DNA of 64,000 bases from Thraustochytrium sp. TN22 (lineage: Eukaryota > Sar > Bigyra > Thraustochytrida > Thraustochytriidae). Each line of letters begins with the position of its first letter. Position 1 is the stretch's first letter. The notes under the pieces are model-generated. The model was not told the DNA's origin. It made no database searches and worked only from the letters and a program-made list of their open reading frames with translations. The stretch is taken from positions 97,287 to 161,286 of the forward strand of contig JABLUY010000053.1 of assembly GCA_013306675.1 (NCBI GenBank), read 5' to 3'. Shown here one piece after another: positions 1 through 64,000 of this stretch. Made by a program: the position numbers and the translations under genes.

Positions 1-2882
1 CTGAGCGCCGCCACGCTAGTCTGTTGCTGCTGGACGAGCGAGCTCGTGCAGGCAGTGCAGACGTTCGCGCCGCCCTGGCGCACGACACCATAGCCCGAGC
101 GGCACTGGGAGCACATGACGCCCTTGTGGTTGGGGGCGCAAAACTGGCGTCCATTGGTGCGAGACGGCGCGCAGAAGCCGTCCTCGCACTCGTAGATGCT
201 GAGACTGTACTTGTTGGCGCGCCAGTAGCCGTCTTGCAGCTCCATGTTGCCGAGCGTGGTGCCGGCCTGCGAGCAATTCATCACGCTCTGGCAGCTCTTC
301 ACGACGACGTCGCCGGAACAGTCCGTGGCGTTCTCCTCATAGCACACCTGATAGTACCCTGGGCGCGCGATGGTGCAGTCCGTCGACGCGGCGGCGCCCT
401 CGACGGGCGACATGGTTCCCGTGGCGCAGAGTGCGCACACGAGCATCTCCGACGTGCTGTAGGTGTTGTTGGGGCAGGTCTCGCACTGCGAGCGCCCGGT
501 GGTCTCGTTGACCGCCTGCACAACGCCCTTGCCGGCGGCGCAAGCGCGCAGGCTCAGGTAGGCGCCGATGGTGCTGGTAAAGATGTTCTGCACGTTGCCG
601 CTGCGGTTCTCCGCGACGCGCGCCGTGTACACCGCGGCGTTGTCGCCCTGCAGCAGGTAGTACCGCAGGTCCACCGAGCCCGATGTGGGCACCGGCTTCT
701 TGTACAGCACCTCGCCCGAGTACATGTCAGAAAGCTCCCAGAAGGCGTTGTCCAGTGGGTGCGAGACGCCGCTGCTGCTCGCCAGCTCGCGGCGGCGGCT
801 CGACGATGGGAACTCGAGCTCCAAACTCGCGTCGCTGGTGGCCACTAGGGAGACGCCCGTGGGCCGCACGCCGCTCGTGGACTCCGAGCTGAAGTCCGCC
901 AGAACCCGGTTCGGCCTGGCCTGGCGGACTGCAAAGGCCGCCACCGACGCCGACGCCGTGTAGGCGGTATAGTCCGCGATGGGCGCCACGGCCGCATATG
1001 CCGTGGCGTTCGAGTCCATGGGCAGCACGAAACAGCAGGCCGCCGTCGTCGTGGATGCCTCAATGGACACGCGGAAGCCGAACTCGTCCGTGTCGGCCCA
1101 GGGCGACCCGGACTGGGCCACGTCCGCCGAAAGCTGCGCGCACCCCGTACACGACTCGTAGGCGGCCCAGGTCTCGAGCGCAGCCTTGGACCGGCTCGCC
1201 GGTACGTTCAGGGCGAGCACGTTGGCCTCGCGCACCGACCACTGCACCGTGAGCGTGTCGGCGCCGAAGACGAAGTCGTCGATGCTGGCAAAGGCGCCGC
1301 TGTCGCTGCAGGGCGCGCCTGCGATGTCCGCCATCATGAGCTCCAGCTGCGAGGATGACCGGTTGTATCGGCACGACCAGTAGGCGCCCAACGTGTAGGC
1401 GTCCGAAGTGAGCAACTCCCAGGCGGCCGAGAGCGTGGCGCACGAGCACGTCATGGCGTTCTCGCCAAAGCGCAAGAGCGGCAGCTCGCTCGGAGCAGAC
1501 CACCATAGCGGCGCATTCAGGGCGATGAGCGTCTCGTTGTTGTTGTCGTCGGCGCCCGCCACCGCTACGCGAACGTCCGAGTCGTACTCGTCGTCTTCTA
1601 AGCTGCCGACGAGCGCGAGCGCGGCCAGCGAATTACCGTAGGCGTCCACGGCCGCGTACTCGTCGAGAGCAAAGTAATATGTGCCATTGAGCGCGTTGTG
1701 GCTCATGTTGGCCATCGGGACGCGCGTGGAGACGGCGGCCGGGACGGCGTCGGTGAGCGCATTGCGACTCACGTCCAGCTCGTACAGAAATGGGAGATCC
1801 GCGAGCTGCGCCGGCACGCCGCCGGTGAGGCTGCAGTTGGCCAACTGCAGGTACCGCAGCGGAAAGAGCGAGGTCAGGTTGGTCGACTGCATCAGGCTGC
1901 CAACCACGTCGGCAAGCGGCTCGGCGTCCAGCCCGGGTGCGTCGCGCACGGAGACCACCTCAAGACGCGCGAGCGAGGCGAGCGCACCGGCCAACGAGCC
2001 GCGCAGGCCGCCGCCGCGCAGAGCAAGTGCCACGAGGCGCTGGAGCCCTGTGAGGTGCAGGGAGCCAACGTCCAGCTCGTCGCGCGCCGCCGGGACTTCG
2101 ATCTCGAGCTCCTCGAGATTGCTGAGGCTCGTCAGGTTGACGGTCGCGTTGGCCGCGACGGTCGAGGTGATGAGCGCCATGTCGCGCACGCGCAGCGCCA
2201 GCAGACCGGGCGCCAGGCTGACCAGCTCGTTGAGGTCGAGATCGAAGCCGACGAGCGCCTCCAGGTCAAGTTCCGACAGCGTCTCCATGCCGCGGCGGCT
2301 CACGGCGCGGCGCAGGTCATCGATGGTCTCCAGGCCGCCCACGCCGGCGAGCCGGAGCGCCCGCAGGCTGGGCAGCGCCTTGTTGCAGAGGTCGGCGTCC
2401 GGCGCTGCGACCACGTCGGCGAGACTCTGCACGTCTAACTCCACGACACGCTTGTACGTCACGTAGCTTGACTCGAGCGCGCCCAGCAGAAGATCGCAGA
2501 ACGACGGCGTGTTCACCGTCACGAACGCCAGGCTATAGTCCTTGCCACTCCGCGAGACGTCGGCCAGCGCCGCATCCATGGCGTCTGCCAGCTTGTACTC
2601 GCACACAGGCGCGCCGCTGTGGCAGGTGTCCGTGCACGTGATCCCGATCACGGTCTCGTCCTCGCTCCTCTCCGCCGCGGCGCACGTCCACGGCCCGTAT
2701 GAGGCCGAGGTCGTGGCCACGGCATCATAGCTGAGCCCCTCGGCAAGGCCGACCACGCTCGCCACGGCCGCCAGCGTCGCCGCCAGCGTCGCGGCCGCCA
2801 GCGCCGTCCGCGTCGCCCCCGCGGCCCTCCGCCTCGCGCGCCGGCGCGGCGCCCGCGGCGCCATCATCGCCGCGCCCGGCAT
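1..2882 (-). CDS. LRR and Cys-rich surface receptor, N-terminal part (gene runs off the left edge)
   Basis: Reading the minus strand from 2882 gives about 960 codons without a stop to the window edge, so the gene is partial at its 3' end. Two in-frame ATGs lie at 2882 and 2867. A basic stretch (PRRRARRRA) is followed by a hydrophobic Ala/Leu segment at residues 24-48, typical of a signal peptide or signal anchor. Residues about 120-420 carry leucine-rich repeats with forms such as LRYLQLANCSLTGGVP and LYELDVSRNALTDAVP. A beta-rich, Asn-rich (potentially glycosylated) region follows. From about residue 795 there is a Cys-rich module (CETCPNN, CALCATGTMSP, CSQCRSGYG) of the growth-factor-receptor/GCC2-GCC3 type. 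In protists this architecture usually continues into membrane helices, which would lie outside the window. The ligand is unknown. Divergent from the TIR-TPR gene at 4469. Confidence 0.8.
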   Translation of the reverse strand, partial: MPGAAMMAPRAPRRRARRRAAGATRTALAAATLAATLAAVASVVGLAEGLSYDAVATTSASYGPWTCAAAERSEDETVIGITCTDTCHSGAPVCEYKLADAMDAALADVSRSGKDYSLAFVTVNTPSFCDLLLGALESSYVTYKRVVELDVQSLADVVAAPDADLCNKALPSLRALRLAGVGGLETIDDLRRAVSRRGMETLSELDLEALVGFDLDLNELVSLAPGLLALRVRDMALITSTVAANATVNLTSLSNLEELEIEVPAARDELDVGSLHLTGLQRLVALALRGGGLRGSLAGALASLARLEVVSVRDAPGLDAEPLADVVGSLMQSTNLTSLFPLRYLQLANCSLTGGVPAQLADLPFLYELDVSRNALTDAVPAAVSTRVPMANMSHNALNGTYYFALDEYAAVDAYGNSLAALALVGSLEDDEYDSDVRVAVAGADDNNNETLIALNAPLWWSAPSELPLLRFGENAMTCSCATLSAAWELLTSDAYTLGAYWSCRYNRSSSQLELMMADIAGAPCSDSGAFASIDDFVFGADTLTVQWSVREANVLALNVPASRSKAALETWAAYESCTGCAQLSADVAQSGSPWADTDEFGFRVSIEASTTTAACCFVLPMDSNATAYAAVAPIADYTAYTASASVAAFAVRQARPNRVLADFSSESTSGVRPTGVSLVATSDASLELEFPSSSRRRELASSSGVSHPLDNAFWELSDMYSGEVLYKKPVPTSGSVDLRYYLLQGDNAAVYTARVAENRSGNVQNIFTSTIGAYLSLRACAAGKGVVQAVNETTGRSQCETCPNNTYSTSEMLVCALCATGTMSPVEGAAASTDCTIARPGYYQVCYEENATDCSGDVVVKSCQSVMNCSQAGTTLGNMELQDGYWRANKYSLSIYECEDGFCAPSRTNGRQFCAPNHKGVMCSQCRSGYGVVRQGGANVCTACTSSLVQQQQTSVAAL

Positions 2883-3414
2883 CGGTCCTGCCGGGCGCGG
2901 CGCGGTGAGGCGGGCCGTGGCCGTGGCCGGCGACGGCGCGGGGGCGCGTTGCGGCGCGTCGAGCTTGTCGGAGTTCGCGCGGCGACGCGGCCGCGGCGCT
3001 CCGGTCGCGGGAGGGAAGGAGAAGGACTCTGAAGGACTCGGACCCGGAGAGAGCCTGGAGGGACTCGGAGGGAGGGAGAGGGAGAGAGAGAGAGAGAGAA
3101 AGAAGCCTTGCGTTGCCTTGCGCGCACGACCTCGCCGGCCGGTGGCTCCCGCGCCGCCGCCGCCTCGGGCCCCCGTCGCGCCGAGCCCCGCTCGCTTGCT
3201 TACTTGACGAGGCGGCGCCCCGCCGCGAGACGTCGCTCTCCCTGCCCGCTCGCTCGCCAACGGAGCGCAGGGCGGCGCGGCGCGGCGCGGCGCAGCGCGG
3301 CGCAGCGCCTCGGTCTGTCCGCGGGGCGAGCCTTGAGCCGCGCTTGGTCGACGCCGCAGCGACCTCGGGCTCGAGCGCGAGGAGCGAGGAGCGAGAGGCG
3401 GCGTCGCTTCCCGC

Positions 3415-3451
3415 TGTCTTGTCTTGTCTTGTCTTGTCTTGTCTTGTCTTG
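3415..3451. repeat. Pentanucleotide microsatellite (CTTGT)n
   Basis: About seven uninterrupted copies of a TGTCT/CTTGT unit, ending in gacaag. It lies in the intergenic region upstream of two divergent genes. Confidence 0.9.
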
Positions 3452-4074
3452 ACAAGGAGCCCAGGCGTTCGCTGCGACGGCGCCGAACGCGCGGCGCCGG
3501 CCTGAGCGCCGCGAGCGGGCGGCCACGGGCGAGCGACGTGGACGCCGAGCCGGCCTGAGCCGTGGCCGCGCGCGCGTGCGTGCGCGCGCCGCCGCGGCCC
3601 GTCACCGCGCGCGCCCGCGGCGCCCGCGCGCTTGGTCGGGGTTCGCGATTTGAATTTGAATTCGAAATCGATCCCTCATCAGCCCGCCAGAGCTGCAGCC
3701 AGCCGGATGGACCCAAACGGGCTTGGCGAGAAGGCTGCCTGGCTGCGCGGTGCGGCGGCGCGGCACGCTCCTGGCAGCGGATTCCCCGCGCGGGATGCGG
3801 CAGCTGCGGCACACGCGTAAATCAGCGCGTGGCTCAAAAACTTGGCGTTGAGGCCGACTAGCTAGCTAGAGAGCTTGAGAGCCTCGACGCCGAAGCCTGA
3901 GGTGGCGATGGATCCGTGATTCCGTGGCCGGTCTTCTTGTATCGCCGGAGACAGCGAGGACGTGCGGCGGTGGCGCTCCTTCGTGGCGCCAGTGGCGGAC
4001 GCCGTGCTGCACTGGCAGTGCAGTGCAGTGCCAATGGCATGGCTGACTGGCTGGTGCGCCGTGGTGACGGCGTG

Positions 4075-4125
4075 GTCCAAGTCAAGGCCCGGGTCCGGAC
4101 CTCGTCCAAGTCAAGGCCCGGGTCC
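4075..4125. repeat. Tandem duplication, period 29 bp
   Basis: The 22-base word starting gtccaagtcaaggcccgg occurs at 4075-4096 and again, exactly, at 4104-4125. Non-coding, upstream of the gene at 4469. Confidence 0.85.
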
Positions 4126-4468
4126 TCGGACCCGTTCTTCCAATGCCAGGGGCCCGGATTCTTCAATCTCATCAACCATGGAGCCGCGGCCCGCGGCCAG
4201 CGCCGCAGCGGCCACGGGTTGTTGTTGAAGAACGGGGGCTTTTCGTAGCCGCCAGCCGCTGTAGCCAGCCGCTACGGCGTCCAGCGCGTTGTGCCACCGC
4301 CGCGGGCTACTAGGCCAGACCGACCGGCCGGCTGGCTGGGCGCCAAGGTGACCGCCGCAGCGGCACCGAAGCGGGACTTGTGGTGAGAGGCAGGCAGACT
4401 CGGACAAGCAGACAAGCAAAAACGAGGCCACGGCCGTACCGGTCTGGTACCGCAAGTACGCCAAGAAG

Positions 4469-6226
4469 ATGGGCATCGCGACGCGCGTGCGCCAAAGCCT
4501 CGGCAGGCTGAGTCAGCGAGGGCGCGGAGACGCGGCGTACGAGGAGGAGGAGAAGCGCCTCGTGGACTACCGCAGCATCAGCCTGGGCCTGCTCCACAAG
4601 GTGCTCTCGGAACTCCTGGACGGCAGCCTCGCGGAGAACGTGCAGCTGGTCGTGGCGACGCGCGACCTGAGCGACCGCGTCGAGGAGGGCAGCACGCTGC
4701 AGATTGTGGCGCACGAGGATGACGGCGCCGTGCGGGTCGCGGCGACCCATGTGGAGGGCGAGCTCATCGTGGCGGTGGACGAGGATGTGGTCGTCAAGCC
4801 GCGGGAGGACTGGAGCACCGAAGACGTCGCGGAGCACGTGGTCATGCCGCGCGCGCTGCAAATGCCGGCGGACCAGGCGATCTTCTTGAACACCGCGCCT
4901 GCGACGGCCGTGGGCGGCCGCTTCCAAGGCACCTTCGTGAGCCAGGCCCGGCGCTGCAGGTTCGCGGACCTGGTCGGCGCGCTGCTCGCGCACTTTGAGA
5001 GTCATGACCCGGAGGGTGTCTATGTGTGGCTGGACCTCTTCTGCGCCAACCAACCACTGCTGACCAGCAAGGACCGGCCGAGCGCCGAGACGCAAGCGCT
5101 GCGCGACCGCGTCCTGACCGGGGGTCTGCACGAGGCCATCACGCGGTTCGACAGCGCCTTGGTGTTCTTTGACCGCTGGGACGAGCCCGCGCCCTTGCAG
5201 CGCGCATGGTGCGTGTGGGAGATCTATGGGGCCGTACGCGGCGGGCGGGCGCCCAGCGTCGTGTACGCGCCGGGCGAGGAGGAGCGCTTCATCGAGACGC
5301 TTCTCCATGACGCGGACGAGATCGCCGTGGCCATGGCCAACAAGATGGACATGCGCCGGGCAACGTGCTGGAAGGCTGACGACAAGGCCATGATCGACAG
5401 GGCCGTGAGCGAAAAGCTGGAGGGCGGATACACGACGCTCAACATGGAGCTGCACGACCGCCAGCGGGACTGGCTGACTGGCATCGCGCGCGACAAGGCT
5501 GCCCAAGCCCGGCGGGCAGAGGGCGGCGACATGATGCGCACGGCAAAACTACTCGCTCAAGTCGGCTACCTGGTCCACACGCAGGGCAGCTACGGCGAGG
5601 CAATTCAGTACTACACGGAGGCGCAGGAGATTTTGACGAACCAGCTCGGGCCCAGGCACGCGCGCGTCGCCATCCAGCTGGTCAACAGCGGCGTTGCCTT
5701 CAAAGACCAGGGCGACTACGAGGAGGCCCTGGACAGGTACCAGCTCGCGCTGTCCATCTTTCGAGAAGCACTCGGGCCACAGCATCGCTTGGTGGGGACG
5801 ACGCTCAACAATATCGGCGGCATTTTCATAAGGCAGGACCGCCACGAGGAGGCGTTGGACTTTTACAAGGCGTCGCTGGCGGTGCACAGGGCAAACCCCA
5901 AGGCGCGGCTGCCCGATGTGGCGCAGTCACTCGCCAACATCGGTCAGGCGCTGCGCCACCTGGACCGCCTCGAGGAGGCGCTGGAGAGCTTCGAAGAGGC
6001 CCTCTCCATCTACCGAGAGGCCCTCGGCCCGCGACACCCATTCGTGGCGACCGCGCTCTACAATGTCGCCTGCCTGCACCGTGCCCGCGGCGACTGGCAG
6101 GCCGCGCTGGCGCTCTTCGAGGAGGTTCTCGAGATCCGTCTCGAGGCACTGGGCGCAAGTCACCCGGACACGCAAAATGTACAAGCCTCAATCCGGAACT
6201 GTCGCGAACGAGAGCACTCTTCGTAG
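4469..6226 (+). CDS. TIR-like domain plus TPR-repeat protein
   Basis: 585 residues. Residues 1-145 match nothing I recognise. Residues about 150-290 form a TIR-like block (TFVSQARRCRFADLV, VWLDLFCANQ, LVFFDRW, LQRAWCVWEIYGA), the arrangement often found N-terminal to TPRs in protist and algal proteins annotated as kinesin-light-chain-like. Residues about 355-575 are tandem TPRs of the 42-residue kinesin-light-chain/nephrocystin type (YGEAIQYYTEAQEILTNQLG and following units, each ending LGPRH or similar). A signalling scaffold or NLR-like role is inference. 4469 is the first ATG. The frame stays open upstream to about 4352 and encodes plausible protein (VPVWYRKYAKK) without a start, so an upstream exon is possible. 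Confidence 0.85.
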   Translation: MGIATRVRQSLGRLSQRGRGDAAYEEEEKRLVDYRSISLGLLHKVLSELLDGSLAENVQLVVATRDLSDRVEEGSTLQIVAHEDDGAVRVAATHVEGELIVAVDEDVVVKPREDWSTEDVAEHVVMPRALQMPADQAIFLNTAPATAVGGRFQGTFVSQARRCRFADLVGALLAHFESHDPEGVYVWLDLFCANQPLLTSKDRPSAETQALRDRVLTGGLHEAITRFDSALVFFDRWDEPAPLQRAWCVWEIYGAVRGGRAPSVVYAPGEEERFIETLLHDADEIAVAMANKMDMRRATCWKADDKAMIDRAVSEKLEGGYTTLNMELHDRQRDWLTGIARDKAAQARRAEGGDMMRTAKLLAQVGYLVHTQGSYGEAIQYYTEAQEILTNQLGPRHARVAIQLVNSGVAFKDQGDYEEALDRYQLALSIFREALGPQHRLVGTTLNNIGGIFIRQDRHEEALDFYKASLAVHRANPKARLPDVAQSLANIGQALRHLDRLEEALESFEEALSIYREALGPRHPFVATALYNVACLHRARGDWQAALALFEEVLEIRLEALGASHPDTQNVQASIRNCREREHSS

Positions 6227-6859
6227 TTGCGCCCAGCGTAAGTCACCGGGGAGTCGAATCCGTTCAGACGATTCATCTCGTCTTGGTCTTGTCTCGTTTT
6301 GTTTCGTGGCGTGGAGTTGCGTTGCGTTGCGTTGCGTTGCTTTGCGTTTCGCTGCGCACCAATGCAATCAAAATGTTGAGCGGACTAAATGTATGCAAGT
6401 CTATCCCAATCACACCTCTATGCTTACTCGTATCCGCCTACCACGCGGGGGTCCCTCGGTGACGCCCGGCACAGGGGGCACTAAAGCGTATTAAGAGGGT
6501 ACTTTACTCCCGATTTGCTCCAAAAAAGTGGCCTAGAGTCTGGCGAAGTTAGTTCCGCATTCGATCAAAAACGCAGCGATGGGGCCGAGCTTGAAGAGGC
6601 CCACTCGAAGCGACCCAAGGCTCCTGCCCCCTATTCATTTTGGCCGAAGGCGTGGTGGTTAGGATGAGATGAGCTCGGCAGTTCGCCCAGAGCGGCTTTG
6701 GGGGGAGCTCGCGCGCGACTTCGTCGCGGAGCGCGCTGGAGCCGCAGGCGCTGCGGCGCGCGGCTGCAGGCGGCCCTGGCGGGTGCCTTGTGCCTGCTCT
6801 CAGCTCGCACGCCCCTGCCGCAGCGCTTGGACGTGGAGTCGGGCCCGCACTGCGACATC
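6227..6859. other. Intergenic, 3' flank and left flank of a transposon remnant
   Basis: No supported gene. It contains a GTTGC pentamer array (6316-6340) and an AT-richer segment (about 6355-6560) that stands out from the GC-rich surroundings. That segment includes a TTAA at 6491-6494 which may mark the edge of the degraded mobile element. Confidence 0.5.
6316..6345. repeat. Pentanucleotide microsatellite (GTTGC)n
   Basis: Five exact copies of gttgc (6316-6340), followed by a degenerate one. Lies about 90 bp after the stop of the TIR-TPR gene. Confidence 0.85.
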
Positions 6860-8715
6860 ATGGCATCGGCGAGGCCTAACCACCGCGTGGAGGACGACAG
6901 CGACAGCGACAGCGACAGCGAGTTCGTGCCCCTGGACAAGCGGGACACAGGGGACGAAGACGAAGAAGGAGAGGAGCTTGGCGACGAGGATGCTCGTGCT
7001 GAGGCCGCTGCGCAGCAAGACTTCGAAGACATACTTGCGTTGGTCGACGAACCGACGCGTGGTGCGAGTGCATGTTCGAGGTCGGCCTCATTCAGCACAA
7101 GACCGTTCCGGGGCTCGCAGTCTCGCCGGATGGAGTCGCTCGCGTCCGGCTTCCAGGCGCGGAGTGCGACGCATCGTCAGTACTATGCAGCGTCGAGATC
7201 AAGACGCGCGTCGCGCCTGGAGGCGCGGTAGACGCACGTATCGTGAGCACCCAGATGAACACGTGGGGGACGAGACTTGGTGGAAGGCCATACCTGCCGA
7301 GCACCGCGCGCAAGTCTTGCACCAAGCTGTGGTCCTCCAAATCGATCACGTGCTCTACGTTGCTGCCAGCACGAGTTCGTGTTTGTACGCCTGCCTCGTT
7401 GAAGTGCCTCCGGACGCCCGGCTCGCCATGGAGCGCGCTCTGAAACCGTGGGCGGACAAGCTCACGACATGGGCGCACCAGAGCATCGACAGCGGGTGCG
7501 CCGCCCAAGCCACCTGCCATCTTCGGCGAGGAGGAGGGGGCGGTGCTGAGCTCGCACTTCCGGCTGTGGCGCGCCATGCGCAAGCTTGTCGCTCTGAAGG
7601 GGCCCATGCGGCCCGTGCATGTCATCAAGTGCTTACCGCAGGAGCTATACAACGTCGCAAAGGGCGGCGTCGACGGAAGCACACAGTACGTGGAGCAGAT
7701 CACCAACACGCAGTGCATGAATCTGAGCTGCGACCAGAACATCGCGTTGCGCACGTACAAGCAGCTCGTTGTCAACGCCATCGTGGTCTACCGCTACTTA
7801 CAGGCTGCGAGGAAGAGCAACCTCGAAGACAGCGACGGGCTAAAGGCCCTCCGCGACAAGGTGAACCGCTCTGAAGCGCTCAGCACTGTCTCGTTCCGCC
7901 TCACTGTCGACATGGTCCGTCACGTCTACAGGAGCAGGCAGCTCGATACGGCGCAGGTGGAGTTCAACATGCAGCCAAGCATGCCCAAGCCCACTGGGCT
8001 CACCAGGGAAGCGGCGAGGGACCTCGTGACCGCCGGTAAGCGCAAGCGAACCCCCGAGTTGCAGAAGTTCTTCAACCACGGCCAAGCCCGCGACATCCGC
8101 CTCGATGCCGCACTGCAACATGACTCAGAGGCCGCGGGAAAGGCATCCTTCAACGCCAACAACAAGAGGATTCCCGCCAAGCGGCTCTGCGTCATCTGCG
8201 GCAAGCAAACGCACCGTCGTTGCACCATCTGCGGTGTGCCTCTGCACGTGTTCATGAGAAAGAATGAACGCACAACCTGCTTTTCCAAGTGGCACACGCG
8301 CGTGCGCGTCGAGCCTCACGAAGGCTTCAAGAAGCGCAAGACAAACGTCAACGGAACACCTTCGCCCATTTGCCTCGATCATGTCGATTCGAGCAGCGCC
8401 AGTGCCTCGTCCGGTACCCCTACAGCGCAGAGCAGGAACGACCACGTAGCCCAAGCCAGCTACACCGACACCCCATCAAGCCATAGTTCAAGATCCTCTC
8501 GCAGCAGCCTCAGCACGAGTCCATCGTGCCCTTGATGCAGCCCAAGTTGGCCTCAGCATCCGCACAGGCCAGTCGGAAGTGACCAACACTTTACGCTTCC
8601 ATACAAACCCAGTAGTTGAAAGTTCCAAAAATGATTAGAATCATGATAGCAACAGGTCAGTCGAGCGCAAGCAGGAGAGCCGATTTACTAGGGATAATAT
8701 GGCTATCCTGATTAA
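6491..8715. mobile_element. Candidate boundaries of a degraded PiggyBac-like DNA transposon
   Basis: The frameshifted transposase-like gene is bracketed by TTAA at 6491-6494 and 8712-8715. TTAA is the target site of PiggyBac-type elements and is uncommon in this GC-rich DNA. The inner ends are only weakly inverted: TTAAGAGGGTA on the left, TTAATCAGGATA read inward from the right. Both ends are AT-richer than neighbouring genes. The boundaries are inference; the terminal repeats are too diverged for a firm call. Confidence 0.3.
6860..8535 (+). pseudogene. Frameshifted transposon-derived gene: YqaJ-like nuclease joined to PiggyBac-like C-terminus
   Basis: Coding-like sequence hops between frames. 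An acidic, Ser/Asp-rich N-terminus starts at the ATG at 6860. A nuclease-like piece in another frame follows (about 7066-7225; VPGLAVSPDGVARV and CSVEIKTRV, resembling the SPDG and EIK motifs of YqaJ-type PD-(D/E)XK enzymes). A third frame (about 7235-7490; WKAIPAEHRAQVLHQAVVLQ) continues that fold. The longest piece (about 7490-8535) carries LPQELYNVAKGGVD, like the YN..KGGVD block of PiggyBac DDE transposases. It also has a zinc-ribbon pattern, CVICG...CTICGVPLH...CFSKWH, as at PiggyBac C-termini. At least three frameshifts and the absence of the central DDE region make it a relic, though sequencing errors or tiny introns cannot be excluded. A PD-(D/E)XK nuclease beside a transposase is known in some eukaryotic DNA transposons. 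Confidence 0.6.
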
Positions 8716-8757
8716 ACTCCGTCTAGGGCGATGGGATTGGGCTATGCCTTATTACTG

Positions 8758-9666
8758 TTAGTCCTTGAGTGGGAGTTGCTGCCTCACACTTCGTAGCTCG
8801 TCTTTTAGAGCGGCAATTTCTTCGCGCAGCCGAGGCACAAGCGAGACGCAGCTCCCATCACAGGGCTTGCGGGCGATCAAACTGGCGCCTAGCGCAGCGG
8901 AATCAGAGGGTGGGATGGTCGCGAGTTCGCGAGGTGGTGGCGGCGGCCGGAGCGCCTCCGGCAGTTGCTGCGCTGTGGTGCTCGGGCTCCGGCCGCGCTT
9001 GAGCGAACTGTAGCGCAGGAGGATGTCCTCATCCGACGGGAAGATGGGCGCCTCCGCATTGGCGGCCACAATGGAGCTTGCAATAAAAGCAGGTTGTGAC
9101 TCCACCGGTTGCTCTTTAATGCGATCCCGCAAGCGATCCACGCTCTTGCTCATTTGCTCCACGTATTCCATCTTGCTGGCGATGAATTGCGCGTACAATT
9201 CAGCCGAGGCATTCTTGGACTTGCTCGAGACAAAGATGGCATGAGAGCGCACCTTTTGCTGGAAGGTCTGCCCCTGGACCTTGATGCTGAAGCTCATTTC
9301 TACGACAAACTTGTTTGACTTGCACACGGACGAGTGCACTTTGAGCGCGACCGAGTCCGGCACCACGAGCACCAGCTGCACCAGCTCGGACGACTCGCTC
9401 TTGAACCGCTGCAGCGCCTCGTCGATGCGGAAGTCGCCCGACCGGTCATACTCGGCGCCCGTCGCCGACACCTGCAGCACGCGAACGGCGTCCAGGTCCC
9501 ACTCCGGCGCGCCGTTGGACCCTTGTGCGCTCTCGTCCGGCAGTGGCTCCAACACCACCACGAAGTGCAGCGCCCGCCCGTGCGACCCCACGTTCAGAAA
9601 CGCCTTGTGCGACTGGTGCAGCAGGTGCACGCGCGCGCCCTGCGCCGTGAGTCCCGCCTCCGCCAT
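8758..9666 (-). CDS. Conserved-looking protein of unknown function, beta-rich core and C-terminal coiled coil
   Basis: 302 residues, starting at the ATG at 9666. The first ~170 residues alternate hydrophobic positions like a beta-sandwich (VHLLHQSHKAFLNVGS, LVLVVPDSVALKVHSS, FVVEMSFSIKVQGQ, SHAIFVSSKSKN). The last strand loosely recalls immunoglobulin-fold DNA-binding domains, but I cannot name a family. A possible helix follows (about 175-200), then a Pro-rich linker (PPPPPREL), and a short C-terminal coiled coil (LREEIAALKDELRSVRQQ). No signal peptide or membrane segment. The 5' leader is a CGCCT pentamer array. The function is unknown. Confidence 0.75.
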   Translation of the reverse strand: MAEAGLTAQGARVHLLHQSHKAFLNVGSHGRALHFVVVLEPLPDESAQGSNGAPEWDLDAVRVLQVSATGAEYDRSGDFRIDEALQRFKSESSELVQLVLVVPDSVALKVHSSVCKSNKFVVEMSFSIKVQGQTFQQKVRSHAIFVSSKSKNASAELYAQFIASKMEYVEQMSKSVDRLRDRIKEQPVESQPAFIASSIVAANAEAPIFPSDEDILLRYSSLKRGRSPSTTAQQLPEALRPPPPPRELATIPPSDSAALGASLIARKPCDGSCVSLVPRLREEIAALKDELRSVRQQLPLKD

Positions 9667-9822
9667 GTCGCCTCCTCGCCTCGCCTCGCCTCGCCTCGCG
9701 CTTCGTCGCGGGAAAATCCCTCGCCGCCGCCCCCACCACCGCCGCCGCCGCCGCCGCGGAGCTAGGGGCCGCGTGCGGCCGCGCGCGCCGAGCTTTGCGC
9801 TGCTGCCGCCGCCGCCGCGGCT

Positions 9823-9860
<38 letters not shown>

Positions 9861-10464
9861 GCAGCCGCCGCGCAGCCGCGCGCGCTTGCGGCTTTGCTGG
9901 CGGCGCCGGGGCGGCCTCTCTCTCTCTCTACTAACTAACGACGACGGCTGCGAACTCGGACCGGGGCGTGGAGGCCGCCTCGGCCTGGGACACCGTAGCC
10001 CACCAGCGCGCCGCCGGCGTGGGTGCGTCGCAACGCGCAGAGCAGAGCAGAGCAGACCTACTTAGAGCCTGGAGCAGATTGAGCAGCTTGAGCCACAAGA
10101 GCAATCATCGCTGCAGCGAGATGCGTGTGACCCTGCCGGTGCAAAGAGGTGAAGAAGGCGGCTGAGCACGGCCAAGGGCGGCCGCTGCAAGGCCCAAGAA
10201 GGCGGGCAGGGGCTGGTGCTGAGCTCGCGCCGCGTGCTCGCGCCGCTCTGTCGCTCGCCGAATGTCATGGTTCTGCATCATGTCCATGTCGACAGACGTG
10301 GACATGGCAGGAATCGCAAGGGTAGCAGGAAATGTGTTCATTTTGTGAACAAGAGGCGAAGCCTGCCTGAGCACGTTATAGACAAGAGACCGCGCGCGGA
10401 AGTCGAGGGCGAGACACCACGAAGCCGAGCTGGAAAAGGACTTGGGGCGGCGAGGGCTGGTCGG
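9667..10464. other. Intergenic, with pentamer and GCC-repeat tracts and a hairpin
   Basis: No supported gene. It holds CGCCT pentamers (about 9670-9700) directly upstream of the 9666 start, long GCC/CCG runs (9735-9760 and about 9805-9872), CTCTCT followed by ACTAACTAAC (about 9916-9940), AGAGC pentamers (about 10037-10055) and the hairpin at 10279-10306. Confidence 0.6.
10279..10306. other. Inverted repeat / hairpin, 12-bp stem and 4-base loop
   Basis: catgtccatgtc (10279-10290), loop gaca, gacgtggacatg (10295-10306). The arms pair over 12 positions with one G-T wobble. It lies about 160 bp beyond the stop of the minus-strand gene at 10465, so a 3'-end signal is possible. A binding-site palindrome is equally possible. 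Confidence 0.7.
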
Positions 10465-11788
10465 TCAAAGGTCGTCGTCGTCGTCTTGGAGGAGGCCCGC
10501 AAAGGAGGTGGCGACACGGAATGCGCGGCTGCGAGAAGATCCCCATGTGAGGACGAGCATCCACTTCATGGCCTCGACGCCGAGCGCGGGCGGCGGGCGG
10601 AACCAGTCGAGCGTCTTGTGCACATGAATGCCGCAGGCGGCAAGGCGAGCCTGCGTGGGTCGGTCCTCGTCGGCCATGGCGGGCGCCAGGGCGGGATCGA
10701 CGTAATCAAAATCGGAAGAGGCAGCGACAGCAGGACCGTCGCGCGCGAGAGCGGCAGTCTGCAAAGGGCCGGCGGCCGCGGCGCCAAAGTCCGGGAGCAT
10801 GGGCACACCGAGCTCGATGACCTTTTCGATCTCTGGACAGACCTCGGCGCGCAGCAGGCGCAGCGTCTCGAGGCGGTGTGGCGCGAGAAAGCCGGCCTGC
10901 AGCATAAGCTCGAAAGAGGCCCATGCGCAGCAGGAGACGTCCAGGTAGCGAAGCGTGCGAAAGTGGCGCGGGTCGCCGAGCGTGGAGAGCAGGTAGTAGG
11001 AGGCGTCGCCGGTGTTGAAGTTGCCAGCCAGGGAGAGCGCCTGGAGCCCCGGGCACGCCCTGGCCAAGAGTTCCACGACGTCCTCGGTAAGGTGCGGGCA
11101 GAAGGACACGTCGAGGTCCACGAGCTTGTGCACGCCGCGCACATGAAGTACGTCAGCGGCGAGCAGCGCCGACTCCCACGAGTCGGCGAGCGCAGCCGCG
11201 GCAGCCCCCGTGGCGCCGGCGTCGTCCGCATCGTCGGCACTCGCCGAGACGGCGGTCTCGGCGATGGGCTCGATGACGCGCACGAAGTCGTCGGTGAGTT
11301 CGGCGCAGCGCAGCGGGAGCGCCGTCATGTTGCCGTCGATGAGGCCGGCGAGCAGCTCGTCGGTGAGCACACCGCGCGGGCTGCCAGCGCTGTGAGCGCG
11401 CAGCGCGGCGAGCGCGGTCTGGCGGAGCACCTCCTGCTTGACGGTGGGCGGCAGCGTGGCGAGCGCCGCGACGTCGTCGGTGGAGACGAAGCGCAGGTCG
11501 TCGACGATGAAGCGCACGCAGAGCGCCTCGAGCGTGGGCACGCGCGGCTCCTGCGTGCGCCAGTCGGCCACGCTGCGGCGCAGGAACTCGCGCGTGGCGC
11601 GGTCGTACTCGGGCCCGGCGCTGCGGCGCAGCGCTTGCGACGCCAGGTACTCGCGCTCCTTCTGCTTTTTGAGCTGGAACTTCTCGAAGAGCCGCATCTC
11701 CGACACCTGCCTCGACACCGTCATGGGCTCCGGCGCGCGCGGGCCCACCTCGCCGTCCACGTCGCGCGAGTGCCACATGAAGGCCGCA

Positions 11789-11831
<43 letters not shown>

Positions 11832-11841
11832 GCCCCGCCAT
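10465..11841 (-). CDS. Leucine-rich-repeat-like protein with N-terminal poly-Gly
   Basis: 458 residues from the ATG at 11841; an in-frame ATG at 11925 would add 28. Immediately after the start there are 13 glycines encoded by a GGC repeat, then a charged helical region (RLFEKFQLKKQKEREYLASQ). Helical segments follow, then LRR-type units (VHKLVDLDVSFCPHLTEDVV, CPGLQALSLAGNFNTGDA, FRTLRYLDVSCCAWASF) of the Cys-containing AMN1/F-box-LRR style. No F-box is evident to me. The C-terminus ends in an acidic run (LLQDDDDDL). It is divergent from the gene at 12058, with 216 bp between starts. A protein-interaction or ubiquitin-ligase adaptor role is inference. The antisense strand is open along the whole gene but has no coding character. 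Confidence 0.75.
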
Positions 11842-12057
11842 GAGCGCCGCGCGGATCTCCAGGCGCGCCGCCGCGCAGCGGTGCCCGGGCTTGCCCGCGC
11901 GCTCGCCGTCCGCGCCCCACGCCATCTGCGGCGCGCGCTCCGGGTCTGCCGCCGCGCCGCCGCGCGCCGGGGCTCCGAGGCCGCCCAAGGGGGGCCGCCC
12001 GCTCGCCGCCGCGGCCACGACGCCGCCGGCAAACCCATCCCCATCCCGCGCGCGGCG

Positions 12058-13707
12058 ATGCTGCGCGCACGCGCGGGCCGCGCCGAGCTGCGCGCGCCGC
12101 CGCGCCCGCCCCTCTGCGCCTGCGAGGAGGACCGCCGCGCAGCGCGGGCGCCGGCCGGCGCCGGCGGCGAGGGCCGCAAGCGCAGGCGCGTGCAGGAGCA
12201 GCAGCAGCAGCAGCAGCAGCACCACCACCACCACCACCACCACCACCAGGAGGAGGTCGAGCAGGAGGAGGATGGCGGGCTGGGCGGCGGCGAAAACGGC
12301 GGCGGCGGCCACGGGGCGCACCGTCGCAACGGCGAGGCCGAGGTCCTGAGGAACGACGCCGGCGAGGAGATCGACGAGCTCGAGGCCAAGGACGTCCGCA
12401 AGCGCCCGCGCGGCGCTGATCGTGGCGTTGCTCATGGCGCTGCCCACGACGACGACGGCGAAGAGGGGGAGGGGGACGAGTATGGGCGGCTGGCGCTGTT
12501 TGAGCCGCATGTGACGTGGTGCGAGCAGCCGCTCGAGGAGGAGGACTCGCTGCAGGCGCAGCTGGTGCGGCTCGCGGAGCGGGGGTCCGAAGCGGGGTCC
12601 GAGGCGGAGAGCAAGGGCCAAGAGCAAGGGCGGCAAGAGGGCGAGGAGGACGAGGGCGAGGACGAGGACGACGAGGACGAGGACGAGGAAGCGGCGCAGC
12701 GACTGGCAGGCGGCTCGGAGGAGCTCCTGCCCGGCCTGGGCGATGTGGCAGCGCTGCGCGTGGAGCTCAAGTGCGCAAAGTGCAAGCGCGTCGTGGTGCC
12801 ATGCACGTGCTGCCGCAGCGCCATGGTGGCCGTGGACCCGGAGGAGCCGGCTGCGGCGTGCGCGGCGTGCGGGTTCCTGGAGGTCACGGACACGGCGCTG
12901 CGGCGGCAGCTGGGCCTGCGGCCCGTTGACGTGACGGCGCGCTCGGACCGCGAGGTGCGCTTTCTGCAGTCGGCGCGCGACCTGGAGGGCTTCGCGGCGT
13001 CGCTGGAGAAGACCTGGCTCGCGCTCGGCGGCCGGCTGCGCGAGCAGGCCGAGCGCAGGCAGCCCACCAACCTGCGCCTGGAGCTGGAGTTCATGCGGTG
13101 CCGCGCGCTGCTGCTCTCGCTGGGCGACCCGCGGCAGCGCCTCCGCGACGCGGCGGCCGCGGCGACGGCTCGCGCCGTGCCCTCGCGGCGCGCGCTGCTG
13201 CGTCTCGCGGACGACCTGCGCGGGCTCGAGGCGCGCAGCTCGCCCAACGCGACGCAGTCGCCCGGGGTGGCGTCCGGCGGCGCGAGCCGCCCTCGCTTCG
13301 CCTCGCTGGCGCCCGCGCGCGAGGCGCTCGAGGCCGCCGTCGACAGCGCGCGGCGGCTGCCTGCGCTCGCGCGCGAGCTGGTCGCGCTGCGCGCCGCGCT
13401 GCGCGACCGCCTGTCTGCCTCGGGCCTGCCGCCCACGCGCGCGGCGCAGGTGCTCCGCGCGCACCTGCAGCGCCGCCTGCGCGCCTCCTCCCTGGCGCAC
13501 CGCCGCGCGCTGCGCCCCGTCGCCGCCGCGCTGCTCGCGCTGCACGCCGCCATGCGCGAGGTCCTGGCGCGCGCGCACGCGCGCCCCGCCGCGCCGCCCG
13601 CCGCCGGGCACGCCGCCGCGGCCATGCGCGGCCTGCGCGCTGCATTCGTGGCTCTCGCCGCCGCGGCCGCGCGCGCCGCGCCGCCCGCCGCCGCCGCGCG
13701 CGCCTGA
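12058..13707 (+). CDS. Cys-cluster (zinc-ribbon-like) protein with poly-Gln/His and acidic tracts
   Basis: 549 residues from the ATG at 12058. The frame is open far upstream, but that part overlaps the divergent gene antisense. The N-terminus is Arg/Ala rich, then has eight Gln followed by nine His encoded by CAG and CAC runs (about 12197-12247). A region rich in Gly, Glu and Asp follows (about 60-230). Residues about 237-282 contain ELKCAKCKRVVVPCTCCRSA and then CAACGF, a CxxC / CxCC / CxxC set that suggests a zinc-binding domain. The C-terminal ~230 residues are Arg/Ala/Leu-rich and helical. I do not recognise the family. A nuclear role is a guess from the charged, low-complexity composition. 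Confidence 0.7.
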   Translation: MLRARAGRAELRAPPRPPLCACEEDRRAARAPAGAGGEGRKRRRVQEQQQQQQQHHHHHHHHHQEEVEQEEDGGLGGGENGGGGHGAHRRNGEAEVLRNDAGEEIDELEAKDVRKRPRGADRGVAHGAAHDDDGEEGEGDEYGRLALFEPHVTWCEQPLEEEDSLQAQLVRLAERGSEAGSEAESKGQEQGRQEGEEDEGEDEDDEDEDEEAAQRLAGGSEELLPGLGDVAALRVELKCAKCKRVVVPCTCCRSAMVAVDPEEPAAACAACGFLEVTDTALRRQLGLRPVDVTARSDREVRFLQSARDLEGFAASLEKTWLALGGRLREQAERRQPTNLRLELEFMRCRALLLSLGDPRQRLRDAAAAATARAVPSRRALLRLADDLRGLEARSSPNATQSPGVASGGASRPRFASLAPAREALEAAVDSARRLPALARELVALRAALRDRLSASGLPPTRAAQVLRAHLQRRLRASSLAHRRALRPVAAALLALHAAMREVLARAHARPAAPPAAGHAAAAMRGLRAAFVALAAAAARAAPPAAAARA

Positions 13708-13719
13708 CCTTCAAGCCAG

Positions 13720-13795
13720 CCATGCCATGCCATGCCATGCCATGCCATGTGCCATGCCATGCCATGCCATGCCATGTGCCATGCCATGCCATGCC
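13720..13795. repeat. CCATG pentamer array
   Basis: Runs of catgc/ccatg pentamers, interrupted twice by gtgccatg so that a higher-order unit of about 27 bp is visible (catgtgccatgccatgccat pattern). Lies directly after the stop at 13707. Confidence 0.9.
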
Positions 13796-14160
13796 GCGGC
13801 TGCGCGTGCAAGCGGCAGCTGACCCAAACTGCGGCCGCGCCCGGGCGGCCCGCCAGCCCGCGCGCCTGCCCGCGCGCCAGCCCGCGCGCCTGCCCGCGCG
13901 CCTGCCGCTGCCGCTGCCTGCCTGCCTGCCCTTCGCGCCGTGTCATGCCGCGGCTGCGCGAGCTCGCAAGCGAGGCAGCTGACCCAAACTGGCCCGGCCG
14001 CGCCCGGGCGGCGCGCCTGCCCGCGCGCCTGCCCGCGCGCCTGCCCGCGCGCCTGCCGCGCGCCTGCCCGCGCCGAGCCGCGCCAAGGCCTGCGCGCGGT
14101 TCGTGCCATGTCATGACGCGGCTGCGCGTGCAGGCGAGCAAGCAAGGCGGGCGCCATGCC
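13790..14160. repeat. Three degenerate tandem copies of a ~155-168 bp unit
   Basis: The anchor catgccgcggctgcgcg begins at 13790 and 13944, and the variant catgacgcggctgcgcg begins at 14112. Copies 1 and 2 also share gcagctgacccaaactg and gccgcgcccgggcgg, followed by runs of gcctgcccgcgc. Copy 3 is shorter and more diverged. Confidence 0.75.
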
Positions 14161-14400
14161 GCCCACGCGCAGCAGTCCGACTCCGCTTCGTCCGGCCCGT
14201 CGCGGGCGCGCGGGCGCGCGGGCGCGCGGGCGCGAGGCAGGCAGAGCAGAACAGAGCAGGGCGGAGCAGTCGCTGCGCGGCGGCGCTGGCCAGAGTCGCT
14301 GCGCGGCGAGAAGGGGCCGGCGCAGACGCTTGCTTCCCGGGCCAGGCACAAGGCGCTTCCCGAGGAGGAGGAGGAGGAGGAGGAGGAGGAGGAGGGCGCG

Positions 14401-16593
14401 ATGCAGCACGTCAAGGACGGCCGCGTGGACCTGGCGCCCGGGTTCTCGCTGGCGTATCAGGCGTGGCTGCCCAAGGGCGTGGCGACGCCCGTAGAGGCGG
14501 CGCCGGAGAGGCGCGTGCTGGCGTGGCCCGGGTGGCTGGACAACTCAGGCAGCTTCGAGCCGATCGCGCCGCTGGTCGCCAGCCAGGGGTTCACGGTGGT
14601 GGCCTTCGACCCGCCCGGGTGCGGGCGGTCCTCGCACCGCTCCACGTGCGCGTGGTACCACGATTTTGAGGAGGCGCACTACATCATGCTGCTGGCGGAG
14701 CGCCTCGGCTGGCTAGAGCCCTTCGTGCTCATGAGCCACTCGCGCGGGTCCAACATCTCGGCCTTCACGGCGGGCGGCTTCCCGCACCGCGTGCGCGCGC
14801 TCGTGCTCTTCGAGAGCTCGCTCGGCATGGCCGGCACCTACATCACGAACCGCAAGGCGTCCGGCCCCGTCTGGGGGCGCTTCTCCATGTCCATCGACAT
14901 GGACCGCAAGAACCGCGCACGCGTGCCTCGGCGCTTTGAGATCCACGAGGAGGCCGTGCAGCACAACGTGGGCAACCCGGCCTTCCCCAAGACGCGCCGC
15001 ATCGGCGAGCCCATTGTGCGCCGCCACACCGTGCCGCACGCCAACGGCGGCATCACCTTTTGCCATGACCCGCGCACCTACGGCCAGACCCAGTCGCGCT
15101 TCATCGACGAGGACACCAACACGGTCTTCCTCAAGTCGGTGCGCGCGCCGCTCATCAACTTCTACGGCGAGGAGTCCAGCATGGCCGAGTTCGTCAAGCA
15201 CGACGACGAGGAGGCCGCCACGGCGGGCTACGCGGCCAAGTTCAACTGGAACAACCTTCCGGAGCACGTTTTCCGCCCCTACGTGCGCGACGTGCGCGAG
15301 CGAATGAGTTTCATCAAGGACTTCACACCCATCATTATTGATGCCTCGCACCACCACCTGCACGGCGACGTGCCCGAGGAGGTAGCCAGCAACTTTTTGC
15401 CCTGGCTCGAGCAGCGCGTGCGCCAGCAGCTGGACCGCACCCTGCCCGTCGACCTGCGCGCCATGGCCGGCGACCTCTGGCTCTCTGCCAGCGTCGAGCA
15501 CCTCCTGCGCCCTGCCGACGACGGCCTCGCGCAAGAGCAGACGCAGGTGGCCGAGATTGCCACGCCGGCCGAGCCCAACGACGCCGACGCCGATGCCAGC
15601 TACCCGGCGGCCGAGGACCTCCTTCTCGAGGTGGACGGCCTGGCGCTCGGCGCGCAGCGCTGGGGCTCCGCCTCCAGCGCCAACCGCGTGCTGGCCTGGC
15701 CGGACGCCTGGGACTCGAGCGGCTCCTTCACGCGCCTCGCGCAGCGCGCCGTGGCCGCCGCCCCGGACGGCGACGTCTGCATCGTCGCCGTCGACCCGCC
15801 CGGCACGGCTCGCTCCAACAATGTGCCTTTCGACTGGGGCTTTGGCGTCTCCGAGACCGCCGCGCTCCTCCTCCGCGTCGCCGACGTGCTTGGCTGGGAC
15901 TCCGGCTTCACGATCTGGGGCCACGGCAAGGGCGCCTGCGTTGCGCTCTACGCGGCCGGCGGTGGGCCCAAGCGCGTGCGCAGTGTCATCGCCTTTGACA
16001 TCAGCGAACTCACCGTCCCGGAGGCGTGGGCGCCTGCCGAGGTCTGCTACTCCTTCGAGGAGCGCCGCGCCGAGCCGCGCGCCATGCCGCAATTCTCCTC
16101 GCGCGACGCGCTGCGCACGCGAATCATGACCGACCCGCTCTTTCCCAAGTCCGCCGCCACCGCCGGGGCCCTCGCCGCGCGCGTCGCTGTCGAAAGGGGC
16201 GCCGACCAGTGGACGCTTGACCTCGACTCGCGTGTCCTCCGCGTGCGCAAGCCGGTGCTCGAGACGCCCTCTGCCACCTGGCGCGACCTCCTCGAGGATA
16301 TTCAGGCGCCCGTGCTCGCCATCTACCCGGAGGCCAGCCCGCGTCTCACGGTGGGCCTTCGCTCGCAGCGCGAGCGCCTCCTTAGCGAGCTCGGCTCCAT
16401 CCGCGCGCCCTTTACCACGGTCAGGGTCAAGGGTGGGAGCCATGCGCACTCTTGCGAGGCCGCCGCCATTCTGCCCATTGTCCGTAGCTGGGACCGCCAG
16501 CTGGACTCGCTGCGCCGCCTCAATCTCACGGACCCGGATGGCATCGTCACCAGCTCCGACAACAAGGAGGAGACATCCTCGTCCAAGTTGTAA
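14401..16593 (+). CDS. Tandem alpha/beta-hydrolase protein, second domain lacking the nucleophile
   Basis: 730 residues. Domain 1 (about 10-345) has the order of SERHL/MEST-type hydrolases: VLAWPGWLDNSGSFEPIAPL, VVAFDPPGCGRSSH (oxyanion region), a nucleophile elbow SHSRGS with Ser114, and a late His-rich segment (ASHHHLHGDVP) for the catalytic His. Domain 2 (about 400-710) repeats the plan (VLAWPDAWDSSGSFTRLAQR, IVAVDPPGTARSNN, VKGGSHAHSCEA). Its elbow, however, reads WGHGKGACVAL, with Gly509 where Ser should be, so it is predicted to be inactive. An internal duplication with a decayed second half is the simplest reading. The substrate is unknown. The 14401 ATG is chosen because upstream codons are repeats; an in-frame ATG at 14113 would add a basic and Glu-rich extension. 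Confidence 0.85.
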   Translation: MQHVKDGRVDLAPGFSLAYQAWLPKGVATPVEAAPERRVLAWPGWLDNSGSFEPIAPLVASQGFTVVAFDPPGCGRSSHRSTCAWYHDFEEAHYIMLLAERLGWLEPFVLMSHSRGSNISAFTAGGFPHRVRALVLFESSLGMAGTYITNRKASGPVWGRFSMSIDMDRKNRARVPRRFEIHEEAVQHNVGNPAFPKTRRIGEPIVRRHTVPHANGGITFCHDPRTYGQTQSRFIDEDTNTVFLKSVRAPLINFYGEESSMAEFVKHDDEEAATAGYAAKFNWNNLPEHVFRPYVRDVRERMSFIKDFTPIIIDASHHHLHGDVPEEVASNFLPWLEQRVRQQLDRTLPVDLRAMAGDLWLSASVEHLLRPADDGLAQEQTQVAEIATPAEPNDADADASYPAAEDLLLEVDGLALGAQRWGSASSANRVLAWPDAWDSSGSFTRLAQRAVAAAPDGDVCIVAVDPPGTARSNNVPFDWGFGVSETAALLLRVADVLGWDSGFTIWGHGKGACVALYAAGGGPKRVRSVIAFDISELTVPEAWAPAEVCYSFEERRAEPRAMPQFSSRDALRTRIMTDPLFPKSAATAGALAARVAVERGADQWTLDLDSRVLRVRKPVLETPSATWRDLLEDIQAPVLAIYPEASPRLTVGLRSQRERLLSELGSIRAPFTTVRVKGGSHAHSCEAAAILPIVRSWDRQLDSLRRLNLTDPDGIVTSSDNKEETSSSKL

Positions 16594-16934
16594 GAAATAG
16601 TGCCCTTTTCCAATCAAGGAGCCAGGAGCCAGGAGAGGGCCCAGCAGACGTAGAATGGGGTACCAGATTTCAAGTAAAATGCCGAAGAAGAAAAGTTCAG
16701 TATTAGAGATCGCGACACCTGCCTTTTGAAGCAACGTTCAATATTGGAGATCGCGACACTTGAAGTAACGCAAAGAGATCCTTGCGCCTTTCGCGATTCG
16801 AAGCAACGCAAAGAGATCCTTGCGCCTCTCGCGACCGATGCGCGCACAGATGTTCGAGTGAATGACCGAAAGCTCGGCGCACTTGTCGCGGCCCATCCAT
16901 ATGCGCAAACGAATTTTCCGTTACGTGTCAAAGC
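16594..16934. other. Intergenic region between convergent genes, with tandem repeats
   Basis: Shared 3' flank of the hydrolase gene (+) and the helicase gene (-). It is AT-richer than the genes and contains the tandem repeats at 16696-16834. No gene seen. Confidence 0.6.
16696..16834. repeat. Two interlocked direct duplications in a convergent 3' region
   Basis: Unit A, ttcagtattagagatcgcga, lies at 16696-16720 and, with 3 mismatches over 25 bases, at 16737-16761. Unit B, beginning gaagtaacgcaaagagatcc, lies at 16762-16796 and, with 2 mismatches over 35 bases, at 16800-16834. The word gaagcaacg also sits between the A copies. Period is 38-41 bp. Confidence 0.85.
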
Positions 16935-18644
16935 TCAGCGCTTGCCGCGACCCCGGAAACCCTTCTTCCCGCCGCCCTTGTTGTGCTTGGCATTGTGCTC
17001 GCGCTGTCGACTAAGCTGCTTCTCGCGATTCAAGCGCTGCTGCTCGAGGCGGTCCAATTCGTCTTGCGTCAGCTGGCGACCCTGGACGGCAGCGCCAACG
17101 GCGGCGCCACCAGCTGCCGCCGCGCCCTTGCCGCCATCGCCAGCACGAGCACGACGCTTCGTCTCCTTGCCTGCCACGATCCGAAGGTCCACCGGCACCT
17201 GCTGCCTGCTATCCTCAAGCACTTGAATGAGTTCCGGCGCGAACTTGGCGTCCTCGCCGCGCAGGAAAAACGTCACGGCGCGCCCGTACCGACCGGCGCG
17301 TCCGCAGCGGCCAATACGGTGCACATAGTCCTCAATGGTCATGCCAAGCGAATAGTTCACCACCAGGGTGATGGCGGGCACGTCGAGGCCGCGCGCCGCC
17401 ACGTCCGTGGCGACGAGCACGCGCGCCTCGCCCTTGCGAAAGGCCGCGAGCGCCTCGGCGCGGGCGGTCTGGCTCATGTCGCCATTCAACGCCCGCGCCG
17501 CCATCCCGTTCTGTGCGAGCTCCTGCGCCACTTGCTTCGCCTCCGCCTTGAAGAGCACGAAGACGACCGCCAACGCTTCGGGGTCCGCCGACAGCGTCTC
17601 CTGGAGCACCTGGTGCAGCCGCTTCAGGCGCGGCGCGCCCTTCTCCTTCATTACCTCCACCACCTGCGTGATGGTGCGCGACGCCGACAGACCCGCACGG
17701 TCCACGCCCACGAAGACTGGCTCGCGCGGCGCGCCGTCGCCGCCGCATAGCTGCGCCGCCTCCCGCTCGATCGCGGACCCGGTCTCCCAGGTGGCGCTCG
17801 TGAGCATGACGCGCGCGTCGGTCGGCATGCGCCGCCGCAAGAGGCGCACCTCCTCTTGGAACCCGAGGTCCAGCATGCGGTCCGCCTCGTCCAGCACGAG
17901 GCTGTGCACCTTGTCCAGCGCCACACACGGGCCAGCGTCCTCGTCGCCCTCGCAAAAGGACCGCAGCCGCCCGGGCGTCGCCACCAGCAAGTGCGGCGCC
18001 GTCTCCACCACGTGCGCGCGCTGCTGCTGAAAGGCCTCGCCGCCCGTCACGCGGCTCGCGCGCACGCCCTCGAGGCCGGCCTCAACGTGGCCCAGGAGCG
18101 CCTCCGCCGTCGCGTACGTTTGACCGGCCAGCTCGCGCGTGGGGGCCAGCACCACGGCATGCGGCCGCACCAGGCCGTCCTCGCCCGCCTCGCCCGCGCC
18201 GGCGGCCGTCACTGCCAGCTCCGCCAGCAGCGGCACGAGAAAGGCCAGCGTCTTGCCTGACCCGGTGCGCGCGATGGCCACCAGATCGCGCTCCCAGGTC
18301 GCTGGCTCCAGCAGCACGTCCCAGCACCTCGTCTGCACCTCAGTGGGGCTCACCTCGTCCTCGCGCTTGCCAATCGCCGCGCACACGGCGCGCACGAGGC
18401 CCTCGCTCACCTCCCCGCCAAACCTCGCCGGCCTGCCCACCAGCGCCCTGAACCCGGGCGGCTTGGGCGGCGTCTCCTCGTCGATATTACCCTCGTCCTC
18501 ATCCTCATCGCCCTCGCTCCCGTCCTCCTCCTCCTCCTCCTCGCTCTCGTCCTCCTCGTCCTCCTCCTCCTCCACCGCCTTGCTCTTCCTGAGCGTCTTG
18601 CCCGCCTCGGCCTCCGAGTCGGAGGACTCCAGGTCGGCGAACAT
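16935..18644 (-). CDS. DEAD-box ATP-dependent RNA helicase
   Basis: 569 residues from the ATG at 18644; the frame runs further upstream, but that part is repeats. Residues 1-65 are acidic and Ser/Glu rich. The RecA-like domains follow with all main motifs: I ARTGSGKT, Ia PTRELA, Ib TPGR, II DEAD, III SAT, V ARGLD, VI HRIGRCGRAGR. The Q-motif region is degenerate (VSPTEVQTRCWDVL). The tail is basic (REHNAKHNKGGGKKGFRGRG), as in nucleolar or ribosome-biogenesis helicases. It unwinds or remodels RNA using ATP. The subfamily is not clear to me; the second domain resembles the Dbp2/DDX5 group. Divergent from the ribosome-associated TMA7 gene, which fits a ribosome-linked regulon (inference). Confidence 0.93.
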   Translation of the reverse strand: MFADLESSDSEAEAGKTLRKSKAVEEEEDEEDESEEEEEEDGSEGDEDEDEGNIDEETPPKPPGFRALVGRPARFGGEVSEGLVRAVCAAIGKREDEVSPTEVQTRCWDVLLEPATWERDLVAIARTGSGKTLAFLVPLLAELAVTAAGAGEAGEDGLVRPHAVVLAPTRELAGQTYATAEALLGHVEAGLEGVRASRVTGGEAFQQQRAHVVETAPHLLVATPGRLRSFCEGDEDAGPCVALDKVHSLVLDEADRMLDLGFQEEVRLLRRRMPTDARVMLTSATWETGSAIEREAAQLCGGDGAPREPVFVGVDRAGLSASRTITQVVEVMKEKGAPRLKRLHQVLQETLSADPEALAVVFVLFKAEAKQVAQELAQNGMAARALNGDMSQTARAEALAAFRKGEARVLVATDVAARGLDVPAITLVVNYSLGMTIEDYVHRIGRCGRAGRYGRAVTFFLRGEDAKFAPELIQVLEDSRQQVPVDLRIVAGKETKRRARAGDGGKGAAAAGGAAVGAAVQGRQLTQDELDRLEQQRLNREKQLSRQREHNAKHNKGGGKKGFRGRGKR

Positions 18645-18932
18645 GGCGGCGGAGGGCCGCGAGGGCGGCGGACGCGGGGTCGCTGGCGCCGCCTGCGCGC
18701 CGCCGCCGCGCCGCGCCGCGCCGCACCCCGCCGTCTCGAGCGGAGTCTGTCTGCCTGCCCAGGCCGCAAAGGCGCGCAAGCAGGCGGGGCCCCGCGGCCA
18801 GCGAGCGCCAGACCAGACCGCCTTCACTCCCCGCCTCTCTCTCGCTCCTCGTAAGTTGCGCGCGCGCGCGCGCGGCGGCGGCGGCGGCGGCGGCGCGCGG
18901 CCCGCCCGCGCCCGCCCCGGCCCGCGCCCTCT

Positions 18933-18977
<45 letters not shown>

Positions 18978-19115
18978 CGCCAGCTGGACGGGATGAAGGG
19001 CGGCGAGGCCCCGTGCGGCGACGGCGACCTGGACGAGAGGGACTGACGAGCGCGAGGCAAGCAGACAGGCAGGACAGCGCGCGCAGGAGAGGCAGCGTAC
19101 GGAGGCGCAGAGACC
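18645..19115. other. Bidirectional promoter region, CGG-repeat rich
   Basis: Separates the divergent helicase and TMA7 starts. It contains CGG/GGC triplet runs at about 18880-18898 and 18938-18978 and a GC-dinucleotide run near 18860. No gene seen. Confidence 0.6.
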
Positions 19116-19292
19116 ATGCCCCGCGCCGGCGGCAAGAGCACGGCCCTGACGGCCAAGAAGGCCAAGGGCAAGGACAAGGTCGTCACGGACGACGACGTCG
19201 AGTTTAAGAAGAAGCAGAAGGAGCAGCAGAAGAAGGAGGCCGAGGCGCGCGCCAAGCTCGCCGGCGGCAAGGGTGCCGCCAAGAAGAAGTGA
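19116..19292 (+). CDS. TMA7: TMA7-like translation-machinery-associated protein
   Basis: 58 residues, ATG at 19116, TGA at 19290-19292. The protein begins MPRAGGKSTALTAKKAKGKD, continues DDDVEFKKKQKEQQKKEAEA and ends in GKGAAKKK. The pattern matches the TMA7 family (usually about 64 residues): an N-terminal GGK..PL..KK block, an acidic D/E-D-x-x-F-K-x-K-Q-K core, and a Lys-rich tail. Family members associate with ribosomes in yeast, and the exact role is unclear. The gene is so short that it is easily missed. It shares an intergenic region with the DEAD-box helicase and is intronless here. Confidence 0.88.
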   Translation: MPRAGGKSTALTAKKAKGKDKVVTDDDVEFKKKQKEQQKKEAEARAKLAGGKGAAKKK

Positions 19293-19545
19293 GCACGCTG
19301 CGCCCTTCAATCATGCACGGTTACCTTGCCTGCCGATCGCTCGTGCGCAAACCTTCGCTTTGCGCCGTATCTGGCGAACAACTACCCCATCATGCAGATC
19401 TTTCTCGTTGTCACTTTCTCGCCTCGCGGCCGCGCGTCACACCACTTGGTCAACCAGAGAGGAGCATCGTTTCTCTTGCACACCACACGTTCTCGCGTCT
19501 CATGCGTCTCGCATGCATGCATCAGCTCAATCTTACAACACCTAG

Positions 19546-22500
19546 TCACACCTCCGCCTCGCGGCTGGGCGCGAGCGCCTGGCGAATCCTCTCGGCTAAC
19601 TTGCTCACCTCCGCATCCGTCCCCTTCTCAAACATGCGGGTGAAAAGCTTGGCTACACCCAGGCTGAAGCCAAAGCGCCCCTTCCATTCGCGGGTGTCGG
19701 CCATGTCGGCGTCTAAGACGCACGGCACCATGCCAGCCTGCTTGTGTTGCGCGCGGATGTAGGCGAACTCGTCACGGCAGTTGTCGTCTTCATCCTCAGG
19801 TGTATTTACCTTCTCCATGTACCTGCGCGTGACGAAGATCACGCTTGCCCTGGACCGGTCAATGCCCTGCGCCATAGCAATGGTGACGTTGCCCTGAACC
19901 TCATTCTGGTCCAGCCAGCACTTGATATTGTGCTTGGCCTGGAGCTCCGCAGCGACCTTGACGACGATCATATGAGTTGCGTTGTTTGCACCCCACTCAT
20001 GCGAGAGGAAGACGTCGAAAACCTTCGCGTCAGAGCCGTCAGCATCATTGGCTTGAAGCTGCTGACCCTGGTCACGACTCGCCCCAGCCGTGTCGAACGC
20101 GTCGCGGGGTACAAGGCTTCCGTCGCGCGCGCGAACATAGCCCTGCGTCGCCTGCCCCGCGAGCTGCTTGGCTGAGACGCTCGCCGACCGCCTCGTCGTG
20201 CCATCGGTGCTGACATAGAGCCTGGGATGCAGCTGCGCCTTCATGAACAGCGAGTCGATGCGCTTGAGCTGTCTTTGCAGAAGCTCTACGCGGTCGGTCA
20301 CGCTCTGCGCGGACCCTGACGCCTGGGACGGCGCGAAGCGTATTAACACACGACGCTTCGGCTCGTCCACTTCGAGGAAGGTCCTGACACCATCAAAGTC
20401 CATATCGACGGTGTTCGCCGTCACCTTGCGCACCTGCGCCTGGTGAGGAAAGGTCTCCACCATCCCCGCAACAAATCGCTGGAAGACACCCCGGGGGAGG
20501 CGACGGAATTGAATGTAGACGAGGGCGCCGCCTTGTACTGCCTCGAGCCCCTCCTTGAAGGTTTTCTCTTCAGCGGGAGCGAGAAGGCTCGGGATTAAAA
20601 GTGCGCCCTCCTTGTCGCGTTTGCCAATCCATGGGCTGCGGCTGGCCAGCAGCATCTCTTCGAGAAGGTCCACGAGGTAGTCAACCCTGTCCTCGTCGAT
20701 ACCGTTGTCCGTCCCCTCATCCACACTTCCAAAATCCAGGTCTTCGTCATCATCGTCGTCGTCACCATCATCGATCTCGTCGTCTTCGTTTTCGTCGCCA
20801 TCAGCGTGCCTGTCTTCGTCGGAGTCCTTTTCGCCGTCGGCCTTGTTGTCGTCGTCGTCTTCGCTCTCATACTCCTCGTCTTCATTCTCGTCGCCTTCAT
20901 CAGCCCACAGCCATTCCAGCAAGCATCGACTCGCTACGCCACGCTTGCTCCAGGTGTCCAGCGCATCCTCGATCGCAGGTGTGGTGCCTTTGCAACGAAG
21001 GCTTCGCTTGTGAGAAGCCATGTGCTGGGGCTCGCATATCACACGAGCGAGCATAGAGAGCAGCCACTGTGGGCGCAAGATGACAACGTTTCGGAGATTC
21101 TCAGTCCCTGTGAGGTGCACCACGTTGCCCAGCTCGTGCATGTACGCGAGGAAGGCGTCGACGTCAGCTGCAGAGAGGCCGCACTCCCCCGCAGCGAGCT
21201 CGCGAACCTCGCTGAGGTTCATGTGGGGCGCCTCCGTCTCGTGCATCTTGTCTAAGCAGTACGACCAGCGGAGTGGAATCTGGCGCGCCACGAAAGGCTT
21301 CTCCCTCGCCGCCCTGGTCAGAACCCTACGAAGCCGCCCAGCACGACCATCTGCTTCCGTACGGTCCATGTTGTTGATAGGAAAGAAGCGGAGGCCTTCA
21401 GGCTTGTTGCAGATGATATTGACCCCACGCTTGCCAGCAGATGGGTCGGCACGCGCCAGAGTTCGGGCCAGCTTCTCTTGGACTTGAGACAGTTTGTGCG
21501 GGCTGTCGATTTGGTCCAGATGAGTGCCGACGACAACCAAGTCCACACCCGGCGCATGGAGACTGATCGAGTCGAGCCAGAAGCTAATGGTCGTGAGAGC
21601 CTCTGCCTGCCCCGAAAGCTGCTCAAATTCCATTTCCGAGAGAGTTTCGCGGAACGCATCCTTGCCGTACACCTCGCGCATGTCAAAGACGAGCACATAC
21701 ACGCCGTAGCGCGTCAGGAAAAGGTGGTGAAGTGCATAGAAGACGCCTTGCCCTCCGTAGTCCCAAATCGTGAAGCTGACCTCCTGGTCCACGGTCGACC
21801 CGCCAGCCTTCATGCGGCGACGTAGCGTTGGGTTGTAAGCCTTGGCGAGCTGCCGCCTCTTCACCTTCACACGTGCCTCCATGCGCATCTTCGGCTTCCG
21901 CGACGCCCTTTCATGCATCGCCTCTACGTCATGCTCTGAACGAGGACTTGGCGACCGCGATTCGCCGCGAGGAATGGTGGCTCCATCAGCACTGAGACCT
22001 TTTGTGCGGGAAGTATCGCGACTGTCAGGAGCCCCAGAAACAGGTGTTGCCGCCAAAGCTCCAGCACCGGCATTGGCATCAGCATCGGAATCAGCATCGC
22101 CGCCAGCATCAGCAGGGCCAGGAGAGCGCGCTTCACCACGTGCAGCAATGAAACTGTTCTGGAAGCTAGAGACGCGCTGGCGCTTCTGCGGACGCTGAGA
22201 TGACGCGTCCGGTTCTCTGAAGTGGTGCGATGTGAGCATGTGGTCCAGCCCCGAGTCATCGACTTGGGCTTCGCCGTTCCACTCGTGCGAATGTGTCAAC
22301 GAGAGTTCCACACCAATGGTTGAGTCATGAGTATGGTTGACAGGTCGCCGCAGGAGCGTGCTAATTGTGGATGTCTTGCCGCTTGCACCTTGACCAACAA
22401 ACATAAGCTTTGCTCGGCCCCAGCGGCCCTTCGCGTCTTCTTCCAGTGCCGCTTGAGCTCCCCTCGTAAATCGTCTTCGGTCCTTGGCAGCTTCCGCCAG

Positions 22501-24144
22501 CAAGTCCTCGATACGCGACTTGGTGGCTGCATGCCCTGAAAACTCAAGGTCTTCAATCACGAAGTTGCCTGGTACCGCTCGCTCGAGTGCCTCTGCGCCC
22601 GCCGAGGTGATGGGATTCTTCGAGAGATCCAATTTCGTCAGCGTTCTGCTACCATGCAGCGCCTCTGCGAGCGCCTCGGCGCCCGCCTGGCCGATCTGGT
22701 TCCCTCTGAGCTCAAGACTGGATAGAGTCTTGCTGGTCTCCAAAGCTCGCGCCAGTAACGTGGCGCCGCCACAGCCCAGTGCAGTCTTTTCGAGATTGAG
22801 CTCCTGCAGGCATGTGTTGTGCAGCAGCGCTTGTGCTAGCTCCATGCCCCCTGCATCGCCAATGTTGTTGTTTGATCCGAGATCTAACATCTCCAGGAAT
22901 TGGTTCGTGTGCAGCGCGCGCGCGAGCGAGGTGGCGCCTGCGAGCCCGATATGGCAAGCCCGCAAACGCAGATAATTCACGACCACAGACGCCTCTAACA
23001 CGCTCGCGAGAGCGTGCGCTCCATCGTCGCCTATTCTGTTGGAGCTGATGTTGATCGAGGTCAGCTGATCGATTCTTTTCAGGCCATCTGCAAGCAGCTT
23101 GGCGCTCTCAGTGTCGATATGGCATTTCACGAGGGTGAGATCCACCAATGGTTCCTCCCGCGTGGGCAACCCACGTGTTAGTGACTTGATAGCTTCGGCG
23201 TCGACGACGGCAGAGCTCATGTCCAAGTTCACTAGTATGGACGACGCTCCTAGCACATGAAGCAGCGCCTTCGAGCCATCTTCACTGATCTCATTGTTAC
23301 TGACATCGAGAGTCACGTTTAGCAGCAGTTTATTCCGCCCGAGCGACCGCGCAAGGGCTTGCGCTCCCTTCGTGCCAATCCTGTTGTCCCATAGGTTTAG
23401 CGACGTAAACGATGCACTGACTTCCAGGATTTTGGCCAATGCCTTGGCGCCCTTCACGGCGATCACATTTTTGCTGAGGTCCAGCGACTCAAACGACTTG
23501 CTGCGCTTGAGCGCACGCGCTAAGGCTTTGGCACCGGAGTCCCCGATAAGGTTGTTGGAGAGGTCCAGCTCAGTGAGCACGCGGTTCTCTGCCAGCCCTT
23601 CGGCTAGAGCCTCCGCCTCTGCGTCTCCAAGTTTGGCATCCCTGCAGTTAAATTGTGTAAGCGTCGGATGGTCCTTGAGAGATAGCGCCAGTGCCCGAGC
23701 TCCCGCGACATCAATCGAATTTTGGCCGATGTCAAGAGCATTCAGCGCCTTGAGTTTTTTCAGAATCTTAGCCAGACTGACGATGCCGGCGCTTCCGGGT
23801 GACGTGCCACACAAGGAAAGCTCTGTGAGGTTTTCGTTGCCCTCCAGAGCGCGTGCCAACGACCGAATGGAGGAGCCGACTGGATTAAAATCCAGCGTGA
23901 GGGCCTCGATCGACTTGTTGCTCCTCAAGGCTCGTGCCAAGGCCTTGCCGCCCACCCAGGTGATCTCAGCGCTCGTCAAATCCAGCGCCAGCACAGTGTC
24001 GTTCTCCTTCAGCACCTGAGCCAGAACTTCCACGCCAGCGTCCCCAATAGGAGGTTCCTCAGGCACGGCGATACTCTCATAGCCTTTGTTGATGTACTTG
24101 ATCGCGTCGTCCACTGCCTCCTGCACGTCATCGCTCAACTTCAT
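19546..24144 (-). CDS. LRR-Roc-COR-TIR (Roco family) protein
   Basis: 1532 residues. The start at 24144 (MKLSDDVQEAV) is the first ATG; the longer frame would need a non-ATG start. Residues about 25-520 are roughly 18 ribonuclease-inhibitor-type LRRs of ~28 residues (VLALDLTSAEITWVGGKALA and so on). A Roc GTPase starts near residue 575, with P-loop VGQGASGKTS, DxxG motif WDYGGQ near 793 and VGTHLDQID near 877. A COR region with an acidic insertion (about 1080-1146) follows. The C-terminal ~155 residues are a TIR domain (FDVFLSHEWG, IKCWLDQNEVQGNV, RSRASVIFVTRRYMEKV). The plan joins Roco kinase-like GTPase modules with an NLR-like sensor/effector layout. The usual TIR NADase Glu appears to be Thr (alignment by eye). 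Immune or stress signalling is inference. Confidence 0.92.
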   Translation of the reverse strand: MKLSDDVQEAVDDAIKYINKGYESIAVPEEPPIGDAGVEVLAQVLKENDTVLALDLTSAEITWVGGKALARALRSNKSIEALTLDFNPVGSSIRSLARALEGNENLTELSLCGTSPGSAGIVSLAKILKKLKALNALDIGQNSIDVAGARALALSLKDHPTLTQFNCRDAKLGDAEAEALAEGLAENRVLTELDLSNNLIGDSGAKALARALKRSKSFESLDLSKNVIAVKGAKALAKILEVSASFTSLNLWDNRIGTKGAQALARSLGRNKLLLNVTLDVSNNEISEDGSKALLHVLGASSILVNLDMSSAVVDAEAIKSLTRGLPTREEPLVDLTLVKCHIDTESAKLLADGLKRIDQLTSINISSNRIGDDGAHALASVLEASVVVNYLRLRACHIGLAGATSLARALHTNQFLEMLDLGSNNNIGDAGGMELAQALLHNTCLQELNLEKTALGCGGATLLARALETSKTLSSLELRGNQIGQAGAEALAEALHGSRTLTKLDLSKNPITSAGAEALERAVPGNFVIEDLEFSGHAATKSRIEDLLAEAAKDRRRFTRGAQAALEEDAKGRWGRAKLMFVGQGASGKTSTISTLLRRPVNHTHDSTIGVELSLTHSHEWNGEAQVDDSGLDHMLTSHHFREPDASSQRPQKRQRVSSFQNSFIAARGEARSPGPADAGGDADSDADANAGAGALAATPVSGAPDSRDTSRTKGLSADGATIPRGESRSPSPRSEHDVEAMHERASRKPKMRMEARVKVKRRQLAKAYNPTLRRRMKAGGSTVDQEVSFTIWDYGGQGVFYALHHLFLTRYGVYVLVFDMREVYGKDAFRETLSEMEFEQLSGQAEALTTISFWLDSISLHAPGVDLVVVGTHLDQIDSPHKLSQVQEKLARTLARADPSAGKRGVNIICNKPEGLRFFPINNMDRTEADGRAGRLRRVLTRAAREKPFVARQIPLRWSYCLDKMHETEAPHMNLSEVRELAAGECGLSAADVDAFLAYMHELGNVVHLTGTENLRNVVILRPQWLLSMLARVICEPQHMASHKRSLRCKGTTPAIEDALDTWSKRGVASRCLLEWLWADEGDENEDEEYESEDDDDNKADGEKDSDEDRHADGDENEDDEIDDGDDDDDDEDLDFGSVDEGTDNGIDEDRVDYLVDLLEEMLLASRSPWIGKRDKEGALLIPSLLAPAEEKTFKEGLEAVQGGALVYIQFRRLPRGVFQRFVAGMVETFPHQAQVRKVTANTVDMDFDGVRTFLEVDEPKRRVLIRFAPSQASGSAQSVTDRVELLQRQLKRIDSLFMKAQLHPRLYVSTDGTTRRSASVSAKQLAGQATQGYVRARDGSLVPRDAFDTAGASRDQGQQLQANDADGSDAKVFDVFLSHEWGANNATHMIVVKVAAELQAKHNIKCWLDQNEVQGNVTIAMAQGIDRSRASVIFVTRRYMEKVNTPEDEDDNCRDEFAYIRAQHKQAGMVPCVLDADMADTREWKGRFGFSLGVAKLFTRMFEKGTDAEVSKLAERIRQALAPSREAEV

Positions 24145-24625
24145 GATTGCAGCGGGCCCGCTCAAGGCCTGCAGGCCGTGCTCGGTCACGCTGCACCGCC
24201 ACGCCACGTCTGCGCTGGCACTTGCCGCAGCGCGGGGGCAAGGAAGGGGGGGCGGGGGCGGCGCTCCAGGGGTAGGAGCCTCGCGCTCGCCAACGGTCGC
24301 GCCCTGGCGCACGGGCGGCGGCCGCCCGCCGCCGCGCCGCCGCGATCTTCGCCGGCGGATTGGATTTTGATGGCACGTGGCGCACGCGCACAAGCGAATG
24401 GGTCCATAGTTCGCGAATAGACCTCTATTTGGCTAGTAGAGCTAGAGCTTGTTCCAGACGCCCGGGTCATGCATACCTGTCACGACTCGCCCCACTGGCC
24501 CCAAGCCGTGGCAGGTGCCAAATCCGGAGCGCCCCTTGCATGCCGCTGGCAGTCAACTCCAATTTCTGAATCCTGTTCATCGTTACAAGCATTCTTTACA
24601 TAACCGAGGACTCGCTTGGCAGTCA
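24145..24625. other. Upstream region of the Roco gene / 3' flank of the arrestin gene
   Basis: About 480 bp. The first 250 bp (to ~24390) are GC-rich and open in the Roco frame but without an ATG, probably 5' UTR. The rest is less GC-rich. No gene seen. Confidence 0.5.
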
Positions 24626-25906
24626 TCACTGTGTCTTGGCTGCGGAAGCGGCGCCCTTGGTCGCCGCCCCTTGCCTTGCGCCGGCTGCTACACTTGCACC
24701 CGCTCCGGAGGCTGTTGATGCTGACGGAGCTGGCGACGAGGATGGCATAGGGGCTGCGGTGGCGGTGATGGGCTCGTTGGAGTAGCCGGGCGCCGGCACG
24801 GGCATGGCGGACGGGACGTGCGGGGGCACGAGCTCGGCCATGGGCACCTCGTCCGCGTAGGTGGCGCTGGGTACGTTCGCGTGCGGGTGCGATGGAGCCT
24901 CTGGCTGGCGGATGATCTGAATGGGAAGACGCAGGTGGTAGTTTTGGCCGAGCAGCGTGCAGGGCTGCAGGGTGAACACGAGGGTGTGATGAACGCTGGC
25001 CTGGCGGAGCACAAAGCTCTGGTTCTGTACATTGAGCGGGATGGTGACGGTGAAGCGCGAGCAAGTACCCTTCTTCATGGCGCCAAAGTCGGCGGCGCGT
25101 GGGCGCGGCGGTTGCCCCTTGGCGGCCTGGGCCTCGTCCTCGCCATTGGGATCTCGCCATGGCTCCTCGGTCTCATGCGCTGCGCTAGCGTGCAGCTTCC
25201 ACTTCTCGGTGTGCTCGCGCGAGCCGATGCGCGTGCTGACACAGACCTTTTGCTCGAGCTTGGTGTGGCGCAGCACGAAGGCGGCGTTGGTGTCGTTGCG
25301 CATGAAGACAGTGACGGCGCAGCTCTCGCCGGGCCGCACACAGGTCGGGAGGCAATAGGCGCGCGCGTGGATGGCTCCGTGCGTGCGAAAGACGGCAAAG
25401 CCGGAGTCCACCTTGGCCTCGAGCGCGCCGGTGGTGACCTCGCTGTCGCGCCGCGGCACGGCGTAGACCTGCAGAGGCTCGACGTGCGCGGTCTGCCTGC
25501 TGGTAAAGAGCCAACCGGTACCGCGTATGTCAGCGCTGACGGCATAGGTGACCCACAACTTGACGCCGGTGCCGGAGCTGTGGTCGACGCGGTCAAAGGC
25601 CACGGACGGCGGCGCGTCGCGCGGCATATGAAAGCGGAACGGGAAGCTGTACGTGCCGGGCTCGATGGAGCCGTTTGCGAACTTCTTGCACACGATGCTC
25701 TGGTCGATCAGCGTCGTATTGGCCCTGTCCGCGTCCACGCCCGTGACCAACGTGCACCGGAGCCGCGCGATCACCTCCGAGAGCCTCGTCTTGGCGACGA
25801 CATTGGCCCAGATCTCGCCCTCCACCACCTCCCCTGGCGCCGCGGAGCTCTGGCCCAGCTTCACGCGCACCGTCGCGTACTGGCTGGCGGACTCCGCCTG
25901 GCCCAT
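24626..25906 (-). CDS. Arrestin-like protein with predicted N-myristoylation
   Basis: 426 residues from the ATG at 25906. The N-terminal arrestin sandwich (about 10-170) shows VRVKLGQSSAAPGEVVEGEI, the LRCTLVTGVD strand, and GTYSFPFRFHMPRDAPPSV, the classic arrestin-N F.F..P..lP.S segment. The C-terminal sandwich (about 185-355) includes CLPTCVRPGESCAVTVFMRN and LHHTLVF-like strands (SVHHTLVFTLQP). A Pro/Ala/Ser-rich tail with PSATYADEVPMAEL follows. The start MGQAESAS fits an N-myristoylation signal (Gly2, Ser6), suggesting membrane tethering. Alpha-arrestins act as cargo or ubiquitin-ligase adaptors; I see no PPxY motif. Divergent from the myosin gene. Confidence 0.88.
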   Translation of the reverse strand: MGQAESASQYATVRVKLGQSSAAPGEVVEGEIWANVVAKTRLSEVIARLRCTLVTGVDADRANTTLIDQSIVCKKFANGSIEPGTYSFPFRFHMPRDAPPSVAFDRVDHSSGTGVKLWVTYAVSADIRGTGWLFTSRQTAHVEPLQVYAVPRRDSEVTTGALEAKVDSGFAVFRTHGAIHARAYCLPTCVRPGESCAVTVFMRNDTNAAFVLRHTKLEQKVCVSTRIGSREHTEKWKLHASAAHETEEPWRDPNGEDEAQAAKGQPPRPRAADFGAMKKGTCSRFTVTIPLNVQNQSFVLRQASVHHTLVFTLQPCTLLGQNYHLRLPIQIIRQPEAPSHPHANVPSATYADEVPMAELVPPHVPSAMPVPAPGYSNEPITATAAPMPSSSPAPSASTASGAGASVAAGARQGAATKGAASAAKTQ

Positions 25907-27651
25907 GGTCTCCTCGCGCGCGGCCGCCGCCGCGCCGCGCCGCGCCGCGCCGCGCCCCGCCGCGCGGCAGGTTCCGGGCTTGGCCTGCCGCCGGCGCGTG
26001 CCTCGCCCGCCCCGCCGCGCCTCGACGCGCCGCCGCGCGCACCGAGCCTCGCGCCGCGCCGCCGCGCCGCCGCGCCGCCACGCCGCTCGAACGCGCCGCG
26101 CGCCGCGCCTCGGTTCGGGTCTGCGGCGCCGCGGCCTCGGGCTCCGAGTCCGAGTCCGGGTCCGAGCCGGAGTCGGCGTCCACCGAGCGCGGCGCCGCCA
26201 GCAAGCAAGCAAGGCGAGGGTCAGGGCGCAGCGCAGGCGGGCGGCGGTCACGGCGGGCGGCTCGGAGAGCGCGCACGGCGCTCGCGACCACGAGGTCCTG
26301 CGCTCGATCGTGGAAGAGTCCCTGGGTCGATCGCGAGTTAGTTCCTCGTGGCTTGGCCGAGTCCGAGCCGGGGTCTGGACGCGCAGGACACAAGCGAACC
26401 TGCGGCACGTGCTTCGGCGATACGACATCGTCGAGGGCGAGAATGCGGAGGAGGCCTAGAGGGCAAGGATGTGGAGCAGGCGGGGACGGGAGTGAGTGAC
26501 GAGAGGCGTCGAGGGGCTGTGTGGCGCTCTGTGTGCGCGAGGCTGGCCGTGGTCATGGTGGGTGGTTCGCACCCCAAGGTGCGCACGCTGACTGTGAGGC
26601 ATGTTGCGGCACATTGATTGCCGCACGCTGGGGCGTGCCTTGTGGCACGCAGGGGCATGCCTTGCGGCTTGCTGCTGTATGCTCTGCGGCGTGCTGCGGG
26701 CTCTTGGCGCTTGCGAACTCGCTTTCAATTTTCTCTTGCAGGCAAACGCCTCACGGAGCGCCTCGACAAAATGCCTCGCTTGGCACAAGCCACAAGCCCG
26801 GGAGCACTCGGTGGCAGTGCAACCGGTGGCAGTGCACCCTGGAGGGTGCCAGCGGCCATCGACTTCCCATTTCGCGCTTGCGAGCGTGTACGCCGTACGG
26901 GTCCCCATTGGGCCCCGCCGGGCTGCCAGCCAGACGACTAGCTAGTAGAGGTGGCACAGGCCACCTGACGGGAGTGAATGTGGCGCTCCTCGGCCCCTCA
27001 TCCTCTCACCCGCACTGCATGGCAACACTGCAGGCAGTGCAGGGCGGCGGTCCACGGTCGCTCCCAAAAGTCTCGCACCTCGGTTGCAAGCCTACCACTT
27101 CGGCTACAGTAACAGTAAGTCAAGAGGGTCGCAACGAACAAGCCTTGCACGCCACGGCGGCAGGTTGCAGCAGCGCCCACCTTCGGTTGGCCTCCGCACG
27201 GCAACAACTCGCCTCACTGTCAGTGCCCACGGCCCGTCCCATTTGGCGCAGGGCGCGGCGACGAGTCGAGATCGCGTTGGCGCGCTTTGCCGGCCAGTGT
27301 TGCCGCGCGTTGCGAAGCTTGCCTTGCTGCTCTCCGACAGCGGCTGTCAGCGGCTGTCAGCGCTGTCGCGCGCGCTGCCAGAGATGGGACGAATTCCCTC
27401 AAAAGGGCCTGGGACACGGCGCGCACCTCGATGGATCGCGTGCGGGGACCTCGCAATCGACCGCCCCGCGGTGGTCAAGCTCTCCGACGGCCGCCGAGCG
27501 CGGCGAGAGGCGAGGCACGGCGCGGCCTGCATGCCAGGAGTGGCGCGCCGGCGGCGCCAGGCCGCGAGCGAGGTCGCGAGCGTCGTGCGCGCGTCGCGGG
27601 TTGCGTCGGGCTGCGCGCGGCGTGCGCCCGGCAGGCTTGGAGGCGGGCAGC
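25907..27651. other. Long intergenic region between divergent arrestin and myosin genes
   Basis: 1.7 kb. It contains CGCCG pentamer-like runs just upstream of the arrestin start (25930-25962), an Arg-encoding GC block (26000-26160) and a less GC-rich part (26500-27200) with internally similar words such as ggtggcagtgca. Both long frames through it look non-coding. The segment ending ...DIVEGENAEEA at about 26459 looks weakly coding but cannot be anchored. Confidence 0.45.
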
Positions 27652-30600
27652 ATGGCGCAGTCCTCGGCGCAGGGCGAAGAGCATGGCGAGGGCGCGCGGC
27701 GGCGGCAGGTTTGGGCGCTGGTGGACGACAGCTTCATGCGTGGCGAGGTGGTGGTGGACCACGTGGAGGAGGACTTCGTGGACGTGTCGATTGAGGCACT
27801 GGGCGTGACGATCCCCATCAGCCGCAGCGACATGTACGAGGTGAACCCGCAGGTGGAGCGCTTTGCGGACCTCCACGACCTGACGAGCCTGCGGCACCTG
27901 CACGAGCCGGGCATCCTCCACGTGCTGGAGGGCCGCTCGTACGCGGACTGTCCGTACACCTACCTGAGCGGTATTCTTGTGAGCGTGAACCCGCTGGTGC
28001 GGACGCAGGAGCTGCTGGAAGCCGGCTTCGTGGCGCCGCCGGGCAGCTTCGTGCCGCCGCACCCGCACGCGCTGGCAGAGACGGCCTTCCAGCAAATGTG
28101 CTTCGCGGCCAAGAACCAGGACCGCTGTCGCAGCCCGGCGCAGTCCATCGTGATCGCGGGCGAGTCGGGCGCCGGCAAGACCGAGGTGGCGAAGCGCGTG
28201 CTCAAGCACCTGATCAAGCGGTCCACGTCGCCGGACGCGGCGCCGTCGGGGCTGGAGCAGCAGCTCCTCGGGGTGAACCCGATCTTGGAGTCCTTTGGCA
28301 ACGCCGCGACGCTGCGCAACCACAACTCGTCGCGCTTCGGCAAGTTCACCAAGCTGCACTTTGACTGCAGCGGCGACAACGGTAGCCCGGTGAGCCTGGT
28401 GCACGCGTCTATCTGCTCGTACCTGTTGGAACGCTCTCGCATCGCCTTTCATGGCGCGGGCGAGCGCAGCTTTCGCGTCTTTTACGAGCTCATCAACGGT
28501 GCGGACGATGACCTGCGCGCCAAGGCGCACCTGGGACCGCGCGACCAGGGCTTGCAAGGCTACGGCTTTGAGTTCGTGCGTGCCGCGGACGCGAGCGACT
28601 ACGACGCGGAGGACCAGCTGTCGGCGGACGCTGCGGCCTTTGGCAAGCTGGCCGCGGCGCTGCGCACCGTGGGGCTGGGCGAGAGTCTGGAGGCCATTTT
28701 CCTCATGGTGGCCTGCGTGCTGCACCTGGGCAACCTGACGATCACCGAGGAGGAGAGCGAGCAGGGTAGCGTGGCGTGCATCGAGGCGCAGCATGAGGAG
28801 ACCGAGGCGGTGGCGGCCGATCTGCTGGGTCTGCCACGCGGCGCGCTCCGCGAGCTGCTGTGCGAGCGCACCGTCAACCTGCCGGGCGGCGAGTCCGTCA
28901 AGACGCGCCGCAAGCTCACCGAGGCGCTGGAGGCGCGCAATGCGCTGGCCAAGAGCCTGTACAGCGCGCTCTTCGACTGGCTCATCGAGCAGATCAACCG
29001 CATGCTTGCGCCCAACGCGGCGGCCGCGAAGAGATTCGAGGACTCCTACGTTGGCGTGCTGGACATTTTCGGCTTTGAGACCTTCGCGCTCAACGACTTC
29101 GAGCAGCTCCTCATCAATTTCGCCAACGAGGCGCTCCAGGAGACCTTTCGCGAAAAGGTCTTGGTTGCCGAGGCGCAGCTGTATCGGCAAGAGGGCCTCG
29201 TGCTGGAGGAGCGCGAAGAGCGCGGCGCCGCTGGCGCCGTCGCGGCGGCGGCGGCCGCCGTGAGCGCTAGCGAGGACTCTACCTCGTGCCTGGCGCTGCT
29301 CAAGGGCACGCGCGCGGTGCCAGGCATCCTGCACAAGCTGGCGGCCGAGAGCGAGTGCCCTAACCCGCGCGACGAGCGCTTCGTGGCGACCCTGCACTCG
29401 ACCTTCGCGGCGCATCCGCTCTTTGTACAGCCGCACCCCAAGGACCGGCAGTCTACCTTTATCGTGTCGCACTATGCGTCGGACGTGACCTACACGGTGG
29501 GAAATTTTGTGCAAAAGAACCTGGACCGCCTGCCCAAGGACGCCCAGGACGTTCTGGGCCAGTCCGAGCGTGACTTTGTGCTGGACATGCTGGTGGCTAG
29601 CGCCGGCGCAGGCCCGGCGCCGGCTGGCGGCACGCTGAAGCGACAGCAACAGCGCACGATCGTGTCGACCTTCTCGCGACAGATCAGCACGCTCGTGGAC
29701 GACCTGAACGCGACGCAGTGCTCGTTCGTGCGCTGCATCAAGCCGAACCTGACCATGAGTCGCGACCACGAGGAGGGCCGCTGGTTCGACGACCGCTATG
29801 TGCTCGACCAGCTGCGGTGCCTGGGCATCGGACAGACCGCCAAGGCGCTGCGCGGCGGCGGCTTCCCGACGCGCATTGACTACAAGGACGTGATGGACAA
29901 CTTCCGCGAGCAGATTCCGGCGGATCACTTCAGCGCGTGCACAAAGCTTCTCGACGTGGGCGCGGGCGGCGAGGAGGACGAGATTGCCCGGCAGCGGCGG
30001 CGCAACGCGCGCTTCATCCGGGCGCTCTTCTGGGCCTTTGACATCCCGCCCGACGCCTACCGGTGCGGCCTCACCAAGGTCTTCTTCAAGCCGGGCGCTC
30101 TGCAAAAGGTGGACGCCATGCTCAAGACGCCGACGGCCGAGGACCAGGACCGCTTGCAGCGCTTCCGTCGTCACTGTGCGCGGTCCGCGTGGCGCTCGTG
30201 CTGCACCAAGGTCGTGGCCGCGAACCGCTTCCTCGGCATTCTGCAGTCCGCGCGCGAGTCCGCGGCGCTGCGCCTCCGCCAGGCGCAGGAGCGCGCCGCC
30301 GTGCGCATCCAGGCGCTCTGGCGCATGGCGATATGCATGGACCGCTTCCACATCATCTTCCAGGCGGCGGTCTCGGCGCAGAGCTTTTGGCGCACGCGCG
30401 TCGCGCGTCGCGCCTTCCTCAGGCACCTCGAGGCGCTCAAGCACGAGGCGGAGGCCAAGGCGCGTATCCACGCCGAGCTGGAGGCCGAGGCGGAGCGCCA
30501 GCGCCAGCGCGAGGCCGCCGAGGCCGCGCGGCTCAAGGAGGAGGCCGAGCTCGCGCGCCGCCAGATGCAGTTCCTGCGCATCTCTGAGGCGCTGCGCGCC

Positions 30601-33051
30601 GACGCCGAGCACTACCCGGGTCAGGACACCGACGGCATGGAGACCATCGAGGAGGAGGACGACGACGACCTCTCCTCGTGGGCCACGCGCTCGCGGCCAA
30701 ATTCCGTTTCCGTGGACGCCCTGGCCCCAGCCGCGGGCGCAGGCGTGGGCGCGGCCTCGACCTCGACCTCGGCCTCGGGCTCCGAGCCCTCCGCGCCGTC
30801 CTCCTCCGGGCAGCAGCAGCAGCAGCAGCCGCCGCCGCCGCTGCCACCCAAGCCCGAGCACAAGCGTGGGCCCTCGCTCCTCGCCAACGGCGACGACTCG
30901 GACGCGCGCAGCACAACCAGCAACGGCAGCGGGAGCAGCCGCCACGGCAGCCGGCGCGGCGCGGAGCGGTCCTTCAGGGCGGAGAGCAAGAACGGGGACG
31001 CGGCGAACCTGCGCAGCTTCAAGAAAGGCCCGCGGCCAATCAGCTCGGGCAGCAACGCCTCGTCGGCGTCCATGTCCGCGCTGCCGCCCGTCCCGGAGCA
31101 GTCCTTCAAGGTCAAGCCGCCGCCCTCCAGCGGGCCCGGGTCGGCCGGCGACGTGGCGCCTGCGCCGCCACGGCCGCCGCCCAAGAGCGACAAGACGCTC
31201 AAGCGCCAGAGCGTGCGCTCCACGGGCAGGCCGAACTCTCTCGGCGCCCCGGGCGTCCCGGTTAATGCGCCCAAGCGCAACCTGATGCCCGGCGAGCACC
31301 AGGAGCGCGCTGCGGCGGGCGCCGTCGACAAGCCGCCCGCGCCGCCAGCGCGCCCCAAGAACCGGGCCATGACCGGCCGCAAGCAGCGGCTGTACAACCG
31401 GCGCGCGTCCTCCAACCGCAAGGCCACCGCGGAGCAGGAGCAAAAGAAGCAGCGCACGATCTTCTTGCGCCTGCGTCAGGAGGAGCGCTCCTACGTGGAC
31501 GCGCTCACCATCATCAACGCCAACTACTACCAGCCGGCCGTGCAGACGCTCACTGTGGAGGAGTGCTCCAACAACAAGTGGCTGCTGCGCCAGGACGTGG
31601 AGGGCATCTTCTCCAATCTGCCGCAGCTACTGCAAATCCACACTGACATGCTCACCACCATCGAGGACGAGCTGGCCAAGCAGAAGCAGGACAGCGCGTA
31701 CCCGATGACGGCGGCCTTTTTGGCGCGCTTCCAGGACTCGCTGCCCTTCTTGCGCACCGTGTACCTGGTGTACGTGAAGCAGAGCTCCAGCAGCCTGCGC
31801 ATCCTGGCGCGCGCGCGCGCCGAGGTGCCGCGCTTTTCCAAGTTCCTGCGCAACACGGCGGAGAACAAGAACCTGCCCAGCTACGGCACGGACCTGCGCG
31901 ACCTGCTCAAGATTCCCATCAACCAGATGGCGCGCTACAACGAGTTCCTCTACATGCTGCTCTCGTGCACGCACGCCGACAGCCGCGAGCACCGCGGCCT
32001 GCGCGACGTCTGCAAGCAGATCGAGGGCATCACGCGCGAGCTCGAAAACGAGCGCCGCCTGGCGCGCTTGCGCATCCGCGCCTACGAGATCGCCAACGAG
32101 CTCGAGGGCGTCGGCAAGCCCTCCTGGAAGCGCAAGGGCAAGACGCAGCTGCTCTCCAACGTCAACAAGCCGCGCAGCCACCACTCGCTCCTCGACCTCT
32201 CGGCGGCCGCCGCCGCGCAGCAGGCGCAGCAGGGAGCCGAGGCCTCCGCTGAGGAGGCGGCGGCTGCCGCCGCCGCAATCTCCTCGACGGCGTCCTTCTC
32301 GTCCACCTCGTCGTCCTCCTCGGCCACCTCGACGAGCGCGCCGGCGCCGCCGGCCCCGCAGAGCCACATCCTCGTCCCGGGCCGCCAGTTCCTGTGCGAG
32401 TGGGTGGCGCCGCTCAGCGTCAGCGAGCGCAAGCTGGACGAAGAGAAGACGCTCGACGTCAAGCCCAAGGTCCGCACCTTTTTCCTCTTCTCCGACGTGC
32501 TCGTCATCTCCAAGAAGGTGGCCACGCGCCGCTACGACCTGCGCATGTGGATCGACCTCAGCAAGATCTGGGTCGACGCCTCGCACGTCACCTCCGGCAA
32601 CAACAACAAGACTGCGCGCGTGCGCGAGCAGTTCGAGGAGGCCATGACCGACCGCCACGAGCGCGCCTACCCGCTGCAGATCGTCTACATTTCCGTCGCC
32701 AACGAGATCGCCAGCACTGGCCACACCAGTCTGGCCATTCGCCTTCTGCAGAACGGCGGCTCCAAGAAGCGCAAGCCCTCGCGCTCGCAGGAGCACAACG
32801 CGCCGCGCGTCGAGAACCTCATCCTCTGGTTCCACAGCCCCTCGCAGCGCCGCGAGGCCTTTCAGAGTCTCACCGCGGCCTCCAAGGCGCTCAAGAAGCG
32901 CCGCGAGCAGCTCGCCAAGATGCAGACCGAGCTCGGGGGCAAGGGCGCGGCCGGTGCCGCCGTCGTCAAGGCCGCCAAGGAGCGTCTCCACCACCTCCAG
33001 GCCGACGGCGTCCCGCCCGAGGGCCTCATCGCGTCCTCCCAGGTCGCCTGA
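27652..33051 (+). CDS. Unconventional myosin with C-terminal RhoGEF (DH-PH) module
   Basis: 1799 residues from the ATG at 27652. Residues about 70-790 form the motor: P-loop GESGAGKT near 167, switch I NHNSSRFGKF near 222, switch II LDIFGFE near 469, and actin-interface/SH1 region with FVRCIKPN near 695. A short neck (about 830-930) has IQ-like segments (RAAVRIQALWRMA) and is followed by a helical Glu/Ala/Arg stretch. A long Ser/Pro-rich linker (about 1000-1260) has SH3-ligand-like PPPPLPPKPEHKRG. Residues about 1265-1500 are a DH domain (FLRLRQEERSYVDALTIINA, TDLRDLLKIPINQMARYNEF) and about 1580-1760 a PH-like domain. Motors carrying RhoGEF tails are known from Dictyostelium MyoM. It likely couples actin motility to Rho/Rac GTPase activation at membranes. 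Confidence 0.93.
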   Translation: MAQSSAQGEEHGEGARRRQVWALVDDSFMRGEVVVDHVEEDFVDVSIEALGVTIPISRSDMYEVNPQVERFADLHDLTSLRHLHEPGILHVLEGRSYADCPYTYLSGILVSVNPLVRTQELLEAGFVAPPGSFVPPHPHALAETAFQQMCFAAKNQDRCRSPAQSIVIAGESGAGKTEVAKRVLKHLIKRSTSPDAAPSGLEQQLLGVNPILESFGNAATLRNHNSSRFGKFTKLHFDCSGDNGSPVSLVHASICSYLLERSRIAFHGAGERSFRVFYELINGADDDLRAKAHLGPRDQGLQGYGFEFVRAADASDYDAEDQLSADAAAFGKLAAALRTVGLGESLEAIFLMVACVLHLGNLTITEEESEQGSVACIEAQHEETEAVAADLLGLPRGALRELLCERTVNLPGGESVKTRRKLTEALEARNALAKSLYSALFDWLIEQINRMLAPNAAAAKRFEDSYVGVLDIFGFETFALNDFEQLLINFANEALQETFREKVLVAEAQLYRQEGLVLEEREERGAAGAVAAAAAAVSASEDSTSCLALLKGTRAVPGILHKLAAESECPNPRDERFVATLHSTFAAHPLFVQPHPKDRQSTFIVSHYASDVTYTVGNFVQKNLDRLPKDAQDVLGQSERDFVLDMLVASAGAGPAPAGGTLKRQQQRTIVSTFSRQISTLVDDLNATQCSFVRCIKPNLTMSRDHEEGRWFDDRYVLDQLRCLGIGQTAKALRGGGFPTRIDYKDVMDNFREQIPADHFSACTKLLDVGAGGEEDEIARQRRRNARFIRALFWAFDIPPDAYRCGLTKVFFKPGALQKVDAMLKTPTAEDQDRLQRFRRHCARSAWRSCCTKVVAANRFLGILQSARESAALRLRQAQERAAVRIQALWRMAICMDRFHIIFQAAVSAQSFWRTRVARRAFLRHLEALKHEAEAKARIHAELEAEAERQRQREAAEAARLKEEAELARRQMQFLRISEALRADAEHYPGQDTDGMETIEEEDDDDLSSWATRSRPNSVSVDALAPAAGAGVGAASTSTSASGSEPSAPSSSGQQQQQQPPPPLPPKPEHKRGPSLLANGDDSDARSTTSNGSGSSRHGSRRGAERSFRAESKNGDAANLRSFKKGPRPISSGSNASSASMSALPPVPEQSFKVKPPPSSGPGSAGDVAPAPPRPPPKSDKTLKRQSVRSTGRPNSLGAPGVPVNAPKRNLMPGEHQERAAAGAVDKPPAPPARPKNRAMTGRKQRLYNRRASSNRKATAEQEQKKQRTIFLRLRQEERSYVDALTIINANYYQPAVQTLTVEECSNNKWLLRQDVEGIFSNLPQLLQIHTDMLTTIEDELAKQKQDSAYPMTAAFLARFQDSLPFLRTVYLVYVKQSSSSLRILARARAEVPRFSKFLRNTAENKNLPSYGTDLRDLLKIPINQMARYNEFLYMLLSCTHADSREHRGLRDVCKQIEGITRELENERRLARLRIRAYEIANELEGVGKPSWKRKGKTQLLSNVNKPRSHHSLLDLSAAAAAQQAQQGAEASAEEAAAAAAAISSTASFSSTSSSSSATSTSAPAPPAPQSHILVPGRQFLCEWVAPLSVSERKLDEEKTLDVKPKVRTFFLFSDVLVISKKVATRRYDLRMWIDLSKIWVDASHVTSGNNNKTARVREQFEEAMTDRHERAYPLQIVYISVANEIASTGHTSLAIRLLQNGGSKKRKPSRSQEHNAPRVENLILWFHSPSQRREAFQSLTAASKALKKRREQLAKMQTELGGKGAAGAAVVKAAKERLHHLQADGVPPEGLIASSQVA

Positions 33052-33408
33052 GCTCGGGCGCTTGCCCGAAGTAGTCCTGCGCGTGTGCCACCGGTGACCG
33101 GCAGCTGTCTCTTCGCTTTCTCATTTGCCGCGAGCTTTTGATTGCCCAGTTCTCTGATGCGTGCGCGAGCCCTAACGTCGCGGCCTTGGTTGCCACGCCG
33201 TGCCTCGGCTCTGTACGGTCGCGAGCGCCCCAAGCGCTGCAGAGCCGAGTCGAGCCGAGCCGAGCCGAGTCGAGTCGATCGCCGCGCATAGCCGAGTCGA
33301 GTCGAGCGGGGCCGATCCCTGACCATAGTGGTATTTGAGCAAAGACTTTGGATCTTTGCGAACCAGACCTCAAATCGCGCTTGTACCTCACCTCGTCCGA
33401 CGGCGAAG
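33052..33408. other. Intergenic, with GAGYC pentamer repeat
   Basis: Between the myosin stop and the next ATG. It holds the pentamer array at 33243-33307 and otherwise unique, moderately GC-rich DNA. No gene seen. Confidence 0.6.
33243..33307. repeat. Pentanucleotide repeat (GAGYC/CGAGY)n
   Basis: Alternating gagcc and gagtc pentamers at 33243-33278 and again at 33291-33307, separated by a short unique stretch. Confidence 0.85.
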
Positions 33409-34177
33409 ATGACGGCTGAAAAGGACACGCCGCACGTGCTGGTGGCGCTGCAAGTCGGCCAGGAAGCGTCGGAGCGCGAGTCGCCGCAGCGATGCGAGGT
33501 GCGGGTGGAGGACAAGGACACAGGGACGGAGGTCGCTCGCGTCGAGGCGGACCTGCGTGAGCTGCAGGATCCAAACATGATGCTCATGGCGCCGGCGAGC
33601 AGTGCGAGCGACCCGCGACGCTGGTGCGTCCGGCTGCGCTGCCAAGACGCGGCGTGGCGCGAGCAGCCGAGCGCCAATTGCGCCCTCGTTCAAAATCCAA
33701 CTCAAGTCGACCTCTGGGATGCAGGTACGCCAAGCAAACTCCGAGTCCGTGCCACGCACGTCCGCGCCATGACTGACTCGCTAGCGAGCCCGCCCGCACG
33801 CAGGCCGCTTTTCGCTCGAGCCACAGCCCGCGGTGACTGTCAACGTCCTCGACCTCGCGGCCACGTCCTCCTCGTCGCTGGCCATTTCAAATCCTGCTGC
33901 CCTGCCCTTCATCTCGGTGCTCCTCGGCGGCCTCGTGCTCCTCGCCCTGACCATTTCCGCCCGCCGCCGCCCCGCTCGCCGCGCTGCCGCGCCTGCGTCC
34001 TCCGCTGCATCCTGGGCAGCCTCCGCGGCTGCAGCTGCAGCGTCTTCAGCAGCTTCCGCAGGTCCCTCGCCCTCACGTTGTGGTGGCGGCGGCGGCCCGA
34101 GCGCCGCCGCGGCCGCCGCAGACCCGCTGGTCCCCGACGAGGCCGTCATCGCGGACCCGGAGCACCCCGGTACGTAG
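33409..34177 (+). CDS. Small single-pass membrane protein, two exons
   Basis: Join of 33409-33724 and 33804-34177, giving 229 residues. Exon 1 encodes a mostly polar domain (VLVALQVGQEASERESPQRC, CEVRVEDKDTGTEVARVEAD) and ends at a GCAG|GTACGC donor. Exon 2 opens after a cgcacgCAG acceptor and keeps the frame (LWDAG|RFSLEPQPAVTVNVL). It holds one hydrophobic segment (ALPFISVLLGGLVLLALTIS, about residues 136-156) followed by ARRRPARR, then an Ala/Ser-rich tail. No signal peptide, so a signal-anchor or tail-anchored-like topology is likely. The intron is inferred from frame and splice sites; without it, frame 1 runs on into Arg/Pro-rich non-coding-like sequence. The stop lies inside a donor-like GGTACGTAG, so a further exon is conceivable. 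Family unknown. Confidence 0.65.
33725..33803 (+). other. Predicted 79-nt spliceosomal intron
   Basis: Begins GTACGCC and ends CGCACGCAG. A gactgactc motif about 30 nt before the acceptor could be the branch point. Removal joins a phase-1 codon and restores a continuous coding frame. Confidence 0.65.
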
Positions 34178-34460
34178 CGCAGGCCCGGGCGCCGGCCCCG
34201 CGCGGCAGGCGGCCGCCGCGAGCGCCGCCGCGGCGGCGCCATCGCGCATGGCGGCATGGGTCTCGTTCATGAGCATCATCAACTGACGCCCGCCGGCGGC
34301 GCGCAGCCTGGGAGGCCATCTTCGCGGCGGTCTGCGCGGAGGGCGGCGGCGCGCGCGGCTAGCCGGCCGCCTCGGCGCGCGCGCGCGCGCGCGCGCTGGG
34401 CAGGTCGCGCCAGCTGGCCGAGGCTGGCCGCGAGCGAGCCGAGGTCGTAGGTTTCGCGGC
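34178..34460. other. Short intergenic region
   Basis: Contains Ala-encoding GC repeats and a GC-dinucleotide run near 34378-34395. No gene, except for a possible extra exon of the preceding gene. Confidence 0.4.
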
Positions 34461-37445
34461 ATGCGCAGCGCGGCGGCGCGGGCGGCGGCGGCGGGGGCGC
34501 GGCGGCGCGCCGGTACGTGCGCGGCAGGGGCCCCGGCTTCCGCGCGCGCGGCAGTTGCGCAAGGCGCGCGGCGGGGCCTGCGGAGCGGGGCGCGGGGCGC
34601 GGGCGCGGCGCGGCTCGGGAGCGAGGCGGCGCGCGCGGCGGCGAGCTCGAGGGGCGCCGGCAGCCGCGTCGGCAGCGTGGCGGCGTGGCCCAGCGGCGGC
34701 GCAGGAGGGCGGCTTCGCAGCATGGGGACGACCGCGGAAGCTTCGGCGGGCGCGGGCGCGGGCGCGGCGCAGACGGTGCTGCGGCTGGAGTACGAGCCGC
34801 CGGCGTTCCTGGCGCGCAAGGTGGAGCTGGAGCTGGAGCTGGATGATGTGAGCAGGGTGGCGTGCAAGGTGGAGTATGAGCGGCAGAAGGAGGGCGCCGA
34901 CCTGGTGCTCAACGGCGAGCGCAAGCCGGCGCTCATGGAGGTCAAGAGCGTGCGCGTGAACGGCGAGGAGCTGGGCTCCGACGCGTACACGGTGGATGAC
35001 GAGACCATGACCATCCCGAGCGCGCTGCTGCCGGGCAAGCAGGCCACGGTGGAGATCGAGGTGACGGTGGTGCCGGAGAAGAACACCTCGCTGAACGGCC
35101 TGTACAAGTCGGGCGGCAAGTTCTGCACGCAGATGGAGGCCGAGGGCTTCCGCAACATGATGTACTTTGTGGACCGCCCGGACAATATGTCCGTGTATCG
35201 CACCAAGGTGATCGGCCCCAAGTCGTACCCGTATCTGCTCTCGAACGGCAACGACGTGGAGCGCGGCGAGCTGGACGGCGACCGCCACTACGTGGTGTGG
35301 GAGGACCCGTTCCCGAAGCCGTGCTACCTCTTTTGCGTCGTGGGCGGCGACTACGACGTCCTGGAGGACTCCTTCACCACGTGCTCCGGCAAGGAGGTGC
35401 GCCTCGGCGTGTACGTGGACAAGGGCGCCCTGAGCCGCACGCCGCACGCCATGGAGTGCCTCAAGCGCGCCTTCAAGTGGGACGAGGAGCGCTTCGACCG
35501 CGAGTACGACCTCTCGCAGTTCAACATCGTGGCGGTGGACGACTTCGTCATGGGCGCCATGGAGAACAAGAGCCTCAACGTCTTCAACGCCAAGTACGTG
35601 CTCGCCGACAACGACACGGCCACCGACACGGACTTCCTCAACATCGAGGGCATCATCGGCCACGAGTACTTCCACAACTGGTCCGGCAACCGCGTCACCT
35701 GCCGCGACTGGTTCCAGCTCACGCTCAAGGAGGGCCTCACGGTCTTTCGCGACCAGGAGTTCAGCAGCGACCTCAACTCGCGCGCCAGCAAGCGCATCGC
35801 CGACGTGCAGCTGCTGCGCGACTACCAGTTCGAGGAGGACGCCGGCCCCATGGCGCACCCGATCCGCCCGGACGAGTACGAGGCCATCGACAACTTTTAC
35901 TCTGTCACCGTCTACGAGAAGGGCGCCGAGATCATCCGCATGATCCAGACCATCGTCACGCCCGAGGGTTTCCGCAAGGGCCTCAACCTCTACTTCGAGC
36001 GCCACGACGGCCAGGCCGTCACCTGCGATGACTTCGTCAAGGCCATGGAGGACGCCAACCAAGTCGACCTCTCCAGCTTCCTCGACACCTGGTACTCGCA
36101 GGCCGGCACGCCCGAGGTCACCGTGCAGACCTCCTACGACGAGGCGGCCCAGGTCCTGACGCTCTCCGTCTCCCAGACCTGCCCGCCCACGCCGGGCCAG
36201 CCGGAGAAGCGCCCCTTTGACATCCCGCTCGACGTCGGCCTGGTCGGCACCAAGAGCCAGGGCCCCATCACCTTCCGCGTCGGCGCCGACGGCGCGCCGG
36301 TCGAGTCCGCCGTGCTGCGCGTCACGGCCGCCGACCAGCGCTTCGAGCTGCACGGCGTCTCGGAGCCCGTCGTGCCCTCGCTGCTGCGCGGCTTCTCCGC
36401 GCCCGTCAAGCTCAAGTGCGACCAGCTCACGCGGCAGGACCTCGTCTTTCTCGCGGCGCACGACACGGATCCCTTTGTGCGCTACGAGAGCGGCCAGGAG
36501 CTTGCCAAGCAGATCCTGCAGGAGCTCATCGTCAAGGCCGAAAAGGGCGCCGCTGCGGACGACCTCGAGCACGAGCACGTGCCGCTTCTCGTGGACTGCC
36601 TCGGCCACACGCTGCGGGACACCAAGCTCGACCGCGCGCTCGTCGCGCTCGCGCTCGCGCTGCCCAACGAGAGCGCCATGGCCAATGCCGTTCAAAAGGG
36701 CACGGCCAATGTCGACCACATCGCCAGCGCCTGCGGCGCGCTGCGCCGCCTTGTTGCCGAGGGCCTCGCCAAGGACTTCGCCGACGCCTACGCGGCCACG
36801 CGCGACCCCTCGTCCGGCGAGTCGCCCGGCGAGGGTGTGGCGCGACGCCAGCTCAAGAACACCTGCCTGCGCTACATGGTCAAGGCCAAGGCGACGCGCG
36901 ACGACGCGCTCCGCGCCGCCGTCGAGCAGTTCGAATCCCCGGAGAACATGACCGACCGCTACGGCGCCATGCTCGCCGTGCGCGACATTGACTGCCCCGA
37001 GCGCCAGCGCCTCTTTGACGCCTTCTTCGACGCCTACAAGGGCGACAAGCTCGTCGTGCAGAAGTGGTTCCGCGCACAGGCGCACTCCTCGCTGCCCACC
37101 ACGCTCGACACCATCAAGTCCATCATGGCCATGGACGTCTTCGACATCAAGAACCCCAACTGCGTCTACGCGCTGCTCGCCGCCTTTGGCGGCGGCAACT
37201 TCACCGGCTTCCACGCCTCCGACGGCTCCGGCTACGCCTTTCTGGCCGACCGCATCATTGAGGTCGACGCCATCAACGCGCAGGTCGCCAGCCGCCTCGC
37301 CAAGCAGTTCTCCACTTGGCGCACCTTTGCAGCGCCCTGGTCCACCAAGATGCGCGCCGAGCTCGAGCGCGTCGCCGCCAACAAGGACCTCTCTAAGGAT
37401 GTCGCGGAGATTATCCACAAGTCTCTCGACGCCGCGAACCTCTGA
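34461..37445 (+). CDS. pepN: M1-family aminopeptidase N (PepN type)
   Basis: 994 residues. It hydrolyses N-terminal residues from peptides using a zinc ion. Visible features are the exopeptidase motif GAMEN near residue 365 (VMGAMENKSLNVFN) and the zinc site HEYFHNW near 400 with the second Glu in LKEGLTVFRD near 424. The bacterial/plastid-type PepN C-terminal domains are present (FDIPLDVGLVG, helical solenoid to residue 994). Typical PepN is about 870-900 residues. The extra N-terminus (1-87) is Arg/Ala/Gly-rich with almost no acidic residues, like a mitochondrial or plastid presequence, and an internal ATG at 34722 (MGTTAEASAG) would give a cytosolic form. The 3' end is convergent with glucosidase II beta, 139 bp away. 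Confidence 0.93.
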   Translation: MRSAAARAAAAGARRRAGTCAAGAPASARAAVAQGARRGLRSGARGAGAARLGSEAARAAASSRGAGSRVGSVAAWPSGGAGGRLRSMGTTAEASAGAGAGAAQTVLRLEYEPPAFLARKVELELELDDVSRVACKVEYERQKEGADLVLNGERKPALMEVKSVRVNGEELGSDAYTVDDETMTIPSALLPGKQATVEIEVTVVPEKNTSLNGLYKSGGKFCTQMEAEGFRNMMYFVDRPDNMSVYRTKVIGPKSYPYLLSNGNDVERGELDGDRHYVVWEDPFPKPCYLFCVVGGDYDVLEDSFTTCSGKEVRLGVYVDKGALSRTPHAMECLKRAFKWDEERFDREYDLSQFNIVAVDDFVMGAMENKSLNVFNAKYVLADNDTATDTDFLNIEGIIGHEYFHNWSGNRVTCRDWFQLTLKEGLTVFRDQEFSSDLNSRASKRIADVQLLRDYQFEEDAGPMAHPIRPDEYEAIDNFYSVTVYEKGAEIIRMIQTIVTPEGFRKGLNLYFERHDGQAVTCDDFVKAMEDANQVDLSSFLDTWYSQAGTPEVTVQTSYDEAAQVLTLSVSQTCPPTPGQPEKRPFDIPLDVGLVGTKSQGPITFRVGADGAPVESAVLRVTAADQRFELHGVSEPVVPSLLRGFSAPVKLKCDQLTRQDLVFLAAHDTDPFVRYESGQELAKQILQELIVKAEKGAAADDLEHEHVPLLVDCLGHTLRDTKLDRALVALALALPNESAMANAVQKGTANVDHIASACGALRRLVAEGLAKDFADAYAATRDPSSGESPGEGVARRQLKNTCLRYMVKAKATRDDALRAAVEQFESPENMTDRYGAMLAVRDIDCPERQRLFDAFFDAYKGDKLVVQKWFRAQAHSSLPTTLDTIKSIMAMDVFDIKNPNCVYALLAAFGGGNFTGFHASDGSGYAFLADRIIEVDAINAQVASRLAKQFSTWRTFAAPWSTKMRAELERVAANKDLSKDVAEIIHKSLDAANL

Positions 37446-37584
37446 GCTCGTGATGAGCAGCAAGCAAGCAAGCAAGTAAGAAAGCAAGTGAGCCCTGCAA
37501 CTTGAAGCGAGGAGACGAAAAGATGGTGCAACTGCACTTCCTCGTTTTTTTTCTTATTCGCAGCGCTTGGCTGTTCTCGTTTTC

Positions 37585-39624
37585 TCATTGTTCAAGAGCG
37601 ACGTGCCTGCACGCAAATGGCGTTGCCATTACGATCTCATAGGCGCACACGCTGGGCTCGTCCACGGCCAGGAGCTCGGTTTCCAGTCCACACGCGAAGA
37701 TGATCCGCGTCGAGCGTGCCGGCCCGTTCCAACACTTTTGCCCCTTGCTAAAGACCATCTTGGCGCAGCCTTCTTGGACCGCACCCGAGCGCGGGTCCTG
37801 AACACACAGCGGCGCGTTTCCAGATGCCGACCAGCCCTTGAACTTGCCCAGCGACGTGCCGCCCTGTTTTACGTTCTTGAAGAAGCATACCGAGTACCGG
37901 TAGCCGTCTAGCTCGCGTGAGATGCACTCGGACGCCAAGGTGGCCAGCCCAGGCTCCGGTCCGGTGTCCGTGCCAGTAGCCACCTTAGACGAGACGGCCT
38001 CGGCCCGCGCGCGGCCGCGCTGTGCGAGCCGGTCCAGCTTGGCCAGGATGGCGCGCAAGTCCCGGACCTGACGTGAAGTCTCGGCCATCTCGCCGTCAAA
38101 GTCGCGCTGCCCAAACAGGTAAAAGTACAGCGTCGGCCCGGCGTCCCAAAACCGCAGCCAAAGGTCGTGCACGCCGTTCTGCGCGAGCCAGATGCGCACG
38201 GGCGGCGGCAGAGCCAGCGCCTTGCGCAGGCTATTGGCCGGCGTACCGGCCACCAGCGCGCTCGGTAGCAGCCAGGCCGACAGCTCGTAGACGCCGCGCA
38301 GCGGCGCGAAGAGGAGACCAGCGCCTTCCACCGCAAGTCGCAGCGGGCGGCGCCACGCCTGCGCGCTGCCATCCAATAGCGGCGCGAGCAGCGTCTCCCG
38401 GCGGCGCTGCTCCACAGTGCGGGAGTACACGGGCACGCGCGCCGCAGCGCGCTCGTCCTCCTTGATCTGCAGGTACCGTGAAAGGACCGCCGTCTCGGCG
38501 TCGTCCCCGTCGTCCAGTGACATGCGCACCTGCAGGAGCTTCGTAAATGCCGCCTCTACCTCCTCCACGGACTCCACGTCCACGTCGATGTCGTCGAGGA
38601 GTGTCTCGTGATCGTCCGATGGGGGGTCCTCCGCGAGCTCCTCGTCTTCCACATCGTAGGCGTCGTAAGCGTCGTAAGCGTCGTGAGCGTCGAGGTCTTC
38701 GATGTACATGTCCTCGTCCTCCACGTCCGGGATCTCCTCGGGCGCGGTCGGAGGCGCCACGCCCCCCTCTTGCTCGTCCTCTGTCATCTCCGCGCCAAAG
38801 AGCGATCGCAGGCCAAGTCGCCAGCGGCGGCTCTGGCGCCGCGCCCAGTCCAAATGCTCGCGACGAAGGCTCTGGCGGCGCTTCTGCTCCTCCAAGCGGC
38901 TGACCGCCTCGATGCGGGGCCGAATCTCCGCCTCGAGCACATCGATGGTCTCGCGCAGGCGTGCTGCGGTCGACTCCGCGTTGGCCTGGGCCTCGCGCAG
39001 GCTCGCCTCCAGTGCGTCCGCTTTGCGTCGGCCGTCCTCCACCAGCGAGGCCGCGGCCGCTTCGCGCGCCACCTCCTCGGCGCGCAGCGCGGCGCAGCGG
39101 TCCGGGCAGTCCGGCTCGTCGCTCCCGTCGCAGCAGTCGCAGACGCCGTCGCGGACGCGCGAGGCCGGAATCCACTCCGGCCGCAGCGCCCGATTCGCGC
39201 ACCAGAACCCTGCTCCGGCGACGCCGGCGCAGGCGCTCGTTGCGGGCTCGTCGGAGCCGTCCGCGCAGTCGCAGTAGTCGTCGTTGACGCGGTCCAGGCT
39301 CACGAGCGTGCCGTCACCGCAGCGCGCCGCGGGCCGCTCGCCTCGCTCGCAGCCGCAGCTCGCCCTTGCCGCGCCATCCGGCTGCCGCAGCGCGAGCGTG
39401 CGCCAGCCCTCCTCCGCGCAGCACGCCCAGGCGCCCTCGCCGCCGCGCCCCGACAGGTCGGCGGCGGCGCCGTCGCCGCAGCCCTGTCGCGCCGCGTCCT
39501 CCAGGTCCAGCGCCATGCTGCACGGCCGCGCCGCCGCCGCCCCGGCCGCGCACGCCGCCGCCGCCGCCGCGGCCGCGCACGCCAGGGCCAGGGCCGCCCG
39601 GGCCGCCGCCCGAGCCGCCCGCAT
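37585..39624 (-). CDS. PRKCSH: Glucosidase II beta subunit
   Basis: 679 residues from the ATG at 39624. A signal peptide (MRAARAAARAALALACAAAA) is followed by the N-terminal G2B domain with two LDL-receptor-A-like Ca-binding motifs: CDCADGSDEP near residue 121 and CDCCDGSDEPDCPDRC near 165. Then comes a coiled coil (about 180-265), an acidic region (about 285-350, including AYDAYDAYD) and a C-terminal MRH lectin domain (about 560-679; CISRELDGYRYSVCFFKNVK, GKFKGWS, RIIFACG). The subunit recruits glucosidase II alpha and recognises mannose on N-glycans during glycoprotein quality control in the ER. Unlike many homologues, it ends VALEQ with no HDEL-type retention signal. Confidence 0.93.
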   Translation of the reverse strand: MRAARAAARAALALACAAAAAAAACAAGAAAARPCSMALDLEDAARQGCGDGAAADLSGRGGEGAWACCAEEGWRTLALRQPDGAARASCGCERGERPAARCGDGTLVSLDRVNDDYCDCADGSDEPATSACAGVAGAGFWCANRALRPEWIPASRVRDGVCDCCDGSDEPDCPDRCAALRAEEVAREAAAASLVEDGRRKADALEASLREAQANAESTAARLRETIDVLEAEIRPRIEAVSRLEEQKRRQSLRREHLDWARRQSRRWRLGLRSLFGAEMTEDEQEGGVAPPTAPEEIPDVEDEDMYIEDLDAHDAYDAYDAYDVEDEELAEDPPSDDHETLLDDIDVDVESVEEVEAAFTKLLQVRMSLDDGDDAETAVLSRYLQIKEDERAAARVPVYSRTVEQRRRETLLAPLLDGSAQAWRRPLRLAVEGAGLLFAPLRGVYELSAWLLPSALVAGTPANSLRKALALPPPVRIWLAQNGVHDLWLRFWDAGPTLYFYLFGQRDFDGEMAETSRQVRDLRAILAKLDRLAQRGRARAEAVSSKVATGTDTGPEPGLATLASECISRELDGYRYSVCFFKNVKQGGTSLGKFKGWSASGNAPLCVQDPRSGAVQEGCAKMVFSKGQKCWNGPARSTRIIFACGLETELLAVDEPSVCAYEIVMATPFACRHVALEQ

Positions 39625-40011
39625 CCCGCCGCCGCCGCCGCGCTCCGCGCCGTCGACGGAGCCCGATCGCCCTTGATCGCGGATCCGGGTTTGCTTGCTC
39701 GCGCGACGTTGGGCGCCGCCCCGTGCACGGGTCGCGCCGTCCGCAGCAGTCAGCTGGAGAACGTGCGCGCCGCGGACCGGGTGCGCGAGCACACCTGCGG
39801 CGGCGCGGACGAATCGTGATCGCAGTTGACGGCACGGCACGCCACTGCACAAGCAAGCGTGTGGTCGGCGAGAGGCGCCTGGAAGAGAGCCTGGCTGGCC
39901 AGGCGCCTCCTCGCTCCGAGCCGCGGTGAACAGCGAGAGCAAGGCCTTCGGAGAGGCGCCCCCGCGCGCGGGCGGCTGTAGGTCCGAGGTGGCCGGCCAG
40001 ATCGCCTCGTG
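39625..40011. other. Divergent promoter region
   Basis: Between glucosidase II beta (-) and the WW protein (+). GC-rich, no repeat array of note and no gene seen. Confidence 0.5.
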
Positions 40012-43000
40012 ATGGAGGACGAGGACGCTGCGGAGGCGGCTGCGGCGGCACGCCGCGAGGGAGGCGGGCAGGAGGATGATGCGGAGGATGGCCTGGTTGC
40101 TGCACGGAGCTTTGAGGACGACCTGGAGCTGCTGAGAGAGCTGATGAGGTCACAGAGCACGGAGCGCCGGCAGGAGTACCTGCAGAACTTTCTCAGGGAC
40201 GGGGAAGGCTTCGCGCGGAGCGTGTGGAGGGAGGCGGTGAGGAGGCACCCAGGAGCGTCGGACGAGGACTTTTTGGAGAAGTTCTTCTTGACCTTTGAGC
40301 AGCACCAGGAGCGCAACCTCGGCGCGGTCACCATTCACGGCACCGACGACAACTGGTACGGGAAAGGCGTGCCAGCGCCTAGTCTCTGCCGCGTGCAGCA
40401 GCAGCAGCAGCAACGGCAGCACCGTGCTGGCGCTCTGGCCAAGCCCTACATCTCGCCTTATGAGGTCATTCGATGGGCAAACCAGCCGAAGCCTGGCTCC
40501 GAACCGCAGTCGCCGCCGGTGCTGGCTCTCGTGCAGCGACGTGCGGGACCCGGGGCACGAAGCAAACGGCCCCGTCTCGACGCGCTTGACGTGGAGCGCG
40601 AGCGGGTGCGCGCCGCTCGCAGGCGGCACCAAAAGGCCCTTCGCGAGGAGCTTGCGCGGAAGGATGCATACATGGACGAGCTGCTCGAGGAGCGCGAGCG
40701 CGAGAAGGAGATCGAGCGCCGTCGGGAGCGAGCTGAGGCGCGCGAAGCCTTTCGCGTCGCGCAGCAGCGGATTGAGGAGCGCAGAAGGGTGCAAGAGCGC
40801 AAAAGGGTGCAAGAGCGCAAAAGGGCCAAGGCTGCCCTTCACCGCCGCAAGCTCGTCGCGCCGCGCCCCAAGCCCCGTCGCCGCGGTGCCCCCGAGCCCG
40901 CGAGGCGCGAGCTTGCAGTACCCGCGCGGCTGCCTGGTCCGCAGGACCATCAACCCTCGCGAATGCCTACTCGCTACAAGCCGCTTCCCAAGCCGCCTGC
41001 GATGCAGATCTCAGTCGAGCGCAAGCCAGGCGTCGCAGGGCCAAGCTCGCTCGCTTTGGCTGGTGACATCAAGCGCAAGTCGTCGCGCGAGGCACGATCT
41101 ACACATGATGACGTGCGCGACGAGCCGCGAGGCCTGACCCAACCAAAACAAACGCACGCCCTAAGCCTTGATACGAGACACACGATCGCTCCTGTGGCCG
41201 CCAAGACACCCAAACCACCGCCAAGGAAACCAGAGGCGGCTGCAGCGGCGGGGAACTCCGACGTTTGGGGCAAGAAGAGCAAGCAGGGCGAGTCGGCAAC
41301 TGCTGCAAACTCGCTTGCTCCTGGTGGAGGACTTGCTTCTGCGAAGCCGAGTGTGCCCGCAAAGGCGCCAACGAGCGCCAAACGGCCTGCCCCGGAGAAC
41401 GTACAAGCACGTAAGGAGGAAGCGGCCCCGATCCCCACCCAGTCAGTTCCCTCCAAGCCACCCGCACCAGCAACGCCCCTCGCGCGCATTGAGGCGCTCG
41501 ACGGTTCTGCTGCGCGTTCCACACCGCCCGCGCCCGCCAAGCCACCAGCGCCAGCAAAACCGCCTCCTCCTGCAAAGCCTCCTGCCCCAAAGGTTCCACC
41601 GCCGCCACCGCAGTCCTCCACAACCGAGCGCAAAGCGCCTCCGCCCCCACCTCCGGCGGCCCGTACTCCCTCACCTTCTGTGCCACCGCCGCCATCACCA
41701 GCGCAAGACGAAACGACGATGGTGAAGGCGGAGAACTCGGAGCCCGCCGAGTTGACGAGCGTGCAAGAAAAGCCGATAGGAGTCGAAGAGCACGGCGCGA
41801 CGAGGTCCCAGGCGGTGCCATCCGAGACAGGTACGGTGGCGTCAAAGGAGAAGGAAGCCGTGGGCCCCGACACCACCAGTCCTAAGGAGCCTCCCGAAAG
41901 CCCATCCGAGGCCCAAACTCAGGTTGAGGGCACCTTGGAGGTTGTCGCTCAGGAGCACAACAACGAAGTCGAGCCCAACGTACAGGTCATGAGCAGCACA
42001 GGACCGGAGCGACCGCTCACCGCGAAGCAAGACGATGCCGAAGATCAGGAGGCGGAGAGTGGCCCGGGAGAGGAAGAGCTTCAGCAAGGGGTTGCCCAAG
42101 AAGGGAGAGATGCGCCAGCAGCAGAGGGCGCAGCGGCTAATGCCCACGTCGAGGGCGACGTGAAGGTCTTCGATTCCGCCGTGGCACAGGCAGACGCCGT
42201 GAAAGACAGCGCACGTTCGTTGCACAGCAATCCTGAGCATGGCTCGAATACAAATGGCGGTCTTGAACCGTCTCCCGAGCCCGAGGCCATGAATGATACG
42301 AAGATCGACAGCGAGCTCCTCACGGCGGAGGATGAGGCGGCCGAGGCCGAGGCCGAAAAGGAACCATCGATGCAAAATGTGAGTGGGCCTGTACAGGCTG
42401 TGGAAGATCTGGAGCAACGAGTGGACGAGGCCGCAGTGACAGTCGCGGAAACCCCTGGCCAAGTGAAGGACGACACGGTGCCGGACGCTGATGAGTCTGC
42501 GCAAGAGAAGGAAAAGGCAAACCTTGGCATGAGTGAACCTGCGCAAGACGAAGACATTGCAATTACTAGGCAAGATGCAAGCGGCACTGCGTCGGAGCCT
42601 GCTCCAGATTGTGCGGCAGCGGCAGATGAGACCGGGACTGTCAAGAGTTCGGCAGACGAGTCGGCGCAAGACACAGACACGGCAATTCCTGACATGCGCG
42701 AACCTACGCAAGACGAGGACACCGCGAATTGCAGTCAAGATGAAGGCGGGATTGCGACCGAGATGGCTCCAGAGGTTGTGGCAGCGGCAGATGAGACTGC
42801 GTCGGTCGAGACTGCGACCGTCGAGACTGCAGCAAAAGAGATTGTACAACCGGAGCAAGCGACGGAAAGCCCTGCTGCTGCAGAGATGGTCGATGGCCAT
42901 GACACTGTTGTGGAGGCGAAGCAAGAGCCAGTCAAGGAGGGTGTGGCGTACGAGCCGGTGCAAGCCAGTGAAGCCGCAGATGAGGCGGAAGAGCGCACCT

Positions 43001-44256
43001 CGCCTCGCTCAACGTATGAGAATACGCTTGGGGCTGTTTCAGATTGCGACAGTGCTCCTGACGTCAAAGGTATCACAGTGGAAGTCGCCACACGTCCGGA
43101 GGAGCAAGAGCCAACGCAAGCGGAGTTCGAGGAGGAAACGATCTTATCAAGGGAAACACCCAGCGCTGCTGCGCATGGAGAAGCGCAGGAATCAGGCGCG
43201 GAGGCTGACGCGACGACAGCAAATACGCTCCAGCGCAATGAAGACGACACCGTTCAACTCCCAAGCCCAATGGCGCACGAGGAATACGACGCTGCACATC
43301 AATCGTCAGCGTCCGAGCTGAACCAAGCGTTGGAGAATGCACCGCATGCACCGAGCCCAGGAAACGAGAGCCCAAGTCCTACTGCTGTTGTGGCTGCCAA
43401 TAGCCAAGAACTCGACGACGCAGCGTCGAGTGTCGCCGACGAAGAGGCACCGACAGAGATCGACGAGGCGAAGACTGCGGACGAGGCGAGTGAGGAGCTT
43501 GTGAGTCATTCAAAGGAAATGCACGAGCCAGAGCACGCGCCATTGGGCGAAGCCGACCCAAGGGATGCGCCTGGGGGTGATAAGCCGGTGGAGAAGCGAA
43601 AGTCTGCGGCACGTTCGGCCACAGTCTCAACCGAATTGGCGGAATTCGATGAGGCACTTGACAAGGCGCTTCTGCTGGCCGGCATCAGTTCGCTGACGAT
43701 GAGTACGGTGGAGCGCGGGGAGACGGAGGTGACTATCTCGGCTGGACTGGACTCTCTTCCTGCGACGGAGCGGGACCCCGCTTCGGCGCAGCCTGCTGAG
43801 CCCGCCTTCATCCCGCTGGATACGCACGACGAAGCAGTCGTGGGCGAGGACGAGGGCTCGCCACAGCTAGGAGAGCACGAGGCGCAAGAGCAGGCCGTTG
43901 CGGATGGCGCGGAGTGGCCAGCCGAGGAAGCGCAGGCCGGTGAAGTCTTCGAGGCGGCTGACGCGCCGCGGGCCCTGGACTGGTACGAGGTGTACGACGA
44001 GACGAGCGGGTACATGTACTACCAGAATGCGGTGACGGGCGACACACAGTGGGAGAAGCCGGCGGAGGGCTTTGTCCCTTGCGAGTACGCCTATACAGGG
44101 GACGAACAAGCGGAACGGGCCGGCGGCGAGGCCGGCGAGGCCGGCGAGGGTGCGATTGCAGCGGCGGAGTGGGCCGAGGGCGAGCAGGTGGTGGAGGCAG
44201 ATGACGGGCAGAACCGGCGAGCGACGCGCACGAGCTTTTACTCGATCGACCTGTAG
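40012..44256 (+). CDS. Large low-complexity protein with C-terminal WW domain
   Basis: 1414 residues from the ATG at 40012. The N-terminus is acidic and helical (ARSFEDDLELLRELM, FLRDGEGFARSVWREAVRR). Residues about 185-270 are a charged Arg/Glu coiled coil (REREKEIERRRERAEAR). Residues about 400-570 are Pro-rich with many PPAPAKPP-type SH3 or profilin ligands. A very long acidic, Glu/Ala/Thr-rich part follows (570-1300). It contains a duplicated ~56-residue unit starting ADESAQEKE near nucleotide 42487 and ADESAQDTD near 42652. The C-terminus has one WW domain (about 1322-1355; LDWYEVYDETSGYMYYQNAV, TQWEKP). A scaffold binding Pro-rich partners is inference; I cannot name an orthologue. Codon usage drifts to lower GC in the acidic region. 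Confidence 0.85.
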   Translation: MEDEDAAEAAAAARREGGGQEDDAEDGLVAARSFEDDLELLRELMRSQSTERRQEYLQNFLRDGEGFARSVWREAVRRHPGASDEDFLEKFFLTFEQHQERNLGAVTIHGTDDNWYGKGVPAPSLCRVQQQQQQRQHRAGALAKPYISPYEVIRWANQPKPGSEPQSPPVLALVQRRAGPGARSKRPRLDALDVERERVRAARRRHQKALREELARKDAYMDELLEEREREKEIERRRERAEAREAFRVAQQRIEERRRVQERKRVQERKRAKAALHRRKLVAPRPKPRRRGAPEPARRELAVPARLPGPQDHQPSRMPTRYKPLPKPPAMQISVERKPGVAGPSSLALAGDIKRKSSREARSTHDDVRDEPRGLTQPKQTHALSLDTRHTIAPVAAKTPKPPPRKPEAAAAAGNSDVWGKKSKQGESATAANSLAPGGGLASAKPSVPAKAPTSAKRPAPENVQARKEEAAPIPTQSVPSKPPAPATPLARIEALDGSAARSTPPAPAKPPAPAKPPPPAKPPAPKVPPPPPQSSTTERKAPPPPPPAARTPSPSVPPPPSPAQDETTMVKAENSEPAELTSVQEKPIGVEEHGATRSQAVPSETGTVASKEKEAVGPDTTSPKEPPESPSEAQTQVEGTLEVVAQEHNNEVEPNVQVMSSTGPERPLTAKQDDAEDQEAESGPGEEELQQGVAQEGRDAPAAEGAAANAHVEGDVKVFDSAVAQADAVKDSARSLHSNPEHGSNTNGGLEPSPEPEAMNDTKIDSELLTAEDEAAEAEAEKEPSMQNVSGPVQAVEDLEQRVDEAAVTVAETPGQVKDDTVPDADESAQEKEKANLGMSEPAQDEDIAITRQDASGTASEPAPDCAAAADETGTVKSSADESAQDTDTAIPDMREPTQDEDTANCSQDEGGIATEMAPEVVAAADETASVETATVETAAKEIVQPEQATESPAAAEMVDGHDTVVEAKQEPVKEGVAYEPVQASEAADEAEERTSPRSTYENTLGAVSDCDSAPDVKGITVEVATRPEEQEPTQAEFEEETILSRETPSAAAHGEAQESGAEADATTANTLQRNEDDTVQLPSPMAHEEYDAAHQSSASELNQALENAPHAPSPGNESPSPTAVVAANSQELDDAASSVADEEAPTEIDEAKTADEASEELVSHSKEMHEPEHAPLGEADPRDAPGGDKPVEKRKSAARSATVSTELAEFDEALDKALLLAGISSLTMSTVERGETEVTISAGLDSLPATERDPASAQPAEPAFIPLDTHDEAVVGEDEGSPQLGEHEAQEQAVADGAEWPAEEAQAGEVFEAADAPRALDWYEVYDETSGYMYYQNAVTGDTQWEKPAEGFVPCEYAYTGDEQAERAGGEAGEAGEGAIAAAEWAEGEQVVEADDGQNRRATRTSFYSIDL

Positions 44257-44487
44257 TAGGAAGCAATGGAAGGGAAGGAAGCTTATTTCTGTGTTGACCA
44301 CGCGGCAGAAGCGTGCAGGGCAATCTCTCCAACTAAAAAGGATGCCGCACGGCTTCGCCCCATTTGGCTGCTGCGCGCAGTAGCCTCTAGAGCCAGTTCA
44401 TGGGAGCAAGAGGGCGTTGCCATTTGCGAAAATGGCTTTGCCAAGAAGAGGCTTTGCCGCCCTTTTTGAAGCAGAGCGCAGCAGAGC
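44257..44487. other. Convergent intergenic region
   Basis: About 230 bp shared 3' flank of the WW gene (+) and fucosyltransferase-like gene (-). Less GC-rich than the genes. Nothing recognised. Confidence 0.4.
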
Positions 44488-45855
44488 TCATGGAGCAAGG
44501 GCCGTGTAGTAGCGGTAGCGCCTGACCCACTCTTCGCGCACGTAGGCGTTATCGCGCATGAGGTGGCCGGAATGGCGCCAACCGCAGGAAAAGTAGTTCG
44601 TGCCGGACATGTCCATAAAGGTGAGCATGGGGTGCGGCGTGGGGTGGCCGGTGAGGATGGAGCGCGCCCACTGCAGCTGGTGGATGACGCGTGCGTAGTT
44701 GGAGCCAATGGTGCCAATGGTGACCTTGGTCTGCGCCATGAGGTACATCTGGGCCATGAGCAGCATGCCCTCGTCGCTGGAGCCCATGGCACGCAAGTGT
44801 TTCGCCGCGGAGCACTTGCGCGACATGCCAACACAAACGCTGTGCATTTGGGCGAGCACAGAGCGATCCGTGGGAATGGATACGACACGCAGCGGGCTGA
44901 GCTTGTCCGGGAAGGTCTCGAGGACTGCAAAGTCGTCGGAGGCCAACAGGACGGTGTCGGCGCCGGTGGCGCTTGCCACGGCGCGGATGGAGGCAAGGTA
45001 GGCATCGTCGTCGAGGTGCTGGCCCATCCAGTGGTCGCCGCGGCGAACGTGACAGGAGATGGCGGAAGACGGGCTGGCATCGCCAAAGACGACGGTCTTG
45101 AGATCTTCCGTGTATGCGCGGAGGTGGTCATTGGGGCGCAGCACGTAGTGATAGAGCAGGGCCATGTACCAGTGGTCGTCGCGGAGGGGCATGGTGACCC
45201 CGAGTGCGTCAGTGAGACGCAAAGCGAGTTGCGCGCGCAGGCCGATGCTGGTGTAGAACTCCGCGCGGGTCTCGTCGTAGCAGCGAAGAGGGAACTGCAT
45301 ATCCAACGCGGGACCCGAACCGGCTAGCGCGGCCGCCTGGGCTGTCGCGCACGTGCAGGTGCCGGTTGTGATGGGCTGGAAGAGGCAGTCCCAGGACTGC
45401 GAGGGACACGTGGTCGCGTTCACGTAGGAGGACCGCGCGGCGTGCGCGCAGAGGCGGTCGCCGTTCGCGAGCATACCCGCAAACGTGATGAGGTAGCCGT
45501 TGAGCAGCGAGCCCAGGCCCTCGCCCTCGCCGCGGTTCTTGTAGCTCTTCGTGCGCCCTGCCTCCTCGCACATGCGCGGTGCCTCCAGAAACGTCTTCAC
45601 GGCGTCGAGCACGAGCTCCGCGTCCTCGCGCTGCCGGGCTCCGTCCAGGCTCACGTGCCGCAGCACGGGCCTGCGCTCGCCCGGGAAGGCCCAGTCCTCC
45701 TCCCCCTGCTCCTGCCGCTGCTGCTGCTGCTGCTGCTGCTGCGGCTGCTGCTGCAGGACCACCGCGCCGCGGCCGCGGCCGCGCGAGGTCGCCGGCAGCA
45801 GCATCGCCAGCAGCGCGATCGCCAGCAGCGCGGGCGCCGCCTTGCGCGCGCGCAT
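44488..45855 (-). CDS. Type II membrane glycosyltransferase, alpha-1,6-fucosyltransferase-like (GT23-like)
   Basis: 455 residues from the ATG at 45855; an in-frame ATG at 46119 would add a Pro/Arg-rich 88 residues. MRARKAAPALLAIALLAMLL is a signal anchor, followed by a Gln-rich stem (about ten Gln encoded by CAG) and the lumenal domain. That domain carries the donor-site motif CHVRRGDHW near residue 267, then VLLASDDFAVLETFP, and a C-terminal EGMLLMAQMYLMAQTKVTIG followed by SNYARVIHQLQWA. This is the arrangement of FUT8/NodZ-type fucosyltransferases, in which the Arg of VRRGD binds GDP-fucose. Asn residues and paired Cys suit a Golgi enzyme. The acceptor is unknown. Divergent from the TTL-like gene. 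Confidence 0.72.
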   Translation of the reverse strand: MRARKAAPALLAIALLAMLLPATSRGRGRGAVVLQQQPQQQQQQQQRQEQGEEDWAFPGERRPVLRHVSLDGARQREDAELVLDAVKTFLEAPRMCEEAGRTKSYKNRGEGEGLGSLLNGYLITFAGMLANGDRLCAHAARSSYVNATTCPSQSWDCLFQPITTGTCTCATAQAAALAGSGPALDMQFPLRCYDETRAEFYTSIGLRAQLALRLTDALGVTMPLRDDHWYMALLYHYVLRPNDHLRAYTEDLKTVVFGDASPSSAISCHVRRGDHWMGQHLDDDAYLASIRAVASATGADTVLLASDDFAVLETFPDKLSPLRVVSIPTDRSVLAQMHSVCVGMSRKCSAAKHLRAMGSSDEGMLLMAQMYLMAQTKVTIGTIGSNYARVIHQLQWARSILTGHPTPHPMLTFMDMSGTNYFSCGWRHSGHLMRDNAYVREEWVRRYRYYTALAP

Positions 45856-46270
45856 GCCGCCCGCCTCGCGCGCGCGCCGCCCAACCGCCGCGCCGCCCTG
45901 CGCGCGGGCCGGGGTTCGCGCTCTGCGGCGCCGCTCGCGCATGGATGGGACGCGAGGCCGGAGCCGCGCGGCCGCCTGCGCGCGCCGCCCGCGCGCGCGC
46001 GCCGCCGGCCGCGAGGCGGGCCTGGCCGGCCTGGCCTGGCCTGGCCTGGCCGGCCTGGCCGGCTCGCGCTCGGGCAGCGACCCGGCGGGCATGGGCATGG
46101 GCGTGGGCATGCCGGGCATGAGGAGCGCCGTCGGCTCCGCGCGGCAGTCCCTGTCCCTCGTGCGTCTCGCGCGGCCGGCGCGGTCGCTGCGGAGGGCGGC
46201 GGCGGCGGCGGGGGCTGCTCTGTGCGCGAGTCGCGGCGCAGCGCGGCGCGGCGCGGCGCGGCCCGGCGCT

Positions 46271-46302
<32 letters not shown>

Positions 46303-46482
46303 ATTCGCGGGGCGGCGGCGGCGGCGCAGGGCGTGCGCGCGGCGCGGGGCAGCGCGGCGCGGCGCGGGGCGACACGGAGGTCTGCACGGTGGTGGCCGGC
46401 GCTTCTCGGCTGTCGCCGCTTGAAATCAATCCTGCTGCTGGGCTCGGTCGCGGAGGACTTGCCGGACGAGGACGGGGCGAAC
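45856..46482. other. Divergent promoter region with GGCCT and CGCGG repeats
   Basis: Holds (GGCCT)n at about 46018-46068, CGCGG/CGGCG runs at about 46228-46310 and similar runs near 46345-46375. Frames on both strands are open across it but look non-coding. Confidence 0.55.
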
Positions 46483-48621
46483 ATGCTCGGGCCGGGGCAG
46501 CTGCTCGGGCCGAGCGCGGGCGCGCGCGGGCGCATGGCGGCCGGCGCGCATTTCGGGCGCACGCGGCTGTCGCTGCGCGCCAAGCTGATGCAGCGGCTGG
46601 CGCCGTTGTGCTTCGGGCTGGGCCTGCTGCTGATGCTGGTGCAGGTGTACAACCTGCTGGGCGAGGACGGGAGCGAGGGCAGCAGCAAGGGGGTAGAAGC
46701 GGCGAGCGCGGCTGCCGTGACGGGTGCGAGCGGGATTGCGAGCGCCGGTGACGGGTTCCGGTCAATGCTGGGATCGTGGAGCATCGGCGAGGGCGCGGAG
46801 GGCAGCTGGTTCCAGAGCGGCGCGGCGAGCCCCGAGGCGGACGCGGACGAGGGCCTGGACGCGGCAGCGGGTGAGGACGCGCACGAGGACTGGGACAACG
46901 TGGACCCCGAAGCCGAGGCAGACTTTGAGGAGGGGGCTGAGGCGGAGCCGGAGGCGGCACAGGGCGATGCGAAGGGGCCGCAGGGCGTGGGCCTGATGCA
47001 GGCGTCGCTGCGCAAGCACCTGGAGAACATGGTGGAGGACGACGACGTGGCGGCGCCCAAGGTGGTGGTGCCGCGCGTGCCGAAGTTTGACGAGGCGGAG
47101 GACGCGGAGCTGAGCCCCAAGGACCAGGCGCTGCTGGAGCTGGAGGAGGAAGAGCTGCAGCGCCGCGGGCAGCTGCAGCTGGAGGAGGCGGACGCGGCGC
47201 TCTCGCTCTTGGGCGACGGCCATGAGGAGCATGAGGACGATGATGACGACCGCCCGGGCTACACGCTGCAGGCGGACGCGGAGGAGGACGCCGAGGAGCA
47301 GGACAAGAGCGGCGAAGGTGGCGGCGGCGGCGGCGGCGTTGTCCGAGGCGGCGCGGCGTCGCTTTCTGTGGCCGGAGAGGGCCTGGAAACCAAGTACGAC
47401 GGCGTGCACATGACGCTGGCGCCGCAGGTGAAGCTGGGCAAGAAGCCGTCGATCGTGTCGTACAACAGCGGCCGCAACTTCTGGCCGTGGTACCGCATCC
47501 TGAAGCAGCGCGGATGGGCACATCCGACGGACCCGCAGTACCCGAACTCGCGTGCCACGCTGCTGCTGTCGCGCGGTCGCGTTCCGTATCTGCGCAAGGG
47601 CAAGCAGATGCTGAACAGCATCGGCGTGTCCGGGTGCATTGGCGGTGCGAAGCTCAAGCAGCTCTCGTGCCGGCGCAAGCTGGCCGAGCACCACGGGTGC
47701 CGGTACGAGGACCTGCGCATCCAACCGGCGCAGTATAATCTGGACGAGCGCTCGTCGTGTGAGGCGCTGTACGAGGCGGCGGAGCGGCCGGAGAACGCGG
47801 AGAAGCTGTGGCTGTGGAAGCCGAGCAACACGTTTCACGGCAAGGGCATCAAGCTCCTGAGCGGCGTGGCGGCGCTCAAGGCCAAGGTGGGCGCCTGCGG
47901 TGGCAGCGCCAAGTCGGCCATTGTGATGGAGTACGTGGCCAAGCCGGCCACCATGTTGGGCGGCTACAAGTTCGATCTGCGTAGCTACCTGCTGGTGGGC
48001 AGCTTGGACCCACAGCTGGTGTTTTACGCCGACGGCTTCGCGCGCAAGTCCGACACCGTGTACAACCCGGAGGACAAGCGCACCACGGTGCACGTCACCA
48101 ACAGCGTGCTGCAGAAGCGCGACAACCACTTCTTCAACTTTGCTCAAATGGCCGCTGAGCTGCAGCGAGAGATGGGTTTCGACGAGGGCTACATGGACCG
48201 CGCGCGCGAGTACATGAAGCGCGTATCGCTCTACGTCTTCAAGACCACTGACGTGCAGGAGAAGAAGCTCTCCCGCTTCCCCGGCCGCTTTCACCTCTTT
48301 GCCATCGACTGGCTCATTGACGACGAGGGCAACGTGCACCTGCTTGAGGGCAATGGCTACCCGCTCGTCACTGACTACCCCATTGAGGGCCTCACGCCGG
48401 CCATTTGGGAGGACCTCCTCGACCTTGTGCTCAAGATCCACGTCACCCCGGAGCAGCTTCCTTCCGACTTTACCGTCAAGAGTCGGTACCAGCTCGGCAA
48501 GTGGTCGCTGATTTACAATGAGCTCGAGGAACGCTACAACGGCCACCCGTTCTCCCCTTGCTACACCTTCCCCGAGCCGAGTCTCCTCCACGACGACAAG
48601 GCCCGCCAGCGCGCGCTCTAG
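46483..48621 (+). CDS. Tubulin-tyrosine-ligase-like (TTL) ATP-grasp protein with N-terminal signal anchor
   Basis: 712 residues from the ATG at 46483; an ATG at 46534 is an alternative. A hydrophobic segment (LCFGLGLLLMLVQVYNLL, about 40-58) follows a short basic N-terminus, as in type II membrane proteins. Residues 60-300 are acidic and low-complexity. The TTL domain (about 325-700) has KLWLWKPSNTFHGKGIKLL (ATP-binding Lys/Gly loop), IVMEYVAKPATMLGGYKFDL then RSYLLV, and IDWLIDDEGNVHLLEGNGYP (metal-binding Glu and Asn). Such enzymes ligate Tyr, Glu or Gly to proteins. The predicted topology would place the domain in the secretory lumen, away from tubulin, so the substrate is open. Confidence 0.85.
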   Translation: MLGPGQLLGPSAGARGRMAAGAHFGRTRLSLRAKLMQRLAPLCFGLGLLLMLVQVYNLLGEDGSEGSSKGVEAASAAAVTGASGIASAGDGFRSMLGSWSIGEGAEGSWFQSGAASPEADADEGLDAAAGEDAHEDWDNVDPEAEADFEEGAEAEPEAAQGDAKGPQGVGLMQASLRKHLENMVEDDDVAAPKVVVPRVPKFDEAEDAELSPKDQALLELEEEELQRRGQLQLEEADAALSLLGDGHEEHEDDDDDRPGYTLQADAEEDAEEQDKSGEGGGGGGGVVRGGAASLSVAGEGLETKYDGVHMTLAPQVKLGKKPSIVSYNSGRNFWPWYRILKQRGWAHPTDPQYPNSRATLLLSRGRVPYLRKGKQMLNSIGVSGCIGGAKLKQLSCRRKLAEHHGCRYEDLRIQPAQYNLDERSSCEALYEAAERPENAEKLWLWKPSNTFHGKGIKLLSGVAALKAKVGACGGSAKSAIVMEYVAKPATMLGGYKFDLRSYLLVGSLDPQLVFYADGFARKSDTVYNPEDKRTTVHVTNSVLQKRDNHFFNFAQMAAELQREMGFDEGYMDRAREYMKRVSLYVFKTTDVQEKKLSRFPGRFHLFAIDWLIDDEGNVHLLEGNGYPLVTDYPIEGLTPAIWEDLLDLVLKIHVTPEQLPSDFTVKSRYQLGKWSLIYNELEERYNGHPFSPCYTFPEPSLLHDDKARQRAL

Positions 48622-49334
48622 CTCGCTTGAGCGCATGGTGTGCAGAGGCCGAGCCTCGGCTCGGTGTGATGGTTGCTGGCGGCTCCAAATCTCTAGCTGA
48701 CCAGGAGGCCAAAGAGGCTTCATGGGTTCCTGATCAATGACGGAAGCAAAGTTCTGTTGTGTCTGCGCTGTGCTCGAGAACCTTTTTTTGCAAAGAATAA
48801 CAATGCCAGGCAGCGCGGGCCGCATGAGACCACCATGGTAAGACAGAAACTGGTTCAGGCTAAGGTAGAGAAAGGCAAGAAGCCGACCGCCAGAAGACAG
48901 GCTGCCTGCAGCGCACTGGTGACTATTGTCAGCTTGGTGATGTCAGCCTGAGTGTCCCATCTCATCTGGCTCATCATGGTAATCATGAGTCACAGTACAC
49001 AACAAGCACAAGCACAATCAAAGAGGCGAGGAAAGCACGGCACGGCCAAGCCGCAAAACGAGATTGCGCGGAGGAGCGGCAGGCGCGGCGAAGCGCGGCG
49101 CGGCGCGGGCAGGCGGGCGGGCGTTAGCGCGGCGCGGCGCGTGGCCAGGCAGGCAGGCGGCGCGGCGCTTGGCGCTGGCGCGGGGTCGAGGGAGCGCGCC
49201 ACGCTGGCGGCAGGCAGGCGCGTGGGACGAGGCGAGGCGCTTGCAGGCAGGCAGGCAGGCACAAGTTGTTGCAGGTGCTGGCGAGCGGCGAGGGGCGGTA
49301 CGAGCGCGGCAAACTAGGGCCAGGGTCAGGCACG
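48622..49334. other. Intergenic, ending in GGCA repeats
   Basis: The first half (to ~49050) is moderately AT-richer and holds no gene I can support. The second half has CGCGG-type runs (49085-49140) and (GGCA)n at about 49240-49262, upstream of the ceramide synthase start. Confidence 0.5.
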
Positions 49335-50480
49335 ATGGACGTGGCTGCGCAGAACGCCGAGTTTAGGCAGTTCATGTGGTCTGCGCGCGCCTCGCAGGAG
49401 GGCGCCGAGGGCGCCTTCGCCATGGCGGCGGCCTCGGGGCAGCTGCCGATGCTGAGCGACCTGGCGACGGTGGTGCCGGCGGCCGCGGCGGCGCTGGCCG
49501 TGAGCAAGTTCGTGCTGGAGCGCGCGCTGCTGCGGCCGCTGGCGCGCGTTGGCCTGCGGTCCGGCAAGGCACAGCAGCAGGCGCTGCCCTTTGAGTCGGG
49601 CAAGCTCGAGGCGGTGTACGAGCAGCACAAGCCGCGCCTGCCAGACATGAACGAGATCAAGTCGCTGTCCAAGGCGGTGGAGAAGCCGGTGGAGGACCTG
49701 AACGCGTGGTTCCGCGCGCGGCAGCGCGTGGACCGTGAGGCCGTCAAGGTGCGGGTGTCGGCGGACTGCCTGTGGCGGATGCTCATGTACACCGTGTGCC
49801 TGGCGGCGAACTGGCAGATCTCGCGCGGCAAGGACTGGACGCGCGATCTGAGCAAGTGCTGGGCCTTTGTGCCGTTCCAGCACAATGAGACGGACGTCAA
49901 GTGGTTCTACCTGGCGCTGCAGATCCCGCTGTACGTAGTGCTGCTGGCGGCGCAGCTGCTGGGCGGCCGCCGCGCGCGCGATATGTGGGAGATGACGCTG
50001 CACCACTCCACCGTGCTAGTGCTGCTTGGCATCATCTACCTGGGCAACTTTGTGCGCATCGGCATGGTGGGCCTGCTGCTTCACGACGTCACGGACGTCT
50101 TCATTGAGGCGTCCAAGCTGGCCAGCAACTTCCGCTGGAAGGGCGTCGCCGACCTACTCTTTGTCGCCTTCGCCTCGAGCTGGGCCTACGCGCGCATCTA
50201 CCGCGTCGCGACCGGGCTCGTGCCGTCTATTCTCGGCGCCGGCCGCGCCACCATGGGGGCGCCGCTCTTCGCGCTCACCGGCGCTCTCCTCGCCGTCATC
50301 TTTCTGCTCAACCTCTACTGGTTTGGCAAGATTTCCGCCCTGCTGTACCGTATCCTCTGGGCCGGCTCGCCCACGGAGCGCGCCGCGCGCGAGTTCACCG
50401 ACCTGTCCACCGATGACGACGTCGACTCCGACTCGTCCTACTTTTCCGACGTCGACGTCTCCGCCAAGAAGAGCGAGTGA
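49335..50480 (+). CDS. Ceramide synthase (LAG1/LASS family, TLC domain)
   Basis: 381 residues from the ATG at 49335 (MDVAAQNAEF). Several hydrophobic helices are visible, including FYLALQIPLYVVLLAAQLL, HSTVLVLLGIIYLGNFVRIG and LFALTGALLAVIFLLNLYWF. The Lag1 motif lies around residues 224-267: MTLHHSTVLVLL with the essential His pair, then GNFVRIGMVGLLLHDVTDVF with the second conserved HD and the D..IEASKLAS ending. The family N-acylates sphingoid bases with acyl-CoA in the ER membrane. The acidic C-terminal tail (STDDDVDSDSSYFSDVDVSA) has CK2-type Ser sites, as known for regulated ceramide synthases. No homeobox-like domain. Confidence 0.9.
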   Translation: MDVAAQNAEFRQFMWSARASQEGAEGAFAMAAASGQLPMLSDLATVVPAAAAALAVSKFVLERALLRPLARVGLRSGKAQQQALPFESGKLEAVYEQHKPRLPDMNEIKSLSKAVEKPVEDLNAWFRARQRVDREAVKVRVSADCLWRMLMYTVCLAANWQISRGKDWTRDLSKCWAFVPFQHNETDVKWFYLALQIPLYVVLLAAQLLGGRRARDMWEMTLHHSTVLVLLGIIYLGNFVRIGMVGLLLHDVTDVFIEASKLASNFRWKGVADLLFVAFASSWAYARIYRVATGLVPSILGAGRATMGAPLFALTGALLAVIFLLNLYWFGKISALLYRILWAGSPTERAAREFTDLSTDDDVDSDSSYFSDVDVSAKKSE

Positions 50481-52721
50481 TCTCCCTTGCGCTCGCGCGT
50501 CTTGACGTTACTTACAGTTAAGTTAGTAGTAGAGCTGAGTAGGAGGAGGGCGGGTAAAGCGCCGGTAAAGCGCGGCCAGCAAAATTCGTAACGATGTGTG
50601 CAGTGTGCAGGCTTGCGGTGCACAAACGCAAGGATTTGTCGATGCGCACATCCACGCGCATCAACGCGCAGACGCGGTGCAGCCAGGCTCGTACGAACGC
50701 CAGAAACGAGCATGCTGCGACGACCAGGCTCGCGTTTTGGAGCGAGAAAAAAATAAAAGCCTGAATCGAGAAAATAATCTGAGGAGACGGCCAACATCGC
50801 GAATTCGGATCCCGTGGCGGACCTGGTCCACGACTCCACGCAGCTCAGGGCCTGGCAGGACAGCCAGTCACGCTGGCGCCGGCGAGCTCCGAGCAGCCAC
50901 GCGCTCGCCAACTTATTGCGCTAATCTTGTGCTCAGCCTGGGCGGGCCGCTGTTTTGGCCGCTCCGTCACCACTTTACCTACAAATTACGCACACAATCT
51001 GCGTTGCCAGTGACCACGTCTGGCCCGGGCCCGGCTGGCGACCACCGTGATGTCCTCGTCTCAAAGTGGCCATAGGCACTGGCAGCGGGCTGCAGCCTGG
51101 CCAGGCCAGACTAGTAGGATAGCCCCGGCCAGGCTCGCGCCAGGCCTCCTCCGCACGCACTGGCACTGGCAGCACGCAGACTGCGCTGGCCCAGGCAGGC
51201 AGGCAGGCTCGCGAGCGTCGCCCACTCGCGGCTCGCTCGCTCGCTTCCAACGCAGATCGACGCGCAGGCGGGCCTGAGGCGGCGTAGGCGGCGCCAGGCG
51301 GCGCAGCCCCTCTTTGATTCCACCCCGCGTTCGCGCCGACTTCGTCCTGCAAGTAGGCCCTCGCCACCACCCGCGCCGCGTCTTTCTCGGTCTGCAACGC
51401 TCGTCTCGACGCTCGCCGCGCCGCGCCGCGACGCTCGCGCGCCGCGCAGGCCCGCGCGCGGCCGCCGCGCCCTCGCCGCTGCGCTCTGCCCTGCCCGCGC
51501 GCCGCCCTTGACTTTTCAAAAATCCATCGCGCCGCGCCGTCGCCCGCCCGTGCGTCTGCGAGACGTCTCGACTCGAGAGAGGCAGGCCGCTCGCGCTCAA
51601 CCCGCGCAACCCGGCGGCGGCGGCCACCTCCAGCTCGTCGTCCTGCAGCCTGACCCCAGACGGCGTACCAGTACGCCCGCACGCCTCGACTCCGCCGCGC
51701 AGGCAGCGAGCGCTGCCGTGGCGCCACCGCCTTGCGCGCCGCCAGGCCCCGCCGCGCGGGCCCGGCCGTCCCACCCACGGCAGCGCCGCCGCCGTGCCGC
51801 GCCGCGCTGGAGGTACCGTACCGCCCGCGCCCGGACGCACGAGCGCCGCGCGCCTCGCCTGGCCTCGCCTCGCCCGGCCTGGCCTGCCAGTGGCTGGCTG
51901 GCCTCGATCGGATTTGACGGCAGGCTGCATTAGCACCAACGCGCGGCGATCTTGGATCAGCGCCGGTTCGTGGTTAGTCCTCGCCCGCGGGCTGATCCTG
52001 CGGGCTCCCGCACTGCTTCTGCTGCGCCTCCACAGCGCGCCCTCGAGAAACCTGGCCCGCTCCCGCGCGCCAACCGCGCCGCCCGCAGCGGCCCGCACCG
52101 CGCGCGCGGCGCGCCCACAGACGGGGCTACAGCTCGCAGCCTGCTTCTAAGCCCAGCTTACCGCTCGAGCTGACAGCTTGTGCAGAGCCCCCAGCCCCGC
52201 AGCGCGGCCCGCGATCCTCGCCGCGCGCGCGCTTTTCGAAAGAAAGCGCATTGCACGCGGCGCGGCGAGACAACCCGGACCGCGGCCGGCAGACCCCGTA
52301 CCTCCGCGGCGGCGACGGCGGCGGCGGCGCCGCGCGTCGGTCTCCGTCTCGCTCGCTCGCGCGGCGCCGCGCTCCGGCCGCTCGGCGAGCGTCGCCGGCC
52401 GCGTGCTTCATCCGCCCCGCCCGACCCGAGCCGGCTAGCTAGCTAGCTAGCGGTCGAGGCACCGGAGGCGCGGCGGTGGCGCGCGTGCCGTGCCTTCCAT
52501 CGCGCCATCGCAGGCGTCGGCGGGCGGCAAAGCCGCTTTCGCTCTCCGTCTCGCGCAGGGAGGGAGGCTCGCGCGGCGGGCTCACGAGACGCCCGCCTGC
52601 CTGCCTGCCTGCCTGCCTGCCCACGAGCGCTGGCGTGCGCGGCCCCGCGCGCTCGCCTGGGTGCTCGCGGCGTGGCCTTGGCTTCATCGCGGCGACCGCC
52701 AAGGCTGCCAGGTACGCCAAG
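50481..52721. other. Longest gene-free stretch, repeats only
   Basis: 2.2 kb. 50481-51010 is relatively AT-rich and includes an A-rich AATAAA-containing patch at about 50746-50760. The rest is GC-rich with a (GGCA)n run near 51197-51210, CTAG tetramers at about 52435-52451 and (TGCC)n at about 52590-52620. Long minus-strand frames here (about 50975-52098) are Arg/Ala-rich with no domain and no plausible start, so I do not call a gene. A multi-exon or non-coding RNA gene cannot be excluded. Confidence 0.5.
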
Positions 52722-53477
52722 ATGCTGGCGCCCATCGACGAGCGGCCAGAGGCCTTCCTCCACCTGCTGGCGGAGGACGAGACGCCGGAGGAGGTGGCGC
52801 TGGGCGCGCCGCGCAGGCCGCTGCAGCTCAAGAAAAAGCAGGTGCAGCAGCCGCCGCAGGCGCAGGCGCAGGTGCTGCAGTCGCGCCTGCACAAGAAGCA
52901 GCAGCACCAGCAGCCGTACCAGCAGCACCAGCACCAGCACCTGCGGCAGGACCAACGGCAGGACCGTTTCTTTGTACAGCTGCAGCCGCAGGCACGACTG
53001 CAGCGCGCGCCGCGCGCGCGGTCGCAGACGCAGGCGCAGGCGCAGACGCAGGCGCCCAAGGCGCGGCGATCGAGCTTCGGCGGGACCGGCCTGGGCAGCG
53101 GCAAGCGCGCCTGGACCTCCTCGCCGCGGCGGTCACCCTCGGACAGCATGCTTCTGGCTTCGGACCTGCCGCGCACACGTTCGGCGCCGGCGCGCTTCCC
53201 GTCTCCCGCGGAACGCGCCGCCCGCCTCCAGCGCTGCTCGCCCGTTGATCCCAGCATGGACCTGCTGGACCTCGCGCCGGAGCGCGAGGCGGCGCTGCGC
53301 ATGCGCCAGGCGCGCCGTCTGTCCGCGGGCTCGCTGGCCCCCGCTGCCTCGCACCGCATCGACCACGGTGACGCGGCGGACCCGTGTTGGGCCGCCGCGC
53401 AGGACCTCCGTCGCATGCCGCGCAAGGAGCGCAGCCTGCTGCAAAAGTTCTCCCGCTGCCTCCACATTTCCCTGTAA
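52722..53477 (+). CDS. Gln-rich protein of unknown function
   Basis: 251 residues from the ATG at 52722 (MLAPIDERPEAFLHLLAEDE). A short acidic helical start is followed by a Gln/His-rich part (about 25-115; QSRLHKKQQHQQPYQQHQ). A basic Ser/Arg-rich part with several possible phosphorylation sites comes next (ARRSSFGGTG, RRSPSDS, PRTRSAPARFPSP). The C-terminus is RKERSLLQKFSRCLHISL. No known domain. The frame extends upstream to 52476, but that part includes TGCC repeats. Convergent with the next gene, 139 bp between stops. Confidence 0.6.
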   Translation: MLAPIDERPEAFLHLLAEDETPEEVALGAPRRPLQLKKKQVQQPPQAQAQVLQSRLHKKQQHQQPYQQHQHQHLRQDQRQDRFFVQLQPQARLQRAPRARSQTQAQAQTQAPKARRSSFGGTGLGSGKRAWTSSPRRSPSDSMLLASDLPRTRSAPARFPSPAERAARLQRCSPVDPSMDLLDLAPEREAALRMRQARRLSAGSLAPAASHRIDHGDAADPCWAAAQDLRRMPRKERSLLQKFSRCLHISL

Positions 53478-53616
53478 CACGCGTGCTATACACATTCCCC
53501 TCCGTACATACATGCACACCAACACCAACCCCCCTTTTGAATCATAGATTGTGACTGAATTCTACTACGCCTATACCTCTCACTCCGTTGATCGAGTTTA
53601 TCTTGTGTTAGTCAGA

Positions 53617-54348
53617 TCAGATGAGGTCATCGTCGTGATCCTCGGTAAAGAGCGGCTCGTACTTGTATTGGCCAGTGCCGGCGGCCGGCGACGACCGCGC
53701 GCGCACCACCTCTGACAGCGCGGCACCCGCCGCGCCCACCGCAATGCCCAGCGGCACGCAAAACGCCTCCTCGTGCACGAGCTGGTGGCGCAGGTCAGCT
53801 GCTGAGTGCGCGCGCTTGCCGACGTCCAACAGCGCAAAAAACGCGCCGTAGCCCAGCCCCATGACAAGCGACGTGAGCGCCACCGCGTTCACCTGGGGCA
53901 CCGAGTCTATCAGTGCCGGCGCCCCCGCGCCGAAGCAGTACACCGCGCAGAGGTTGAGGAGATCGAGCACCGAGAAGGTGAGCGCAAAGCACGTCGCAGC
54001 GCCCAGCAGGCTGTACAGCGGCAGCTTGGCGCCACGCCCCAGCGTGAAGATCCACGACTCGCGCATCACGAAGCACACGATCCCAGCCGCCACCACAGCG
54101 CTCGCAAACCCGTACACCATGACGCGCCGCCACGCCGCCGCCTGCCGCGACGCGCGGAAGATGATCACCCCGCCCAGCACCAAGAACACGAACCCCGAGT
54201 ACCACGCGTACACCGGGCTCAGGCTGATCTCCACCAGCGTGCAGTTCACCGCGAACGACAGCGACAGCCCCACCAGCGCGCCGCCCAGCACCACCAGCAC
54301 GAACCTGGGGGCCGCGCCCAGCTCCGCGACCAGCATGAGCGCGCCCAT
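53617..54348 (-). CDS. Polytopic membrane protein of unknown function
   Basis: 243 residues from the ATG at 54348 (MGALMLVAELGAAPRFVLVV). About six hydrophobic helices are visible: FVLVVLGGALVGLSLSFAV, YSGFVFLVLGGVIIF, VMVYGFASAVVAAGIVCFV, LYSLLGAATCFALTFSVLDL, ALTSLVMGLGYGAFFALLDV, and FCVPLGIAVGAAGAALSEVV. The C-terminal tail is acidic and cytosolic-looking (YKYEPLFTEDHDDDLI), with a YxxL/dileucine-like sorting context. No family recognised. Divergent from the PX protein gene, 305 bp between starts, which may mean joint regulation. Confidence 0.78.
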   Translation of the reverse strand: MGALMLVAELGAAPRFVLVVLGGALVGLSLSFAVNCTLVEISLSPVYAWYSGFVFLVLGGVIIFRASRQAAAWRRVMVYGFASAVVAAGIVCFVMRESWIFTLGRGAKLPLYSLLGAATCFALTFSVLDLLNLCAVYCFGAGAPALIDSVPQVNAVALTSLVMGLGYGAFFALLDVGKRAHSAADLRHQLVHEEAFCVPLGIAVGAAGAALSEVVRARSSPAAGTGQYKYEPLFTEDHDDDLI

Positions 54349-54653
54349 GCTGCTGCAGTGCAGACCAGAGCGAGCGACTCGGAGTCGGAGCGCGCGCTTC
54401 TGCGGGCAAGCCGGCAAAGGACCACCAGCGCCGCCGCCGCCGCCTCGCGCCCCGCGCCCCTTGCGAGTTTGCAAGCTCGCAAGCTCGCGAGCGAGCTTCT
54501 TGCTCGTCCGTCCGGACGCGCGCGCCGGCCTTCTTGGAGGTGATGCGGAGGCCGCAGCGCGCACGAGCAAGACCCGCCGCAGGTACGTGTTCCAGTACGT
54601 GTACCCTGGTGGTACCGCTGCCCCTCTGAGGCTCGCGGCGCGGGCTTCTTCGC
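54349..54653. other. Divergent promoter region
   Basis: 305 bp between the polytopic protein (-) and the PX protein (+) starts. A GCAAGCTC/GCTCGCAAG cluster with short dyads lies at about 54469-54495. No gene. Confidence 0.45.
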
Positions 54654-56198
54654 ATGGCGGGCGTGGAGGCGAGCGGCGCCGGCGGGCGGCGCCGCGCCGG
54701 CGCCAGCGCCTGCGCCGAGCTGCTGGGAGCTGCGGCGGCCGCGGCGGTGGGCCTCGGCCTCGGGCTCGCCATGGCGGGACTCGTCGCGCCCCGCGCCGTC
54801 GCGGTGGTGCTGGCCAGCGCCGCGGACCACCCGGCGCTCGTGGCGGCCGGGCTCGCGACCCTGCTCGCCCTCCTGGCTGCCGTCTGGGCTGCTGTCGCGG
54901 CGCTCGACCTGCTGGGCCACGGACAAGACCAAGACCTGAGCGACGGCGGCACCAAGGCCGCGCTCGTGCGCAAGCTCGCGGCCTGGGCGCGCGTGGCGCG
55001 CGTGCTGGCGCCGCACGCACGAGATCTGCTGCCGCACGCGGCTGTCTTTGCGGCGCACGCGCCGGGCCTCGTGAGCGAGGTCGAGCGCCTTGCGCCGCTC
55101 ACCGAGGCCATCATGGAGGAGAAGCACTTCATGCTCCCGCTGCTGCCCGAGATGCTGGCGCGCAAGGAGGCGCTGCTGCAGCACGTCGAGGCGCTCAGCC
55201 CGCACGTGCATACGCTCGCGCCGCACGCCGCCGTGCTTCTGCCGTACGCAGATGACATGTTGCCGTACGTGCAGGACCTGGCGCCGCACGTCGACCAGCT
55301 CATCGTGTTCATGTCCGTGCGCGGCTGGGAGCAGACGCTGCCGCACCTCGGCGCTATCGCGCCGCACATGGACGCCATCGCGCCCTTTGCGCCGCGCCTC
55401 GCGCGGCACCTCGATGCGCTGCTCCCGCACCTCGACGTCTTCGTCAAGTACGTTCCGTATCTGGACATTCCCGCCACGCTCGACGTCCTGGACCACCTCG
55501 TGCCGCTGCTGCCGCTGCTGCCACTCGTCGACCAGAGCGGCCTGCTGCGCTCGCGCCTCGTCTGCCGCGTCATCCCGCCCGTCGCGCGCCTCTTCCCGCA
55601 GGCGCCCGGGCCGCCCGACGCGGACCCGGTCGAGTGCGCTGCCGTCACCGTGGCCGGCCTGCCCGCCATCGAGGTGCCTCACCAGCGCCGCTTCGAGCGC
55701 CGTTCCAACGCGGTCTGCGGCTTCATGTCGCCGCTGCCCAAGGCCCTGCAGGGCCCGGATCGCGCGCTGTGCATCTCCGTGCGCTCCGCGGACGATGCCT
55801 CCTCCAGGCCCGTGCGCTACCGCGTCGTCCTCAACCACCGCTACGAGCAGGACCTGCGCTACAGCGAGCTACGCGCCTGGGACAAGCGCATCGCCCACGA
55901 GCTCTCCAACTACGCACGTCTGCGTCTGCTTCCCTTTCCGGACAAGACCTTTCTGGGACGCCGCCTGTCGTCTCATGGCGTGGAGTGTCGCCGCCGTGCC
56001 CTCGCCAACTATTTCGAACGACTTGCCGACCACGCCGCCGTGGTCGTTGAGGAGTCGCCTTCGTTTCGCGCCTTTCTCCGCAGCTTCTTTGTCGACGTGA
56101 GCAGCAGCGGCGGCGGCAGCAGCAGTAGCAGCAGCAGCAGCAGTAGCAGAGAAGGCGGATTTTTGCAGCGCTGCGACAGCAGCCACAGCGCATGGTAA
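54654..56198 (+). CDS. Membrane-anchored PX-domain protein with Pro-His heptad repeats
   Basis: 514 residues from the ATG at 54654. Two hydrophobic segments (about 21-45 and 49-88) form an N-terminal membrane hairpin. Residues 118-221 and 228-273 are built of seven-residue units of the type hxPHhxx (LAPHARD, LLPHAAV, LSPHVHT, LAPHAAV, LLPYADD, MLPYVQD, LAPHVDQ, then IAPHMDA, LLPHLDV). Pro falls every seventh residue at 120, 127, 148, 162, 183, 190, 197, 204, 211 and again at 230, 237, 244, 258. Residues about 375-480 are a PX domain (RYRVVLNHRYEQDLRYSELR, LLPFPDKTF, RRALANYFERL), which binds phosphoinositides. The tail is Ser-rich (a TCC/AGC-type repeat). A membrane-contact or sorting-nexin-like role is inference. 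Confidence 0.88.
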   Translation: MAGVEASGAGGRRRAGASACAELLGAAAAAAVGLGLGLAMAGLVAPRAVAVVLASAADHPALVAAGLATLLALLAAVWAAVAALDLLGHGQDQDLSDGGTKAALVRKLAAWARVARVLAPHARDLLPHAAVFAAHAPGLVSEVERLAPLTEAIMEEKHFMLPLLPEMLARKEALLQHVEALSPHVHTLAPHAAVLLPYADDMLPYVQDLAPHVDQLIVFMSVRGWEQTLPHLGAIAPHMDAIAPFAPRLARHLDALLPHLDVFVKYVPYLDIPATLDVLDHLVPLLPLLPLVDQSGLLRSRLVCRVIPPVARLFPQAPGPPDADPVECAAVTVAGLPAIEVPHQRRFERRSNAVCGFMSPLPKALQGPDRALCISVRSADDASSRPVRYRVVLNHRYEQDLRYSELRAWDKRIAHELSNYARLRLLPFPDKTFLGRRLSSHGVECRRRALANYFERLADHAAVVVEESPSFRAFLRSFFVDVSSSGGGSSSSSSSSSSREGGFLQRCDSSHSAW

Positions 56199-57192
56199 CT
56201 GTCCTCTAACTGATCATCCAAATGTACCCTGAGAGAACCCGAGCGACCTGAGCACATCCCTCCGCATCTCCGGCCTTTATACCACTGGTACTACTTCTTG
56301 GCCGCACGACCGCACCAGCGGGTGCCCCGACGCAGGCCCGCCTCCCGAAACCGTCCTCCAGACTCTCTGGCAGGCCTCGCGGCGGCGAACAGTGAGCCCT
56401 GGCGCTTCGCTGGCGCTTCGCTCAGCACGCAGGCTGCGCTGCCTCCGCGGGCCTCTCTCGCTGCCTCAAGTCCTCAAGCCCTCCTCTCCGGCTGCGCCGC
56501 AGCGCCGACGCCCGCGAAGGTGCTCGTCCTGGCCTCGCCGTAGTGGCCCCGGCCCGCGCCCCTCCCTCCCTCTGAATGTCCACGTTCGCGCCGGCCCCTG
56601 CCCTGACTGAAGCCTTGGCGAGCAGTCCGCTGCAGTCCTGCGCTCGGCGCCTCGCCGGGCTGGCGAACGTCTGGCGAATCGCATTGATGCGCATTGATCT
56701 TGCAGTGCCCTGCCGCCACGCGGTCTGCTCTGACATCGCCGCCGACGTCGGCCCGGCAGCGTCGATCGGAGTCATCATCAATGACTTCCACTGCAACGAG
56801 CATCGCGCCGCGGACGAGCTTGGCGCGGTCTTCGAGGCCGCCGGCCGCCGCCTCGGGCTCGGCCTCACGCGGTGCGTCCGGAGCCCGCCCAGATTCGTGA
56901 AAGAAGGCGCAGGCGCAGGCTGAGCTGCACGCCTCGGCGGAAGCGGCCGGAGAAGATGGTCGTCGGGCCGGGGTTTTCCGCCTTGGGCCCGCTTGGACCC
57001 GGAGCGGCGTTCCGGCAGCCGGGGTTTTGCGCCTCGGCGCTGAGCCGCAGCGGCCGCGCGCCGCCAGCCAGACCCGAATCGCGCGCGCGGATCGATCGCC
57101 GCCGTCGCCGCAGCGCACGCACGCTCGCTCGCGGTCGCTCGCACGCAGGCAGGCAGGGAGGCAGGCTGGCAGGCAGGCAGGCAGGAGGCAGG
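56199..57192. other. Intergenic, ending in GGCA/GGCAGG repeats
   Basis: About 1 kb. Frames on both strands are open but show no domain and no coding bias I trust. An (AGGC)n tract at about 57146-57190 abuts the next ATG. Confidence 0.5.
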
Positions 57193-58434
57193 ATGGCGCC
57201 CAAGGAAGAGGCCAAGCCCCTCGTGGGCGAGGGCGCGACGGCCGCCACGGGCGCGGCGACGACGCCCGCGGAGCCCGAGGAGAAGGGGGAGGGCCCCGCC
57301 GGCATGCTGGAGAACCTGCTGGCCGTCGCGGCCGGCCTGGTGTTTGGGTTCTCGCTGGACAAGGCGCACACCAACGTGCCGGGCGTCATCATGCAGCAAA
57401 TGGAGATGAAGGACTTCACCATGATGCGCATGTTCCTGTCGGCCAGTGCCACGTCGGCAGCGGTCGTGCTGGCGCTCAACGCGCTCGGGCTCAAGAAGCG
57501 CAAGCCCGAGTGCGGCCTGGCCATGGGCCTGCATGTGCTGGGCGGCTACGGCGCCAACTTCGTGGGTGGCGCGCTGCTGGGCGGCGGCATGTACCTGAGC
57601 GGCAGCTGCCCCGGTACGGTGTGGGCGCAGATCGGCGCCGGCTACCCGTTCACCGGCAGCATCGTGGCCGGCGGCCTGCTCGGCACGCTCTGCTACGGCT
57701 ACCTGGACAAGCACCTGCACAGCAAGATCAAGGACTACCACAAGCGCCACACGACCGAGGAGTCGGATCTCGTCCCGTCCTTCATGCCGTACGCCGCCGC
57801 TTCGATGCTCTTCGTGGGCGTCGCCGCCGGCTTCATCACCTTTTTGAACCAGTACTTTCCCTGGCAGGCCTCGCAGGAGCGCATCCTGCTCGCCGCGCCG
57901 CCCGCCAGCACCTACACGCATGGCGACCTGACCTCGCCCTACTGGGACCCGGCGCTCGCCGGTCTCATGCTCGGCCTGCTGCAGATCCCGGTCCAGTTCA
58001 CCTCCGGCAACGCGCTCGGCCAGTCCTCCGGGTGGGTCCTGCTCGCCGCGCGCATCGCCAGCCTCTTTGACGGCAACCTCCGCACCAACTCGCCCTACCT
58101 TCGCGACGCCCAGCTCAAGCGCAAGCCTGCCTTTCAGGTCTTTGTGGCCTTTGGCATTGCGCTTGGCGCCTTCTTCTCCCAGAATCTCTCCGGCCACCCG
58201 GCGCTCTCCCCGGAGTTCGCCAACGGTGTCGGCTCGCACCTGCGCGCCTTCATTGGCGGCTACATGCTCCTCTTTGGTGCTCGCCTTGGCGGCGGCTGCA
58301 CGTCGGGCCATGGGCTCTCCGGCATGGCCCAGCTCTCTGTTGGCGCCCTTGTCACCGTCGCTGGCATGTTCCTCGGCGGCATGGCTTTGGCTGCCGGCTC
58401 TGGCAACTTTGTCCAGCTTCCCATGTTCAAGTAG
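57193..58434 (+). CDS. YeeE/YedE-family sulfur (thiosulfate) transporter-like membrane protein
   Basis: 413 residues from the ATG at 57193. After a soluble N-terminus (about 1-45) there are two homologous halves rich in Gly-packed helices. The first half contains GMYLSGSCPGTVWAQIGAGY and the second GARLGGGCTSGHGLSGMAQL. These Cys-centred S/G-x-C-x-G/S-G signatures define the sulphur_transp (YeeE/YedE) family, in which conserved Cys residues relay thiosulfate across the membrane (TsuA). The family is mainly bacterial. Fused two-half versions occur in some fungi and protists, so bacterial origin by transfer is plausible but not shown here. The host membrane is unknown and there is no clear targeting peptide. 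Confidence 0.88.
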   Translation: MAPKEEAKPLVGEGATAATGAATTPAEPEEKGEGPAGMLENLLAVAAGLVFGFSLDKAHTNVPGVIMQQMEMKDFTMMRMFLSASATSAAVVLALNALGLKKRKPECGLAMGLHVLGGYGANFVGGALLGGGMYLSGSCPGTVWAQIGAGYPFTGSIVAGGLLGTLCYGYLDKHLHSKIKDYHKRHTTEESDLVPSFMPYAAASMLFVGVAAGFITFLNQYFPWQASQERILLAAPPASTYTHGDLTSPYWDPALAGLMLGLLQIPVQFTSGNALGQSSGWVLLAARIASLFDGNLRTNSPYLRDAQLKRKPAFQVFVAFGIALGAFFSQNLSGHPALSPEFANGVGSHLRAFIGGYMLLFGARLGGGCTSGHGLSGMAQLSVGALVTVAGMFLGGMALAAGSGNFVQLPMFK

Positions 58435-58887
58435 ATCTTCGCAGAGCCTGGGGCTTGCATGCGCTAAGTTAAAAACAAAGATACACAGTTCCTGCTCTCG
58501 CAAAGTTGATCGCAGATGTCTGGCCATGGAACGAAGTCGTCAGGCAACGCGACTTCGATGTCATTTTGCCTTGTTGTATGTATGTCGGACGAAAAGATGT
58601 CGATCTCTTCAGTGTCAGTACGTCGCGATGACAACGCGAGCTCCTCCGATGCAGGCTGCCCGGCAGCCCGGCAGCAGCTGCTGCACTGGCGCGCCCCCGC
58701 GTAGGCTAGTCCAAGAGCGAGCGAGCGAGCGAGTGAGGTTGCTCTCCGCTAAATAGAGGCCGCTCCGTCATACAGGTGCAGCAAACCTTGAACGAGCGAG
58801 CGTGTGCACACGTACTCCAACGAGCGCGAGGAGAGCAGCGCGAGCGGGCAGCGGCAGCGGGAGCAGCGGCAGCGGCAGCGGGAGACC
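58435..58887. other. Intergenic
   Basis: Less GC-rich at first, then (GAGC)n near 58720-58735 and AGCGGC/GGGAGC repeats at about 58840-58885 just before the next ATG. No gene. Confidence 0.5.
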
Positions 58888-59609
58888 ATGAGCGGCCACG
58901 TCGCGCTCATCCTGGTGACGCCGTCGCGTGAGTGAGGCGGCGCGCGGCGCGCGCAAGGGGCGCCTGCCGCCAGCGAGGGACGCGGCCATGCGGGCTTAGC
59001 GAAGGTCCGCCCGCCCGCCCACCGGTTGCGCGCGCGTGCGCGCGACCGGCCGCGCGCGGGCGGCGGCGGCCGCGACGGTGCGACGGAAGGCTAACGAGCG
59101 AGCGAGCGTGCCACGATCACAGCGCCCACCGTCGCGACGGAGAACGGGCAGCGGTAGGTGCGCACGTCCGCCAAGCTGGATGGATCCCTGGCAGGCAGGG
59201 TATCATCGATCTCGCCCTCGGACTTGGCTCTCGTCGTGCTCGCGCGCGGACCATGGGCGCCTGAGCAAACGACTGAACGACTAACTCCGGAATCGCCGCG
59301 CCGTTGCGCTTGGACGAACCGCACAGCCGCGTCATCACGTGGATGCAGACCAAGAAGATCCGCTTCCGCGAGGTGGACGCCATCGACGACAAGAGCGTCC
59401 GCGAGGAGCTGACGGCCATCTCCGGCGTCAAGGGCAGCTACCCGCAGGTCTTTATCACCGACCCGGAGAAGGACGAGACCACCTACGTGGGTGACTACGA
59501 GAAGATCGAGAGCCTCGTGGAGCTCGACGACATCGACCCGGAGGTGCTCAAGGCGAACCCGGACCTGGAGACCTTCTCCTCCGTCTTTGCCAAGTGCAAG
59601 GAGGAGTAA
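58888..59609 (+). CDS. SH3BGRL/glutaredoxin-like (thioredoxin-fold) protein, three exons with a 31-nt microexon
   Basis: Join of 58888-58927, 59123-59153 and 59327-59609: 354 nt, 117 residues. Exon 1 encodes MSGHVALILVTPS, the first strand. The microexon encodes PPTVATENGQ. Exon 3 continues with RRVITWMQTKKIRFREVDAI, SYPQVFITDPEKDETTYVGD and YEKIESLVELDD, the SH3BGR family pattern (helix, ..I.F.E.D, PQ.F, GDYE). Both introns are GT-AG. CTAAC motifs lie 30 nt before the first acceptor and about 42 nt before the second, as branch points. Phases agree at both joins, which supports the model. The fold lacks a CxxC redox pair. The family's role is poorly defined. Acidic C-terminus (FAKCKEE). Confidence 0.85.
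58928..59122 (+). other. Predicted intron 1 of the SH3BGRL-like gene
   Basis: 195 nt, donor C|GTGAGTG, acceptor gatcacAG. A ggCTAACg branch-point-like motif lies about 30 nt before the acceptor. Confidence 0.8.
59154..59326 (+). other. Predicted intron 2 of the SH3BGRL-like gene
   Basis: 173 nt, donor GCG|GTAGGTG, acceptor cgcacAG. An ACTAAC branch-point-like motif at 59282-59287 lies about 40 nt upstream. No other AG lies between that motif and the acceptor. Confidence 0.82.
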
Positions 59610-60348
59610 ATCGCACCTTCCCTGACAGCATCGGTGCGCCGGCATGCTTTCGAACGTTTGACCGGCCCTGGCCTTTATATTTTCTTCTCCGCCTCAGGCT
59701 GGCTGCTGCCTCGAACAGAATGAAAGCACACCGCGATCGGAAAATGCGCGCCACCACCACCATCACCCCCCACAACCAACCACCACCGGTCCACCACCAC
59801 TAAAATGAACTCCCTTTTCTCCGTTCCGTCTCTGGTTCTTTGCGAGCCTAGTTCGGACGTCGCCCCGACGTCCGCGCCCAGTGATCGGCTTATCGCGAGT
59901 CGCAAGCAAGGGCCGCCCGCTGCAGTGGCTGGCCACCGCAGCGGCAAGCCCCCGCCGAGAAAACGCTGCGGCAGGCCCAGCTCGCCCTCCACCCTCCGCG
60001 CTTGCACGACCGCGGCCCCGGAGGCCCACGCAGCAGGCCGGCCGGCCAGGCTGTTCGACCAGGCAGGCAGGTCCGAGCACACGAAGCGCCGCCTATAGCC
60101 GGCGCTCGCAATCTTGGTCCTCATCGCCATCCAGAGCCAGAAGCGCCGCGTCCTGCTCGATCCCCAGCTCGAGCTCGAGCTCCAGCAGCTCGAGCTCCAG
60201 CTCCAGCCCGAGCGCGAGCCGCCGGGACCCAGCGCGCGCGTCCCGTTCTCCGCGTTCGTTCCAAAGCTCGGCCGCGCAAGCCTTGGTGCATGAACAAGCC
60301 AGGCCAGGCCGCGGCGGCAAACCCGAAGCGCGGCGGCCTCGCCGGCTT

Positions 60349-60379
<31 letters not shown>

Positions 60380-60812
60380 GCGCGGCGGCGCGGCTCACGC
60401 GCGCGGGCCTCGCGCCCAGGGCGCGCGCGGCGGCGGCGGCGGGGCGGGCGGGCGGGGGGCAGGCAGGCTCTTCTCTTCCCACCGCCTCATCGAGGTTGGC
60501 GTCAATCTTGGACCAGGCTCGCCCGGGCGCGTGCGCGGGGCGCGGCGCAGCGGCGCGCGCGCGCGCGGGCGGCGCGGCGGCCGCGCGCGGAGCGAGGCGC
60601 CGGCGCGCCGCGCAGGGCGGCCCGCGGCGCCGCGGCCGCGCAGGGCGGCGAACGGCCGGCGGGCCGGCGGGCGGGCGGGCGGGCGGGCGGGCTCCCGGCC
60701 TGACAGGCCAGCTTGCCAGCGAGCGAGCTGGCCAGCGACTTGACAGAGGGCGAGACCTGCGCCGGGGCGGGCGGGGCGTTCCGCGCCGGCGCGTGCGAAC
60801 CCGCTTCATCCC
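59610..60812. other. Intergenic / 5' flank of the kinase gene, repeat-rich
   Basis: 59610-59900 is less GC-rich with a CACCAC-rich patch. It is followed by CTCGAG/CTCCAG hexamer repeats (about 60160-60220), GGC triplets (about 60346-60385 and 60428-60450) and (GGGC)n (about 60656-60694). No gene supported. Confidence 0.5.
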
Positions 60813-63140
60813 ATGGGCGCGGAGAACTCGACGCCGGCAAAGCCGGCCGCGGCTGCGGCTCCGACGCCCGCGACGTCGTCCTCGGCGTCCTCGGCGGCGG
60901 CGGCGGAGCCGGCGGCGGCGGTGGCGAAGGCGAGAGCTGGCACGGGGAAACAAGCGCAGGAGGCGCAGTCGCCGGCGCAGCAGCAGGAGCAGAAGCAGAA
61001 GCATCAGAAGCAGCAGCAGCGGCAAGGCCAAAGCATAGAGTCGTCCTCGAATTCAAGCTCAAGCGCGAGCCCCGGCGGGGGGTCGCGCAAGCAACTGCGC
61101 ATGTCGCGCGAGGTGTCACTCGATGAGCCGCTGTGCGTCGTCATGGAAGAGGAGAAGTCGTCCATGGAGCTGCTGGGCAAGGTGGACAGCAACGTGTCGG
61201 CAGCGAGCGATGCCGACAGCGGCAGCGGCCTGTTGAGCTTGCGCGACGCGCCGGACTCCACGGCGCCGCTGGCGCTGCGGTCAGCGCGCAAGCCGCCCCC
61301 GCTCATTATAACGGCGCTGGAGCCGCGGGCCGACGGCGATGCAGACACGGCGGAGGACGACGACGTAGCTGGCGGCGGCGTGACCAAGACCACCTCGGTG
61401 CGGCTGGGTGAGGCCATTTCCGGCTCGGAGGACATGTGCTACGGGCGCGAGGTGGAGCAGAAGCGCGGGTGCAGCTCGTCAAGCTCGAGCGCGAGCGGTT
61501 TCGGCGACGGCCTGTCGCCCGCTAACCTCTCCACGGAGGTGCCGTCGACGCCGGCGCAAGCCTCCATGGCGTCGCCGCCGGCGACGCTGGCGTGGGAGGA
61601 TGGCGGCGCCGAGGCGTCCTCGCCCAAGCACAAGAAGCGCCTCATCGGCGACAAGTACGAGATCCTGGCGCTCATCGGGCGCGGCGCGCAGGGCACTGTG
61701 GTCAAGTGCCGCAACACGGAGACGGGCGAGCTGGTGGCCGTCAAGACCATCAAGGGCGGCAGCCTGGTGGTGGGCACCACCGCCATGCCGTTGACCATGG
61801 GGCGCCGCGCGCGCGGCCGCAGGAAAGGCGGCTCCGGGCTCTCGTCCGTCATGAAGCAGGTGAGCCGCGAGATCGCGCTGCTGAAAAAGGTCTCGCACCC
61901 CAACGTCGTCAAGCTGCTCGAGGTCATCGACGTCACCACCGATCGCGACATTCACCTCGTCTTTGAGTACGTCACAGGCGGCCCGCTGCGCCAGCTCTCG
62001 GACCAGCTCTTGCTCAAGAACTCGGGCGTGCCGCTGCCTGAGGACGAGGCGCGTGATTACTTTCGCCAGCTCTGCATGGCCGTGCGCTACCTGCACCATC
62101 ACGGCATCTTGCACCGCGACATCAAGCCGTCCAACCTCATCATTGACCGCGCCAAGCGCCACCTCAAGCTCACCGACCTGGGCATTGCCGCGCAGACCAA
62201 GCAGGGCAAGCAGCACAAGGTTCTCGGCATCGACGATGACCTGGTCGCCACCACACTAGTCGTCGGCACGCCCGCCTTTTTACCGCCCGAGTTTTACAAA
62301 ATCAAGGCCGAGGAGGAGGCCTTCCAGGAGCGCCTCCTGCACGGCGACCCGCTCGGCCCGGCCGACGGCGACGCCTCCGTCCTGGGCGGCGAGCAGCGCG
62401 TCCCGGACGGCCCGCGCCCCGAGCAGTTCATCCCGGGCCGCGCCGCCGACATTTGGGCCATGGGAGTCACGCTGTATGCCTTCATCTATGGCGGCCTGCC
62501 CTTTACGCAGCGCCGTCGTCAGTCGCGCGGCTCTTTCTCCTCGGTGCGCAAGTTCGCCACCTTTTCGTCCACCGGCTCCTCATCCTCGGACCGCGACGGC
62601 TCGACCGCCTACTCGAGCGGCGAGCGCGACGAGCGCGCCTACGCTAGCGAGGACCGCGCGCCCTCGCCGCTCGACATCGTCACCCTGCGCCGCAAGCGCT
62701 CCTCGCGTGCCCCACTCACCGAGGCGGAGATGCAGCAGCGCATCCTCGAGAACCCGTTGCGCTTCCCCGGCACGGGTTTCGGCACCAGCGTCCGTCTGCG
62801 CGTCCTGCTCCAGCGCGTCCTGGACAAGGAACCGCACAAGCGCGCCTCCATCGAAGAAATATGCAAGCACGACTGGGTCTGCAAGTACAAGCCGCTGCCG
62901 CCGCTCTCGCAGGACGAACTGCACAGCATCGAGCCCTCCAAGAAGGATCAGGAGCTCGCCATCTCGCACCACTCCAACCTCCTCGTGCGCATCCAGCGTG
63001 CCTTTCGCGACATGCGCTCTCGCGCCCACATTTTCGGCTCCGGCATTCGCAGCTCCGAGCACAGTTTCCACCAGGACCGCGAGAGCCGTCCGGACTCGGA
63101 CTTCGTCGACGATGACGACGACGACCTCCACGACCTCTGA
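60813..63140 (+). CDS. CaMKK-like serine/threonine protein kinase with predicted N-myristoylation
   Basis: 775 residues from the ATG at 60813. The start MGAENSTP fits N-myristoylation (Gly2, Ser6). Residues 1-270 are low-complexity (Ala, Gln, Ser). The kinase domain (about 280-700) has LIGRGAQGTVVKC (Gly loop), VAVKTIK (catalytic Lys), LHRDIKPSNLI (catalytic loop) and LTDLGIAAQ, with DLG in place of DFG. The activation segment reads VGTPAFLPPEF. A basic Gly/Arg insert (TMGRRARGRRKGG) sits between strands 3 and helix C, the place of the Arg/Pro insert of CaMKK/LKB1-pathway kinases. Two further inserts lie at about 500-540 and 565-630, the latter Ser-rich. The tail ends in DDDDDDLHDL. It may activate AMPK/SnRK-type kinases (inference). 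Confidence 0.88.
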   Translation: MGAENSTPAKPAAAAAPTPATSSSASSAAAAEPAAAVAKARAGTGKQAQEAQSPAQQQEQKQKHQKQQQRQGQSIESSSNSSSSASPGGGSRKQLRMSREVSLDEPLCVVMEEEKSSMELLGKVDSNVSAASDADSGSGLLSLRDAPDSTAPLALRSARKPPPLIITALEPRADGDADTAEDDDVAGGGVTKTTSVRLGEAISGSEDMCYGREVEQKRGCSSSSSSASGFGDGLSPANLSTEVPSTPAQASMASPPATLAWEDGGAEASSPKHKKRLIGDKYEILALIGRGAQGTVVKCRNTETGELVAVKTIKGGSLVVGTTAMPLTMGRRARGRRKGGSGLSSVMKQVSREIALLKKVSHPNVVKLLEVIDVTTDRDIHLVFEYVTGGPLRQLSDQLLLKNSGVPLPEDEARDYFRQLCMAVRYLHHHGILHRDIKPSNLIIDRAKRHLKLTDLGIAAQTKQGKQHKVLGIDDDLVATTLVVGTPAFLPPEFYKIKAEEEAFQERLLHGDPLGPADGDASVLGGEQRVPDGPRPEQFIPGRAADIWAMGVTLYAFIYGGLPFTQRRRQSRGSFSSVRKFATFSSTGSSSSDRDGSTAYSSGERDERAYASEDRAPSPLDIVTLRRKRSSRAPLTEAEMQQRILENPLRFPGTGFGTSVRLRVLLQRVLDKEPHKRASIEEICKHDWVCKYKPLPPLSQDELHSIEPSKKDQELAISHHSNLLVRIQRAFRDMRSRAHIFGSGIRSSEHSFHQDRESRPDSDFVDDDDDDLHDL

Positions 63141-63159
63141 CGCCCATCCAGCGAATGCC

Positions 63160-63185
63160 TGCCTGCCTGCCTGCCTGCCTGCCAG
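63160..63185. repeat. Tetranucleotide repeat (TGCC)n
   Basis: About six copies of tgcc/cctg directly after the kinase stop. It resembles arrays at 52590-52620 and the complementary GGCA arrays at 49240-49262 and 57146-57190. Confidence 0.85.
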
Positions 63186-63878
63186 TGCATGCCTGCCAGT
63201 GAATGCAGATCAGGCCCGACCAGTTCTCAGGCTCTGCAATCCGCGGTTCACTGCAATCCACCGTGACCGGTATCTGACTGCGCGACGGGGCTGCTGCCAG
63301 CCACTGGCAACGCCCGCCGCGCCCTGTGAAGTAAATCCATGTTCCCTGAGTAGCGTTGACGCCGTTGACTGTGAGAGCGCCTGCCTCTGAGGCTGGCTTG
63401 CTTCCCGGTCAGCTGGCTTCGGGTTGCTTGGTTCCTCAGCCAGTGTCGCGTCGAGGCTGCTCTCACTTCTTACAGTAAGTAAGTTATCTGACTGTTATCG
63501 TCTGCACTTGCGAAGCCTAAGCGTAAGTTACTAGGCCTAGTAAGCGCCCGTCCGGCCGAGTCTCGTGTGACTCTTTTAGCGGAGAGCGGGATGAGATCGT
63601 CGCTCGACCGTCACGGCACTGCAAACGCAATCTCCGCGGCAGCCCGGCAACGAGCTCGAGCGCGTCGCGGCGCGGCTCACGAGGCCCTCGCGCCGCAGGA
63701 CCCGCTCCCTCGGCGCCGCGGCCTCGCTTGCTTGCTTGCGTGCGTGCGTGCGTGCGAGCAAGTCGCGGCGCGGGGACCAGCGCGGCTCGTGGCGAGGACC
63801 AAGGCAGCGAGCGTGCGCGCATCTCGCACGAGCGCCGCAGCGCGGGGGCAGCCGCCGCCTTACCGGTGACGTCGCGCC

Positions 63879-63947
63879 TCCCGCCCCCCCCCCCCGCCGG
63901 GGGGGGCCCCCCCCCCCCGGGGGGGGCGGGGGGGGGGCGGGGGCCGG
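63879..63947. repeat. Alternating poly-C and poly-G block
   Basis: Runs of 8 to 13 C and G alternate over about 70 bases with almost no other base. It is self-complementary and G-quadruplex-capable, and also the kind of sequence that assemblers get wrong. Confidence 0.8.
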
Positions 63948-64000
63948 CGTCAGGGGAGGCGAGCGAAGCCTTGCTGAGCTTTTCTTGGCCAAAGGTGCAG

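Follow-up and report, generated by a model that had tools for sequence, protein, structure and literature searches.

The window, i.e. the whole 64,000-nucleotide stretch of DNA analysed here, carries on its forward strand at 54654..56198 a gene for a protein of 514 aa, read as a single open frame from ATG to TAA without a break. The GC content at the first, second and third codon positions of this frame (0.77, 0.494 and 0.885, respectively) is coding-like, while the non-coding flanks (54350-54653 and 56199-57180) display 0.68-0.73 GC at each of the three positions and no such contrast. A codon-position contrast is also present in a neighbouring gene, and the GC content of the window is 0.58-0.78 per 2 kb. 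Published labyrinthulomycete genomes differ from the window in this respect, with GC values of 43-47% (PMC10101102), 45% (PMC12258536) or 57% (PMC5854782), and the light-harvesting protein family PF00504 gave no match. The upstream divergent neighbour (53617-54351, reverse strand) has, by eye, the look of a multi-pass membrane protein, and Pfam returned nothing for it at E 1 or below. The downstream neighbour (56872-58434, forward strand) matches the sulphur transport family Sulf_transp (PF04143, E 5.8e-45), which is best known from bacteria. In the 514-aa protein itself, an N-terminal hydrophobic pair is followed by a central module of seven-residue periodicity and then by a PX domain at the C-terminus, the last being the sole match in a Pfam scan of the full protein (up to E 1).

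Kyte-Doolittle hydropathy, averaged over 19-residue windows, exceeds 1.6 across residues 18-57 and 59-90, and two hydrophobic segments (about 24-54 and 60-86) were accordingly delimited within residues 24-86 (54723..54911, forward strand). The full-length AlphaFold2 model, of low confidence, also has helices at residues 18-54 and 60-87. The two segments likely form a membrane hairpin, in agreement with the first-pass annotation of this DNA.

The PX domain, which had also been recognised from the sequence at the outset, covers residues about 386-477 (55809..56084, forward strand; Pfam span 402-477). Its PF00787 score of 27.4 bits (E 5e-6) lies above the curated cut-off of 21.6 bits, and 30.8 bits were obtained in the genome search. 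Alignment with the 25 other PX domains of the genome places R402, Y403, K431 and R446 in conserved columns, occupied by R in 23, Y/F in 24, K/R in 20 and R/K in 24 of the 26 domains (own included), respectively. These columns we take, from PX structures, to be PI3P contacts. L401 replaces the first residue of the R-R-Y motif, a position at which Arg stands in 21 of the 26 domains. The domain is likely to bind a phosphoinositide. An NCBIfam match to XAC0095 inside the PX domain (E 0.0085) scored 16.2 bits where 34 are required, and was discarded as below the cut-off. About 37 residues, largely Ser/Gly-rich, lie C-terminal of PX; they include a Ser/Gly-rich low-complexity tail at residues 481-499 (56094..56150, forward strand), coinciding with an AGC triplet repeat at 56100-56149.

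The own-genome searches covered a 37.9-Mb assembly of 453 contigs, and the other PX genes among the 26 PX matches were read with flanks of up to 1500 bases, long genes thus being seen in part. One open frame (C63:90687-90887) has hydrophobic segments, by eye, followed by PX and a START lipid-binding domain. In another (C420:241080-241316), a VPS13 C-terminal match (E 5.9e-5) precedes PX (E 1.4e-12), and the product looks like a bridge-type lipid-transfer protein. A third locus (C420:323236-323457) joins PX to a glycosyltransferase family 28 N-terminal domain, of the kind found in sterol glucosyltransferases.

The central module occupies residues 99-313, approximately (54948..55592, forward strand). 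Within residues 101-300 there are seven Pro-Pro pairs at a lag of seven residues against 2.0 in shuffled sequences, and seven or more pairs appear in 1 of 5000 shuffles. Pro is found at 9 of the 14 positions 120+7k (to 211) and at 4 of the 7 positions 230+7k (to 272). The first-pass annotation had described about 20 Pro-His heptads; the seven-residue Pro period is indeed above chance, but the in-phase Pro number 13 of 21 and not about 20. The residue following these 13 Pro is His in eight cases, Tyr in two, Phe in one and Leu in two, so that the statement that His, Tyr or Phe comes right after Pro in most units is correct for this protein (11/13). When all Pro of the stretch are counted, His is the next residue in 8 of 21.

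One clear relative exists in the same genome, on contig C263, with 34% identity over residues 29-312 (34-35% over the module; E 2.4e-26), and the reciprocal search from this relative recovered the same pair. The counts of relatives from both own-genome protein searches are lower bounds, and the comparison of modules is one of two sequences from one genome. The C263 relative contains 13 Pro pairs at lag 7 against 3.4 expected, a count reached in none of 5000 shuffles. His, on the other hand, follows Pro in only 1 of 27 cases, commoner residues being Tyr (6), Leu (4) and Ile (4). As far as this pair of sequences tells, the conserved trait is the Pro register, whereas the relative does not retain the His row; the suggestion that the His rows act as a metal or pH sensor is therefore not supported and was dropped.

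Both paralogues also have in common a turn motif V-x-G-W-E and an end motif PLLPLLPxxDQxGxL (residues 281-298; 55494..55547, forward strand), the identity being 46% over residues 274-312. The relative likewise displays two N-terminal hydrophobic segments by Kyte-Doolittle hydropathy. No PX domain was found in it: the 26 genomic PX matches on the list include none from contig C263, and a Pfam scan of the relative up to E 10 gave no match. A homologue with PX and without the Pro period had been named beforehand as the result that would speak against a repeat family; the opposite was observed, as the C263 homologue retains the Pro heptads without matching PX. Because the relative is devoid of PX, the job of the module cannot depend on PX in both proteins. 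At its end the relative (locus L002, 1342-2625) bears a strongly acidic Asp/Glu tail, as against the Ser/Gly tail of the window protein.

The search with the window protein gave 11 rows, two of them being the gene itself and the C263 relative. The nine others (E 0.0035-0.9; contigs C198, C102, C105, C331 and C28) were set aside as relatives on their weak E-values and TPR-like repeats. The TPR-like reading of these rows rests on three plus-strand loci inspected by eye (two on C198, one on C331), in which 42-residue TPR-like repeats come after a common N-terminal region. A distant relative may be present among the six weak rows outside this reading, and the reciprocal search gave an extra row on C222 (E 0.058). 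No relatives were found in viral, prokaryotic-genome, phage and plasmid collections, the query being the window protein for the phages and the relative for the plasmids; as these hold prokaryotes and viruses mostly of prokaryotes, the result has little bearing on eukaryotes. Other sequence databases may well contain unnamed proteins of this kind.

The surroundings of Pro in the module follow a common pattern. On average, in both proteins, hydrophobic residues occupy offsets -5, -2, -1, +2, +5 and +6 relative to Pro, in contrast to offsets -6, -4, -3, +1, +3 and +4, single positions departing from this rule. The resulting hydropathy contrast is 3.15 for the window protein (23 Pro) and 2.98 for the relative (28 Pro), whereas the maxima of 5000 shuffles each, in which the residues other than Pro were permuted, are 1.65 and 1.64, respectively. 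The offsets were picked from the window protein's own unit, and the relative and the background therefore serve as the fresh tests of the pattern. The background consisted of 539 distinct Pro-rich stretches of 200 aa from 378 open frames, taken in six frames from the window and the fetched loci of the same genome; the top ten stretches (3.21 to 1.14) all derive from the two paralogues, and the eleventh scores 0.91. On a helical wheel, and as read from the two sequences, Pro is thus placed, on average, on the polar face of amphipathic helices, opposite a hydrophobic stripe. A PX gene on contig C78 has a lag-7 count of 9 (8 for the window gene) within a Pro-Ala-Arg low-complexity run; it is outside the 14 best by the amphipathic pattern and was rejected as a second Pro-heptad PX gene.

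Structure prediction was informative for a part of the module. The full-length AlphaFold2 model, built on a two-sequence alignment, has a mean pLDDT of 36.7 and is too poor for use. For the module alone the mean rises to 53.7, the individual values lying in the range 70-90 for 58 of the 218 residues, in 50-70 for 41 and under 50 for 119; block means of 70-85 over residues 119-188 give fair confidence in about one third of the module. Predicted helix 1 spans residues 101-155 (54954..55118, forward strand; Pro 120, 127, 137 and 148), with block mean pLDDT of 60-81 from residue 109 onwards, and is followed by a predicted turn at residues 156-159 (55119..55130, forward strand), where the relative has a two-residue insertion. 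Predicted helix 2 covers residues 160-221 (55131..55316, forward strand; Pro 162, 165, 183, 190, 197, 204 and 211), at block mean pLDDT of 64-85 to about residue 198 and below 50 from residue 208. The second predicted turn coincides with V-x-G-W-E at residues 222-226 (55317..55331, forward strand), the relative being without seven residues just ahead of it. A weakly predicted helix 3 (residues 224-269; 55323..55460, forward strand; Pro 230, 237, 244, 247, 258 and 268; pLDDT below 50) agrees with the hydrophobic pattern, and the low-confidence model has further helices at residues 273-292 and 301-313. The prediction proposed by the first-pass annotation yields long helices of fair confidence over residues 119-188, but scores below 50 from residue 208 onwards.

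Helices 1 and 2 would pair as a hairpin, the turn between them being short. The number of three helices is a guess past the first two, because 119 of the 218 module residues have pLDDT below 50. The paralogues differ by insertions or deletions after residue 156 (two residues), at 214-220 (seven residues, one heptad) and after residue 270 (two residues), on or next to the predicted breaks (156-159, 222-223 and 270-272); module positions within two residues of a predicted break amount to 21 of 213. The seven-residue gap starts eight residues ahead of the predicted break and ends two ahead of it, which places it in the terminal part of predicted helix 2. The one-residue gaps near both ends of the alignment (101 and 314) are uninformative on turns. 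As the alignment was fed into the model, this agreement of indels and turns is not independent, and is support rather than proof.

Regular Pro had been held to be incompatible with a coiled coil, which now appears doubtful. The hydrophobic pattern has a period of 3.4-3.6, with a stripe at heptad positions 0, 3 and 6 as in a classical coiled coil, Pro lies outside this stripe, and the AlphaFold2 helices, of fair confidence in about a third of the module, run through Pro. Unlike those of a classical coiled coil, the predicted helices are not free of regular Pro; 23 Pro fall within the five predicted helices of the module model, three of which are at pLDDT below 50. Searches of Pfam, NCBIfam and PDB sequences gave nothing convincing over the module. 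In the Pfam scan up to E 10, the window module gave two weak rows below the cut-off (best Importin_rep_6, E 0.26) and the module of the relative none. Fold searches gave nothing above the level of common helical arrangements: the viral fold library returned 67 matches, none at E ≤ 0.001, and VIA-align no family above that level. The view of a distinct repeat module between the likely hairpin and PX, with a relative that keeps the Pro spacing and no convincing sequence match, is supported.

The layout is best read as that of a membrane-contact tether of the SNX19/Mdm1 kind with a different central module, an interpretation to which we assign slightly better than even confidence. The hairpin would anchor the protein in one membrane, the ER by analogy with SNX proteins. 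The module would fold as a bundle of some three long helices in antiparallel arrangement, each of roughly 46-62 residues (70-90 Å at 1.5 Å per residue), with connections close to residues 156-159, 222-223 and 270-272. The PX domain would dock on a phosphoinositide (perhaps PI3P), either in a second membrane or in the one that holds the hairpin; the ER anchoring and the PI3P target are both analogies. Pro in register opposite the hydrophobic stripe would kink the helix away from Pro, so that the helices would curve with the hydrophobic face inside. The resulting bundle would be overwound or bowed, and either stiffer than an ordinary coiled coil or more open. The PX-less relative would be anchored and bundled in the same manner but targeted otherwise, or would pair with the window protein. 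The spacer between two membranes suggested by the first-pass annotation thus fits the layout, with a localisation drawn from analogy.

If the tether reading is right, the gene would specify another build of membrane-anchored PX tether, using a type of helix usually thought unfavourable, and would allow the effect of regular Pro kinks on helical-bundle curvature to be examined in a natural case. It would also be a new contact-site protein in a GC-rich eukaryote, with the PX-less paralogue as a built-in comparison.

A possible curvature of the helices raises the question of lipid. A helix kinked by Pro bends to the side opposite Pro, and with kink angle and direction as in work on Pro in helices, an idealised helix kinked by 10-26 degrees at each heptad has a curvature radius of 23-68 Å, which is tighter than the radius of about 106 Å obtained for ordinary coiled coils. 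In this idealised helix, the inward pointing is 0.9 for heptad positions 3 and 6, 0.22 for positions 0 and 2, and -1.0 (outward) for Pro. Bowed helices might leave a hydrophobic groove or cavity in which lipid is carried or shielded, and the protein would then serve in lipid transfer or on lipid droplets, beyond acting as a spacer. We consider this rather unlikely, though it accords with Pro being placed, in both proteins, across from the hydrophobic face and, circumstantially, with the PX-START and PX-VPS13_C fusions of this genome. A large hydrophobic channel has also been predicted in the helical PXA-PXC part of SNX-RGS proteins (PMC8864675). No cavity was seen in the model, which is weak, and the kink angle is a general one for Pro in helices. 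In the toy helix, inward pointing is equally small (0.22) for position 0, which is hydrophobic, and for position 2, that of His/Tyr, and the hydrophobic stripe may just be buried in the bundle. An extended form of the same idea, which we judge unlikely, is that of an unrecorded fold family in which heptad-register Pro kinks bow antiparallel helices round a lipid-holding cavity, the protein acting as a contact-site lipid conduit of separate origin from PXA-PXC.

The wide hydrophobic stripe, with its period of 3.4-3.6, and the occurrence of the same module in two paralogues, one with PX, would equally suit an assembly scaffold, in which the helical surface builds homo- or hetero-oligomers (e.g. 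of both paralogues) in one membrane plane and PX steers the location. This possibility, not separable from the tether reading on the present data, seems to us quite unlikely. Still more improbable is a surface binder, the heptads of which would rest flat against a membrane or a lipid droplet in the manner of apolipoprotein-type helices, Pro letting them follow the curvature. The amphipathic pattern, in which the polar side bears Pro, is compatible with it, but the GWE turn motif, the end motif and the heptad-sized indel by a predicted turn suggest a folded domain, and Pro every seven residues is denser than the 22-residue spacing of apolipoproteins. That GC-rich drift merely yields runs of Ala, Leu, Pro and His devoid of special structure is hardly credible: the window is GC-rich and Pro-rich low-complexity stretches do occur in other frames, yet the shuffles, the 539-stretch background and the relative all argue against it, and shared drift by recent copy is unlikely since 34% identity indicates no recent copy.

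Among known proteins, the tether reading was compared with several systems. The top profile match of the module is 8qad (E 0.005; best stretch 0.18), a designed single-chain antiparallel coiled coil, and arises from Leu-rich heptads; the matched stretch has no Pro every seven residues, and the likeness reflects composition. The HEAT repeats of transportin gave a weak match to the module profile (E about 0.025), but HEAT units are about 35-45 residues long and the unit here is seven, and no HEAT match was obtained on searching both modules and the full relative for HEAT and TPR with Pfam up to E 10. Five weak PDB sequence matches (E 0.08-0.7), namely to sorting nexins 7, 17 and Grd19 and a putative Vps protein, are confined to the PX part; in the SNX17 alignment, the R-Y, K and R columns are common with the window PX. 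These proteins are not known to have a hairpin or such heptads. Among the titles and abstract beginnings of the open-licence literature, no paper on a PX protein with Pro heptads, nor on Pro-kinked helical repeats, was encountered.

The closest resemblance is to the SNX-PXA-(RGS)-PXC tethers (Mdm1, Snz, SNX13, SNX14, SNX19 and SNX25), which likewise consist of two N-terminal membrane segments, here present by hydropathy alone, a helical part and PX. SNX19 has two N-terminal TM segments in the ER and its PX binds PI3P on endolysosomes, thereby joining both, while the PX domains of SNX14 and Snz are without PI3P binding (PMC8316374). Nvj3 and Pxa1 of S. pombe have a PXA-PXC-type helical fold without PX (PMC8864675). 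The window protein differs from these tethers in having a Pro heptad repeat as its central module and about 37 residues after PX, and no match to PXA, RGS or PXC (C-nexin) was found in it with Pfam up to E 1. A PXA match, the sole one found, occurs with a PX match in one 1307-residue open frame on contig C188 of the same genome. As the window protein is without PXA and PXC, and a PXA-PX frame exists separately, it stands outside the SNX-RGS family. By analogy, it probably works like the SNX tethers, with another stalk.
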